64,000 bases of DNA from NCBI RefSeq assembly GCF_030247195.1, contig NC_080672.1, forward strand, positions 346,764,413 through 346,828,412, given 5' to 3'. Under the pieces are notes generated by a model that saw only the letters and a list, made by a program, of their open reading frames with translations, did not search any database and was not told where the DNA came from. Within the stretch, counting starts at the first letter, position 1. Each line of letters opens with the position of its first letter. Origin of the DNA: Topomyia yanbarensis. Its lineage: Eukaryota > Arthropoda > Insecta > Diptera > Culicidae. Of this stretch, positions 1-64,000 are shown one piece after another. The translations under genes were made by a program, and so were the position numbers.

Positions 1-894
1 ACGTAAAGACTTTACATTATCGCGTGCGAACGAACGTTCATATGTTCGTGCTTGAAACCGCGTTTATAAGTTTATAAGGGTTAAAATGTTTACTTAATCA
101 CCGGGGCGTTTTCATGTTTGCAAGACATGAAAACGCCCCGGTGATTAAGGGGGTAGGTGTCCGTGGATGGTTGGCAAAGTTTGGAGCGTTTGTATGTTAA
201 CATATTGATTGCATGGGCGTTTGGAAGAGGCATATGCCAATGTATATGCCGCTTCGTGTGTATATCTTCGATTGTATAACCGTGCGGTCATTTGAATATT
301 TTCCCAGATGTTTGCATGTTCACGCGAACCGCGAGTCGGATATTTAATTTTGATTGTATGTTTCAGATGTTAGAAGAGGGCGTATTCCCTCGTATCGCCA
401 AAGTTCTCGGCAATGTCGTCCCAAAACTTGGCGTCTAGTGTATATGTGTCTTTTTTTTGGAGGTCAAACTGAAGGCAGGGTCTTAGGGTACTTGGACCAA
501 GGGTAGGGGCTTCCGTGAAACCGGATTTTTCTGTATCGAAGGGTGGCAGTTTTGTCTAATGTATTTCACTAAAAATATTTCGCTGTAAAGGTAGTTGGTC
601 AACTATATGAGACTACTACGTTTGGACTGTGCTCCTATCTGGTTATTTTGGAACATTTTGTTCTCATCCACTGATGATGATCCAATAGTGAGATCAAAAC
701 GTAGGCGAAGATCAAACAGTAATCGATGAAATTGCATTATCGACTGAAAAGCCATACCACATCCGTTATCTAGTTGTTTAGTTAGTCCTAGAATAGACGA
801 TCACTCGAAAAGAAAAGATCTTGTTTAGTTTTTGAATTTCGTTAACTTTGGGTAGCTGGCTACCGAGAGTAATGACAGAAATATTGAAAGTGTA
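1..894. other. No gene seen; one perfect hairpin
   Basis: AT-rich DNA with no convincing coding frame. The only structured item is the 25-bp perfect hairpin at 93-149, listed separately. Short frames here show no recognisable motifs. Confidence 0.6.
93..149. repeat. Perfect 25-bp hairpin
   Basis: The arms 93-117 and 125-149 are exact reverse complements, starting CTTAATCACCGGGGCG, around a 7-nt loop. The GC-rich core (CCGGGGCG) stands out against the AT-rich surroundings. It could be a very short foldback element or a structured RNA. No target duplication is visible beside it. Confidence 0.8.
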
Positions 895-1590
895 AGGGCC
901 GCTTATATGTAAGCGGCCATGCATAAATGACGTAGCAATTTGGTGGTAGGAGGGAGTTGTATACCAAAGTGTGACGGGTTGGAGGGAAGGGTCAGAAGTT
1001 GTGTGACGTAAAATTAAGTTTAATTGTTTTTGACGGGCTTCAACAAACATTGATAAAGAAAACAATTTAATGTTCCTGTATACTTATGAGAAATAAATTT
1101 AAATTCACACAAGATACTTTTGAAGCGGATTTTCATTTGGTAAGTTTTTCGATGCACAGCATTGTAAGCTAGCAAAAAAATGAAAAGATTAGGAATTAAC
1201 TTGCTACATTAGTTAGCTAATCTTGTAAACTAATAGAATAAGTTGGTATTAAGGTAGTTGAATTAAATTTTCTCTTCGGATTCAACCAAACAAAATTTAG
1301 TGATTTGGCTGATTGAAAGTGTGCTTCTTACAATCATTGGATGCTGTAGGAATGTGAACTGAGAGAATTTCTCTTCATGCTCCATGATATATCAAATTCA
1401 AAACAAAACTCTCAACACTATATTTGACATTAAAAGGGCTTATTTTGTACGCAATTTTCTTTTGTAATGAAAATGTTGATAAAAGTCGTCAAACATATTG
1501 CAAGAACATTTATTTGTGGCAAAATGTTACGAGGGGAGAAGGAGGGATCGAAAATCGCTGAAAAAAGCAACGCCATTTGTGTACGCCCCC
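895..1590. mobile_element. Degraded TIR element, GGGGC family (copy a)
   Basis: The left end carries ATGCATAAATGACGTAGC after a GGCC-rich start, and the right end reads CGCCATTTGTGTACGCCCCC. Internal sequence (for example around 1190-1290 and 1330-1440) matches parts of 14350-14480, 13330-13390 and 44090-44480. No transposase frame is visible, so this is a non-autonomous or decayed copy. Confidence 0.65.
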
Positions 1591-1594
1591 TAGT

Positions 1595-2044
1595 GGTTCC
1601 AATAAATATTCTTTTGTTCAATAAGCTATATTGTAAGTATAAATAATGCTAAGAACTTGTATGTCGATTGGTTCAACGGTATTCGAAAATTTTATTTCTG
1701 GTATTCGAAATATGTTGCTCAACGCTACTTTTAGAAAATGTCGATATCAAAAGTTTCCACCCGTGCATTTTAGGGGTAGTGTGTTATTAAGAGCTGCTAG
1801 TTCAGTTCTAGTTTACAGATCGTCAAAATTCTAGAAAAGGCTTTTGTGGATATGTAATTCAAATACATGCAATTCTCCTTAAGAGAAATTTTGGTTTGTC
1901 ATGCATAATGCATTGATTGAAGAACTTAGATATTTAATTCGCAAAACAGTGGGGTCACGTGGGTAAGTTTTTTGGCGAGCTCGTGCGATGGTATTTTTGC
2001 ACTGATTTCGACAAACAAGCACTCGTTCGAAAGGTCTGACAACC
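1595..2044. other. No feature seen
   Basis: AT-rich sequence between two transposable elements. Short frames on both strands lack motifs and codon structure I would trust. Confidence 0.5.
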
Positions 2045-2774
2045 CACAGTGGCTGGAGACTGGCCAAAACCTCAAAAATTTATTTTTGAAATATTGATAT
2101 TTTTCCTATTCAAAATTGTATGATCATTGGATAAGAACACGATTTTTAACATCAGTTTAAACGTAGCAAAGTCCGGACTTTTTAATGATTTCCATTTCTG
2201 AAATCACTATTGATCTGTTCACTTCAAATGCTTGTTGCTCTTTTGATTTGGTCCAATTTTAGCACAACTAGTTTCATTGTGTAGGGGAACGAAAGAACTT
2301 GGTTAGCGATTAAAATACATTCGGTAAATTTGCTTGGAACTATGACATTTTTGTTTAAATATGTTTGAGGAGGTCAGATCCAAAATACTTTTTTCACTAA
2401 TGTATTCTGTACAAACATGCGAATCATTTCGGAACGGTCCCATAGTATACATTCTATGGGAAATAACTTTTCGAATATCATGGTCTCGTTCAGCGCATAG
2501 GTGCGCAAAAATATTTACGGAGATTTTGGAGTTTTGTTGCTGATATGGAGGCGCATGGTGTTTTGTGTAAAATAGTTAGACAATCTACAGTACACCAACA
2601 CGTTATACAATGAATTTAAAGTAGTGTTCTTAATTTTTTTATGATATTGCTGATATTTGTGAACGGTACCGGAAAATCTATCATGAAAACGGGATAATAG
2701 TCATAAGAAAGGTCCAATGACACTGTATGGAAAAATGCATTTAATATTTTTTTGTTTGAAGATCCGCCACTGTG
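2045..2774. mobile_element. CACAGTGGC TIR element, copy 1
   Basis: It starts CACAGTGGCTGG and ends CCGCCACTGTG. The interior is closely similar to the 866-bp copy at 49083-49948, including the shared starts near TGGCCAAAACCTC and the segment ending GAATATCATGGTCTCG. At 730 bp this copy is shorter. Its 5-bp flanks (CAACC and CAATG) agree only partly, so the target duplication has probably decayed. No transposase is encoded. Confidence 0.8.
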
Positions 2775-2934
2775 CAATGTGTAGGCAATAATGATTTTAT
2801 GCATGGCTAAACATTCCAATAACACGAAGGTACCTTTTTCGATGTTTTTAATATCTGAGGGTACGATATGCTTCGATATTCGAGGTTAAATAAAACAATT
2901 TACATACCTAGAAAAACAGTGGTTAGACTTTTAA

Positions 2935-3453
2935 CCCATTCATGTCAATGTTGTTTGTGAACAACAACGTTTTTAAACAGCTATTGCTTTTGATTGAGGC
3001 AAGATGTGCTCACAAAAATAAGTAAGGCTAATAAATGTGCCTATTGCCTTTTATTTGAGTACTAACAGTTGCAAGGATCAGCTCTAGAACTGAAGCTATT
3101 GCAATTAGTCTGATTGGATTCCGATGCAGCAGTGCTGCCAGGGACAATTTACGTTGACGACGGAAAATGAATTTTTCATATAACTTCGTTATGTTGCAAT
3201 ATTATTAAGAGCTGATAAAACTTATCAATTTAAACTGTCTTTTGCTATGTATTCCACAGAAGTAGACTATTGTAAATATTCTAGGAGAATTGTAATGAGC
3301 ATTGGAAAGTAAAAATTGAGTAGCTTCTAGCACCGCGAGGGAAGCACCTATCTTTATGAAAAAAGGCTTTTCGTGTTTCATGACCCCGCCGTTTTCAAGG
3401 AAAAATAGTTTTGAAACCCTACATGCACTAGAAAAAAGTTGGGCATGAAAGGG
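2935..3453. mobile_element. TTAA-flanked MITE with CCC termini
   Basis: Flanked by TTAA at 2931-2934 and 3454-3457. The ends are CCCATTCATG and CATGAAAGGG, imperfect inverted repeats. TTAA targets with CCC termini are typical of the piggyBac superfamily; the assignment is an inference because no transposase is present. Confidence 0.65.
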
Positions 3454-3942
3454 TTAAGAATATGAGTGCTGCAGATTATTTAAAAATAACACAAATAATA
3501 AATGCAATCATTGACGTTATCCAGGTAAGAAAATGAGAATGTGAAAAATCATGAAATTGTGGAAGAAAATTCTGAAAAAAACATCTTTTATAGCAGCTGC
3601 GTCTGGTTTTGTACTTGCAAATGACTTCTTCAGTGTCCTCGTCGTCGCCAGAGTGTGGAATTGAAGTTGTGCATTCCGGCTCTCGTGGTACAACCTTCCC
3701 ATCGGTGCTATCGATTTCGGTTCGATCGGGATTCCGGTTCCGGAGTTACGGGTTGAAAAGTGCGACCATACAACAATTTTTCATTTAAACTGGTACCACT
3801 ACAATACCACTATCACCACTATCAAAATGATGCAAAACTTATTAAAATGGGTACAAATTAAGTCTCAGATCATTTTCGATCTGACATGTTTGAAGAGCCG
3901 ACAGCTAGTTGTGCAATTATTTATGAATGATAATAATAACTA
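3454..3942. repeat. Fragment of the CTTTCTC repeat family
   Basis: About 3660-3790 matches the block that also occurs near 17640-17720, 38640-38720 and 41080-41160 (CAACCTTCCCATCGG, then ATTCCGGTTCCGG, then ACGGGTT). It is diverged and truncated. No gene is seen around it. Confidence 0.6.
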
Positions 3943-6900
3943 GGGGACGGTGGGAACTTGTCTTTGTTTTCGGAGCATAATTACCGTAAATATTGGTCGA
4001 TATTCAATACCTGGTATTTGCTAAGGACACCTTAATACATCCGCAGGCTGAAGCAATTCAAAAAAAATCATTGCCTTGTTTGAGATATGACAGAATGCGT
4101 GAAATGCGTTGAATCAGGATTTTTTAGTTTGGTGGGGAGTTGTGAACTATCGCAAAAAGTAGAAGAGATGGAATATTTTTGCGATTTATTTTTATTAGGG
4201 CTATAGAAGATAAATTTTAACATACTTCTAAACTTAAGTTGAGATGGAAAAGTGATCTGATTCGCAATGATTCGGAGACAACATGATTCGCGTCAAGCCA
4301 CTTGAATTCGCGGTTGTGGCATGGGGAAATTAAAATTGTGGCAGAATCCTGTTCGCATAAAATTGAACATTTTTATATCATAATATGTATGATTCATCCC
4401 TGATTCGAATTACACTAGTTTACAAATTTTGGGTTAATTGCATGAAGTTAAGAAAAAATGTGTTTTCTAAGTCTTTTTTGGGTCGCTGTGCACGAAAATT
4501 ATATCCATTTTCTTTTTCAAAGACCCGTTTCTGTGATTTTTTAAAAAAGGTGTTTTTGAACACTTTTTGTAGTTTTTGGTCAATATCTCAGGAACAAATC
4601 TGCCGATTAACACAAACTCACAACACAAACACGACTCATCATTCGAAAGGTATTGATGTGCCCATTCCAAAAATGCATAACATGTTAGGATAAAATATCA
4701 AAAATTAAGGATTAAGAGCAACCAAAGTCAAAAAAGTAGTGTTTGGTAAAATTACTATTTTTTAGTTGATTTTTTATAAAAAAAATAAATCAGCAAAAAA
4801 ATTCTTTTAAAATCTTATGTGACAGGCAAACTTCTCACGTGAATTTTAAGCCTAAGATCACGAAAATCCGAAAAAAAACTGGTGATGTTATTAGGCACCG
4901 AGTGAAAATTGCTCTGTTTTTCACATATCTCTTTTGGTCTTAAGTAAGATTACACTAGTTTACAAGAAAAATGAAGTTACGGGAAAAAGTGTTTTCTAGA
5001 TTAATTTTGTGTCGCTGAATACAAAAATAATACTCTTTTTCTCTTTCAAAGAAGTTCGAGTTTTAAAAAGACGTTTTTCTTTTGCTTCCGCTTTTTTGTT
5101 TTTGCTCTATTTTTTATTACAGAAAAATAATTTTTCGTATTTTCAGAATATAGTGTGACATATTATAACAATTTTTAGGTAATCGCGATAAGCTAAGCAG
5201 AAAGGTGTTTCCTCAGTTTATTTTGGATCGCTGAATACGAAAACCAAGTCCATTTTTTTTTTTCAAAGAAGCATTTTCAAGAATCTCGACAAACATATGA
5301 TTACGGCTTAAAAGCCAACTGTCAAAATTCTCTTTGAAAGGAAATTTCAGACAAACTGTTACCCGCCAATCAAAGATATTTACAGCAAACAAAAGAAAAA
5401 AGTTTTCTCTTGCGTTAACTGCTATGAACTGCGTTTAGCCAGTGACGGTTTGTCCGGAATTTCCTTTCAAAGAGAATTTTGACAGTTGGCTTTTAAGCCG
5501 TAATCGGATGTTTGTCGAGAAATTTATTATGATTACAATCGACCAAAGTAAAAAAAGTCTAATGTTCGACCTTTTTTAAAAAAATGTAAATTTCTAGTAA
5601 TTTTTTTAAAATAAATCAAGGACAGAAGAAAATTCTTTTAGAATGATAATAAGATAAATAATCTTTTTGCATAAATTTTAATCCAATGGTCACAAAAGTC
5701 GGATGAAAAATGTAGATATGAAGGTATATATATATGAAGCACTGAGTGAAAATTGTAAATTTTTATTTGTCGCACAATCATACTTTCGGCTGAAATAATT
5801 TTCTAGTTATTGTTTGTGTTGAGTACTGTCTTCTCGAGCTTGCATCCATCCATCCTGCGGCATTTGAATGGTTTTGGTTATTTCATTGTACAACTAAGTG
5901 TTCTTTTTAAAATGTGGAAATATCGTTGGAAAAGTTTTGTTTTGTCTGTGGTGAGTACATATTTTACGAATTAAATGAATTTTAGCCTTCTGCTTCAACA
6001 GGCTTCACAGCAGATTCTCAGTTCACAGAATATTACGTGGCTAGTGCTACGATTCCACTGAGACTCCTTTCCGATAAGGACTCGAATATTTGACGACTGG
6101 CTTATGAGACCAGTGCTACACCTTCTAAACCGCCGCACCAGGGCAGGGTCCGCTAAAATCATAAAATTTCCATTTCGCTCAATGTGCCATAGCATCAATA
6201 TTTTCCATCCGATGTTAGTGATATTAGGCTTAAAATTAACGTAAACATATTATTTGTCACCTTAGATGCTAAAAGGTCCGAAAAAAAATTGTTTTTCGGT
6301 AAAAAATCATTCAAAAATGAGTAACTTTTAAAAATGGTCAAAAATGCACTTTTTTAAACTTTGGTCGCTTGCAGCACTAAAAATTTTACATATGATCAAC
6401 ACATATTATATGTTTTTGGAAAGGGCATCGCGGCACCTTTTAACCTTCATTGACTGAATTAATTGAATGATTTTGACACGAAATATTGACTAAAAACTAC
6501 AAAAAGTGCTCAAAAACGAGTTTTTTGAGAAAATCACAAAATTGCTTCTTTGAACAAAAAAATGAATATTGTTTTCGTGTTTAGCGACCCAAAATTAGCC
6601 TAAAAATACTTTTTCTTGAAGTTTCATTTTTCTTGTAAACTAGTGTTATGATACTGTTCTACTTAAACAAACTATAACCCACTGAAATGAACGGTTCACA
6701 ACTCCCCACTTTACATATCTTCGAAAAAAAAAACGTATCTCCATCGACACTGTAAAGGTTTTTCCAATTTTTTTGTCGATGAAAGCCAATTACCCAAGAA
6801 ATGATTTGCACTAATACACTTTGAAAACAGCTAGATAACGGGACTCCACATACCACAAATACAACCGAGTAAAAAAAACTTTTTGTTTGGTATATTTGGT

Positions 6901-7024
6901 CGCTAGTTACCTAAACATAAAGAACATAAGTCATGACAGTAGAAACATTTAACAGTAGTTACCACATTTTTATCATCTATAGCTTAGCGGGAATCGACGG
7001 TGTTCACAACTCCCCACCGTCCCC
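3943..7024. mobile_element. 3.1-kb foldback TIR element with TA flanks
   Basis: The ends are GGGGACGGTGGGAACTTGT and ACAACTCCCCACCGTCCCC, with TA on both sides (3941-3942, 7025-7026). Long inverted arms lie about 4385-4760 and 6280-6660. The arm motif (ACTAGTTTACAA, then GTCGCTG, then TTTCAAAGAA) recurs near 4950 and, more weakly, near 5190, so the left half holds tandem sub-repeats. The open frames inside are products of this repeated structure and show no transposase motif. A smaller palindrome is nested at 5284-5520. Confidence 0.75.
5284..5520. mobile_element. 237-bp palindromic MITE
   Basis: The ends are TCTCGACAAACAT and ATGTTTGTCGAGA. Inside them, GATTACGGCTTAAAAGCCAA and its reverse complement continue into arms of about 80 bp. 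It sits inside the larger foldback element. No coding capacity. Confidence 0.8.
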
Positions 7025-7028
7025 TATA

Positions 7029-8232
7029 TATTGAGGATGCTTTAAGATGCAGCTCCGTATTATAGCAGCACAGTGAACATACTTCATAATCGAGATTCTT
7101 TCACGCATTCACTAATAACTCGAAACCAAAACTAAACAAAGTTCATTTGACTCTCCATGTGGGCATAGTTGCCAGAACTTGGGTTGAAATTAATTTATTT
7201 GACGTAGTTGCAATAATCACATTTTGTGGTTTTTAACCGTTTGAGTATTTTGATGGAAGAGGTATATGGGGGATTCCTATGGGACCACACTAATTAGCTA
7301 ATGTCAGATCGTTATGAAATTCAACAGCAGCCAATTGAAGCATTGAATCAATCATTTCAAATTTGGAAGATGATGGACATCGGTGAAGAATTTTATGAGG
7401 AATAGGCGTGAAATTAACTGTGAACATTGTCAAGTTCTCCGGGGGTCAAGACCGTCCTACGTGGCCAATGTGCTCAAAGCTTCTTCTAAAATATATGTCA
7501 GTCAAGGAGATTTTGATTTGCACATAGTAATCTGGACCAATAATTTCAAGCAATTTAGAGATCATTTCAAATAGTTTTGCTTCATTTAGATAAAATGATT
7601 GTATCGGGTTGAATGGGAATTTCGCATGCGACCGCACTTTAACCCGTAACGTGGGAACAAGAACTCCGATTCCAACGAAATTTAATAGCAGTCAATAGGG
7701 ATGCTTTCAGCTTTCATTTGATACTAAATTTGAGAAAATAGAAACAGTCAGACATCATATAAGAAGATGTAGATGTGATTTGACTTCAGGAACTTAGACA
7801 TTTTCCGGAAACTTCCTGTTCCGCCGAAGGTGTCCAAAGTGGCCAACGTAATTGGGAACCAGTGAGCTGAAAATATAAATCCAAGCAATTTTAAACACAT
7901 TTTATGAGTTTTTGTATCTCTTAGATATCATGCTGATTCCAATTTATATGGGAATTTCATGCGTGATCATACTCTTCAACTCGTAACTCCGGAACCGGAG
8001 GTAGGAATTGAGTGAAATTCAATAGCAGCCTATGAGAACGTTGTACCTTTCATTTGAGAAAATCGGTTCGGCGATCTCAGAAGTAACCGATGTACATATT
8101 TTTGGTCACATACATACATACACATATACATACGCACACACACTGATATTTGCCGAACTCGACGAGCGGGCCTCGGCTAAAAGGTCGATTTTCAGAGTGG
8201 TTGCATAGACTTTCTATAGGAGAAAGGCAAAA
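7029..8232. repeat. Diverged fragments of the CTTTCTC repeat family
   Basis: Blocks at about 7570-7760, 7920-8100 and 8140-8232 (ACCCGTAAC, ACTCCGGAACCGG, CCTTTCATTTGAG, CGAACTCGACGAG) match the family copies at 17.4, 38.4 and 40.3-42.3 kb. A short CA/TA microsatellite lies at 8105-8145. No gene is seen. Confidence 0.6.
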
Positions 8233-8261
8233 CGTTATCGTATACAGAAATTATTATTCTT

Positions 8262-8440
8262 CATTCCTTTAATTATAGAGGTTTCAATGGTCATTCGCCT
8301 CTTTTCAGGATAGAAAAATCTCTTTAGAAAAATCTCTTTAGAAAAATATCTAACCCTGTGTGTGGGGTTGGGAATCGAACTCGGGTGAGCTGAGTACAAG
8401 ACAACTACGCTGTGCTTTACCCCTCGTACACAGAAAAAAA
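8262..8440 (-). mobile_element. tRNA-derived SINE
   Basis: Read on the minus strand it has a tRNA-like head with an A-box-like GCGTAGTTGTCTTG and a B-box-like GAGTTCGATTCCC (plus positions 8370-8382). A body with a duplicated AAAAATCTCTTTAG segment follows. Related pieces occur at 34070-34185 and 45541-45690. The head resembles the Feilai-type SINEs known from Aedes; the family name is an inference. It is not a functional tRNA because the cloverleaf is incomplete. Confidence 0.6.
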
Positions 8441-8955
8441 ACATTTATTCAACTAATTGTTAATGTATGAGGAATACTCCTGTACTATTTTTTCGAGTTT
8501 TTGGATTTTGGTAGATCTGCGGAGCTTTCATCGTAGTCAACGCAAGTCTCTTAAATTAAAATGGTATCGGGAAAAAGACCTTAACTCCACCAATCATCAA
8601 TATTCCTTTAAAATCTAATTCTTTTGTTTTTTTACTGAAGAAGTTTCTATCAAAAAATTATGACTTTGATGTAATATAATATTTATTAGATTCTTTTAAA
8701 TATTTCAAATTTTCCTCATGATTCCTCTCATAAAGGTATGTGACCCCACAAAAAATGTCATGTTTAAAAATTATGTGCAACAACTCTGGCTCAAAAACCT
8801 AGCTCAATTATTTGATAATTTGACGAATTAAATTAGAAATATACTTACGTATTTTGTTAAGAATATTATTGTTAAAATAATAGCTAGTAGGAAAGTAGGA
8901 ATTTCGTTAATTAAATAAATAAGACTATTCGAAAGTCACAATCCAGACACAGCAT
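8441..8955. other. No feature seen
   Basis: AT-rich intergenic DNA downstream of the minus-strand gene at 8956-9393. I see no repeat ends or coding signal. Confidence 0.5.
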
Positions 8956-8960
8956 TTATT
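8955..8960 (-). terminator. Poly(A) signal overlapping the stop codon
   Basis: On the minus strand the stop TAA lies inside AATAAA (plus 8960 to 8955). A GT-rich stretch follows on the minus strand. If used, the 3' UTR would be only about 15-25 nt. Confidence 0.55.
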
Positions 8961-9393
8961 TCGCAATTATAATAAATTTATCATTGGAATGTTCAACCAA
9001 CTTGATGAAAGCTATCAGCATATTCACGGCCGAATACGCCACCTGTTGCACCACATCGTAAAACTGACCGCTTCTCTTATGCAATTTATCCAGTAACTCC
9101 CGCACACGTTCCCGTGACACTCCATCATCACTATACCGGACACTTAATTTTTCCAACACACTCCTCTCCCCGCCGACCAGCACGGGTTTCAGATCCGATA
9201 CGGTGCTAGCCTGCGACGCAAAGAACTCATAATCATCATCATCATCGGACAGCAGCAGGTCCCGTTCCTGCCGCGGAGAGTATCCCGAATCCCGGATCAA
9301 TGGAATGACCGATTTGGTCTGATCGTAGTAGCATGCTACTATGGATAGACCCGATACGGCCAGCAGTCCGAAGAGTGCCAATCTGGATGTCAT
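8956..9393 (-). CDS. Small secreted protein, 145 aa, unknown family
   Basis: I do not recognise the family. The protein starts MTSRLALFGLLAVSGLSIV, a typical signal peptide, so it is predicted to enter the secretory pathway. An acidic run (DDDDDYE, about residues 49-55) follows, then a basic/coiled stretch with KLHKR and a hydrophobic segment near the C-terminus (VAYSAVNMLIAFIKL). I chose this Met rather than the upstream in-frame Met at 9423 because a 3' splice site (CTGTTTCAG) ends at plus position 9399, just 5' of the ATG; the upstream Met would be intronic. A 60-bp 5'-UTR intron (9399-9458, GT-AG) is inferred. The AATAAA signal overlaps the stop codon. It is head to head with the gene at 9926. 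Confidence 0.75.
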   Translation of the reverse strand: MTSRLALFGLLAVSGLSIVACYYDQTKSVIPLIRDSGYSPRQERDLLLSDDDDDYEFFASQASTVSDLKPVLVGGERSVLEKLSVRYSDDGVSRERVRELLDKLHKRSGQFYDVVQQVAYSAVNMLIAFIKLVEHSNDKFIIIAK

Positions 9394-9398
9394 TGTGG

Positions 9399-9458
9399 CT
9401 GAAACAGATAGAGCTGTGATCACGATATCGGGTAGATGTTTAAATAGTTTTCGTTTAC
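9399..9458 (-). other. Predicted 60-bp 5'-UTR intron
   Basis: On the minus strand the donor is AAG|GTAAAC (exon end at 9459) and the acceptor is TGTTTCAG|CC (exon start at 9398). The spliced 5' UTR places ATG five bases into the second exon. The length is normal for a dipteran intron. Confidence 0.65.
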
Positions 9459-9515
9459 CTTTCTAAAGGAGCCAATGGTGAGAATGTGATCTCGATGGGT
9501 GGATGCACTGGAAAA

Positions 9516-9553
9516 GAATGAAACGGGTGAAATGGGTTGGGTATAGCTTTATA
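9516..9553 (-). promoter_or_regulatory. Candidate core promoter of the 145-aa gene
   Basis: On the minus strand TATAAAG begins at 9553 and an arthropod-type initiator TCATTC lies at 9521-9516, about 34 bases downstream. Transcription from 9519 would give a 5' UTR containing the predicted intron. This is motif evidence only. Confidence 0.5.
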
Positions 9554-9925
9554 CATTGAACTTGGCTGATCGAGGTTTCCGATTGGAGAGTTCATCATGC
9601 TGCAGCACTTTCGAAACACGGAAAAGCATACATATCAGTACTAAACACTTATACCAAGGCACGTTTTATCTTTGCAATAGAAGCGATGGTTGAATTGGAT
9701 TGTTTTTGGGAGAAATCATTCGCGAATTGAGTTTTTCTTCAAAAATATATTCTGCCTGGAACACCGAATGAATTTTGATGAAAAGAAATTCCGCACAGAT
9801 TTTCTACTTTCACTCGCACCAAAAACATACGACACCAAATGTAAGCCATCATTTGCAGTAAAGGAACAACTTTTCTTGGTAGAGAACGTGTGGAGTTGGG
9901 ATCCTGCTCCCCAAGAACATTTTCA

Positions 9926-11193
9926 ATGGTAAGATCTCATCATTCATGATCAGTTCCAGTTAGAAGTAATTTCCACCATAAACCCTCCCGCAGCGCTTGT
10001 TCGGCCAGATATTACGCTCCTCGCTGTTCGTCCTGTTGGTTCGGCTTTGTTTTTCGTATGCCCGCAATGACCGGCCGATAAATCAGGACAGAACGCGATT
10101 TGTTGAGGAGGTGGATTCGCAAGAGGTGGAAGAAGCTCTCACGAAACTGCATTTCGCTCTGATGGCGGAGTCGCGGCAGAAAGACGGAGAGCTTCAGAGT
10201 ACTAGCAATATTAGTGCTGATATGAGCCGTCAAGAATTCGAGGATCTTGTCACGAAAATAAACGAGGAGGCGACACTGCTCAGAAGTCAAGCAGTGACTT
10301 TATCCAAAGCTTATCAGGCACTGCTGGTCAGGCATAAGGACACTGTGCAGCGGCTGGCGGATTGTCCTAACAACGCTTATGGGGGTTATGTCGGTTCACA
10401 AGGTCAGTTCTGATACATTTTTTGTGTAAAATAACTAATAAAATCTTACCACGAATCACCCCAGTCCGATTTCAAAAAATTCGTGGAGATTTGTAATAAA
10501 GCAATTGATAAAACTTTCTATATTCTATAGTAAATATTGATCGTGTTAAATTATGCGCATGTTGTGAATTTTCCATGATTTAAAAACCCAACATTTCTTT
10601 TTTTTAAATTTTCAGGTCCTGTTTATAACCCAGTCACTACTTTTAAACCAGAATATGAAAGCGAGCCTCCGTGTCCCGCATTTGAACACAGCAGCAATAA
10701 CAAACCGCTAATCTGCAACTGCAACTGCCAGTTCCCCATCTCTCAGCCAACATATGCAGAATCCAAGGCCGTGGGAAACACTTACTATTACTACAATAAC
10801 TACTACAACTCCGAAAGTGCAGCTTCCTTCAACAATCCGAAACCGAGTGCACAATATGCTCCCCTTCAATCACCACAACCAGTTTACTCCATCGGAACAC
10901 CGCCAGCTCTACTCTACTCGATGCCGAATCACTTCGATTCTGATGATCCTGATCCACCGAGTGATTCATTTTCAACCCACTTGAAGCATGTCCCACACAA
11001 ACCCCGCCCAATTTTAGATCAAAACTTCGACGCTCTGCAAGATCTGGAGCAACATTTGGACCAAAAAATAGCACGCTGGAAGCAAAAGTTCTTTGATCGA
11101 CACGAACTTCGCAAGCTGGAGAAATTATACACGACGGACGAGATACGGGCTATGTTCAAACGATGGGTCCGAAGCCAGAGTGCTTCTTTTTAA
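9926..11193 (+). CDS. Three-exon secreted protein, 329 aa, unknown family
   Basis: Exons are 9926-9928, 9994-10402 and 10616-11193. The first coding exon is only the ATG: the donor ATG|GTAAGA is joined to the acceptor CCCGCAG|CGC, and the second intron is CAAG|GTCAGT to TTTTCAG|GT. All junctions keep frame and the sum is 990 nt. The protein opens with a hydrophobic signal peptide ending near FSYA (about residue 24). A charged, helical, probably coiled-coil region follows (about residues 30-125), then a Pro/Cys patch with CNCNC (171-175), a Tyr/Asn run (194-201) and a basic C-terminus ending KRWVRSQSASF. I cannot name the family. The order of signal peptide, coiled region and Tyr-rich low-complexity region would fit a structural extracellular protein such as a cuticle, eggshell or accessory-gland product, but that is speculation. 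Confidence 0.75.
9929..9993 (+). other. Predicted 65-bp intron after the ATG
   Basis: GTAAGA donor and CCCTCCCGCAG acceptor. It separates the start codon from the rest of the signal peptide. The downstream open frame has no in-frame ATG near its start, which supports the splice. Confidence 0.7.
10403..10615 (+). other. Predicted 213-bp intron
   Basis: GTCAGT donor and a T-rich tract plus TTTTCAG acceptor. Unspliced, the frame stops at 10411-10413. Spliced, it continues in phase for 191 more residues. Confidence 0.75.
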
Positions 11194-11396
11194 CGACTGA
11201 GTGAACCTAGAGCGACCCAGTTCTAGAAACGAAATCAGCGCAAATCTTTAGTATCGATAACTTTGTGAAGACAGATTTCAAATTTGGTTAGTCACATTGC
11301 TTAGTTGCTCTAATCCTGCAAAATTAGAGCGAGCGAACTGTAAATAGATTCTTCTGTAAAATATACTTCATTTTGCTAGTAAATTTTTGTAAAAAT

Positions 11397-11402
11397 TAAT
11401 AA
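11397..11402 (+). terminator. Poly(A) signal of the 329-aa gene
   Basis: AATAAA about 204 bases after the stop codon, the first good signal downstream, in AT-rich DNA. Confidence 0.5.
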
Positions 11403-12628
11403 ATTTGATTGCGTTTGAATGAATTTGTGACGATAAAATCTCCTTTCGCTAAAGGTTGATTTCTTCACCCTCGCTTAACATTTTAACCAGTTCACCAGTA
11501 CGATTAAACCTGGCGTATGCGCTAAGCGAGGGTGAAAAAATCGGCCCTAAGTCTTTTCATGTAATACTCATTTTACTTATTTCGTAAGAAATGTTAAACC
11601 GCATATGGTCAAGGCTTCTGTCTGTCACATTACAAGTTTACGCATATTTCATAAGATAAGTCTGCAAAAACGATAAAATAAGATTCTATCACAATTGCAC
11701 ATTATTAAAGCCACTAAACCGTACATTTTTTCTACAGAAAGCTATTTTCTATCATGACCGGTTTTCGCTTTATTGTCATGTTGATGCATCTGTCACGTTA
11801 CACAATTTTTGCAGTGAGTTTGATGGTTACTTAAATTGAAAAAGTCTGTTCCGTTGGCCTTAAATTTGCGTGAACACAGTTTGAAGTTGAAGCTTGGAAC
11901 ACAAAGAAGAGTTTGAAATCTAGTTTTCCAGAAGAAAAACTTTTTTTCGATTTAATGGAGTACATATTCTCAATGATCTGTCACATTACAACCAGAATCT
12001 GTCACGTTACAGTTTTGTATTTTTCTTGAAGCGAGGATTTCGAGACAGTAGCACACAAATCATCCTTGATCTGGGAACTGAGTATTAACGGGAAATTTCA
12101 TGTTTATTTTGAAAACATATTGGTATTGATGAACAAACGTAAATAACTTATAAAAAGGTTGTAATTGCACGAAGTAACACATTATGTCGAAAGAAAATCT
12201 AAAATAACTTTAAAACATCTGCATTTTGAAGGACAATTGTTCATGAGCATTTTGAATTGGAAAAAAATTTGAAATGCATTCTATAACTAAATTAAATTTA
12301 AATTAAAAATTAAGATTTTTGAAATATTGTTCAAGTTTTTGTTATAAAATATTATATTTTAAACCTTTTTTATTTAATTAAATTTTAAACGTGCTATGAT
12401 TTTTGTGTTCGATATGTGTGAGTAGCTTATCAAAAGGGCGTATTTTAGTGAAAAAAAAACTACTACAACTACATTTAAAAAAAAAAAAACAAAATATTCC
12501 GAAAAAAATTTCTTAAGGGCATTTTGCTTCGAAATGATATTTAGTAATAATATTGTATAATAAAATGACTGGAAAATACTAGGAAATTTAGACGCATACT
12601 TAAAGTCGTTGTGAAAAATGCTTTCTTA
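11403..12628. other. AT-rich intergenic DNA with one tiny MITE
   Basis: Apart from the small inverted repeat at 11458-11542 (listed separately) I see only AT-rich sequence and homopolymer runs. No gene. Confidence 0.5.
11458..11542. mobile_element. 85-bp miniature inverted-repeat element
   Basis: Twenty-base terminal inverted repeats (GATTTCTTCACCCTCGCTTA on the left, one mismatch on the right) surround a 45-bp centre. It is too small to encode anything. Confidence 0.75.
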
Positions 12629-12632
12629 TTAA

Positions 12633-12760
12633 CCCTTAAATGCGCAATGTTGTTTTAAAACAACATTAAGAAAACCATTTCAAAATTATCATAGTGACGT
12701 ATTAAAACTGTGAGACAATTTTCAGAAAATTTGAAAAAAATTGTTTTGCGCCTTTAAGGG
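12633..12760. mobile_element. TTAA-flanked MITE, 128 bp
   Basis: TTAA at 12629-12632 and 12761-12764. The ends are CCCTTAAATGCGCAA and TTGCGCCTTTAAGGG. The terminal logic matches the elements at 2935-3453 and 15716-17078, so it is piggyBac-like by target and termini. Confidence 0.75.
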
Positions 12761-13125
12761 TTAATAACTTCTTAACCATGCAATTACGATTTCTTCTATT
12801 TTTAAGCTTGCGTTAGCAAAAAAAAATTGTTCTTTGTAATTTTTTTTTCGTCTTTTTTTTAAATTTTACAAAAAAATATTCACACTGAATAAAGAATTTC
12901 TTAGAACTCGCTATCATATAGTTTTGCTGTACAATTAGCGATATTCGAACAATATATTTTGAAAGTAGTGCATTCAAGAACTCATAGCATAGCATAGTAT
13001 AGCATAGCATATACGATTGCACAAATCGTGGGTGGCTGTACAATGATCAGCTAATATTTACCACGATATCCACCATATCGTGTCACAAGAAAAAAAGCAT
13101 TTGGGATTAACGCTTTTTCTTCATA

Positions 13126-14715
13126 GGGGCCGTACACAAATGACGTAGCTTTTTTCGGCGTTTTTTTACCCCTCCCTCCCCCCTCGTAGCATTTGGTTTC
13201 AAAATTCCAACCTCCCCCTCGTAAATAACCTAGCATTTACCTATTCCCTCCCCCTCGTCCCTTGCAAAGCGGCCGGGGGATGAAAAAATTACACATGTCT
13301 TTAAATTATTTTAAATACATGTCCTTTCAAAATGTTTGACGACTTTTATCAACATTTTCATTATAACAGCAAATTGCGTTTGTTACTCAACTCTTAGCAG
13401 AATAAGCTAGTCGAAATCAGAGTTTTTCGATATATCCTGAAACAATATTGAAAAATTTTAAGATGACGCCGTAATAATCGAAAGAGAAGGTAAACAAAGA
13501 GAGGCTCTCATTTGCACTTAGAACCATTTGACATGTTTGCCGAGTAAGGATGACCAAGCCTCGTACTTCACTCACCGTGGATTTGCCATTTCATGACAAA
13601 TATAGTGTTGATAGTTTTGTTTTGAATTTTATTTGATAAGGGGAGCATTAAGAGAAGTTCTCTCAGTTCACAAGCCTGCAGCCCGTGATGCCACAAGTAG
13701 ATTTTTGGAGTGTTTTTGGTACAGATTCTGTACGGTACAGATTACAGATTTTTGTAAAAAAGTAGATTGGTACAGATTTTTTTTATATGACAGCAAGGTA
13801 AACTAATTTAACGAGTTAGGCCGCTGACAGAGTGATGGCGAGAAGATGACGTGGAGCTGGTACTGACTGAGCTTGAACTAAAGCTAACATTAGAATGTAA
13901 ATTCATCCCTTTTTCCCCTGTCAGAGTGAAAGCTAGCGGATCTACTTGGAGAGTCTACATATACTTTGACATGCTCCATTTGATTTGCTGCAAGCAGGTT
14001 TCTCGCATCCTAATGTACGGTCTTCTCGCCGCCACTCTGTCAGCGGCATTAGGTTGCAAACAAAGTGGCGGCGAGAATTTGAGTTGGAGCGGATATTGAC
14101 ATTACCCAGTCAAACTCAAGAATTCTGACTGATTTCTTGCGGAAATCCAGTTCAAATAAAACAACCGATCCCGAGTCAGAACTTCTAATTTGGTTTCCTC
14201 GAATGAAAAATCAGTATAAGAAAAATGATTTTTTAAAGCAACTTTGTTATTGTTTGGGTACATAATCCGGTACAGATTTTTCTAGAGAACTCCTGGTACA
14301 GATTTAATTGTTGCAACACTGCCTGCAGCTGCCAATGATTCTAAGAAGCATACGTTCATCTAAATTACTAAATTTTGTTTGGTTGAATCTGAAGTGAAAC
14401 TTTAATTCAGCTTCCAAACTAAGTCTACTAGTTAGCAACATTAGCTAACTAATGTAGCAAGTTAAATCCGCATACAAAATCTTTTTGTATTTTTGCGAAC
14501 TTGTAAATTTACCTCATGCGAAATCGCATCAAAAGTAACTTGTGTGAATTTTAATTTATTTCTCTTGGGAGTGGATTAAATTGTTTTCTCTAAACAATGA
14601 ATTTTAAACTTAATGCTACGTCGCACAACTTCTGACCCTACCCTCCCCCTCGTCACAAATTTGGTAAACCCTCCCTACCCCCTCCCAAAATGCTACGTCA
14701 TTTATGCATAGCCCC
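13126..14715. mobile_element. GGGGC-TIR element (copy b) with nested insertion
   Basis: The left end GGGGCCGTACACAAATGACG pairs with the right end GACGTCATTTATGCATAGCCCC type sequence (14688-14715), and ATA lies on both sides. Both ends carry C/T-rich tracts (CCCCTCG). The interior shares segments with copies at 895-1590 and 44075-44482. It is interrupted by a 639-bp element at 13683-14321. No transposase frame is seen. Confidence 0.7.
13683..14321. mobile_element. hAT-like MITE with 8-bp target duplication
   Basis: Flanked by CCTGCAGC at 13675-13682 and 14322-14329. The sister copy near 44225 has a single uninterrupted GCAGCTGCAGGA there, confirming insertion. The ends CCGTGATGCCAC and GTTGCAACACTG are imperfect inverted repeats of the CAGTGTTGC type common in hAT elements. 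Another inverted pair (CCGCTGACAGAGTG and CACTCTGTCAGCGG) lies inside at about 13822-14046. Confidence 0.75.
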
Positions 14716-15333
14716 ATAGTGGAACAAGTATCACACTGTACACCTGGCCACGTCCTTGAAATCGTCGAGGAAGGGAAGGAATGTTAGTTCAACATCTACT
14801 TGCGAAAGTGCAGGGAACCCATACTACTTTCATGAATGTTTCAGGAATAGGAGTTTGTGTTAGTAGGGCAGGTTATTTATGAGGAGCTTATTCAAAAACA
14901 TTTCAGTGCAAAATGGATGTAACTTACCTCGTTTAGCCCGCATTTACAATGAGAAAATCATTTGGATAAAATATATAAACATTAAAATAATAACATTAAA
15001 CAATTTCACCTGCTCTCAATTAATTAGGGTGCAAGAACTCTCCCCCATCATCAGCGAAATCGTTGCATGAACTAGTCGTTTATAGATGGCGCTACGCTGA
15101 TCGAACGGGTGTATTTTTGGCGGCTGGATTCAGGCGCATGCATTGCAAAGTTATCAGAATGTGACGATAAATCACTACATGAAATTTCTCTATTTTCACG
15201 CTACCGTGGACGCACTATACTCTGCGCAGTTAAGAAATTTCTAAGTTTGTTTCAATACAAAAAAATAGAAAAAAAAACCCTTACCCTATTTTTACCATTT
15301 TTGTTAACCATTTTTTGTTAACGACCTATTGAG
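14716..15333. other. No feature seen
   Basis: No TIRs, tandem repeats or convincing coding frames found between the two element clusters. Confidence 0.45.
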
Positions 15334-15715
15334 TCAATTTGTCAACTGTTGTTACGGCATTTAATTAGCAAGGGACTGGAAGGTGAAGTATATTTTTCAA
15401 TATTATGAGCCATAGTACTCAAGGGAGAGCAAGGAGTTGAAGAAAGAAAGTTTAGAAAAGCGTTGAAAGGGTCATATGAGCAAGCTTAGAGTTTACCGGC
15501 GACTTAACCCTTTGTCTGCTACCGCAGGAGTCAGGATCTTTTGGCATTAGAAATGCGAAACACCTGAGTCTACGGCATGTCCGGACAAGCGTAAAGTAAC
15601 TTGTTACTTCATGCTGTCGGAACCGACAAAATGTTAAGTCACGGTAAACCTCCACACTCAGCATTTGCGACGTTGAAACTCATTGAATGAGCTAGTTTTT
15701 GTTTTTTTGGGTTAA

Positions 15716-17078
15716 CCCTCTAATGTCTAAATTTTGATTTGGCTTGAAAAATCTTTTATATGTGGGTTTCGTGATGAGAAAAACCGAAAATAATGTTGAT
15801 AATTCATGTAAGCAATGTAAAGCCTTAAAATAAGTAGGCAGCCTAGAGGCGGTGTTGGGCACCTGGGCGAATAAAAAACAAAAACTTTTTTTCTTCTAGT
15901 TTCTTCAACAAGCGAATTCAGATGGTTTATATTTTGGACTCCATCAGAACGCAAATTACCCAAGCTAAGGAGTATTTCTCTAGTGCTTTGGTTGTTTAAT
16001 CATTGACTTCTAATTTATAGTAGGAGAGACCAGTGTCTACTGGCGATGGTTTGACTTATCATGTTTTATTTTTTAATTTAAGAAGATCGTATAAAAGAAA
16101 ATTTTCGAGATTCTTCAGGTGAAATTCCGAAGTAAACAAACAAAAAAGAACAAATTTTGTTTGTGGTTACGTACATTGTATATACGGCCTCTGAAAGTTC
16201 TTTTCGCGCGCTATCGAAAAATCTAGTCATTCGTGGAATAGCATTGAACTAGCTCTAAATAACAAAAATGCTGAAAGCCTATTTTCGTCCTAACCATGCG
16301 AAGCCGGTGGTTAGAGCAGCGTTAGCCATCTTTGTTCAACGCATTAGAAAGCAAAGATACTGGTGCCAATGCATACGCATTGCATCAATTGTATACCGAG
16401 TAATTAATGGTAATGCAACATAAGTACATGGGAGAATGTATTACACAGTACTTGAAGTGCAGGACTATAAACAGCGCCATATGTCTAATACAAAAAGAGA
16501 AAAAAAGATTTCGCCAGCTTACCCTAGACTCCCCTAAATATAATTAAATGATAACGACATCCATATTCTAACAGCAGCATTCACCCACAAGTTTTCAAAC
16601 ATGCTTCTTTTCAGCTAAAATTGCACAATAAGCTAGTTTCGGTAGGATAAGTAATCACAAAAGACTGAAATTTTTTTCGCCCAGGTGCCCAACACCGCCT
16701 TTAGGCGGGCAAAGTGTTTTACCAAAAAAGTTAAACTTCCGAATTATTCCACTAAACCAATTCACAGTAAAATGCTACTAACATGCTACTCAAAAATATT
16801 TTTTTAGTTGCTAAAATTTCCAAAAATAGTTAAAATTTGTTTAATGAAGATTACCACTAAACACAAAATAGTTTTTTTCACATTTTCATCGAATTTTCAA
16901 CTTTGAGCTTCAATTGCCTTTAACAGAAAGCTACGATTATTCAAACAATGTGTATGTATGAAAGGTGTGAGCGTTGGGAAGAAATACTAGTGCGAATGAC
17001 AACATACAATCATGTTTTAGTAGTTTTATTTAGATTTTTGAAAAGACCGCCTAGAGGCGGTGTTGGGAACTAGAGGGT
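15716..17078. mobile_element. TTAA-flanked element with CCCTCTA termini
   Basis: TTAA at 15712-15715 and 17079-17082; ends CCCTCTAATG and ACTAGAGGG. The motif CTAGAGGCGGTGTTGGGCACC near 15843 returns inverted near 16680 and again near 17052, giving internal foldback structure. No transposase is recognised, so it is probably non-autonomous and piggyBac-like. Confidence 0.65.
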
Positions 17079-17369
17079 TAAGCCGCCGGTAAACTCTAAT
17101 CTTGCTCATATGACCCTTTCCACGCTTTTCTAAGCTTTCTTCCTTCAACTCTTTGCTCTCCTTTAAGTATTATGGCTCTTAACCGTTGTGTGTCCAACGC
17201 GGTACCCGGGTACCTTTTTAAGTTTCAATTAATGAAATTCCCATGTTTTGCCTATAGCTGGAAATTGAAACTTTGTGACATCTTAGAACTTCACTATGTC
17301 AAGCTTTTGGGTTAATATTATTATTGATATAGTAAGGGTGAGTGAGGAGGGGCTCCTGATATTTTTGCC

Positions 17370-18473
17370 TTTCTCATATAGAAAGGTTATGCAATCACTC
17401 TGAAAAACGTCAACCTAATCCCGGCCCGGAGGGCCGAGTGTCATATCCCATTCGACTCAGTTCGTCGAGATCGGAAAAAGTCTGTATGTGTGTGTATGTG
17501 TGTATGTATATGTGTGAATGTGTGTGTATGTGTGTGTGTGTATGTATGTGCGTATGTGTCAAATAATGTCACTCATTTTTCTCAGAGATGGCTGGACCGA
17601 TTTGCCCAAACTTAGTCTCAAATGAAAGGTGCAACCTTCCCATCGGCTGCTATTGAATTTTGGATCGATCGGAATTCTGGTTCCGGAATTACGGGTTTCA
17701 GAGTGCGGCCACACAGAAATTTCTCATATAAACTATAGGAAAAATTAAGAATAGAATTTTTATTTTTGATGCTAAATGTGTTCAAGGTGCATGAAACGTC
17801 GAGATTTGATGCAAACTCGAAAAAAAAATTTGACTACGATTCACTTTTTTGGATTTTGGCACATTTTTGCCTTTCTCATATAGAAAGGTTATGCAATCAC
17901 TCTGAAAAACGTCAGCCTAATCCCTAATAATTTTTTTTTCGACTCGTTTAGGGTTTCTGGATTTTAACAGGGGCGTAGTTGATGGTTTACTGAGAGGGGT
18001 TACACCCCCCCCCCCTCTACTGTTCACTCCCTTCCTTTAAAAATCTCCTTAAATCACCCCTCAGACCACCACCCCATCCAGCCCTCATACCCCACCCTTT
18101 CAACCCCATCATCTTTAAACCACCACTATATTACAAAGCATACCAATTTAAGCTGGGGAGTCGTTCGTTCATGGGACTTTCGCCCTCCTCACATACCCAC
18201 CCCCGCATGACAAAATGAGTTAGCAAGCAGATGACATTGATCTAATGCTGATTAGGCTAATGAAGTATGATATTTTTTTGTTTCAAGTGTTTCACCGTCG
18301 ACACGTAGCTCATCAAGTTCGTGGCTGGCATGCCATTGTGTATAAGTGCAAAGTGTACTAAGAATGTAATGGACATTTCCACGATTATGTTGAACATAAA
18401 AAGCCTCCGTGCCATAGTTTAGAGAAATGAGAAAGGCACAATTGCACCGCTAGGTGGATTAAAACAGGTTTTT
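17370..18473 (+). repeat. CTTTCTC repeat family, copy 1
   Basis: It begins GCCTTTCTCATATAGAAAGG, which recurs internally near 17869, and ends with CACCTAGCGGTG read in reverse (CACCGCTAGGTGG) followed by ATTAAAACAGG. It contains a TGTG microsatellite and the block ATTCTGGTTCCGGAATTACG. Near-identical copies lie at 38372-39478 (+) and 40347-42353 (-). It is non-coding as far as I can see; the superfamily is unknown. Confidence 0.75.
17487..17560. repeat. TG/ATG microsatellite
   Basis: Imperfect TGTG/TATG run inside the CTTTCTC repeat family copy. The same tract sits at the same place in the other copies. Confidence 0.85.
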
Positions 18474-19250
18474 TACTACGTAACAGGCTGACGTGGGTAC
18501 CCGGGTACCCACAAAACTGAAATGTCAATAACTAAGACAATTTCGAACCGATTTCGACACTTTTGGGTGTTTTGGATTCAGGAACTCATCCACTTTTAGA
18601 CTTGGTAAAAATGAATCGGGTTACTTCATTCGGTTCTCGGGAATCCGGAAGCAGGTTCCACTGATGGGATACTATTTGTGAACTTCAATGGAATACTAGC
18701 AATATGGGTATCAAAATTCTTGGAATCTCATCAGTAGGCTGTATCTCGTGGTTTTGGAACCATTTGGTGATTTAACCCCGGAACGGACATTCCGGAGCAG
18801 GTTCCCGTGGGGCCGTGAGTGGCCAGTCCATTCCAATTCCATTTTTCAAATTGCCATAGGGTACCGTAACAATAAATAACATACTTCCGAGACAATTTGA
18901 AGAGTTTTGATAGTCATATTGCTAAGACATTATTAAAATTTACAAATCATTCCCTGGTACTGGAAAATTGCTCCGGAAAATCCGGATTACCAAGAACCAG
19001 ATGCATTAATCCAGTTCAATTTTACAAAATCAAAAAGTGGACGAGTTCCTGAATTCAAAACATCTAAAAGTGTCCAAATCGGTTGAAGGAAGCCATAGTT
19101 ATAAGCATTTCAATTTGTGGGTACCCGGGTACCCACGTTGGCCTATTAAAGGTGTTTTTTGTTGGACACATAACTGTTAATATTGAAAAATATGCTTCAC
19201 CTTCCAGTCCCTTGCTAATTAAATGCCGTAACAATAGTTGACAAAGTTCT

Positions 19251-19867
19251 CATGTACAGAAAGTTTCATTAAAATCTGAGAAGGTGCTGCCAACATTTGT
19301 TCGAGTTGGCGCGAAATTAGTCTATTGTAGGTATTATAGCCGAGTTTTTGCTGTATGAGAAACAGATGTGAATCTAATTTTGGTTATTTCTTCGAATCTA
19401 CCGGAATCCTCAACGGTTTTCAATGTTGTCAAAGAGACTTGCAACGGTTTCATGAAATTTAGAACTCATTTAAATTAATTTTGTAACATTTAGATCTAAT
19501 GATTATACAGGTTTTATGGGATTTTCGCATGTGCCTGTATACTTCAACCCGTAACACAGGAACCAGAACTCTGATTCTAATGGAATTTAATAACAGTCAA
19601 TAGGAATACTTTCTAGCTAGCCAGCTTTCATTTGAGACAAAATTTGAGAAAATTAAATCAGACATTTTGGAGAAGCAGATGTGAATTCAATCCACGAACT
19701 TATTCACTTTTGGTTTCCGCGAAGATGTCCAAAGTAATTAATGTGGGGTTAATTGGACATCAGGTCACTAAAACTATAAATCCAAGCAATTTAGAACACA
19801 TTTTATGAAGTTTTACATCTTTAGATAACATGCTGGTGGGAATTTCATGCGCAACCACTATCTACAC
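19251..19867. repeat. Diverged repeat fragments
   Basis: About 19500-19860 carries blocks resembling 7600-7960 (CCCGTAAC, then ACTCTGATTC, then TTCATTTGAG). No gene is seen. Confidence 0.5.
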
Positions 19868-20310
19868 ATGTACAGTAGGGTGGGGCAAAATGATCGTTTT
19901 TTCAGCACAGCACTTTTTTGGTTTCTTTTGGGGTCCCAAACAACTGTGCAAAATTTGGGGTCGATTGGTGTTGACCCGGCGTAGCGCATTGCGTTTGAAA
20001 TTTGTATGGAGATTAGTATGGGAAAACCTATATTTTTGCATTTTTAATTCTACAGACTACAATTCTTCCTTTAGTATGCAAACAAATAGATAGAAGTGTA
20101 GTCCAGGATATGCTGAACAACTTTGCCGAACGATGTATGGTGTTAGAATGTCTCTAAGCCATGTTATAGCTGTTCAAAGTTCGATACATCGAATTAAATG
20201 CCAAAAATCATTTTTATTGCCAACACTGCGGGCGTACCAATGGTATTTCATGTAGCATTCCAAAGTAGCATTATATATTTTAGTTTTACCACATTGATAT
20301 CAAGTTTTGT

Positions 20311-20420
20311 TTTTTTGTGTTTCGAATTCATCTCGTCAGTAACTAGCACCATCTGGGTGTCTAGTTAGACGATGTATCTAAATTAGTACCCAAATTAGCA
20401 CTAGTTAGACACAAAAAAAT
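20311..20420 (-). ncRNA. Hammerhead ribozyme (diverged copy, minus strand)
   Basis: The same core read on the minus strand. On plus it appears as TTTCGAATTCATCTCGTCAG followed by TAACTAGC, with the GTC site shown as GAC within TTAGACAC near 20410. Stems I and III are both complementary. Confidence 0.75.
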
Positions 20421-20762
20421 CCAAACAGTTCACACGACATATGTGAACGCCTAAAGCCACATGTCCCGAGTGATGTCCCGGGAAGCAAATGTAGCTCTGG
20501 TTTGCTGACGAGAAAGCGAAGACGAACTCTTGTCTTTTGGTTCAAGAACCCAAACGCCTGGTATTATGCAATAAAAATTGGACTAAACCGTTTTGCGCGT
20601 TAAGGGCACAAGACCTAATTTTAATCAAGTTTTGTTTTTTTGTGTTTCGAATTCATCTCGTCAGTAACTAGCACCATCTGGGTGTCTAGTTAGACGATGT
20701 ATCTAAATTAGTACCCAAATGTGGCTTTAGGCGTTCACATATGTCGTGTGAACTGTTTGAAA

Positions 20763-20870
20763 TTTTTTGTGTCTAATTAGTGCTAATTTGGGTACTAATT
20801 TAGATACATCGTCTAACTAGACACCCAGATGGTGCTAGTTACTGACGAGATGAATTCGAAACACAAAAAA
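20763..20870 (+). ncRNA. Hammerhead ribozyme (diverged copy)
   Basis: Core elements are CTGACGA at 20842-20848, GAAA at 20858-20861 and cleavage triplet GTC at 20771-20773. Stem III pairs TTTTTTGTGT with ACACAAAAAA. Stem I pairs TAATTAG (after the GTC) with CTAGTTA. The same position in the large array is TAACTAG, so the C-to-T change turns a G-C pair into a G-U pair and keeps the stem. Stem II is only a 9-nt segment, GATGAATTC. Confidence 0.8.
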
Positions 20871-22133
20871 ACAAAACTTGATTAAAATTAGGTCTTGTGC
20901 CCTTAACGCGCAAAACGGTTTAGTCCAATTTTTATTGCATAACACATTGATATGTTTGGATGAATTATTCAAAAGTCTTAGCTCAATTTCATGAGCGTAG
21001 GTAGTTGAGCAATAGGGCGTAGTGAGGGGGGATGGCGAGGGGGAGGATTTAATATGTAGAAATTCGAACTGAAATGTTGTCAAGTTGGAATGTTCAGATG
21101 AATTATTTCAAAAAAAATACACACATAATAGTAACGATGAAATAAAACATACTGTATCCCTTTGCCTTGACTTTTATCAATAGAAGTTACGTTGCAGATT
21201 GAATCAACTGATTATTTACGCATTATGATTTGATAGCATGCTCATTTCTATGCTGTTCGATCACGAGGCGTGAAGCTAATTTCTGGATTTCAACATGAAA
21301 TCCACCAGATCCCTACAACAATTTTTGCTTCAGGTGATCTAACAGCATCGAAATGAGCATCCCATCAATCATAGTGCCTATTAAACTGAAACATAATCAA
21401 TGCAATCCTCTGACATATCAACTCGACATCAATTGATTCAGTCTGTAACGTAACTTCTATTGATAAAAGTCAAGGCAAAGGGATACAGTATGTTTTATTT
21501 CATCGTTACTATTATGTGTGTATTTTTTTTGAAATAATTCATCTGAACATTCCAACTCGACAACATTTCAGTTAGAATTTCTACATATTAAAGCCCCCCC
21601 CCCCCTCACTACGCCCCATTGCTCAACTACCTACGCTCATGAAATTGAGCTAAGGCTTTTGAATAATTCATCCAAACATATCAGTGTGGTAAAACTAAAA
21701 TATATAATGTTATTTTGGAATGATATATGAAATACCATTAGTACACCGGCAGTGTTGGCAATAAAAATGATTTTTGGCATTTAATTCGATGTATCGAATT
21801 TTGAACAGCTATAACATGGCTTAGAGACATTCTAACACCATACATCCTTCGGCAAAGTTGTTCAGCATTTCCTGGACTATACTTCTATCTATTTGTTGGT
21901 ACACTACAGGAAGAATTGTAGTCTGTAGAATTAAAAATGCAAAAATATAGGTTTTCCCATACTAATCTCCATACAAATTTCAATAGCAATGCGCTACGCC
22001 GGGTCAACACAAATCGACCCCAAATTTTGCACAGTTGATTTGGACCGCAAAAGGAACCAAAAAAGTGCTGTGCTCGGTTGATGTGGCTATGATTACATTT
22101 TTCCATATAACAATGCCCCACCCTAATGTACAG

Positions 22134-24846
22134 TGCAACGCGAAGCATTCTGGGAACGTGCATAATGCAAGGAAAAGGTTTCTACCTGAGGCGCGAGCCT
22201 CTCGAGTCGAGAGCGTCCCAGGGCGGCCAGGACATCGGTTCGAACAATGGCCTGTAGAGACTTTTTTGGTGCGCGTATCGAAAAACCAGTTTTACAATAT
22301 AGTAGACACTTATACCTTATAAAAAATATAAACAGAAATAAAAACAATTTTTTTAAAATTTTAAACTACAGCAAAAAATACAACGAGTGAAACTGCATTT
22401 TTGCATGTTTACTTACGATACTTTTTACTAGCAATTTATGACCGAAACTGTTTTTTCCTAATCCTCTTTTTTTGATAAATAAATTGATATCAGCTGTAAA
22501 TAGTAACAATAGTCGCTATTATGAAAATTTAGACGAAATCGATGCCGTACAACGAGGGTTATTGTAAAAAGACGTAAAGGCTATACTTCAATGATACGTG
22601 GGACCGAAAAAGTAAAAAAATCGCCGAAAGAGATATTATGTTTTGGTCGATTTATGTAATAAAAACAAAATTTAATTTAATAATTTTGAATGCTTTATAA
22701 ATCTTTGAGTCTCGATCACTGAATCAGGACAAAGGACTTAAACACAAAAACACGAAAGTTTGCAAATAGATATTAAAACCAAATTTGGAGATACTCACTG
22801 TTGATTTTCTTTGAATGATGTCATTGCTAGCATCGCCCTATTCAAGAAAAAGTGTTGAATTGTTTTTTTTTCCCTAAAAAGAATCCAATTCTTTCGCACC
22901 AGCCTCAAATCGGATCTGTCGTGGTTTCAAAAATCGCGCTGAACAGCAGACAATAGAAAGGTATATACTTTCTATAATATTTTATTGTAGAACCTTCTAC
23001 TGCCCAACACCCTTTGTGTACAATTCAAGTCGGTGTCATCAAAAAGATTCCTATGTGATTCCTCAAAAGAAAGGCAGCAATTTGGTACACACTTCCATCC
23101 AGATCAATGGACAACCTGTGCCATGATGGAAATAAATATGCTTCGAAACAGCGTGCATAACGAGCAATTTATTTCGATGGAGATTATACGAAACCACGCG
23201 CGCCGCTTCAATTTTTTAATAAGATTAAGCGATACCCGTTAAGTCGAAAATAAATGCCTTCGGTAAGCGGATCCCAACTGTGGCTGCTCGAATATTTTAA
23301 AATCTGACAGGCATTGATAATGGATTAATTTCACCCCGTCAGCGAAGCTAATTATCAAACAAGGCTTGGTTGGTAGTTTTTACATTTTGCAGTCGAGCGG
23401 TTCGTTTTTGGAGAAAGGATTCTGCTATCGTACCAGCGAAGCGATCATGTGCTTCGTTAAGCGATCAGGACACCAAGCAGAAAATGTGTGCTCTTAATTA
23501 ACCTCTTTGCCCAAAAGGACGCTCATGGCAAACTTCTTCACGTTTCGAATGTTCTGCTTCAAAGTGAAAGGTTTTTGTAACGGTTGTTTGGAACGTGCAT
23601 TCTTTTCAACTTGACCCGCCAAATGGATTGATGTTTTTTGTTGTGTTCAATGCTGTGGGTAACCTAGTTATGGTAATTCGGAGAAATGGATGGTTGCCTT
23701 TCACATTGCGATTGCGGTGCTTTTCGTGTCCTAGTATGTGCTGGGGAATCCGTAGAAAAGGCAATTTTCTTACTCGAAGAGCGGGACTATTGAACTCATA
23801 ACAGGCGCTGGGAAAGTTGACTTCTGACCCACTCGAATGTTTACATTAATTTGTGGGTACATCAATTTGAGCAGTAACTGCTATTAACGTTCAGCCTTTC
23901 TTTTTGATCACATCTGCTGATAGCCGTAAATTATAAGGTGTGCTTTTGCGATTTTTTGTGTGTAATTAGCAGTTATTAGCTTATGTCCTACGACGTGCGA
24001 TACGTGCGTTATAAATCAAATGGGTGTAATTTACAGCGATATTGAATTTGATTATAGCATAATTATTTTTAATATGCCTTCCATCGATTCCTCTATTTTA
24101 TTGCCACTTAATTTTCAGGAGCGCAAAATGCTTGGCTGCAATTGTCTATCAACCACTATTTGCTTAGTACATTTTTTACGATCGATATGATTTTGACACT
24201 GGCCACAAAAATAAATGCACATGCTTTAAAATTTTGAGGCGTTATATGGGATACCACAATAGATCTAAATACTGGTTGTAGTGGTTCATCTCCTACAAAA
24301 ATTTGACACAGCGGCAAAATCAAAAATATTTACTGAGCTTGAACTAGTCGAGGATATCATAATTTGAAGCAAGATTTATAAGACTAAGTCATCACAGTTA
24401 CTTGAGACTCACGAAGTCACGAGTAGATTGCACCGTAGATAATGCAGTCTGAAAGGATTCATTCCATACGATATAAGGCTGCTGGGGGCTCGAAACTTAT
24501 CATGGTAGATTTTTTATGCTTGGTTGTTTTTCAATCAAAAATCGTTACAGATCAATATCATCATGAAGCAAATTAACAAACTAGAGTTTCGACACAAAAG
24601 AACAGAATATGCAGAACGGTTGTAGAGATCGTTGATGAACAAAACATAGAAAAGTGGTCTTATGTGAATTCCTTGAATAACACACGGGATCACGATATGA
24701 ATGCTAACTAATGTGAATCATACAGGAAGAAAAAGGATTTGGCCCCAACTGTCAACTCAGCAGAACGCAGCAAAATATTTAAGTAATAGATATTTTGCAC
24801 AAATAGAGCAATTAAATTCAAATTTTAAAACATGTGGTTCTTTGAT
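22134..24846. other. No gene recognised
   Basis: AT-rich DNA, with a short palindrome CCTCTCGAGTCGAGAG near 22198 and no clear element ends. The open frames (for example 23033-23242 and 23595-23801) are short, without motifs or splice support. I see nothing annotatable. Confidence 0.45.
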
Positions 24847-26633
24847 GCAGTGTTTTTTAGAAAACATAAATTAAAGAGGCTTAAGAGCGGAACAAAATCC
24901 TTGTATCAATATAAGAGAAACTCACGGTCAATGTGTGCTTCCCGCGATGCAAAGGTACACAGTGGAAATTAATTTGTTATTGATTTCTATGTTAAGGGGG
25001 TAACCTCATCAGTCAGCTTCAAAAAATCGATTTTTTTTTCTTTGCTTCAATCGTTAGACCTGTTATCTGAGAATATTCTTTTAAAGTTTCAGGATATAGC
25101 TGACTAACATTTTATGCCTTTGAATTTTCTATAATTTAATTTTTTTCTTCTAAATGCTTTAAAGTCCATTTTATGAAAACCATGTTTTTCAAAACTCCGT
25201 GCATTGTTAAAAAACTACAACATCTGTTGTGTGACTTTCTGGATTATAGTGTCTAACTGGTACCAATTTGATGCTTGTTTAGACTTATCCAACTAGCATT
25301 CAGTAGGTGTTAGTTACTGACGAGGATAATACGAAACACTACAAAATCAAACTTTTAGTCCAGATAAAATTTGTTCAGCAGTTTGGAAAAAAAACTTCGT
25401 ACGATGTTATATTAGCATAGTCAGGTGGTAAATATAAAGAAGAACAAACATGCATTTCACATGCAATGTTCGATTTACCCCCAAACATGTTCTTATTCCT
25501 GAAACTTAACTGTGGCAAGAATTCCTGAGCCGAAACTACTATAAGAACTCCTCCACCGGACTTCTTTTGAGATTCGTGAAGATTTCGGTCATCTTTGAAT
25601 GCCTTAAAACCACTGCCGAAAATCTCTTAACTTTTGACGCTATCATTCCAACTAGTTTCATTTTCTAAGATATCTAGAAATAGTGAACCTGCTACACGTT
25701 TATGAATTTTTACCTTTTTTTACTTTTCTTCCAATTATGCGAACAAGTATTCGAAAGTTTTTCATCATTATTTCAATCTTGAAAACACTGTACGCTCGTT
25801 TTTTTCTTCTTTCGACGGAAAGCGTCGAAACGATCGAAGACACGAATGTTGAAATCGGGATGCTTCATACAGTGATAATGATGGTGAACATTCTGAACTG
25901 ACAGTACCGGGTGCGGCACTCAAAGTGTAACCAACTTCAGACCGTTCGCGCAGCTGTCGCACACTGGTATCAGCTGTCTATAAATTGGTTCAATTGCAGT
26001 TCAGAGTATTGTTTACAAGTGTACAAAAGCTTTTTGCACAAAGTGAACCCATAAAAAATGGATCGCTGATGGAATCTAAAAATATATAGTAGGATTGCTT
26101 TATATTTAACTGGAAAATCACAACCTCAAACACCTTAGTCTTAATAAAGTTTTTGTTTATCACACTATACTGGGACTAGTGGGATACTGAAGCTTAAGTT
26201 TTCTAACTATAATGTATGCATTGTTTGTTGTAGTTTAGAATTTCAACCAAATGTAATATACTTTATTATTAGTTCGAATAGCAAAAATTTCGCATGAATT
26301 CATTAAATTTAATTTTTCCGGTGCATAAGCAAATATTAATGGATCGTTTTACTTTTTCCCTTCTTATCGATCGTTTTGTAAATATCCATGAACTATAATT
26401 TAACGTTCGATATATGAATCAATACATAGCATTTCTAATGTTCATTTGTACATCTTCTATGGACCAAGAAAAATTATTTAGCAAACATTTTCATCAAATT
26501 TATGGTACTTTTTCTAACATTTTATTGCTCCATTTTGTAATACCGTGGAACATTTTTGTCGATATTATGGAACATATCGACGTGTTTTAAAAGCATTTAA
26601 TTGTTAATATTCTATGGATCAATGTCAGTTAAT
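24847..26633 (+). repeat. Unclassified repeat A, copy 1 (carries a hammerhead)
   Basis: It starts GCAGTGTTTTTTAGAAAAC and ends CAATGTCAGTTAAT. It is matched along most of its length by 29252-30888 with scattered substitutions and indels. This copy carries about 118 bp (about 25274-25392) absent from copy 2, which include the 3' half of a hammerhead ribozyme. The open frame near 25683-25901 is conserved in both copies but has no motif I recognise; conservation may reflect recent duplication only. The right edge abuts exactly the 5' UTR of the LINE fragment. Confidence 0.8.
25247..25341 (+). ncRNA. Hammerhead ribozyme remnant, third family member
   Basis: Cleavage triplet GTC at 25251-25253, CTGACGA at 25317-25323 and GAAA at 25333-25336. 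Stem III has six pairs (25247-25252 with 25336-25341). Stem I pairs TAACT (25254-25258) with AGTTA (25312-25316) plus two G-U pairs. The 9-nt stem II segment (GGATAATAC) pairs weakly, so activity is doubtful. The sequence between the core parts is clearly related to the 325-bp unit. Confidence 0.65.
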
Positions 26634-26935
26634 CATACGTCTCCCAACCTTTGAACGGAACGGATCGTTATATTTCACAGTGGTGTTCAGTGTGTAAATT
26701 TCAGTGAGTGAAGGTCATCCTTTGTTCGTTCGTTAGCTGCCGTTCTGCTGGTGCCGGCAGTAAATCCAGCACATTGTTTTCGCTGGTGCGGAACAATCGA
26801 CGTTGTTTGCAGATAAGTTTTGCTTTATTTTTTTTTCCTCGTTAGCTTTCTTTCCTTTTCCCTACTTTTACTCTACCTTGTAATCAAATAATAAGACACA
26901 TTCCCGTTTATATAACGCTCTGCCCTCGTGCTTAA

Positions 26936-28214
26936 ATGGCCGAGGGCGAAATACCATCTGATGTAATCATGGAAGTCCCTGATCCCCCTAATACTCGCAT
27001 TGCTCCCCGTATAAAGCAGTACCCAGAAGGTTCCTCTGGTCCATGGGTGGTATATTTTCGGACCGGAGAGAAACCGGTTAATATATTAAAACTTTCTCGA
27101 GATCTGACTGCTAATTACCCGGCCATAACTCAGATAACACGTGTTCGGGCAAACAAGATACGTGTTCTAGTGAATGATCTCGGCCAGGCAAACGCGATTG
27201 CTTGCTGTGAGCGCTTTACGCGGGAATTTAAAGCGTACGTGCCTTGTGTGGCCTGTGAAATCGATGGGGTAGTGTCCGAACCGGGCCTGAAATGCGAAGA
27301 ACTGTTGGAGCACGGGGTTGGCTGCTTTAAGGACCCCTCACTTGAACAGATTAAGATCTTGGAATGCAAACAATTGTATACCGCAAACACCGAGGGAGGT
27401 AAGACTACCTACTCTCTATCAGGCTCGATTCGGTGACATTCGCCGGGTCATCTCTTCCCAACTACATCCTCCTTGACAAGGTTCGCCTACCAGTTCGCCT
27501 GCCACATATTGTGGAAATAAGAAACGATGCGGCGAAGGAGAGCATGAGGATGACTCTTGCGACAAAGAAACTAAAAAGTGTATTTGCTGCGGGGGCCCTT
27601 CACATGCTCTTAAATCATGTCCTGCGTACAAGCAGCGCGGGGATAAAATTAAGCGCTCCCTTAAGGAACGCTCAAGGCGTTCTTATGCAGAAATGCTAAA
27701 GAATGCTTCGCCATCTGTCCTGTCCGAAAATCCCTATGCTGGTTTGGCTAACGTTGAGCAAGAATCTGACGACCCACGAGAGGGAACATCTTTGGTTAAC
27801 CCAGGGGAATCCAGGAAGAGGAGAAATCCAGCCTCCCCTACATTGCCTCGTAAGGGTGCCAAGGTGTCGTCCACTCAGAGTGCGCCATCTACAACCAATA
27901 AATCCAACGGAAGTGATGCACAAAAGCCGAAGCAATTTGCTCCAGGACTTGGAAATATTAATTCTAACAAGGAGTACCCACCACTTCCAGGGACATCCAA
28001 AACCCCAAGTGTCCCCTTTTTTCAAACAGATACTCAGTCCAGTAGCGGACTAATGAAATTTTCTGACATAGTGGACTTAATTTTCACAGCTTTCAATGTT
28101 ACTGATCCTCTTAAAAGCCTTCTGATACGTTTTCTCCCTATAGTGCAAACATTTTTGAAGCAGTTGACTACTAAATGGCCCCTCCTTGCAGCGATCGTAT
28201 CCTTCGATGGCTAA
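26936..28214 (+). pseudogene. LINE ORF1 (nucleic-acid-binding gag-like), frameshifted
   Basis: The frame begins at 26936 and runs to 27436 with an RNA-binding region (GPWVVYFRTGEKPVNILKL, then KIRVLVNDL and KILECKQLY). It then shifts: VTFAGSSLPN continues in the frame of 27433, and from about 27530 the frame of 27693-28214 takes over. A CCHC zinc knuckle (CICCGGPSHALKSC, 27579-27620) is readable only in that third frame. A first knuckle expected before it is missing, so a deletion is likely. The C-terminal part is Ser/Pro rich. The product would bind element RNA. It cannot be made as one protein. Confidence 0.8.
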
Positions 28215-29251
28215 GTCATCGAACGAGGTCACCGATTCAATCACTGTTCTACAGTGGAACAGCAGAAGTATCCTCCCGAAAATCGATTCCTTTAAATTTT
28301 TACTAAATAGTTTAAAATGTGATGCTTTCGCATTATGTGAAACTTGGTTAACTTCCGATATAAATCTCAACTTCCACGACTTTAATATAATTCGTCTGGA
28401 TCGAGAAAACCCCTATGGAGGAGTACTTTTGGGGATCAAAAAGTGCTATTCTTTCAACCGAATTAACCTCCCTTCAACACCAGGCATTGAAATTGTCGCT
28501 TGTCAAGTTCTAATCAAAGGTAAAGACCTTTGCATTGCTTCCATCTACATTCCTCCTAGAGCCTCGGTAGGGCACCGAACGCTTTGTAATATCACGGAAT
28601 CCTTACCGGCACCGCGGCTAGTTCTGGGAGACTTTAACTCGCACGGTACGGTATGGGGCTGTCTTCATGATGATAATAGATCAACATTAATCCAAGATCT
28701 TTGCGATAATTTCAACATGACCATCTTAAACACGGGAGAAATGACGCGGATTCCTACACCACCAGCACGCGCAAGCGCGTTGGATTTGTCGCTTTGCTCG
28801 ACATCGCTACAGTTAGATTGCATGTGGAAGGTGATCCCTGATCCCCACGGTAGCGATCATTTGCCTATCGTGATTTCAATTGCTAACGGTTCAAGACCAT
28901 CGGAAACAATCAATGTATCGTATGACCTCACACGGAACATTGATTGGAAGAGTTACGCGACCGCGATATCCGTTAAAATCGAATCCACTCAAGAACTTCC
29001 TCCGTAGGAAGAGTACAAGTTTTTGGCTGGCTTGATTCTCGACAGTGCGAATCAAGCTCAGACTAAACCAGTACCCAACGCGAATACCCATGGACGGTCT
29101 CCCACCCTGTGGTGGGATAAAGAGTGCTCAGAGCTGTACGCGGAAAAGTCCACTGCATATAAGGCCTTCCGGGAAGACGGGTTACCCGCTAGCTATCAAC
29201 AGTACGCGTCGTTAGAAAGGCGAATGAAGAGTCTAATGAAAGCCAAAAAAC
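28207..29251 (+). pseudogene. LINE ORF2 endonuclease, stop codon and truncation
   Basis: ORF2 starts at ATG 28207, overlapping the ORF1 stop in ATGGCTAA. It encodes an apurinic-type (exonuclease-endonuclease-phosphatase) domain: QWNSRSI near the start, catalytic ETWL, GDFNSHG and SDHLPI, in the right order over about 220 residues. A TAG at 29005-29007 interrupts the frame, which reopens in phase to 29251. No reverse transcriptase motif follows. This domain nicks target DNA in the intact element. The copy is inactive. Confidence 0.85.
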
Positions 29252-30888
29252 GCAGTGTTTTTTTAGGAAACATAAATTGAAGAGGCTAGAGTCAAACAAA
29301 ATATTTGGATCAATATGTGAGAAACTCACGGCCAATGTGTGCTTCCCACGATGCAAAGGTACACAGTGGCAATTAATTTGTTGTTGATGTCTATGTTAGG
29401 GGGGTAACCTCATCAGTCAGCTTCAAAAAATCGATTTTTTCTTTGCTTCAATCGTTAGACCTGTTATATGAGAATATTCTTTCAAAGTTTCAGAATATGG
29501 CTGACTAACATTTCATGCCTTTGAATTTTCTATAATTTAATTTTTTTTCTTCTAAATGCTTTAAAGTCCATTTTATGAAAACCATGTTTTTCAAAACTCC
29601 GTGCATTGTTAAAAAACTACAACATCTGTTGTGTGACTTTCTGGATTATAGTGTCTAACTGGTACCAATTTGATGCTTCGTAACTTCGTACGATGTTATA
29701 TTAGCATAGTCAGGTGGTAAATATAAAGAGGAACAAACATGCATTTCACATGCAATGTTCGATTTACCCCCAAACATGTTCTTATTCCTGAAACTTAACT
29801 GTGGCAAGAATTCCTGAGCCGAAACTACTATAAGAACTCCTCCACCGGACTTCTTTTGAGATTCGTGAAGATTTCGGTCATCTTTGAATGCCTTAAAACC
29901 ACTGCCGAAAATCTCTTAACTTTTGACGCTATCATTCCAACTAGTTTCATTTTCTAAGATATCTAGAAATAGTGAACCTGCTACACGTTTATGAATTTTT
30001 ACCTTTTTTTACTTTTCTTCCAATTATGCGAACAAGTATTCGAAAGTTTTTCATCATTATTTCAATCTTGAAAACACTGTACGCTCGCTTTTTTCTTCTT
30101 TCGACAGAAAGCGTCGAAACGATCGAAGACACGAATGTTGAAATCGGCATGTTTCATACAGTGATAATGATGGTGAACTGACAGTACAGGGTGCGGCACT
30201 CGAAGTGTAATCAACTTCAGACCGTTCGCGCAGCTGTCGCACTTGTATTAGCTGTCTATAAATTGGTTCAATGGCAGTTCAGAGTATTGTTTACAAGTGT
30301 ACAAAAGCTTTTTGCACTAAGTGAACCCATAAAAACGGATCGCTGATGGAATTCAAAAATATATAATAGGATTGCTTTATATTTAACTGGAAAATCACAA
30401 CCTTAGTCTTAATAAAGTTTTTGTTTATCACACTATGACTAGTGGGATACGGAAGCTTAAGTTTTCTAACTATAATGTATGCATTGTTTGTTGTAGTTTG
30501 GAATTTCAACCAAATGTAATATACTTTATTATTAGTTCGAATAGCAAAAATTTTGCATGAATTTATTGAATTTAATTTTTCTGGTGCATGGATATTAATG
30601 TATCGTTTTACATTTTCTCTTCTTATCGATCGTTTTGTAAATATCCATGAACTATAATTTAACGTTCGATATATGAATCAATACATAGCATTTCTAATGT
30701 TCATTTTTACATCTTCTATGGATCAAGAAAAATTATTTAGCAAACATTTTCATAAAATTTATGGAACTTTTTCTAACACTTTATTGCTCCATTTTGTAAT
30801 ACCGTGGAACATTTTTGTCGATATTATGGAACATATCGACGTGTTTTAATGTACATTGTTATTATTCTATGGATCAATGTCAGTTAAT
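29252..30888 (+). repeat. Unclassified repeat A, copy 2
   Basis: Second copy of 24847-26633. It lacks the segment equivalent to 25274-25392, so its hammerhead is broken: the GTC half remains at about 29650 but CTGACGA and GAAA are gone. Downstream of 30888 it continues into TTATGG-rich DNA, whereas copy 1 is cut at the matching base by the LINE. Confidence 0.8.
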
Positions 30889-31145
30889 TTATGGCGCAAA
30901 ATGCATCATTTTATGGACCATTTCCAATATTTTTATGGGGCATTGGTTGGTTTTAATTGCTCTTTTATTACTATTTTAGTGCACTTTTGTGACCATTTTA
31001 TGGTTCAATTTTACATAATCTATGGATCAAATCGCCCTTTTGTATGGATCATTCACACTGTTTTATGGATTTTCAGTTATGTTTTATGGAACATGGACAA
31101 CTTTTTTATGGATCGTTTTACAATTCTTTATGGATTATTTTAAAT
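30889..31145 (+). repeat. Degenerate ATGGA-rich tract
   Basis: Loosely periodic TTTATGGA(T/C)CATTTT motifs, about one per 15-30 bases. They create overlapping open frames rich in FMDH/YGS that are not genes. The tract begins inside the right end of repeat A, where TATGGA motifs are already frequent. Confidence 0.6.
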
Positions 31146-34069
31146 ATTTTATATGCAAAAGTATATTTTCCCAACCCAGAACATCGTTTTTTTCTAACGA
31201 AAAAAATTTCGAATTGTGTAGTTCGTTAACTCTCAAAACGATAGCGTTTATTTGATCTACCATTCATGAAAGAATTTGAGTAATCGGTTGACCACTTGTA
31301 GGCAGCACACACCACAAATAATGGTTTGGGCTGCTGCGACCGCTGATAGTCGTCGCCAATCGTTTTCATCGAGCCTGGCGCCGAAGAAAATGTGACATAT
31401 TATCGGAAAAGTTGAATTTTTGAGTATTTTTACATATTTATTTTGAAGTAAATAAAAATAATATTCCAAACTGAATTTATGATCTTGGTTACACTTCGAA
31501 TGCCGGACCCTGTATTTAATTGTTACGACGGTCTTGATATATAACGCGCTGGATATGGATTCAATATCTCACCTCTTCTTAATTGAATATAAGGACTAGT
31601 ATATAGGTCGTAAAAACATCTTTTTTTATGGCTGCCGCTTATTCTATCCGAAGAAGATAATTTGCATCGCAGATTTGATTGGGATGGCGGTATTGTTTAT
31701 GAATGGAGTTACGGGTTCTTCACTAACGAGCAAATAGAAATAAGAGTCATTTGGAGACGTTCTACAAGGAAAAGAAATGACCTCACGGAATTTCGGTAAC
31801 TGCATTGGACAGTAGGGTGGAACAAAAATTAGATTCCTGCTCCGAGAAACTTTTTGGGTACAATTTCCCAGTTAACCAGGTGTCGTATAAGGAGACCAAC
31901 AAAAATCGTATAAGAAAACAATTTTTATCGGAATTTTATAATAGTACACCATATATATACGCATTATTCAAAACTTATCTTAACTAGTGCGTCATTACAA
32001 TGACTCCTTTACGATTCTCGTATATGAGTGTAAACTAAGTCATATAATATCCAAAAAGGATCGTTATTAGTGCAGTAATATGCCACAATTACACTGCACA
32101 AAGCATGGTTTCATGGTACCATAAATAGAAACTTTAGAACTATTGAAATATGGACAAGATTTTTTGGCAATAGTTGAAATTATGAGTTTTTCTATATGTT
32201 ATTTATTAACAGCTTAAGTTAATTTCAAAACTGAAGCAGGTTCTTATGTTATCAGAACAAAAATATAAAAAGCTTGGATAGTATTCACAGAACTCGAAAC
32301 ATGTTGAAGATAAAGTGTATCCTAAAGTAAATTTTGAAAAAGGCAATACGATTAATATGATTTCTATGATTTGATACATTTTGCAAATAATTTTATTGAC
32401 GAAAAATGCTCATCAAAAACAAAAAAATACCAATGGGGTTTCTTACGCTAACTTGTATATATGTTTCGTAGGAGCGAAGCAAAAGATTATAATTTATTTA
32501 TATAATTACAAATTATTTAAAATATAGTGTGGCAATCTCTTCGATGCTTTTGGAGAAGATATATAGATTCTTTACTATAATAGAGCAAATGATCGAAATA
32601 CCTTGAAGAATTTATACAAATTTAACATTAATTGGATTACTATATGTACATATGTTCATATATGTACATTTTCATCAGTACAAGGAAGATGTTATAATAT
32701 GAGTTGATTGCAAAACATTTCGGATATTATTAAAAATATGTTATGATAGGCGAGTTAGTTATCTCACGGTCGCATCGATAAAGTCGTATATCAGAGTAGT
32801 ACAGTAATGGACGTTTTCCCAAGAGTCAATGAGTTTGGCCTGAACTAACCACACCTATCAAATGGTGTATGGGGTATGTTGCAGGCACGTAAGCTGATGC
32901 TTCAAGGTTCGAGACCGAGTGAACCTATTTGTAGGGAAAAAATTCTAGAAACGGTTTGGGATGTGAACATTTTAAAATAATTCCCGTTCTTAAAAAAAAC
33001 AGGGGGTCGAAAGATGTGTCTAATTCTTAACTTATATTTTATATTAATATTCCCGAAAGTCTAATATAATCGTATCTTTTGAGTCGAAAGAGTGTATAAA
33101 AGGTGTCTGTTTCTTTCCATTTAGCACCGACCACAGTCGCATTTATGTACAGTTTACATCGTATATTGAAAGCCAATTTTATCTTAATGTTGATATCCCT
33201 AGTAATAATTGAGGTTTTATGATAGCTTTATAGCAACTCATAAAACTTAGATTGCACTTGTAGCATGCTATAAAGCTACAATTGTTACTTGGGTATATTG
33301 CCTCCACTTTTATCCGTATATAGCATATTTGCGCATTGTATACGATTTAGTTGTATTGTACATTTACATTTATAACTCGGTAGAAGTTTCGATATAACTA
33401 CAAAATGGTTTGCTGGGTTGGGTCCTAAAACAACTGCACAGTTATTCTAGGACCCAAATGGAACCCAGAAAGTCACTTGGAGATTTTTTTTATTTTATTC
33501 ATATAACCGTGGCACACTCTATTGGGCAGTCATCCAAGCTATGCGCAGCGTAGGATCCATTCGAAACTTTTTCACTTGAAATCCGATCCATCTTTTCAGC
33601 AATCGCAAATCACCAATCCGTTGATCTTGTTTTATTACTACTATGCCAAAATCTACCAATTTCCTCTTGATAAGATCGTAACAAACTCACATCCGCCTTT
33701 TTCCGGGCAAGACAAGCACCAGTTAATCACACGCGACAATCTTCGGAATACGTCCGGGTGCTGGGGCATCAGCGTCAAAAACTAAAATGGCCTATCGCAC
33801 TATCGCTTTCACATCCGTGGGCGATCCTTTCATACCTAAAATAATATTAATATTCGAGGGGAGCTGAAAATGTTCACATCCCATGACTACTGCGTTCGAA
33901 TTATTTGGATTGTATTAAAGATGTGTAAAAAAGGAATAAAAAAAATTATAAAATTGATAATAAAAACGGTAGATTTGTGGAAACTGGAATCTATGCAATA
34001 AGGAATAGAGGATCACTCCTAACAAATGGAATTCGTGGAAATGCAAAAATCAAAAATTAAAAAGTAGAA
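31146..34069. other. No gene recognised; one SINE-like segment
   Basis: AT-rich DNA. The tRNA-like segment at 32740-32945 is listed separately. The 87-codon frame at 33522-33785 has no motif, and I do not call it. Confidence 0.4.
32740..32945 (+). mobile_element. Possible tRNA-derived SINE
   Basis: A-box-like GGCACGTAAGCTGATGC region and B-box-like GGTTCGAGACC at about 32904-32914, followed by an AT-rich tail. It is different in sequence from the SINE at 8262-8440. Weak evidence. Confidence 0.35.
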
Positions 34070-34185
34070 GAACACAACACGCTTGTGTTCAATCCCCATC
34101 CCCGCACACAGGTTTAGAGATTTCTCTAATCTGAAAAACAAGGCGAATGATCCCAATGTTAAAGTTTCTATAATCAAATAAAACA
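34070..34185 (+). mobile_element. SINE fragment
   Basis: Plus-strand fragment with a B-box-like TGTTCAATCCCCATCCCC and the body TTTAGAGATTTCTCTAATC, then CAAGGCGAATGATCCCAA. It matches the body of the SINE at 8262-8440 read in reverse. Confidence 0.5.
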
Positions 34186-34674
34186 GCAAGAATTAAAGTA
34201 ATTAAAAATTGGAGCGCGGTAAAAAAATTTAAGCATAAAAATGCTGAATATTACGAAGAAATGAAACAAGTTGCGGAAACAAATTGGTTACAATAGTGGA
34301 GGCTTCAAACTTTTTCTTCAGATATGCCGTGGAAATAATTGAAAAAGATTTGTTGTGTTAAATCGTACGAAGATATCAAAATCCGATGTTTTGAAAAAAT
34401 ATGTTACAATTCCGTGGACTTGTGGTCGCTCACAAAACATTCCAAACAAAGCAATCATAAAACAGTGACAATTTACAATCAAATCACATAAACTAATATC
34501 ACACATAAGGGATTCCATGAGAAACCGGCCGACCACAAAATATGACCATCTTCGATTCCAGCGAAACTTTGAAGATGAGTTCGGTTTATGAATCTCTATG
34601 ATTTTCTCTGACAACTGAAAGAAATTGATACAAGAGCAAATTTTAAATTTAATAATTCATTGATTTAAAAAAAA
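34186..34674. other. No feature seen
   Basis: AT-rich spacer. The minus-strand open frame within 34318-34614 has no recognisable motif. Confidence 0.4.
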
Positions 34675-35745
34675 AATTGTTCGATTATTGTGTTTTATAT
34701 AGCAAAATTTTCTGAGAACGAGTTATAAGGAATCAATATTTCTGTGCGAAAAAATATACGCTGAAAAAATGTTTTGGCACTTTTCACAAAAGCAACACTT
34801 TGTGTTAAAAATTTAAATTGCAGAATAACTTATTTTTTAAATTTTTTATATTTTGTCAACAAAAACCTAAAGAAAAAAGGAACATTTTAAATGTAATTGT
34901 ATGATGGAGAACTTATCGATGAAAAAGTTTATCTAACAATAACTTTACACAAGTTTTAAATTCGATACTAATTGATATACAAAACTATTTTATTACAGAA
35001 TGTAATTCTAAGTATCGTTTTGAATCAAAATTCTAAACAAATATCTTTCAAAATGCTATAGTTTTCGAGATATTTGGAATTTTGTTCCAGCATATTCGTG
35101 TTAAGTTAATTCATGTGATTATACCCTTTTTAAAAGTTATTCGTATTACTCCACCATAAAATGTCAAAAATCTAATGTTTATCGTTTTAATGACGTAAAA
35201 GAAACTTTTTCAGTGTATTTGGATCACAGCATAGCTTTTAATAAAAAAGTTTTCCTAACAACAACTTTTGACATATTTTTAAAATTCATACTATTTGCAG
35301 TCAGAAATACAATTTTATTTTTCAATATGATTCCCAACGCCATTTTAAATTAAAATGCTCATGGCAAAAATTTTGTGAAATGTGGTAGTTCTCGTAATAT
35401 TTTAAATTTTATTTTAACAATACAATTAATTTGTTTTATTACGACCTTTTCATAAGTTGCTCGCATTTCTCCATCAACAAAAATAGATGTTTCAAAAGGC
35501 CTATAAAATTTCCAATCACATTTAAAATGTTCTTTTTCTCTTTAGGTTTTTGTTAACAAATTATAAAAAATTAAAAAATGGGTTTTTCTGATATTTAAAT
35601 TTTTTACACAAATTGTTGCTTTTGTGAAAAGTGACACAACATTTTTTTCAGTGTATATTTTTTCGCACAGAAATATTAATTCCCTATAACTCGTTCTCAG
35701 AAAGTATTGCTAAATAGAATAAAGTAATCAAACAATTTTTTTTAA
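34675..35745. mobile_element. 1.07-kb foldback element
   Basis: Arms about 34675-34905 and 35515-35745 are inverted copies. Examples: TTCTGAGAACGAGTTATA against TATAACTCGTTCTCAGAA, and TTTTTGTTAAC with TAAAATGTTC at the inner edges. Very AT-rich and non-coding; no clear target duplication. Confidence 0.7.
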
Positions 35746-36340
35746 TTATTGCACATAAAGATGTGTACGCCCTTTTAAAAATTGCTCTTGAGTCAAAATA
35801 ATCTTACTGATTGTGGAAAAGATTTAGTCTTCCATGCCGGTGAAATGTGTAAAGTTGCATAGGAATCTAAGATTGTCGGTCACGATTTTAAAGATTTTCG
35901 GATTGATCTTCGTGGAATTCCTCACATCCTCTATTCACTCGTACTATCGCTCACTCTCCACCACTATAAAGTTATGTGAGTTGATTGTAAATTGTTATAT
36001 TTTGTGAACAGTTTGATGTTAATGTTAATGCTAAATAAGTGTTTGTAGGCGTCCGACGATGGCTGAAGAACAGTAATCCGAAACGTTGCGTGTAGAAATG
36101 AAAAAAAATTGCTGTTTCATTTTGACCGAGAAAAGTCAACTAGTCCACGAAATAAATATGTCGCGGTGACCATAACATCTTATAAAGATATTACTAGTTG
36201 CTATAGCCAACGGCTTAAAATGTGCAGTGTGATACCAGTAATAGGCCGAAAATGGGTTAAATAGTCTTTCTAATGTCTGCATCGAAGTCCCCCTGGCACC
36301 AGTTACAATAAAACAACATCCAATGATCGAAAATAATTTG
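35746..36340. other. No feature seen
   Basis: Intergenic DNA 3' of the minus-strand gene at 36378. No element ends identified. Confidence 0.45.
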
Positions 36341-36346
36341 TTTATT
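36341..36346 (-). terminator. Poly(A) signal of the 191-aa gene
   Basis: AATAAA on the minus strand 32 bases after the stop codon. It implies a 3' UTR of roughly 50 nt. Confidence 0.6.
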
Positions 36347-36377
36347 ATTCTCCCATGTACAAACCTCTAAAAATACC

Positions 36378-36953
36378 TTACAATCTCTTCAAACTCTTCA
36401 ACGCCTCATACAATTGCTCATCATCCAAAGTCTTACGATCGACAACCCGTCCATTCTGGAAATCCGACATGCCATAGTCCATGTTCCGATCGGTGCTATC
36501 CATGCTCTTGGGCCGCACGTACTCCTCGGTCCGTCGCATCAGCTCATCGTAGGACGACAAAGCCTTGGAATGCCCCAACGGAGGCGATACCCCCGACTGC
36601 AACGTCTCGATTACGTCTCGCTGCTCGTCCAATAGCTTTTTAGCGTACCACAGGTTGTGGTTCTCCGCCCCCTTCAATTCCAAGTTCTTGTCGATTTTTT
36701 CGCAAAGGTCCTGTAAACTTTTCTCGATTGCATCCGAGTTATCGCTTAGGATCTTCATATAGGATACCATATCGACAACGATTTTGCGCCAAGAATCACG
36801 CACGGGTGGCTTGCCAGTTGGCTTCTCTGCTCGGAAGGGGTCATCCAATCCTGGCAGCGACGGTGAACGAACGTTTCGATAGAACTGATCCTCGAAGGAG
36901 CCCGCAAGGCTGGAGCCTGCCAGGAGGCAGAGGAAGAAAATTCGGGAGATCAT
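36378..36953 (-). CDS. Small secreted protein, 191 aa, unknown family
   Basis: Starts MISRIFFLCLLAGSSLAG, a clean signal peptide with likely cleavage after SLAG. The mature part opens SFEDQFYRNVRSP, then a Pro-rich segment, an amphipathic helical region rich in Asp/Glu/Lys (about residues 50-130) and an acidic/basic C-terminus ending EALKSLKRL. There is one cysteine after the signal. The open frame extends upstream to 37097, but an N-terminal signal peptide is the better start and the upstream part lies over a TATA box. It is intronless as far as I can see. I do not recognise the family; the size, the secretion signal and the short 3' UTR are like the 145-aa gene at 8956. Confidence 0.75.
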   Translation of the reverse strand: MISRIFFLCLLAGSSLAGSFEDQFYRNVRSPSLPGLDDPFRAEKPTGKPPVRDSWRKIVVDMVSYMKILSDNSDAIEKSLQDLCEKIDKNLELKGAENHNLWYAKKLLDEQRDVIETLQSGVSPPLGHSKALSSYDELMRRTEEYVRPKSMDSTDRNMDYGMSDFQNGRVVDRKTLDDEQLYEALKSLKRL

Positions 36954-37046
36954 TTTCGATGCAATGCAGGAAAGGGATGCCTGATTTGGTCCGCACTGAT
37001 CGGATATGCACGTCGTAATAAACGCAATGGCAATGTAATGGAAAGG

Positions 37047-37055
37047 TTTTATATA
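37047..37055 (-). promoter_or_regulatory. TATA box of the 191-aa gene
   Basis: TATATAAAA on the minus strand about 100 bases upstream of the ATG. Initiator-like CCATTG near 37030 and TCAGTG near 37000 are both possible start sites; the spacing favours the first. Confidence 0.55.
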
Positions 37056-37097
37056 GACTTTTTTCGGGGGATGCTTTTCGACAATCAGGGATGGCAA

Positions 37098-38371
37098 CGT
37101 ACATTCTCTTTTCTACGGGAATACTATCACAGCGGAGGGAATATAGCAACTATTGGATCGTTTGGTACGAACGTGTTGAAAAGGAGAAGTTTCTATGAGA
37201 GCCAATCATAATTAATTATTCCAAACGCTTTGTGAACTGTGTCCCTTAGCGCAGTTAAAGATTTTGATTCGTTGCTGAATGGTGCACGAGGAAAAACGAT
37301 TCAATCACAGTTTATCATCAAAGGCGGTTACAGTTTTCGATGAATCAAAAAATAACTTTACTTTCTCATCATCACGATGATATAAAACATTGGCACAATA
37401 TTATCGACAACACAACATAAGTGTGTCAATATTCTGTAAAATTCGCCGATGAGACTTCGCAAAAAAAATGTCAAAAGGCACGTACTTGTGGAAAGTTTTT
37501 CCTAAGGTTGAAACTTGCCTGTTCCTGTCCGAAGCTTACCAGCTCGGCAACTTTTACCAATTTTTGTGTATTCCTTTTTGAACTTGACCTCTTAGTTGCA
37601 GCAAAATCATCTTTTTTTTGCGAAAGTTTCGTTCTGAAACACGCTCCAATATACCAGATGGGGTGATTGTATGTTTTGGACAATAATCAATTGCACTGCA
37701 GTAACAACAAACGTAGGTAGGTATGTACATTCATATATGTATGTACATGAACATCCTATCCTGGGAGGTCAGATGATCGTAACAGGGCCTTTCTCTTCGG
37801 TACCGGTGTTATCATAGCATACATGACAATTATTCATTCCGCTGATTGGCAACAATTACTCAAAAGTAGTTTTTCTATAATTCAGTCTGCAATTAAGCTA
37901 TTCTCAAACTTATGGCTTTTCGCGTATTATTGTCTTTTTCGATTATGTTTGTTCCGCCCCTTCCCCAACCTTTCGCAAGAATATTTTCGCAGTTTAGTGA
38001 ATTTCATTACAGGCGCCGCAGGTTCTGAGAAAATAACACTACAATCATTGGTTCATTGCGCATATATTTCCGATCGATGTGAATGAATCGTGTTTTCTTT
38101 TTGGGTAATAAAATCTTCTATAATGATGGTTAAATGCATTGTTTATTTTATGCGACCACTGATGATTTGTTTGCGTTTCAACTCATCTGAACTGCTTCGA
38201 TGATAAAGAGAAATGGGTAATTTGTTTAATTAGATCTTTTGATCGTTTCTTAGCTCGATACGAAACCATTCGAATAGTAAGATTTTCGTTTTGATATCTT
38301 ATTATGTGGTATTCTCCTTTTAATTACTCTAATTTATAAATTTTCAAAAATTTTGGTGCTTTCAACATTTT
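37098..38371. other. No gene recognised
   Basis: Intergenic DNA. The open frames 37421-37666 and 37823-38086 have no motifs; the second is hydrophobic but AT-driven. Short TATG/ACAT repeats lie near 37725-37750. Confidence 0.4.
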
Positions 38372-39478
38372 TTTGCCTTTCTCATATAGAAAGGTTATGC
38401 AATCACTCTGAAAAACGTCAACCTAATCCCGGCCCGGAGGGCCGAGTGTCATATCCCATTCGATTTAGTTCGTCGAGATCGGAAAAAGTCTGTATGTGTG
38501 TGTGTATGTATGTATGTGTGTGTATGTGTGTGTGTGTGTGTATGTGTGTGTATGTATGTGCGTATGTGTCAAATAATGTCACTCATTTTTCTCAGAGATG
38601 GCTGGACCGATTTGCCCAAACTTAGTCTCAAATGAAAGGTGCAACCTTCCCATCGGCTGCTATTGAATTTTGGATCGATCGGAATTCTGGTTCCGGCATT
38701 ACGGGTTTCAGAGTGCGGCCACACAGAAATTTTTCATATAAACTATAGGCAAAATTAAAAATAGAATTTTTATTTTTGATGCTAAATGTGTTCAAGGTGC
38801 ATGAAACGTCGAGATTTGATGCAAACTCGAAAAAAATTTGACGACGATTCACTTTTTTGGATTTTGGCACAATTTTGCCTTTCTCATATAGAAAGGTTAT
38901 GCAATCACTCTGAAAAACGTCAACCTAATCCCGTCAATTTTTTTTTCAACTCGCATAAGGTGTCTGGATTTTAACAGGGGCGTAGTTGATGGTTTACGGA
39001 GAGGGGTTACACCCCTCCCCCCTCTACTGTTCACTCCCCTCCTTTAAAAATCTCCTTAAATCACCCCTCAGACCACCACCCCATCCAGCCCTCATACCCC
39101 TCCCTTTCAACCCCATCATCTTTAAACCACCACTATATTACAAAGCATACCAATTTAAGCTGGGGAGTCGTTCATTCATGGGACTTTCGCCCTCCTCACA
39201 TACCCACCCCCGCATGACAAAATGAGTTAGCAAGCAGATAACATTGATCTAATGCTGATTAGGCTAATGGAATATGATATTTTTTTGTTTCAAGTGTTTC
39301 ACCGTCGACACGTAGCTCATCAAGTTCATGGCTGACATGCCATTGTGTATAAGTGCAAAGTGTACTAAGAATGTAATGGACATTTCCACAATTATGTTTA
39401 ACATAAAAAGCCTCCGTGCCATAGTTTAGAGAAATGAGAGAGGCACAATTGCACCGCTAGGTGGATTAAACCAGGTTT
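38372..39478 (+). repeat. CTTTCTC repeat family, copy 2
   Basis: Nearly colinear with 17370-18473, including the internal repeat of CTTTCTCATATAGAAAGG near 38880, the TG microsatellite at about 38493-38570, the CCCTCC-rich tract near 39010-39110 and the CACCGCTAGGTGG end. Confidence 0.8.
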
Positions 39479-40346
39479 TATCATTTCCGTAGTTAACTAA
39501 AATCGAAAATGCTGCCGTCAAAATTTCTTATGAAGCAGATTTTGCGATATTGAGAAAAAGCCGTTTTACATAATCTAAAAACAAATATTTACTTTTGTAC
39601 TTTACCGATTTTGATGATTTTGATATCAAATCGTCGGTAATTTTATTATCCATCGATTAGTCATTCACCATTTCTTGATTCCAATTACAGTTTGTTCGTT
39701 ATTTAAACATTTATATAAAAATTATTGCAATTTTCAGCAAATTGCTGAATTTTTTTTCTTTGGCTGTAAATTACTCAATGACATGCAATTTTTAAAAACA
39801 GTGTTACTGGTCGATGTTGAAGTGTGTTCGATGACGAAAAGTATAAGAATTTGCTAGTCAAAATAAGAAAAGTTATATAAAAGTTACGAGTATTTTTGTA
39901 GAATGTACGAAAAGTTATTTTCTGTTTTATGATAATGTCAATTGTTATTCCACAATATGTTCATCTGCATTTCCAGGAAAGTAGCTTGAAGATGCGGCAT
40001 GTCGTCTTATCAGTACTATAATCAGGGCCGCAGAGAGAAAATACGGGCCCGGGGGTCCAACGTACGGGCCCTCACCACGGTGTATTGCCTGAGTACAAAA
40101 AAGTCAATGTTTGAAATCCATTGGAGTTCACTGATATTATGTATAGTATACTGAAATTTTATATTTATGTACCATTTTGTTGCTCTAGTTGTTTTGTAGT
40201 GCCAATGAAGGAAAAATCGTAGAGTTTTTTATAATTTGGGAGTTTTTAATACCTCTTCGACAGTTTTGGTGACTTTGAAAAGTGCCATTTTTGTCAATAG
40301 TATTTATAAAAGTAAGGAAATGACAAGATTAAAAAAAAGATAAAAA
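39479..40346. other. No gene recognised
   Basis: AT-rich spacer. A GC-rich fragment at about 40023-40075 (CAGGGCCGCAGAGAG, then GGGCCCGGGGG) resembles a fragment in reverse at 45868-45912, so it is probably an end of another TIR family. Confidence 0.45.
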
Positions 40347-41229
40347 CCTGTTTTAATCCACCTAGCGGTGCAATTGTGCCTTTCTCATTTCTCTAAACTA
40401 TGGCACGGAGGCTTTTTATGTTCAACATAATTGTGTAAATGTCCATTACATTCTTAGTACACTTTGCACTTATACACAATGGCATGCCAGCCACGAACTT
40501 GATGAGCTACGTGTCGACGGTGAAACACTTGAAACAAAAAAAATATCATACTCCATTAGCCTAATCAGCATTAGATCAATGTTATCTGCTTGCTAACTCA
40601 TTTTGTCATGCGGGGATGGGTATGTGAGGAGGGCGAAAATCCCATGAACGAACGACTCCCCAGTTTAAATTGGTATGCTTTGTAATATAGTGGTCGTTTA
40701 AAGATGATGGGGTTGAAAGGGAGGGGTATGAGGTGGTGGTCTGAGGGGTGATTTAAGGAGATTTTTATAGGAGGGGAGTGAACAGTAGAGGGGGAGTGTA
40801 ACCCCTCTCCGTAAACCATCAACTACGCCCCTGTTAAAATCCAGAAACCTTAAGCGAGTCGAAAAAAAAATTAGGTTGACGTTTTTCAGAGTGATTGCAT
40901 AACCTTTCTATATGAGAAAGGCAAAAATGTGCAAAATCCAAAAAAGTGAATCTTCGTCAAATTTTTTTCGTGTTTGCATCAAATCTCGACGTTTTATGCA
41001 CCTTGAATACATTTAGCATCAAAAATAAAAATTCTATTTTTAATTTTTCCTATAGTTTTTATGAGAAATTTCTGTGTGGCCGCACTCTGAAACCCGTAAT
41101 TCCGGAACCAGAATTCCGATCGATCCAAAATTCAATAGCAGCCGATGGGAAGGTTGCACCTTTCATTTGAGACTAAGTTTGGGCAAATCGGTCCAGCCAT
41201 CTCTGAGAAAAATGAGTGACATTATTTGA

Positions 41230-41310
41230 CACATACGCACATACATACACACACATACACACACATACACACACATACACACACATACACACACACATAC
41301 ACACACAAAA
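41230..41310. repeat. CA/CATA microsatellite
   Basis: Imperfect ACACATACAC repeats inside the CTTTCTC family copy. Confidence 0.85.
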
Positions 41311-42169
41311 ATTTGAGTTCCGACTTATATGGGAATTTCATATGTGACCGGACGATTTAGTCTATATTTCAGGAACCATATAAGCGATCCGTACGAAATT
41401 TTATAGACATCTGTGGGGATATTATAGCTATCATTTGGGACTAAGTTTGTGAAAATCGGCCCAACCATTTCCGGGAAACTGATGTGAGTTCGTAAATTTT
41501 GAAAGATGGCCGCTTTTCCCGGGCACTTCCGGAACCGCTATGGTGGTCAATGTAGTCAACGAAAGTTTGGTTGGCCGTCGGTGACCTAGAACAGCAAATT
41601 TAAGTTGTTTGAGAGACATTTTAGCGAAATTTTTGTCTTTTTGCTTTCATCGGAGTATCGGTTTGAATCACAATTTGCTATGTGATTGCACGCCACAACC
41701 TGTAACTCCGGAACCGGAAGTCGGATCGGGATGAAATTAAATAGCCATTTACGGGGACGCAATACCTTTCATTTGAGGCCAAGCTTAGTCGAATCGGTCT
41801 AGCCATCTCCGAGAAACCGATGTGACTGTTATTCTGAATTTAGATACTTCCGTCTGGGCTTCCGGAACCGATGATGGTGGCCAATGTGGCCAAATAGACT
41901 TTGAATGGATGTTAGTGACCTAATACTACAAATCGAAGCAGTTGTGGTCATATTTTGGAAAAATTTTCACCTTTATACATTCATTGCAGAATTTATTAAA
42001 ATCGACATTTTCTGCGTGTTCGTACTTATCACCCTGTAATTCCGGAACCGGAAGTCGGATCCATTAGAAATTCAATAGCAGCCTATGGGAACGTTGCACC
42101 TTTCATTTGAGACTAAGTTTGTCAAAATCGGTTCAGCCGTCTCTGAGAAAAATGAGTGACATTTTTGGT

Positions 42170-42240
42170 CACATACACACACACATACGCACATACACAC
42201 ACACATACATACATACACACATACATACACACACAGACAT
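42170..42240. repeat. CA/CATA microsatellite
   Basis: Second imperfect ACACATAC run. The open frames across it (42107-42377) are microsatellite artefacts. Confidence 0.85.
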
Positions 42241-42353
42241 TTGCCGAACTCGACGAACTGAATCGAATGGTATATGTCACTCGGCCCTCCGGGCCTCCGT
42301 TAAAAAGTCGGTTTTCAGAGCAATTGCAATACCTTTCTATTGAGAAAGGCAAA

Positions 42354-43860
42354 AACAATAGAAAAACTAAATATTAAAAGAATGTACAAAAGAGATAAAA
42401 ACAACAAAATCAACCACATAAACAAATGTCAATTGTCAAAAAATGTTTAATCGAGAAAAACCAAAACAAAACCTATAAAAGATTGATAAAGGAACACAGG
42501 AAACTAGAAAAACATATTGCGAAGACTAAAAAAGTCGAACATTATTGAACAGATGGTGAAAATAATGAAAAATCGATAGGAAATTATGAAAAAATTTAGA
42601 ATCAATGAAAATGAAAAAAAAACTACTAAAAAGAATACAAACTTTAATATAAAAATGCATAAAACTGAAAAACTCGATAAATCAAGAATAATAAAATTTA
42701 TTTAACATTAAAAACAAGAAATATTTGAAGCAATAGAAAAAATAAATAAAACGTTAAGAATGCATAAAACTAGAGGAGTATATATAAAAGACAAAAATAA
42801 AATAGCCATATAGAAATTTAAAAAAAATGGACGAGCCAGAAAATTTTGAAAAACTGGAAAATTTAAATGATGGAAAGACGAAAAAGTAAAGAAAATTGGA
42901 AGTATTGAACAAAATGGAGCAAACAGACAAAATAGAAAAAAATAGTAGAAAAAAGCCATACTATAGAAACACAAAAATGAAGACATTAACACGAAAAAAT
43001 GTATAAAATGGATATTATTTAAAGAATAGAAAAAGCTAGAAATGAAATTTGAAATAAATTAAAACAACGAACTAAATATAAAATTAAGAAAAAGTGCGCA
43101 TAGTGTCAAGAAAAGATAAATCAAATGTTTTTTAGGAGAATAAAAAACATCAATGTTAACGTATAGGAAAATGGTCAACTGAAAAAGTATTTTCAAAATA
43201 GGTTAAATGGAAAACATGAAGAAATAACAATAACGAATTAAATCTTAAGAAAAAGGTATAAAAAATAAAATTATATTAAATGAACAATGGGAAAAAATGA
43301 AACTACGATAAACGGAAAACTAAAAACTAGAAAATGAGGAAGAAAATAGGAGAAAGGTAAAAAATTAAACAATAAGACAAATTGGAATAAATTTGATTAT
43401 GTAAAATTGCTTTTAGAAATGCAAAAAATATGAAATAAGGGAATAAAAAAAGACTATGACAAGTATAAATGTAGTAAATAAACAAATTCTAAAAATTAGA
43501 TGGAATGACAAAAGAAACAAATAAAAAAGCAGGGCATCAAAATATGAAACAATAAGAAAAAAAAAGCAGAATTTTCTCGAAAAATTGCGAATAAAATTAA
43601 ATATCAGAGAAAAAACTATAAATTAAAGTAAGTGATAGTAATAGCAATAGAAAAAAGCAAAAGTAAGGAACGTAAAAAAATGGATAAAATAAAAGTATGC
43701 AAACAGATTAAACAGGCAGAATCTTACAATTGTAGAAATATACATACAATCCACAACTTGAAAAAATAGATCAATGAAATTTTAACAAAACAAAAAAAAT
43801 CCACTTAGGAATAAAAAAATGGAAAAAATATGACAAACATGGATCAAGTTTCAAATAAGG
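42354..43860 (+). repeat. A-rich, T-poor degenerate tract of 1.5 kb
   Basis: Plus strand dominated by A and G with recurring AAAAATGGAAAAA, GAAAAACTAGAAAA and TAGAAAAA-like words and few T or C. There is no fixed period and no coding frame. It adjoins the end of the CTTTCTC copy, so it may be its expanded A-rich tail or an old degenerated simple repeat. Confidence 0.6.
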
Positions 43861-44074
43861 GTTTTGGTTGGATTTTACGCTATGCTGGTTTCGAAAACAT
43901 TCATTATCCTATTAAAACATGAATTATTCTTTTATTTGTGTTGGTGTGTTAGCACACCTTAAAATATTTTACAAGAATGTTGTAACTGATTTCTAGAAAA
44001 TAGTTCAAAAATAAAAATAAAATCGTTACGTTCAGGATGCGACGTTAAAAATCTCGCGCTCGCTCCTCCAAAAC

Positions 44075-44482
44075 GAAAAGATTTTGTATGCGGATTTAAA
44101 TTGCTAGATTAGTTAGTTAATCTTGCTAACTAGTTGGTTTAGTTTGAAAGCAGAGTTAAATTTTCTCTTCGAAATCAAACAAACACAATTTAGTTGAACG
44201 TATGCTTTTTAGAATCGTTGGCAGCTGCAGGATTGTGAACTGAGAGATCTTCTTTTCATGCTCCATGACATAAAATTCAAAACAAAACTATTAACACTAT
44301 ACGCGTCACGAAAGAGGCTTGTTGTGTACGCAATTTGCTGTTATAATGAAAATGTTGATAAAAGGCCGTATTTGAAAGACTTGTAAAACGTAATTATTTT
44401 TTTCCATCCCTGGTATCTTTGCTAGGGGGAATTGGTAGTCGAAAATCGCCGAAAAAAGCTTCGTCATTTGAGTATGACCCCT
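44075..44482. mobile_element. GGGGC-TIR element fragment (copy c)
   Basis: Shares the CTAACTAGTTGGTTTAG-like region, the TTCTCTTCGAAATCAAAC block, GAACTGAGAGA and the GAAAATCGCCGAAAAAAGC right end with copies a and b. Near 44225 it holds the uninterrupted form of the site occupied by the 13683-14321 insertion. The left end is missing. Confidence 0.65.
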
Positions 44483-46024
44483 TTACAAAAATGTTTCGGT
44501 ATCATCTCGTATCTGAATATGATTTTTTATAGATTTTTTGTATCAATGAACGGTAAAACCAAATATATTAAATTTCAAATTAAATTTTTTGAATAAATTT
44601 CGATTTCTTTTGGTATATCAAGAGTTTTTGATGACTCATTTGACCAATTGAGCTCTCAAATAGAGGGGGTTACCGCCTCTAGTGGTACTTTGACTAGCAG
44701 AATTTTGCTGAGCAGGGGATAGACTTCAAGAGACACATGGGTATGCGTTGAAATCAATTCGAATTTCGAATTAAAGTGATCACTCGACAGAATTTTGGAG
44801 TACTTCCATTGCTTTTTATTGTATAAAACGCTTAAAAACAAATAAATATGCACTGTTTTATTTCTTATGTAGCTCGTAGCACTAGGAGGAAAAATATCTT
44901 ATTTTCTTCACATTCACCGTAGAGTGTAATGTTTTGGTAAAGCACTCCACCTTACTGTGACGTTCACATTTATATGTTTTTGCATTTGTTAACAGTTTTG
45001 TTGATTTAGTTGGATGTAGTGATTCGCTTTCTCAGATATTCACAAAGAATCCAAAAGCATCAACCACTCTCGCTGTGAAGGATAACCCGAGCGAGCTTTG
45101 CTCTGCTACTCGGTAAACAAACACGGGGTGTGAAATCACACTTCAGTTTCTTTCGAGAATCTTTGTGAGGAACATAGGGCCTGCAACCCGAGGATGATGT
45201 TTATGAGGACTGGGTGCTAGGCGATTCCTGGTAAAGAAAGGGGCAACGCAAAATTGCAACATAATCCAATGGATTCTTCCGGGCGAATTCGGATTTACCC
45301 GAACGAAGACACGGAATTTGCCTCCAAAACCGGTGTGGCAACCCTGAGCAGGGTTTTTTTTTCTTTCAATAATTACTTTCGATACTAATCCAGCGCTTTC
45401 GAAGATTGGAAATTCAATAAACAAAAAAAATCGATTTCAAATTGGCGAAATTTGAAGACAACCTCATGACTTCTAATCAAACCATTTAATTGTTTAACCC
45501 TTACAAGTCGGATCATATTTTTGTTTCGATTATAGACATTTCAACCTTAGGGTCATTCGCTTCTTCATTCAGGTTAGGAATTTTCCTATAACAAATCTCC
45601 ATTCCTGTATGCGGGGTTGGGATTCGAACCCAGGTGAGCTGCGTACATGACATTCAATGTACAAATTCCGATATGCCCGCTCGAGTCTGATCTGGTTCCG
45701 ATGCGAGTGTTACGTTGGTATAAACATAGTTAATATCAAATATGCAGTAGTTTAGAATTTTCGCCATTCTAGTTACCTCATACACAAGATATTGAATTTT
45801 TTGTTACATACCCAAATAAATCTTTGTCGAAAAACTATTTGTCAAAATTGTAGTTTCTGTTAAAAATCCGGGCCCGGGGGAAAACACCCAGCCCCCCCCC
45901 CTCTCGGCGGCCTTGACTATAATGGACGAATTTCGCGCCAACTTGAACAAATGTTGGCAGCACTCTCTGAGATTTTAATGAAACTTTATGTAAATGAGAA
46001 CTTTGTCGCGAAACGCCACTTTGC
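44483..46024. other. No gene recognised; SINE and TIR fragments
   Basis: AT-rich DNA with a SINE at 45541-45690 (listed) and a GC-rich fragment at 45868-45912. About 45915-46020 is related in reverse to 19245-19330. No coding signal. Confidence 0.4.
45541..45690 (-). mobile_element. tRNA-derived SINE
   Basis: On the minus strand the B-box-like GGGTTCGAATCCC (plus 45619-45631) follows a tRNA-like head. The body GGTCATTCGCTTCTTCATTC matches the SINE at 8262-8440. Not a functional tRNA. Confidence 0.55.
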
Positions 46025-48365
46025 ATACTTTGTTTTTCCAAAAAATTATCTAAGCTGTCTTTTGAAAAGAATCAAACTTTCTAACCATTTTTTTCAAATG
46101 ACTAAGGTCTAAAAATGACAAAAATGATTCCTACACTGTAAAAAACGATTTATAAAATTTAAAGTCGATTTAAAAAAAATCCCATCTTTGATTTGGATGA
46201 AATTTTATTTCAAGACTAAACCAATGAAAGTCATAATCATCTCAAAATCCAATTTTCCAACTAATAGTAGCCTGATACATGCAAAAAGTATTCGTTTAAC
46301 GGAGATCTGGTACTAGAACACTGCGCACGACCAGACATATTTAATATCACTATAACCGCCACAAGACCGCTCTCCACGACCCTAATACGCCGGAGATAGG
46401 CATTCTACATATAATGATTGTACATGATCCGAGATATCACCCGAATGAAGTCATGACTCTCATCCATTTACTTGGACCAAAGTTTGTTGATACCTTTGGG
46501 ATTCCTGAACTTCCATCGCTCCACGAAATTTGTTAATTCTTGAGCGTCCTCTAAGAAGAAATATTTAAAAACTCGTTCAATCTACGCGATCTTTCATAAA
46601 TATCACCTTCTAATGCTTAACTGTACGCCTTTTCTCATTACCATTCTAATCTAAATGTCCGCCTTCTTATAACCCGGAATGGAGCAATGTAAAAGAATTC
46701 AAACTAAGGAAATCTGATATGATTTTTCAGATAACGAACTAAGGAACTCCTATGTTTTCTTCAGGAAATACAAAGAGTGTTTTCCGTGCTCCATCAAACG
46801 GAGAGCCTCCTGTAAGTGTAACGATGTGGGTATGGTCGTTGATAGGTAAATATAAAACCATCGGTTTTGTGAGGAGAATGTCGGCAGCACAGCCTCTTTT
46901 ATGAGTGCACTCACCACTACTGTCACAATAATTAGCATTAAAGCGATGCATAGCTGTCATCATATGACGAACGTTCCGTGTATTCCAATCACAGGATGAA
47001 TCAAATACACAACGTAGACCCTAGCAACCAGACAAAATATTGTTTCTCTGATGATCTGTCCGTTAATCAGTCGACGAACGGGTGCCAATAATCGCGTTTT
47101 TCAGCTTTCATCAAGTTTTTCATTTGCATTTGTAGGGTCGCGTATATTGGGAAAAAATCGGGCGATCTGACGTTCAAAAGTCCCTTTTGCTTATAATTCT
47201 AATCAATCTCTGCCCACCACGAGGTAGGAGACTATTCACGGTTGTTCGCGTCGGGTACTCGTTTCGTCTGACCTTTAATCGTAATGCAAATGCATTGTGA
47301 AAAAACCTGGGGGGAAATGTAGGGACTGAAATAAAAGGACCCTAGGGGTTTTTGATGTCCCATGTGGAAATTCCTGCCAGTTTCTAGGCGAACAGATAGA
47401 CTAGCCCCGTCCAAAAGATCAAAGTTTGGAAGAGTAGATACGGCGAATGGTTAGAAATGACCCGAGCAAAGTCGAACATCAAAATTACAACAAGTAGAAT
47501 TCATATTTTGATAATAGCATCAAATTGAAATCATATTGTGCTATAAGTTTTACATTTTTTAAATATAACATCAAATTTTGATTTCAATTCGCCATCCTTG
47601 TTTCTTAGAAGAATTTTCTGTGCTTATATTTCTTTGGTAAAACATCAAAGTGAATACATATTTTGCTATCAAAAATAAATTGAACATCTCAATGAGCTTT
47701 CAATTTACTCTCACTGATAGAAGAATTAGTTTTCTGTTTGATGTTGTAGGACAATTTTGCTGCTCTCCATTTTGATCTTTAAACCGTTAAAACGACCAAA
47801 ACGACAACAACCTGAGTAATCATTTGCCGAACATTATCTTTGCCCTCATTCAAGTTTGTTATAAATATGTACCAAATTTGCTACCGATATTTTTTGAATG
47901 TATCAGGCAATTAGCAGTTGGAATATTGGATTCTGAGATGATTCTAATTTTCAGTGGTTTAGTTTTCGATAAAAATACATTGAAAAAAAATATTCAGTTC
48001 GGACAAGGAATTTTTTTCTTTTGATTAACTTTTTTACTTGAAAGTGCCCAACTTGAATTTTGACGCTAGGTAGGGAATATAATTACCTATCTTGGAAAAA
48101 AATGTCATCCAAATCAAAGATGGGTTTTTTTGTAAATCGACTATAAATTTTTAAAATCGATTTTTTTCAATGTAGGAGCCGATGAAGAATTTTTAAAATA
48201 TTTTAATTCGAAAATTTAACTAATTTTGTGAAAACCACTCCTGCAAATTTTTTTTTTGTAGAATTTGTCATTTTTAGACTATAGCCACTTTAAAAAAAAT
48301 TGGTAAAACAAGTTTAACCCTTTTCAAAAGACAGTGTAGATCATTTTTGGAAAAACAAAGTAGGG
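46025..48365. mobile_element. 2.3-kb foldback element
   Basis: Arms about 46025-46250 and 48105-48365 are inverted copies: AAATCCCATCTTTGATTTGG against CCAAATCAAAGATGGG, and GTCTTTTGAAAAG against CTTTTCAAAAGAC. The interior carries short minus-strand frames near 46739-46963 and 47232-47414, with Cys/His-containing sequence, that I cannot assign. They could be remnants of a captured gene or transposase. Confidence 0.6.
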
Positions 48366-48584
48366 GAACTGTGGGTAAGACGGACAGGTGGGGTAAGACG
48401 GACACATGGTTATTTTAGGGATATAACATTAAAACCTCAATTCAGTTTGTCTTCACATCTCGCCCTGAGCAGAAGTAAAAAACCGTCCCGCGCAAGTGAA
48501 ACGGTCAATTCTACCTAAAAATCAATCGGTGCCTATCACACAAGCAGTCCATATAACAATAGCCTATACCTACTGTGCGATTTA
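48366..48584 (+). other. Probable 5' UTR of the ORF1-only LINE
   Basis: Sequence upstream of the ORF1 start with GACGGACAGGTGGGGTAAGA repeats at its left edge. The true 5' end of the element cannot be fixed because no target duplication was found. Confidence 0.35.
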
Positions 48585-50442
48585 GTGATGAGTGACGGTG
48601 CCCAGCAAAAAGCAACCCAGGTACGGCCGAACTGTGTTGCTGTTGATTTTTCGAAATGCCCCGTAAGACCAGCCATTCGGGAAGTGGAACAATTATTAAA
48701 AGTGCAGATGGAACTCAATCTGGCTGAAGTGAAAGCCCTACAAATGCATTATATCAAACATTGCGTGCTGATTTCGTTCAAGAACATTACCCAAGCTGAG
48801 TCATTCGCCTCGCGAAACAACATGCAGCACACCGCCGAATGCGGCAATGTTAAATATAGCATTCCCGTATACATCGAGAACGGCGCTGTAGAAGTTCGTG
48901 TCCATGATTTGGCTACGCGTACCCCTGACGGCGCGATTAAAAAATGCTTGCAAAAATACGGAGAAGTAGACTCCGTTACACATGAGACTTGGAGGAATTT
49001 TTTCCCGGGCATCCCTAACGGTGTTCGTGTGGTGAGAATGCGTGTGACCAAGCCAATTCCCTCATACATAACCGTCACAGCGCACAGTGGCCGGAGGCTG
49101 GCCAAAACCTCAAAAATTTATTTTTGAAATATTGATATTTTATATTTTTCCTAAATTTCTCATGTATTGAATGATGTATATTCGAAATTTTATGATCATT
49201 GGATAAGAACACGATTTTTAACACGAGTTTAAACGTAGCAAAGTCCGGATTTTTTAATGATTTTCATTTCCGAAACCACCATTGCTCTGTTCACTTCAAA
49301 TGCATGTTGCTCTTTTGATTTTGGTTCGATTTTAGCACAACTAGTTTCATTGTGTAGAGGAACTAAAGAACTTGTTTAGTGATTAAAATACATTTGGTAA
49401 ATTTGCTTGGAACTATGACTTTTTAGTTTAAATATGTTTAAGGTGGTCAGATCAAAAATACTTTGTTCACTAATGTATTCTGTACAAATTTCGGAATCAT
49501 TTCGGAACGGTCACATAGTATACATTCTATGTGAAATTACCTCTACTTTTCGAATATCATGGTCTCGTTCTGCGCCTAGGTGCGCAAAAAGGTTTAAGGA
49601 GATTTTGAAGCTTTGTTGCTGATATGGAGACACATGGTGTTTTGTGTAAAATAGTTAGACAATCTACAGTAAACCAACACGTTCAACAATGGTTTTTAAG
49701 TAGTGTTCTTCATTTTTTATGATATTGTTGACATTGGTGAACAGTAACGGAAAATCTATCATGAAAACGGGATTATAGTTATAAGAAAGGTTTAATGACA
49801 CTGTATGGAAAAATGCATTTAATATTTTACGACTTTTGACATCAAAAATGAGCTCAGCACCTCAAAATTAGCTTAAATTGTGATTTTCAGCCAAATTAGG
49901 TAACATTTGAGGTTTTGTCCGACTTTTGTTTGAAGAGCCGCCACTGTGCAGCGTTAGGAAGTGACGATGTTCTCATTCATCAAACATCACTAGTCACGTA
50001 CCCAGGGCAAATTCCTACGTGCCAGTTCTGCACGAAGAAGCTGCACCTCGGAAAACCTTGCGTAGAAACTGTTAAGGAAAACTTAACCAATCCAACTGAA
50101 ATCAGCCCAGAACCATCTTACGCTAAACCACTAACAGCTGCAAAGCCAATATCTTCGGATCAAGCACCAACAACCAGCAACAACAACAACGAAACGAATG
50201 CCGAAAAATACGAACATACAATGACGACCGATAAGAGTAAGACACAAACTGGAACATCTGACCGCGAGCAGCAGGAAAGTAGTACGGATGAGGACATGGA
50301 CATGAACGACAACGCAAAAGAAGACAAACGGATCGAACCTCAAATGGCAGTGGACAACACTGGCAATATTTCGCCCCCTAGAAAAAGGATCTCAACACGC
50401 AGCAGAAAGCTGCGTATGAACGAGACAAAAAACTTAACATAG
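48585..50442 (+). pseudogene. LINE ORF1, split by an inserted TIR element
   Basis: The frame runs 48585-49082 and resumes at 49954. Removing the insert and one copy of its 5-bp target duplication restores an uninterrupted 329-codon frame. The N-terminal part resembles the RRM-like domain of mosquito LINE ORF1 proteins (EVRVHDLATRTPDG, GVRVVRMRVTKPIPSY). After the insertion site comes LVTYPGQIPTCQFC and one zinc knuckle, CQFCTKKLHLGKPC. The C-terminus is acidic and ends with a basic patch. The protein would bind element RNA. No ORF2 follows: the stop is 87 bases from an A run. Confidence 0.85.
49083..49948. mobile_element. CACAGTGGC TIR element, copy 2, inside ORF1
   Basis: 866 bp, with ends CACAGTGGCCGG and CCGCCACTGTG. 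It is flanked by CAGCG at 49078-49082 and 49949-49953, a 5-bp target duplication confirmed by restoration of the host reading frame. It is homologous to 2045-2774 and about 136 bp longer, mainly near the right end. No transposase. Confidence 0.9.
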
Positions 50443-50537
50443 TTGTTTTTTTTATTTATTGTAAAAAACGAACAATCGGCCTCGTTGAGCTACCGCATTT
50501 GGGCCTAAATAAATTTAATAATTATAAAAAAAAAAAA
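50443..50537 (+). other. LINE 3' UTR and poly(A) tail
   Basis: A short 3' UTR (CGGCCTCGTTGAGC, then GGGCCTAAATAAA) ends in a 12-base A run at 50526-50537. This marks the 3' end of a retrotransposed copy and shows that ORF2 is absent rather than located downstream. Confidence 0.75.
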
Positions 50538-50568
50538 TATTGAAACTTCAATTGTATTGTATGTGTAC

Positions 50569-52027
50569 TAGGGCATTGCAAAAAAAACTTTTTTTTTAAT
50601 TCTCAAAGGCCCCCCCTCCCATATTGTGACAAATGTCGAAGTAAGCTTAGATGCCAAATTTCAGATCATTTGAACAATTTTAGACCCCCGCCCACTTCGC
50701 TTGAAATTTTTGAAATTGGTACTATGGGAAAATATAGAGGAAAAATATACTAAATGCTATAATTTTTGAAGTAGCTATCAGAAAATTACAATTTATACCT
50801 CTTTTCAAAGGAAATGATCTAAGCTATTGAAAGGAGATATTCCTCTATCTAGCAAAATAGGGGAAAGTGGGGTACTGGGTCATTTTGGCCCCAAAATCCC
50901 CTATTTTTCATAATTTTTCTCCTTTGTGATGCAAATCATACATATTTTGGAGTTTTTCTAATGTAAACAAATCTCAGAAATCGAACGGAACCTTTTTGAC
51001 TCGTGTCCGAATACGGGAAGTTGGGGTTATAGGACCTTTTGTCATTAATATTAAATTTTATAATTTTTTCGTGCATATATCTCTATTATTCTTCAATCAA
51101 TTTTCATGAAATGTAGGTTGTTGAACGCGGAAAATTCTTATGAATATAACAAAAATGAATTCGTTAGCGGTAAAATTCAGAAACATCAAATTTTTGGACT
51201 CTTAACTCTACAAATCACATTTTTTTCGTTAAATGTCCTAATACCTCAGCTTCCCCTATTTTTCCAGGATGGAAACTTTTCTTATGCGATCCTCAAGCGT
51301 ATTTTACACTAAAAGTAGTAAATTTAATAAGAATTTTGTTGTTAAACGGAGTTAATATGTGCAATTTTATGATAAAAATGTGAAATCGAGACTATATATC
51401 AGATAATTTGATGTTTCTGAATTTTACCGATAACGAATCTATTTTTATTGTGTTCCTAAGGATTTTTAACGTTTAACAAGGTACATTTTATAAGAATTGA
51501 TTGAAGAATAATGGAGATATATGCACGAGAAAATGATAAAATTTAATATTAATGACAAAAGGCCCTATAACCCCAACTTGCCGTATTCGGACAAAAGTCA
51601 AAAAGGTTCCGTTCGATTTCTGAGATTTTTTCATATTAGAAAAACTCCAAAATATGTATGATTTGCATCACGGAGCAGAAATTTTTTTTAAAAATAGGGA
51701 ATTTTGAGGCCAAAATAACCCAGTACCCCACTTTCCCCTATTTGTCTAGAAACAGGAATGTCTTCCTTCAAATACTAAGGTTATTTACTTTAAAAAGAGG
51801 TATAAATTGTAATTTTCTGATTGCTACTTCAAAAGTTATAGCGTTCAATATATTTTTCCTCCATATTTTCCCATATTACCAATTTCAAAAATTTCAAGCG
51901 AAGTGGGCGGGGGTCTAAAATTGTCCATATGATGTGAAATTTGGCATCTGAGCTTACTTTGACATTTGTCACAATATGAGAGGGGGGGCCTTTGAGAATT
52001 CAAAAAAAAATTTTTTGCAATGCCCTA
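50569..52027. mobile_element. 1.46-kb foldback TIR element
   Basis: The ends are TAGGGCATTGCAAAAAA and TTTTTTGCAATGCCCTA, flanked by ATGTGTAC (50561-50568) and ATGTGTAT (52028-52035), an 8-bp target duplication with one change. The two halves are inverted almost throughout. A second inverted pair, TAGGGGAAAGTGGGGTACTG at 50858 and its reverse at about 51721-51740, lies inside and may mark an older nested element. No transposase. The frames 51106-51312 and 51658-51918 are arm artefacts. Confidence 0.85.
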
Positions 52028-52035
52028 ATGTGTAT

Positions 52036-53050
52036 ATCATTATGAGTGACCTTGAATTATGAAACACTTAGTAGGCCTTGAATACTGCTAAACATGTACA
52101 ATTTAAGCAAATATTGATAACACTGGTCTACAAAATCAAAAATTTTTTTGGTGCAGGGTTGTGATAGTAGTTTTTAGGGTAAATCGGGTGCGCCGAGTTC
52201 AAAAATGACCATAGTTTTTTCCGCCGTGCTCCTGTTTTTGAGATTTTGCTATTAATTTTTTTTTACTAGCCAGCGTTAATTTTTTTTCTAAATTTTTTGA
52301 ATTCACAAACTCTATCAAATCTGTTATTAAAAGTTGCTACAAACATCTTACAAATATTTGGAAATCTTGAAAGGCATATTGAATACGGTTAAATTCGAAA
52401 AAAACCACGTGAAAACAAAAAACATCCACTTTTTTACGAAAACTTGACATTTTGCAAAATTAAAAATGCTGCCATTTCAATAGTTCTTAATGGATTTCGA
52501 TCAACAGTAGCTATATTTGTTGCTGTAAGCGTGTTCTTTCAGACAAAAAAATCAAGCTAAAGAAACGAAAATTGTCCGAATTCTGATCAATTTACCTAAT
52601 TGAAGAAAATGTTCAAAATTAACTCTTTTTGGTATTACTACAGATACAACAAAACCTTAGGAAAATCTATGAAAAATAAATGTTTTTTATTGATCTCGAT
52701 GCTCTGAATATAAATTAAAAGTCATAAAGTAGTTTTATGATCACATTTAACATAAAATACAAATATTTCGTTTTGTAATAGTTATACTATATACAAAAAT
52801 ACAAAGTTCAAGAGTTAAAAAGAGACAGCGGATTGTCATATATGTTGTCTTACTCAATCTGAATATGAAGTCGTTATTTTGTTACTTTTGGTCAACTTAC
52901 ATAACTTGACTCAATTATATTTTCAATGGCGTTTGCAAATGGAATTTTGAAGAGGGAATAGAAAACGACCAGTGATCACAGAAAGTATTTTATTTTTAAT
53001 ATGAACATTTTTAGTGTAATGAAATACTATCAAAATAGCAAATTAAATAC
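52036..53050. other. No feature seen
   Basis: AT-rich DNA between the foldback and the 3' end of the broken transposon-like gene. No frame or repeat ends. Confidence 0.45.
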
Positions 53051-53168
53051 TTAGTCAACAGCATCAAATTTTCTTTTCAATGATTTTCGCGATGTTGCTG
53101 CTGTTGGCCGATTGCGTTGAAGACTCCAGCAGTAGTCCGCCATCATGTGAATATTCCACCATCCCTGT
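53051..53168 (-). pseudogene. Broken transposon-like gene, C-terminal part
   Basis: Read on the minus strand it gives MMADYCWSL, then RKSLKRKF, then a TAA at 53051-53053. It continues the frame that breaks off at 60717 on the far side of the TIR element; the target is TA within AGGTA/CAGGGATGG. The family is one I associate with repeated, uncharacterised invertebrate proteins, probably transposon-encoded. I cannot name it. Confidence 0.6.
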
Positions 53169-55936
53169 TACCGTAAACCGGGGTGACATTTATCACTTTT
53201 CGAAGTAATCATTACATATTTTTAGACGCAACATATTTTTTTCAAGTTTCATATTTTTAAACCATGTACTGATGTATGGAGAACAAGATTGGATGGTTAT
53301 ACCTAAAATTGTCCGCTTACAGCTATATTTTCAAAAATAATTTCAAGTTGAAGCCCGTGTTCGTATTCCGGGGTGACTTGATAACCCACATTAAGTTGTT
53401 GATGTCAATGTTTTTCATTCAAATGTTTGTCTAAACTAATTCTGGAAAGATACTCATTATTAAATAGATATTAATTGGTATTATAAAAAGTATTTCAATG
53501 TACTGTACAATTCGAGTAATAAAAATTCTTATAATTTGTGTCGAACTAAAATAAAATTTTCTGAAAACCTTTAAAACTGCTAAAATGGTTTTATTTCAGT
53601 ACTTTATCAATGTACAAAAAGATTCATCTATTTTAACACGTCGGAATATTGAACAATAAAAAAAATGTGCGAATTTTAGCTTAAAATAATTTTAAATAAT
53701 TGTCAACTAGTTTCACAAAAAAAATATTTAAAATAAACAAACTCTTGAAACGAAATGTGCCACATCCCAATCTAAAGGAAAATAAAAATGCTTGTAATTT
53801 ATTACTCTTGCTCAAATCTGAGATTTATTTAATTAAGTTTTGTTTTTTTTTTTGTGTTTCGAATTCATCTCGTCAGTAACTAGCACCATCTGGGTGTCTA
53901 GTTAGACGATGTATATAAACTAGTACCCAAATTAGCACTAGTTAGACACAAAAAATTCCAAACAGTTCACACGACATATGTGAACGCCTAAAGCCACATG
54001 TCCCGAGTGATGTCCCGGGAAGCAAATATAGCTCTGGTTTGCTGACGAGAAAGCGAAGACGAACTCTTGTCTTTTGGTTAAAGAAACCAAACGCCTGGTA
54101 TTATGCAATAAAAATTGGACTAAACCGTTTTGCGCGTTAAGGGCACAAGACCTAATTTTAATTAAGTTTTGTTTTTTTGTGTTTCGAATTCATCTCGTCA
54201 GTAACTAGCACCATCTGGGTGTCTAGTTAGACGATGTATATAAACTAGTACCCAAATTAGCACTAGTTAGACACAAAAAATTCCAAACAGTTCACACGAC
54301 ATATGTGAACGCCTAAAGCCACATGTCCCGAGTGATGTCCCGGGAAGCAAATATAGCTCTGGTTTGCTGACGAGAAAGCGAAGACGAACTCTTGTCTTTT
54401 GGTTAAAGAAACCAAACGCCTGGTATTATGCAATAAAAATTGGACTAAACCGTTTTGCGCGTTAAGGGCACAAGACCTAATTTTAATTAAGTTTTGTTTT
54501 TTTGTGTTTCGAATTCATCTCGTCAGTAACTAGCACCATCTGGGTGTCTAGTTAGACGATGTATATAAACTAGTACCCAAATTAGCACTAGTTAGACACA
54601 AAAAATTCCAAACAGTTCACACGACATATGTGAACGCCTAAAGCCACATGTCCCGAGTGATGTCCCGGGAAGCAAATATAGCTCTGGTTTGCTGACGAGA
54701 AAGCGAAGACGAACTCTTGTCTTTTGGTTAAAGAAACCAAACGCCTGGTATTATGCAATAAAAATTGGACTAAACCGTTTTGCGCGTTAAGGGCACAAGA
54801 CCTAATTTTAATTAAGTTTTGTTTTTTTGTGTTTCGAATTCATCTCGTCAGTAACTAGCACCATCTGGGTGTCTAGTTAGACGATGTATATAAACTAGTA
54901 CCCAAATTAGCACTAGTTAGACACAAAAAATTCCAAACAGTTCACACGACATATGTGAACGCCTAAAGCCACATGTCCCGAGTGATGTCCCGGGAAGCAA
55001 ATATAGCTCTGGTTTGCTGACGAGAAAGCGAAGACGAACTCTTGTCTTTTGGTTAAAGAAACCAAACGCCTGGTATTATGCAATAAAAATTGGACTAAAC
55101 CGTTTTGCGCGTTAAGGGCACAAGACCTAATTTTAATTAAGTTTTGTTTTTTTGTGTTTCGAATTCATCTCGTCAGTAACTAGCACCATCTGGGTGTCTA
55201 GTTAGACGATGTATATAAACTAGTACCCAAATTAGCACTAGTTAGACACAAAAAATTCCAAACAGTTCACACGACATATGTGAACGCCTAAAGCCACATG
55301 TCCCGAGTGATGTCCCGGGAAGCAAATATAGCTCTGGTTTGCTGACGAGAAAGCGAAGACGAACTCTTATCTTTTGGTTAAAGAAACCAAACGCCTGGTA
55401 TTATGCAATAAAAATTGGACTAAACCGTTTTGCGCGTTAAGGGCACAAGACCTAATTTTAATTAAGTTTTGTTTTTTTGTGTTTCGAATTCATCTCGTCA
55501 GTAACTAGCACCATCTGGGTGTCTAGTTAGACGATGTATATAAACTAGTACCCAAATTAGCACTAGTTAGACACAAAAAATTCCAAACAGTTCACACGAC
55601 ATATGTGAACGCCTAAAGCCACATGTCCCGAGTGATGTCCCGGGAAGCAAATATAGCTCTGGTTTGCTGACGAGAAAGCGAAGACGAACTCTTGTCTTTT
55701 GGTTAAAGAAACCAAACGCCTGGTATTATGCAATAAAAATTGGACTAAACCGTTTTGCGCGTTAAGGGCACAAGACCTAATTTTAATTAAGTTTTGTTTT
55801 TTTGTGTTTCGAATTCATCTCGTCAGTAACTAGCACCATCTGGGTGTCTAGTTAGACGATGTATATAAACTAGTACCCAAATTAGCACTAGTTAGACACA
55901 AAAAATTCCAAACAGTTCACACGACATATGTGAACG

Positions 55937-55984
55937 TAGCTCTGGTTTGCTGACGTTCGCTTTCTCGTCAGCAAACCAGAGCTA
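55937..55984. repeat. Inversion junction hairpin of the array
   Basis: TAGCTCTGGTTTGCTGACG (55937-55955) and its exact reverse complement (55966-55984) flank a 10-nt loop. This is where minus-oriented units meet plus-oriented units. The last minus-oriented unit jumps from GTGAACG straight to TAGCTC, so part of a unit is lost there. Confidence 0.85.
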
Positions 55985-56057
55985 TATTTGCTTCCCGGGA
56001 CATCACTCGGGACATGTGGCTTTAGGCGTTCACATATGTCGTGTGAACTGTTTGGAA

Positions 56058-56165
56058 TTTTTTGTGTCTAACTAGTGCTAATTTGGGTACTAGTTTATAT
56101 ACATCGTCTAACTAGACAGCCAGATGGTGCTAGTTACTGACGAGATGAATTCGAAACACAAAAAA
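56058..56165 (+). ncRNA. Hammerhead ribozyme (representative unit)
   Basis: Core: cleavage triplet GTC with the cut expected after C56068, CTGACGA at 56137-56143, GAAA at 56153-56156. Stem III pairs TTTTTTGTGT (56058-56067) with ACACAAAAAA (56156-56165), 10 pairs. Stem I pairs TAACTAG (56069-56075) with CTAGTTA (56130-56136). The stem I loop folds further: ATTTGGGT with ACCCAGAT, and CTAGTT with AACTAG, giving a rod; this particular unit has a C-to-G change at 56119 within that extension. Stem II is only the 9-nt GATGAATTC (two clear pairs), a reservation about activity. With stem III open it is type III in form. The same core repeats in all 21 units. Confidence 0.88.
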
Positions 56166-59100
56166 ACAAAACTTAATTAAAATTAGGTCTTGTGCCCTTA
56201 ACGCGCAAAACGGTTTAGTCCAATTTTTATTGCATAATACCAGGCGTTTGGTTTCTTTAACCAAAAGACAAGAGTTCGTCTTCGCTTTCTCGTCAGCAAA
56301 CCAGAGCTATATTTGCTTCCCGGGACATCACTCGGGACATGTGGCTTTAGGCGTTCACATATGTCGTGTGAACTGTTTGGAATTTTTTGTGTCTAACTAG
56401 TGCTAATTTGGGTACTAGTTTATATACATCGTCTAACTAGACACCCAGATGGTGCTAGTTACTGACGAGATGAATTCGAAACACAAAAAAACAAAACTTA
56501 ATTAAAATTAGGTCTTGTGCCCTTAACGCGCAAAACGGTTTAGTCCAATTTTTATTGCATAATACCAGGCGTTTGGTTTCTTTAACCAAAAGACAAGAGT
56601 TCGTCTTCGCTTTCTCGTCAGCAAACCAGAGCTATATTTGCTTCCCGGGACATCACTCGGGACATGTGGCTTTAGGCGTTCACATATGTCGTGTGAACTG
56701 TTTGGAATTTTTTGTGTCTAACTAGTGCTAATTTGGGTACTAGTTTATATACATCGTCTAACTAGACACCCAGATGGTGCTAGTTACTGACGAGATGAAT
56801 TCGAAACACAAAAAAACAAAACTTAATTAAAATTAGGTCTTGTGCCCTTAACGCGCAAAACGGTTTAGTCCAATTTTTATTGCATAATACCAGGCGTTTG
56901 GTTTCTTTAACCAAAAGACAAGAGTTCGTCTTCGCTTTCTCGTCAGCAAACCAGAGCTATATTTGCTTCCCGGGACATCACTCGGGACATGTGGCTTTAG
57001 GCGTTCACATATGTCGTGTGAACTGTTTGGAATTTTTTGTGTCTAACTAGTGCTAATTTGGGTACTAGTTTATATACATCGTCTAACTAGACACCCAGAT
57101 GGTGCTAGTTACTGACGAGATGAATTCGAAACACAAAAAAAAACAAAACTTAATTAAAATTAGGTCTTGTGCCCTTAACGCGCAAAACGGTTTAGTCCAA
57201 TTTTTATTGCATAATACCAGGCGTTTGGTTTCTTTAACCAAAAGACAAGAGTTCGTCTTCGCTTTCTCGTCAGCAAACCAGAGCTATATTTGCTTCCCGG
57301 GACATCACTCGGGACATGTGGCTTTAGGCGTTCACATATGTCGTGTGAACTGTTTGGAATTTTTTGTGTCTAACTAGTGCTAATTTGGGTACTAGTTTAT
57401 ATACATCGTCTAACTAGACACCCAGATGGTGCTAGTTACTGACGAGATGAATTCGAAACACAAAAAAACAAAACTTAATTAAAATTAGGTCTTGTGCCCT
57501 TAACGCGCAAAACGGTTTAGTCCAATTTTTATTGCATAATACCAGGCGTTTGGTTTCTTTAACCAAAAGACAAGAGTTCGTCTTCGCTTTCTCGTCAGCA
57601 AACCAGAGCTATATTTGCTTCCCGGGACATCACTCGGGACATGTGGCTTTAGGCGTTCACATATGTCGTGTGAACTGTTTGGAATTTTTTGTGTCTAACT
57701 AGTGCTAATTTGGGTACTAGTTTATATACATCGTCTAACTAGACACCCAGATGGTGCTAGTTACTGACGAGATGAATTCGAAACACAAAAAAACAAAACT
57801 TAATTAAAATTAGGTCTTGTGCCCTTAACGCGCAAAACGGTTTAGTCCAATTTTTATTGCATAATACCAGGCGTTTGGTTTCTTTAACCAAAAGACAAGA
57901 GTTCGTCTTCGCTTTCTCGTCAGCAAACCAGAGCTATATTTGCTTCCCGGGACATCACTCGGGACATGTGGCTTTAGGCGTTCACATATGTCGTGTGAAC
58001 TGTTTGGAATTTTTTGTGTCTAACTAGTGCTAATTTGGGTACTAGTTTATATACATCGTCTAACTAGACACCCAGATGGTGCTAGTTACTGACGAGATGA
58101 ATTCGAAACACAAAAAAACAAAACTTAATTAAAATTAGGTCTTGTGCCCTTAACGCGCAAAACGGTTTAGTCCAATTTTTATTGCATAATACCAGGCGTT
58201 TGGTTTCTTTAACCAAAAGACAAGAGTTCGTCTTCGCTTTCTCGTCAGCAAACCAGAGCTATATTTGCTTCCCGGGACATCACTCGGGACATGTGGCTTT
58301 AGGCGTTCACATATGTCGTGTGAACTGTTTGGAATTTTTTGTGTCTAACTAGTGCTAATTTGGGTACTAGTTTATATACATCGTCTAACTAGACAGCCAG
58401 ATGGTGCTAGTTACTGACGAGATGAATTCGAAACACAAAAAAACAAAACTTAATTAAAATTAGGTCTTGTGCCCTTAACGCGCAAAACGGTTTAGTCCAA
58501 TTTTTATTGCATAATACCAGGCGTTTGGTTTCTTTAACCAAAAGACAAGAGTTCGTCTTCGCTTTCTCGTCAGCAAACCAGAGCTATATTTGCTTCCCGG
58601 GACATCACTCGGGACATGTGGCTTTAGGCGTTCACATATGTCGTGTGAACTGTTTGGAATTTTTTGTGTCTAACTAGTGCTAATTTGGGTACTAGTTTAT
58701 ATACATCGTCTAACTAGACACCCAGATGGTGCTAGTTACTGACGAGATGAATTCGAAACACAAAAAAACAAAACTTAATTAAAATTAGGTCTTGTGCCCT
58801 TAACGCGCAAAACGGTTTAGTCCAATTTTTATTGCATAATACCAGGCGTTTGGTTTCTTTAACCAAAAGACAAGAGTTCGTCTTCGCTTTCTCGTCAGCA
58901 AACCAGAGCTATATTTGCTTCCCGGGACATCACTCGGGACATGTGGCTTTAGGCGTTCACATATGTCGTGTGAACTGTTTGGAATTTTTTGTGTCTAACT
59001 AGTGCTAATTTGGGTACTAGTTTATATACATCGTCTAACTAGACACCCAGATGGTGCTAGTTACTGACGAGATGAATTCGAAACACAAAAAAACAAAACT

Positions 59101-60475
59101 TAATTAAAATTAGGTCTTGTGCCCTTAACGCGCAAAACGGTTTAGTCCAATTTTTATTGCATAATACCAGGCGTTTGGTTTCTTTAACCAAAAGACAAGA
59201 GTTCGTCTTCGCTTTCTCGTCAGCAAACCAGAGCTATATTTGCTTCCCGGGACATCACTCGGGACATGTGGCTTTAGGCGTTCACATATGTCGTGTGAAC
59301 TGTTTGGAATTTTTTGTGTCTAACTAGTGCTAATTTGGGTACTAGTTTATATACATCGTCTAACTAGACACCCAGATGGTGCTAGTTACTGACGAGATGA
59401 ATTCGAAACACAAAAAAAAACAAAACTTAATTAAAATTAGGTCTTGTGCCCTTAACGCGCAAAACGGTTTAGTCCAATTTTTATTGCATAATACCAGGCG
59501 TTTGGTTTCTTTAACCAAAAGACAAGAGTTCGTCTTCGCTTTCTCGTCAGCAAACCAGAGCTATATTTGCTTCCCGGGACATCACTCGGGACATGTGGCT
59601 TTAGGCGTTCACATATGTCGTGTGAACTGTTTGGAATTTTTTGTGTCTAACTAGTGCTAATTTGGGTACTAGTTTATATACATCGTCTAACTAGACACCC
59701 AGATGGTGCTAGTTACTGACGAGATGAATTCGAAACACAAAAAAACAAAACTTAATTAAAATTAGGTCTTGTGCCCTTAACGCGCAAAACGGTTTAGTCC
59801 AATTTTTATTGCATAATACCAGGCGTTTGGTTTCTTTAACCAAAAGACAAGAGTTCGTCTTCGCTTTCTCGTCAGCAAACCAGAGCTATATTTGCTTCCC
59901 GGGACATCACTCGGGACATGTGGCTTTAGGCGTTCACATATGTCGTGTGAACTGTTTGGAATTTTTTGTGTCTAACTAGTGCTAATTTGGGTACTAGTTT
60001 ATATACATCGTCTAACTAGACACCCAGATGGTGCTAGTTACTGACGAGATGAATTCGAAACACAAAAAAACAAAACTTAATTAAAATTAGGTCTTGTGCC
60101 CTTAACGCGCAAAACGGTTTAGTCCAATTTTTATTGCATAATACCAGGCGTTTGGTTTCTTTAACCAAAAGACAAGAGTTCGTCTTCGCTTTCTCGTCAG
60201 CAAACCAGAGCTATATTTGCTTCCCGGGACATCACTCGGGACATGTGGCTTTAGGCGTTCACATATGTCGTGTGAACTGTTTGGAATTTTTTGTGTCTAA
60301 CTAGTGCTAATTTGGGTACTAGTTTATATACATCGTCTAACTAGACACCCAGATGGTGCTAGTTACTGACGAGATGAATTCGAAACACAAAAAAACAAAA
60401 CTTAATTAAAATTAGGTCTTGTGCCCTTAACGCGCAAAACGGTTTAGTCCAATTTTTATTGCATGAGATTTATTT

Positions 60476-60697
60476 GTTTTATAAAAAATAGACACTTTAC
60501 GAAGTTTCGTAAAAATAAGGGAAAGTCAAATTTCGGTGTTTCGTAGTTTTTGGACCCAAAAACCGAACAATATACTCAAAAAGTATATCAAATCAATATT
60601 TTTTAAGTTTAGAGTAAAAATCATTTTAAATTAAAATGATTCGGTAGACTATTCTGGTTTAATAAGCGATCTACGAAAAAAGTTTCGAGTGATCAAA
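60476..60697. other. Right part of the TIR element outside the array
   Basis: Non-coding interior of the CCGTAAACC element between the array target duplication and the right TIR. No gene. Confidence 0.6.
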
Positions 60698-60716
60698 GTC
60701 ATCCCGGTTTACGGTA

Positions 60717-61002
60717 CCTTGTTTCCATAGTGCGTATATCCTGATGGAACCTTTCGCCTTGTTCTTCACTTAGATCAAGGTTCTCTGGAAAATGGTCCAG
60801 GTGGCTGTGTAAATAATGGAGTTTTATGCTCATGTTGCACCCTAGTTTCTCGAAATCAAATAACAGATTTCACCAATGTTTGGTAATTTTCTGATTTGTG
60901 ATTACCGAGAAAGTTTTGTACTACCTGTACAAAAGATGTCCAAGCACTTTTTTCCAAGACATTCATTTGTTCTACAAACTTGGAATCTTTCATCAATTGT
61001 CT
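60717..61002 (-). pseudogene. Broken transposon-like gene, middle part
   Basis: On the minus strand it starts in the copied target RQLMKDS and continues AWTSFVQVVQNFLGNHKSEN. After a small frame disturbance it continues LGCNMSIKLHYLHSHLDHF and GERFHQDIRTMETR, stopping at the TA target of the TIR element. It overlaps in target sequence with the end of the N-terminal part at 63234. Confidence 0.65.
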
Positions 61003-61045
61003 TTAACAAAAGCACTGTTTTGAGCGACTTAGTGGAATGTTATAT

Positions 61046-61360
61046 TAAACACTTTAAACCGTTGTCTTCCGTTTTAATTCCACTATGATGAACAAAATGC
61101 AAAATTGCACTTTTCTGTTACAGATACGTATTTCGGCTACGACTTGCAGCCTTCTTCAGTGTATTGTATCAGAATGAAGAAAATACCCTCTGTACCGCTT
61201 TATGTACCGAAAAGGCAGGTAGAAATTAGGTAACTTAGGTGTGTGAAGATGATCATTTGCGTACGGGTAATGTTTGGAAAAGCCATGTGTATCCGTTACC
61301 TTGATCTCGATTGAGTAAAGACGAAGGGGGTTGTTTAAAAATTTCTAGGCTCTCAGCAAC
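61046..61360 (-). repeat. Penelope arm 1 (sense 3' end)
   Basis: Reverse complement of 62919-63233. It includes the end of the endonuclease frame and the hammerhead at 61113-61174. Confidence 0.9.
61113..61174 (-). ncRNA. Type I hammerhead-like fold, Penelope arm 1
   Basis: Mirror of the fold at 63105-63166, here in the sense orientation of the element. See that entry for the pairing. Confidence 0.6.
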
Positions 61361-61800
61361 ATCCAATTTCCATGGATTAGAAGTTTGACGTTGAATTTTT
61401 ATATCCTCAGTGGTCAGATCATGTTTTTCTGAAAAGGAATGTTCCGCTACCTTAGATTTGAAGTGAAATGGTACATCTTTAACAGCTTCCTTGGAAGCTT
61501 TTGTGATTTCAGCGATGTGCTCTTTAAACCGAATATCTAGTGTTCTCTTAGTTTGTCCAATATAAATTTTATCACAATGAGAACAAGAAATTTTGTATAC
61601 CCCAGATTTTTCCAGAGTTTCAATTGGATCTTTAGTGGATCCTAAAATCGATTTAAGTTGGTACTTTCTACTACTAAAAACAAGATCCATACCAAACTTT
61701 TTTAATTTATGTCTAAGTGGATAAGCCGTATTTTTGTTGAAGTCTATTGCTATCCTTTTTAAATTCTCGGTTAATGGGGTTAATGTTGTGAGGGATTGTT
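61253..61800 (-). pseudogene. Penelope GIY-YIG endonuclease domain
   Basis: Continuous frame on the minus strand. From the Met at 61690, residues 30-34 are GVYKI and 43-47 YIGQT, with the conserved Arg/Phe/His of RFKEH (54-58), a CCHH set (C36, C39, H84, H90) and a candidate catalytic Glu in AESLEI (about 113-116). Upstream the same frame extends toward the reverse transcriptase (KNTAYPLRHKLKKFG) but is out of phase with it by one base at an A8 run (about 61816-61823). The domain cuts target DNA for insertion. Confidence 0.85.
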
Positions 61801-61811
61801 TTTTGAATTTT

Positions 61812-62918
61812 TTACTTTTTTTTATTGATTATTGATTGGATAGTTTGCTCTGGATATCCATTGAGCCTACCAATTCTGAAAATAAACTCTGTTTCTTTAA
61901 ATTTTGCGTCTTCGCTTAGTGGTAAACTAAGCATTCTATGAACCATGTGATGGAATGCTGCCATTTTATGCTGATAAGAATGGTTTGAAGTATTTGGTAT
62001 AACTCTATCTGTATTGGTAGGTTTTCTATAAATTTCAAAAGTCAAGGATTTTCCTTCTCTTATTACAAGGATATCCAAAAATGGTAATTTGTTATCTTTT
62101 TCTTCTTCATGTGTAAACTTGATATTATTATGAATGTTGTTAATAGCTTCCAATATCTTTGTTAAATTTCTCCGTTTGATAATGCAAAAAATGTCATCAA
62201 CATATCTCCACCAGCGTTCTGGCAACAAATTTTTCATCTTTAAACATTCTTCTAGGTTTGCCATGAAAAGCTCACAAAGAAAAGGAGAGAGTGGGTTACC
62301 CATAGGGGCACCCTTAGTTTGTTTATAGAAGACACCTCGGAATGTGAAATAATTTTCTTCCATGCAAAGGCGAGTAAGTTTAAGATAAGATCTCACTTTG
62401 CTTTTCCATAGACTATTGTTATTCTGTTGTAGTAACCAATCCTCTAAGAGGTTAATTGAATCCTTTACAGGGACACTTGGGAATAGGGCGGTTACATCAA
62501 AAGAGACCATTATTTCGTCATCTTTGATTTCACCTGACTTCTGAAGTTTGATTGCGAAATCTTGTGTGCTCTTAACCGAGCAACTATGGAATTGTTTGGA
62601 ATTCGTTAACCAACCATTTTGCAATTTTTTGGGTAGGGGCATTTACAGCTGAAATAATTTCCCTCATTTCATTCCCAGGTTTGTGGATTTTAGGTAGTCC
62701 CTTAATTCTAGGTAAGGCGGGATTTGAAACTTTGAGACGTGACAGGCTATCCCCTAGGACGGGTTTGCATTCTTTAAGAGTTTTATCGACACGTTTGATC
62801 ATATCAGGGAGAGGATTTATTCTTTGAATTCTATATGGCCCAGAGTTTATTTTATGTTGCATGTCAGTATCATATTGATGCTTATCCATGACTACTACTT
62901 TATTTCCCTTGTCAGTCA
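61812..62918 (-). pseudogene. Penelope reverse transcriptase domain
   Basis: Two overlapping minus-strand frames. From 62918 to about 62590: TDKGNKVVVMDKHQYD, then LPKIHKPG and the AVNAPTQKIAKWL motif. After a frameshift near 62590, residues counted from the Met at 62642 show motif A (SFDVTALFPSVP, Asp49), motif B (KGAPMGNPLSPFLCELF), the catalytic RYVDD (146-150) and LPFLDILV, then IYRKPTNTD. The N-terminus is cut at the arm junction. Catalytic motifs are intact, but the frameshift and truncation make this copy non-functional. Confidence 0.9.
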
Positions 62919-63233
62919 GTTGCTGAGAGCCTAGAAATTTTTAAACAACCCCCTTCGTCTTTACTCAATCGAGATCAAGGTAACGGATACACATGGCTTT
63001 TCCAAACATTACCCGTACGCAAATGATCATCTTCACACACCTAAGTTACCTAATTTCTACCTGCCTTTTCGGTACATAAAGCGGTACAGAGGGTATTTTC
63101 TTCATTCTGATACAATACACTGAAGAAGGCTGCAAGTCGTAGCCGAAATACGTATCTGTAACAGAAAAGTGCAATTTTGCATTTTGTTCATCATAGTGGA
63201 ATTAAAACGGAAGACAACGGTTTAAAGTGTTTA
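62919..63233 (+). repeat. Penelope arm 2 (inverted 3' end copy)
   Basis: Inverted copy of 61046-61360. On plus it re-encodes the last residues of the endonuclease (ESLEIFKQPPSSLLNRD) out of context. Confidence 0.9.
63105..63166 (+). ncRNA. Type I hammerhead-like fold, Penelope arm 2
   Basis: CTGAAGA (63120-63126), stem II GGCT/AGCC (63128-63131 with 63141-63144), GAAA (63145-63148). Stem III is the tiny palindrome ATAC/GTAT (63148-63155), with the cut expected after C63156. Stem I pairs TACA with TGTA and TTCTG with CAGAA. One extra A (63127) sits between core and stem II. Hammerheads with very short stem III are known from Penelope elements and are thought to work as dimers, so this fits, but activity is uncertain. 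Confidence 0.6.
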
Positions 63234-64000
63234 ATCAATTGTCTGATTTGAGGCCCGTCAAAAACACCAGCTTTGATTTTTTCGGCACTCAATTTCGGAA
63301 AAACAGTTTTCAAGTAAAGGAAACACTTCCCTTTCTTATTTAGAGCTTTTGTAAATTGCTTCATGAGTCCGAGTTTAATATGGAGGGGTGGAAGAATGAT
63401 TTTTCGTTTGTCAATCAAAGGTTTGTTAACAATATTATGGCTTCCTACCTCACAACTATCTCTTTTTTGGCCAAATAGTTTGACGCCAATGATTTTTCTT
63501 GTCCCTGCTATCCCACAAGCAAATAAAGCATGGATATAGCCACCCTGTTGCCCCAGAAGAAAATTAACCATTTTCAGATCTACACACACAACCCATTGAT
63601 GTTCATGATACTTAATTTTCTCCAAAGCGTAGGAAATATTAGTATACTCTTCTTTCATATTAGTAGAATGTCCTATCGGGATGCTACCAAACTTATTTCC
63701 ATTGTGTAAAAGAACACACTTCAAACTTTGTTTAGAGCTATCTATGAACAGACGCCATTCAGTTGGTTGGTACACATTTAGACCCATTTGTTCTAATAAC
63801 CCTCTTACATTAATGCAAAATACGAGATTATTCTCTTGTGGAAAAAAATTGAAGAAGTTCTTTTTCTCTGGTTCGGTAAAAGGTAACGTTGGTTCCTGAC
63901 TCGAGCATATTTCTGTCTTTTAACCTCGATGCCAATAGTTCAGCAGAAAGTTTGGAGAGCCCTAGATCTCGAATCAAGTCACTCTGATTGTAAAGTTGGG
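63234..64000 (-). pseudogene. Broken transposon-like gene, N-terminal part
   Basis: Runs off the window end. On the minus strand it reads LGLSKLSAELLASRLKDRN, then LVFCINVRGLLEQMG, PTEWRLFIDSSKQSLKCVLL, LPPLHIKLGLMKQFTKAL, FDGPQIRQLI. There is a frame break near 63835. Between about 63530 and 63470 the conserved CFICLWDSRDKKNHW lies in another frame, so the copy is decayed. This family recurs in invertebrate genomes in my memory and looks transposon-derived, but I cannot assign a superfamily. It ends at the Penelope target site. Confidence 0.7.

Follow-up and report, generated by a model that had tools for sequence, protein, structure and literature searches.

The purified protein of a Penelope-like element (PLE) from Anolis cuts and extends both strands of A+T-rich DNA. 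It starts copying at two adjacent internal RNA sites, which explains the tail seen in the genome, and its start site did not differ by strand (PMC11167929). Two fixed start sites of this kind were presented in that study as unique to PLEs. In rotifers, PLEs are inverted, mostly head-to-head, and flanked by target site duplications (TSDs) of 8 to 10 bp; self-priming was the favored explanation, and the tail of inverted PLEs is optional at one of the inverted pLTRs (PMC3846280, in part). PLEs also are strong candidates to mobilize animal retrozymes (PMC7229834, in part). Type III hammerhead ribozymes with a long helix have been reported mostly from dipteran genomes, and dipteran type III hammerheads are cited as work in preparation (PMC7936874, in part). 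The cited papers do not settle by what mechanism PLEs move, what makes the head-to-head order so frequent among them, or which enzyme mobilizes animal retrozymes.

Here, we describe an inverted array of 325-bp units, each carrying a predicted hammerhead ribozyme. The array was found in a window of 64,000 nucleotides (the window being the whole stretch of DNA that was analyzed) and belongs to a family of many young copies, the start points, stop points, and junctions of which are readable from the DNA. The array is probably one insertion of a nonautonomous retrozyme with a type III-like hammerhead, the RNA of which was copied from both target 3' ends at two positions, designated A and B.

Materials and Methods

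Positions within the unit are numbered q1 to q325 in the RNA sense, starting at the predicted cleavage site. W1 denotes the array at 53831-60463, W2 denotes a smaller copy in the window at 20301-20942, and L-numbers denote loci fetched from the genome. One unit was used as the query to search the window's own genome (1,168,131,283 bases in 1,044 contigs). Besides the array, the matches listed form 37 clusters, of which 31 were fetched (20 + 5 + 6); the 6 unfetched clusters have a single strand only among the matches listed. The array, W2, and the 31 fetched loci make up the 33 loci analyzed. L031 and L039, which are broken by later insertions, were counted as two-armed. Ends A and B were counted on the 22 TSD-bearing two-armed copies, since the left end of L040 is broken (no TSD was found there) and the right end of L059 lies outside the fetched piece.

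Variants were counted in the first 22 loci with the A run excluded; the tally of fixed, single, and intermediate changes and the distances also exclude the hairpin columns. Inner ends (n = 57) were set by base-by-base extension, which places L036, L043, and L049 outside the q1 group. The q121 end of L031 was excluded from this count, as it was made by a later insertion.

The strict type III scan was built from a cleavage UH, a 5-bp helix I, CUGANGA, GAAA, and helix III. The hammerhead core consensus and helix numbering were applied to the unit. The covariation alignment comprised 6 near-identical segments and one diverged segment.

Results

Structure of the array and of a second copy in the window

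Tandem Repeats Finder reported two adjoining arrays of period 325, at 53842-55936 (6.4 copies) and 55956-60464 (13.9 copies), each 99% matching. This bears out the 7 + 14 near-identical head-to-head units of 325 bp that a preliminary description had placed at 53831-60463. The 12-bp target duplication that it had claimed also was recovered. Because TGAGATTTATTT has exactly two exact copies in the window, starting at 53819 and 60464 and thus standing at both array ends, the duplication was set to 53819-53830 and 60464-60475 and the insert to 53831-60463 (Table 1). The left arm has its RNA sense on the - strand and the right arm on the + strand; therefore, the RNA 3' ends point outward. The tandem plan of the array has no separate internal region, and the GC content of the unit is 39%. 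No reading frame of at least 150 amino acids overlaps the array, and the unit has no reverse transcriptase (RT) or GIY-YIG coding.

Further inspection of the right arm revealed a 7-unit period from 56137 to 60366, in which units 2 and 9 share one change and units 5 and 12 share a 2-base A insertion. This higher-order period is not shared by the left arm, and its presence in the right arm suggests a 2.3-kb duplication or a 7-unit template.

The smaller head-to-head copy, W2 (20301-20942), was not included in the preliminary description, nor was the diverged hammerhead at 25236-25355. An inverted paralog of the W2 flanks, at 21600-22074, is without the insert and has a single 11-mer with one mismatch in it. 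Since this paralogous empty site reads straight through with one 11-mer, both W2 arms entered together. The TSD of the array and the empty site for W2 agree with the earlier claim that the array arrived as an insertion.

Table 1. Positions of the features in the window
Feature	Position	Strand	Basis or remark
Left TSD of array, TGAGATTTATTT, 12 bp	53819-53830	.	Exact-match search of window
Left arm of array, about 6.4 units, RNA sense -, outer end B at q110	53831-55936	-	
Inversion center of array	55937-55955	-	19 bases of unit sequence after jump; short palindrome with right arm
Right arm of array, about 13.9 units, RNA sense +, outer end A at q166	55956-60463	+	
Right TSD of array, TGAGATTTATTT	60464-60475	.	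Exact-match search of window
Example of predicted hammerhead segment (one of 21 in array)	57678-57802	+	Motif scan, model search, fold
Left TSD of W2, CACATTGATAT	20290-20300	.	
W2, smaller head-to-head copy, left arm -, right arm +, ends B and A	20301-20942	.	
Right TSD of W2	20943-20953	.	
Empty site, inverted paralog of W2 flanks without insert	21600-22074	-	450 identities in 475 aligned bases
Diverged single hammerhead segment, 73%	25236-25355	+	Alignment and model search
Neighboring PLE, RT and GIY-YIG domains, 317-base perfectly inverted arms, own hammerhead-like core	61044-63235	-	

The predicted hammerhead ribozyme

The strict scan identified 21 cores in the array (7 on the - strand and 14 on the + strand), 2 in W2, 1 in the diverged copy, and 0 in the window outside these three. 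In 100 resampled windows, the mean was 0.04 cores and the maximum 1. The earlier assertion that each unit has a full hammerhead core held against this background, and a model search likewise gave 21 strong matches in the array. When a 140-nt segment was folded under a hammerhead constraint, it gave a 10-bp helix III, a helix I of 12 + 7 + 6 bp, and a 2-bp helix II at -35.7 kcal/mol, whereas the unconstrained minimum of the same segment is a different fold at -42.2 kcal/mol. A stable helix II is absent, with 2 bp in the unit and none in the predicted fold of the diverged copy.

The preliminary description had proposed a covariance-model check, and this was negative: no Rfam hammerhead family matched 1,070 bases of the array up to an E value of 10, and across the whole window no Rfam family reached its gathering score; the very short helix II may be the reason. 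The core, the cleavage UH, and helices I and III are, as modeled, those of a type III hammerhead, and the predicted ribozyme is referred to here as type III-like. The type III topology is assigned because the ends open in helix III.

The diverged copy folds freely into helices I and III of the array, and its fold is not better than those of shuffled sequences (z = -0.97). In the alignment of 7 segments, 98.9% of the cells pair across 25 pairs in common columns. Two pairs change on both sides (in the diverged copy) and 6 change on one side, and one helix pair is broken in both arms of W2. The number of double-sided changes was matched by 15 of 500 shuffles, the power for covariation being low because just one sequence is diverged. 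We also noted a 1.7-kb direct repeat (24847-26633 and 29252-30888; 93 to 94% identical) that flanks endonuclease-like reading frames. The second repeat copy (29252-30888) lacks 25277-25392, and this gap cuts the diverged hammerhead inside helix I.

Two other candidates within the unit were rejected. With cleavage placed at the GUC of q38-40, the fold reached -28.8 kcal/mol, whereas the main site gives -35.7 kcal/mol. The other candidate, a ribozyme on the opposite strand at CTGACGAGAAAGCGAA (antisense of q213-228), has by eye no A15.1-U16.1 pair beside its UH site, and the strict scan found no hammerhead there; for these reasons, viroid-like processing of two polarities was dropped. One exact 23-base core pattern had 0 matches in viral contigs.

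Two-armed copies and target sites across the genome

The unit search gave at least 263 scored matches, with 40 of the 2,107 first-look candidates scored, and the copy number is a lower bound. Two arms were found at 24 of the 33 loci analyzed, a share that is overstated because 5 of the fetched loci were picked for visibly having both strands. All 24 diverge, with the - arm on the left and the + arm on the right, and no convergent copy was seen among the 33 loci. The inverted concatemer, which had been considered unusual, is therefore the usual form among the loci examined.

An exact TSD of 10 to 17 bp was present in 22 of the 23 two-armed copies with both ends testable, which is the outcome of the previously suggested search for other copies with target duplications. 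These TSDs lie at the ends or within a few bases of them. Between unit and TSD there are 1 to 14 extra bases in L042, L044, W2, L046, L048, and L061, the 14 being in L061, whose A run is longer. Randomly placed pairs gave means of 1.1 to 5.1 and maxima of 6 to 12; this control reached its ceiling of 30 in L042, L046, and W1, in which some of the pairs had landed within the array. Only one (L047) of the 9 one-armed loci has a TSD. The copies are scattered over three large contigs and have TSDs of their own.

Around 14 target sites, the A+T content is 74%, compared with 63% in 20 kb of the window. The flank ahead of the duplication is A-rich (12 of the 14 sites have A at -3) and the flank behind it T-rich (12 of the 14 have T at +4), a roughly, though not exactly, dyad-symmetric arrangement, as if one activity cut both strands.

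Each TSD-bearing two-armed copy has one outer end A and one outer end B

In all 22 TSD-bearing two-armed copies, one outer end is A (q164-169) and the other is B (q98-110), the median distance between them being 59.5 nt; no A/A or B/B copy was seen among these. By our own arithmetic, such an outcome would have a probability of about 2e-7 if the ends were independent and equally likely. End A sits at AUUUUUAUUGCA, and B lies in or just after an AC-rich stretch 3' of the hammerhead. Of the 9 one-armed copies, 5 end near A (one of them 5 nt short) and 4 near B. The one-A-one-B rule implies a separate RNA site for each target end, with both sites probably on a single RNA.

The A run at q91-97, 3' of the hammerhead, has 7 bases in some elements and about 9 to 11 in others, and it slips between units of one element.

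Variants shared between arms, and the inner ends

Fixation within an element was seen for 9 base changes, 8 of which span both arms. Examples are q30 in 21 units of W1 and q29 in 14 units of L048 and in 9 units of L043. This pattern fits the earlier suggestion that a repeated RNA template was reverse transcribed. The nonfixed changes comprise 100 single changes and 11 at intermediate frequency within an element (7 of the 11 in L042). The distance was greater within arms (0.0082) than between arms (0.0060), and it was 0.0120 between elements. Only 11 of 134 testable nonfixed variants recur in the mirror unit ±1, and so the second arm was not copied from the first. The variant pattern is best explained by a monomer-like template for each element; a homogeneous linear multimer template also would give uniform arms.

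At the 24 centers, the arms overlap by 1 to 3 bases in 19 cases, by none in 2, and by 9 in 1, and 2 centers have filler (3 and 19 bases). The overlaps, 11 of the 19 consisting of just one base, are weak evidence for microhomology.

Seven of the 57 inner ends (L032R, L035R, L045, L050L, L052R, L059L, and L059R) lie within 2 nt of q1, the predicted cleavage site. This is the densest 5-nt window for inner ends (binomial P of 2.7e-5 for the predicted site and 0.008 for any such window), and in L059 both arms start exactly at q1. Six other inner ends fall at q269-275, the 3' foot of a GC-rich hairpin. A ribozyme-made 5' end would explain the inner ends at q1, and a structural stop would explain those at q269-275. 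The pileup at the hammerhead site may be a genomic mark left by ribozyme cleavage, one that can be read without an RNA sample. Additionally, single units of L031, L043, and L044 have a 12-base deletion, q253-264, between short direct repeats of the hairpin, and this site apparently is a copying hot spot.

PLEs in the window and in the genome

The PLE at 61044-63235 is a candidate type of helper for the array. The best named relatives of its protein are from the mosquitoes Wyeomyia smithii (68% identity) and Armigeres subalbatus (69% across 61% of the query), which makes a mosquito the most likely host. PLEs are abundant in the genome (at least 143 matches, with 1,808 candidates), and among the matches listed, 9 of 9 close opposite-strand PLE pairs diverge. 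Full-length PLEs may form divergent arrays similar to the one described here. The unit gave a local score of 18 with the neighboring PLE, reached by 2 of 200 shuffles, and an E value of 0.13 with a second PLE of the genome; no clear sequence similarity of the unit to these two PLEs was found.

The neighboring PLE lies within a longer reading frame, with no flanking duplication seen by eye. Elsewhere, from 186234533 to 186247262 of contig C3, autonomous PLEs stand head-to-head, with one pair followed by four same-strand matches about 2.67 kb apart, and L062 is a nested head-to-head PLE with arms 99.8% identical.

Discussion

We propose that a 325-nt transcript would self-cleave at GUC^U and either be closed into a small circle or persist as short multimers. 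A Penelope-type reverse transcriptase/endonuclease would cut both target strands, leaving 3' overhangs of 10 to 17 nt. One target 3' end would start copying at A and the other at B, probably on one RNA, and each copy would continue around the RNA up to the point where it stalls, jumps, or runs off, which in some cases would be the 5' end made by the ribozyme. Joining of the two copies would then give the divergent array. The geometry of the duplication implies two 3' overhangs, each continued by antisense unit DNA, from which we infer that both arms are first-strand copies. Priming from both target ends best explains the inversion in the array. The self-cleavage, the circularity, and the PLE mobilization of the unit RNA are presumed from the features described above.

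More tentatively, obligate two-ended target-primed reverse transcription could be the normal integration route of the family. A dimeric enzyme would make a staggered break, A and B would each be assigned to one 3' end, and both ends would copy one ribozyme-made circle by rolling circle until a stall, a jump, or run-off at the reopened ribozyme site. Perhaps the same holds for head-to-head PLEs at large. We advance this wider scheme as a serious possibility that we do not yet favor outright.

Other routes to an inverted array have to be considered. In self-priming, the single cDNA begun at one target end would turn back on itself at its 3' end and serve as its own template, yielding a mirror second arm. 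Such a process would produce inverted arms with the short overlaps seen at 19 of 24 centers (1 to 3 nt; 11 by one), and the short palindrome at the W1 center and the 12-nt deletion in matching units of both arms of L043 are consistent with it. A mirror copy should, however, repeat its variants, and just 11 of the 134 testable ones recur in the mirror unit ±1. In W1, polymerase errors of one arm do not appear in the corresponding mirror part of the other, which refutes self-priming for that copy. Arm lengths are often very unequal (7 + 14 units in W1; 3 + 22 pieces in L042), and self-priming provides no reason for a second arm to end at A if the first began at B, as 22 of 22 do. We consider it quite improbable for this family. 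LINE-type twin priming, which involves no PLE, would have an L1- or R2-like enzyme start at the RNA 3' end, with the second target end priming at an internal position of a linear multimer. The TSD lengths and the inverted structure would fit this process too. The window contains long interspersed endonuclease genes (28168-29007), and a linear RNA whose 5' end was made by the ribozyme would be compatible with inner ends at q1. We nevertheless regard it as unlikely, as among the 22 copies no outer end coincides with a poly(A) tail or with q325, where the ribozyme would make the 3' end, and inversion is usual in this family rather than exceptional. Moreover, two fixed start sites have been described as unique to PLEs (PMC11167929).

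An ordinary satellite, or a fold-back DNA transposon with tandem terminal repeats, might have grown by unequal exchange, and the 7-unit higher-order repeat in the right arm does suggest some duplication at the DNA level. The termini, however, are not inverted copies of each other: in 22 of 22 copies, their positions within the unit differ by about 60 bases. The family is dispersed over three large contigs with its own TSDs, and W2 has a paralogous empty site. We give this explanation hardly any credence and retain priming from both target ends as the preferred account.

Head-to-head copies, TSDs, two starts, and the abundance of PLEs lead us to suggest, by analogy, that the array works like a PLE insertion; it is not a PLE itself. 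The likeness extends to TSD length (8 to 10 bp in PLEs and 10 to 17 bp here), A+T-rich targets, an extra tail at one of the two ends that matches two internal start sites, and a hammerhead beside the start sites (PMC11167929 and PMC3846280, in part). Unlike the PLEs in the portions of these papers considered here, with their tail of 30 to 40 bp, the family has an A-B spacing of about 60 nt, a different hammerhead, and a unit without a reading frame. It also follows a one-A-one-B rule, whereas the start site of the Anolis PLE showed no strand difference (PMC11167929).

With metazoan non-LTR retrozymes, the family shares tandem hammerhead units (325 bp here; 150 to 450 bp published), the absence of coding capacity, a GC content below 50% (39% here), and TSDs longer than 4 bp (10 to 17 bp here) (PMC7229834, in part). 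Published metazoan retrozymes have a type I hammerhead, whereas this family has type III topology, and the part of PMC7229834 considered here contains no mention of a divergent two-arm plan with fixed ends for them. The long-helix hammerheads of hepatitis delta virus (HDV)-like RNAs and dipteran genomes are type III with an unusually long helix I, as here; they have a 6-bp helix II and a loop pseudoknot, in contrast to the minimal helix II of the array unit (PMC7936874, in part). Plant LTR retrozymes likewise are nonautonomous, with a type III hammerhead and an RNA circle as the proposed intermediate, but they have LTRs, a PBS, a PPT, and 4-bp TSDs in place of the tandem arms and 10- to 17-bp TSDs seen here (PMC7761336, in part). 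Within the titles and abstract openings seen in the open-access journal literature, no such two-armed retrozyme is described, and no paper there joins twin priming with a hammerhead ribozyme or a retrozyme with a mosquito. What we call new, set beside these known systems, is an animal retrozyme that combines a type III-like hammerhead with a two-armed integration rule.
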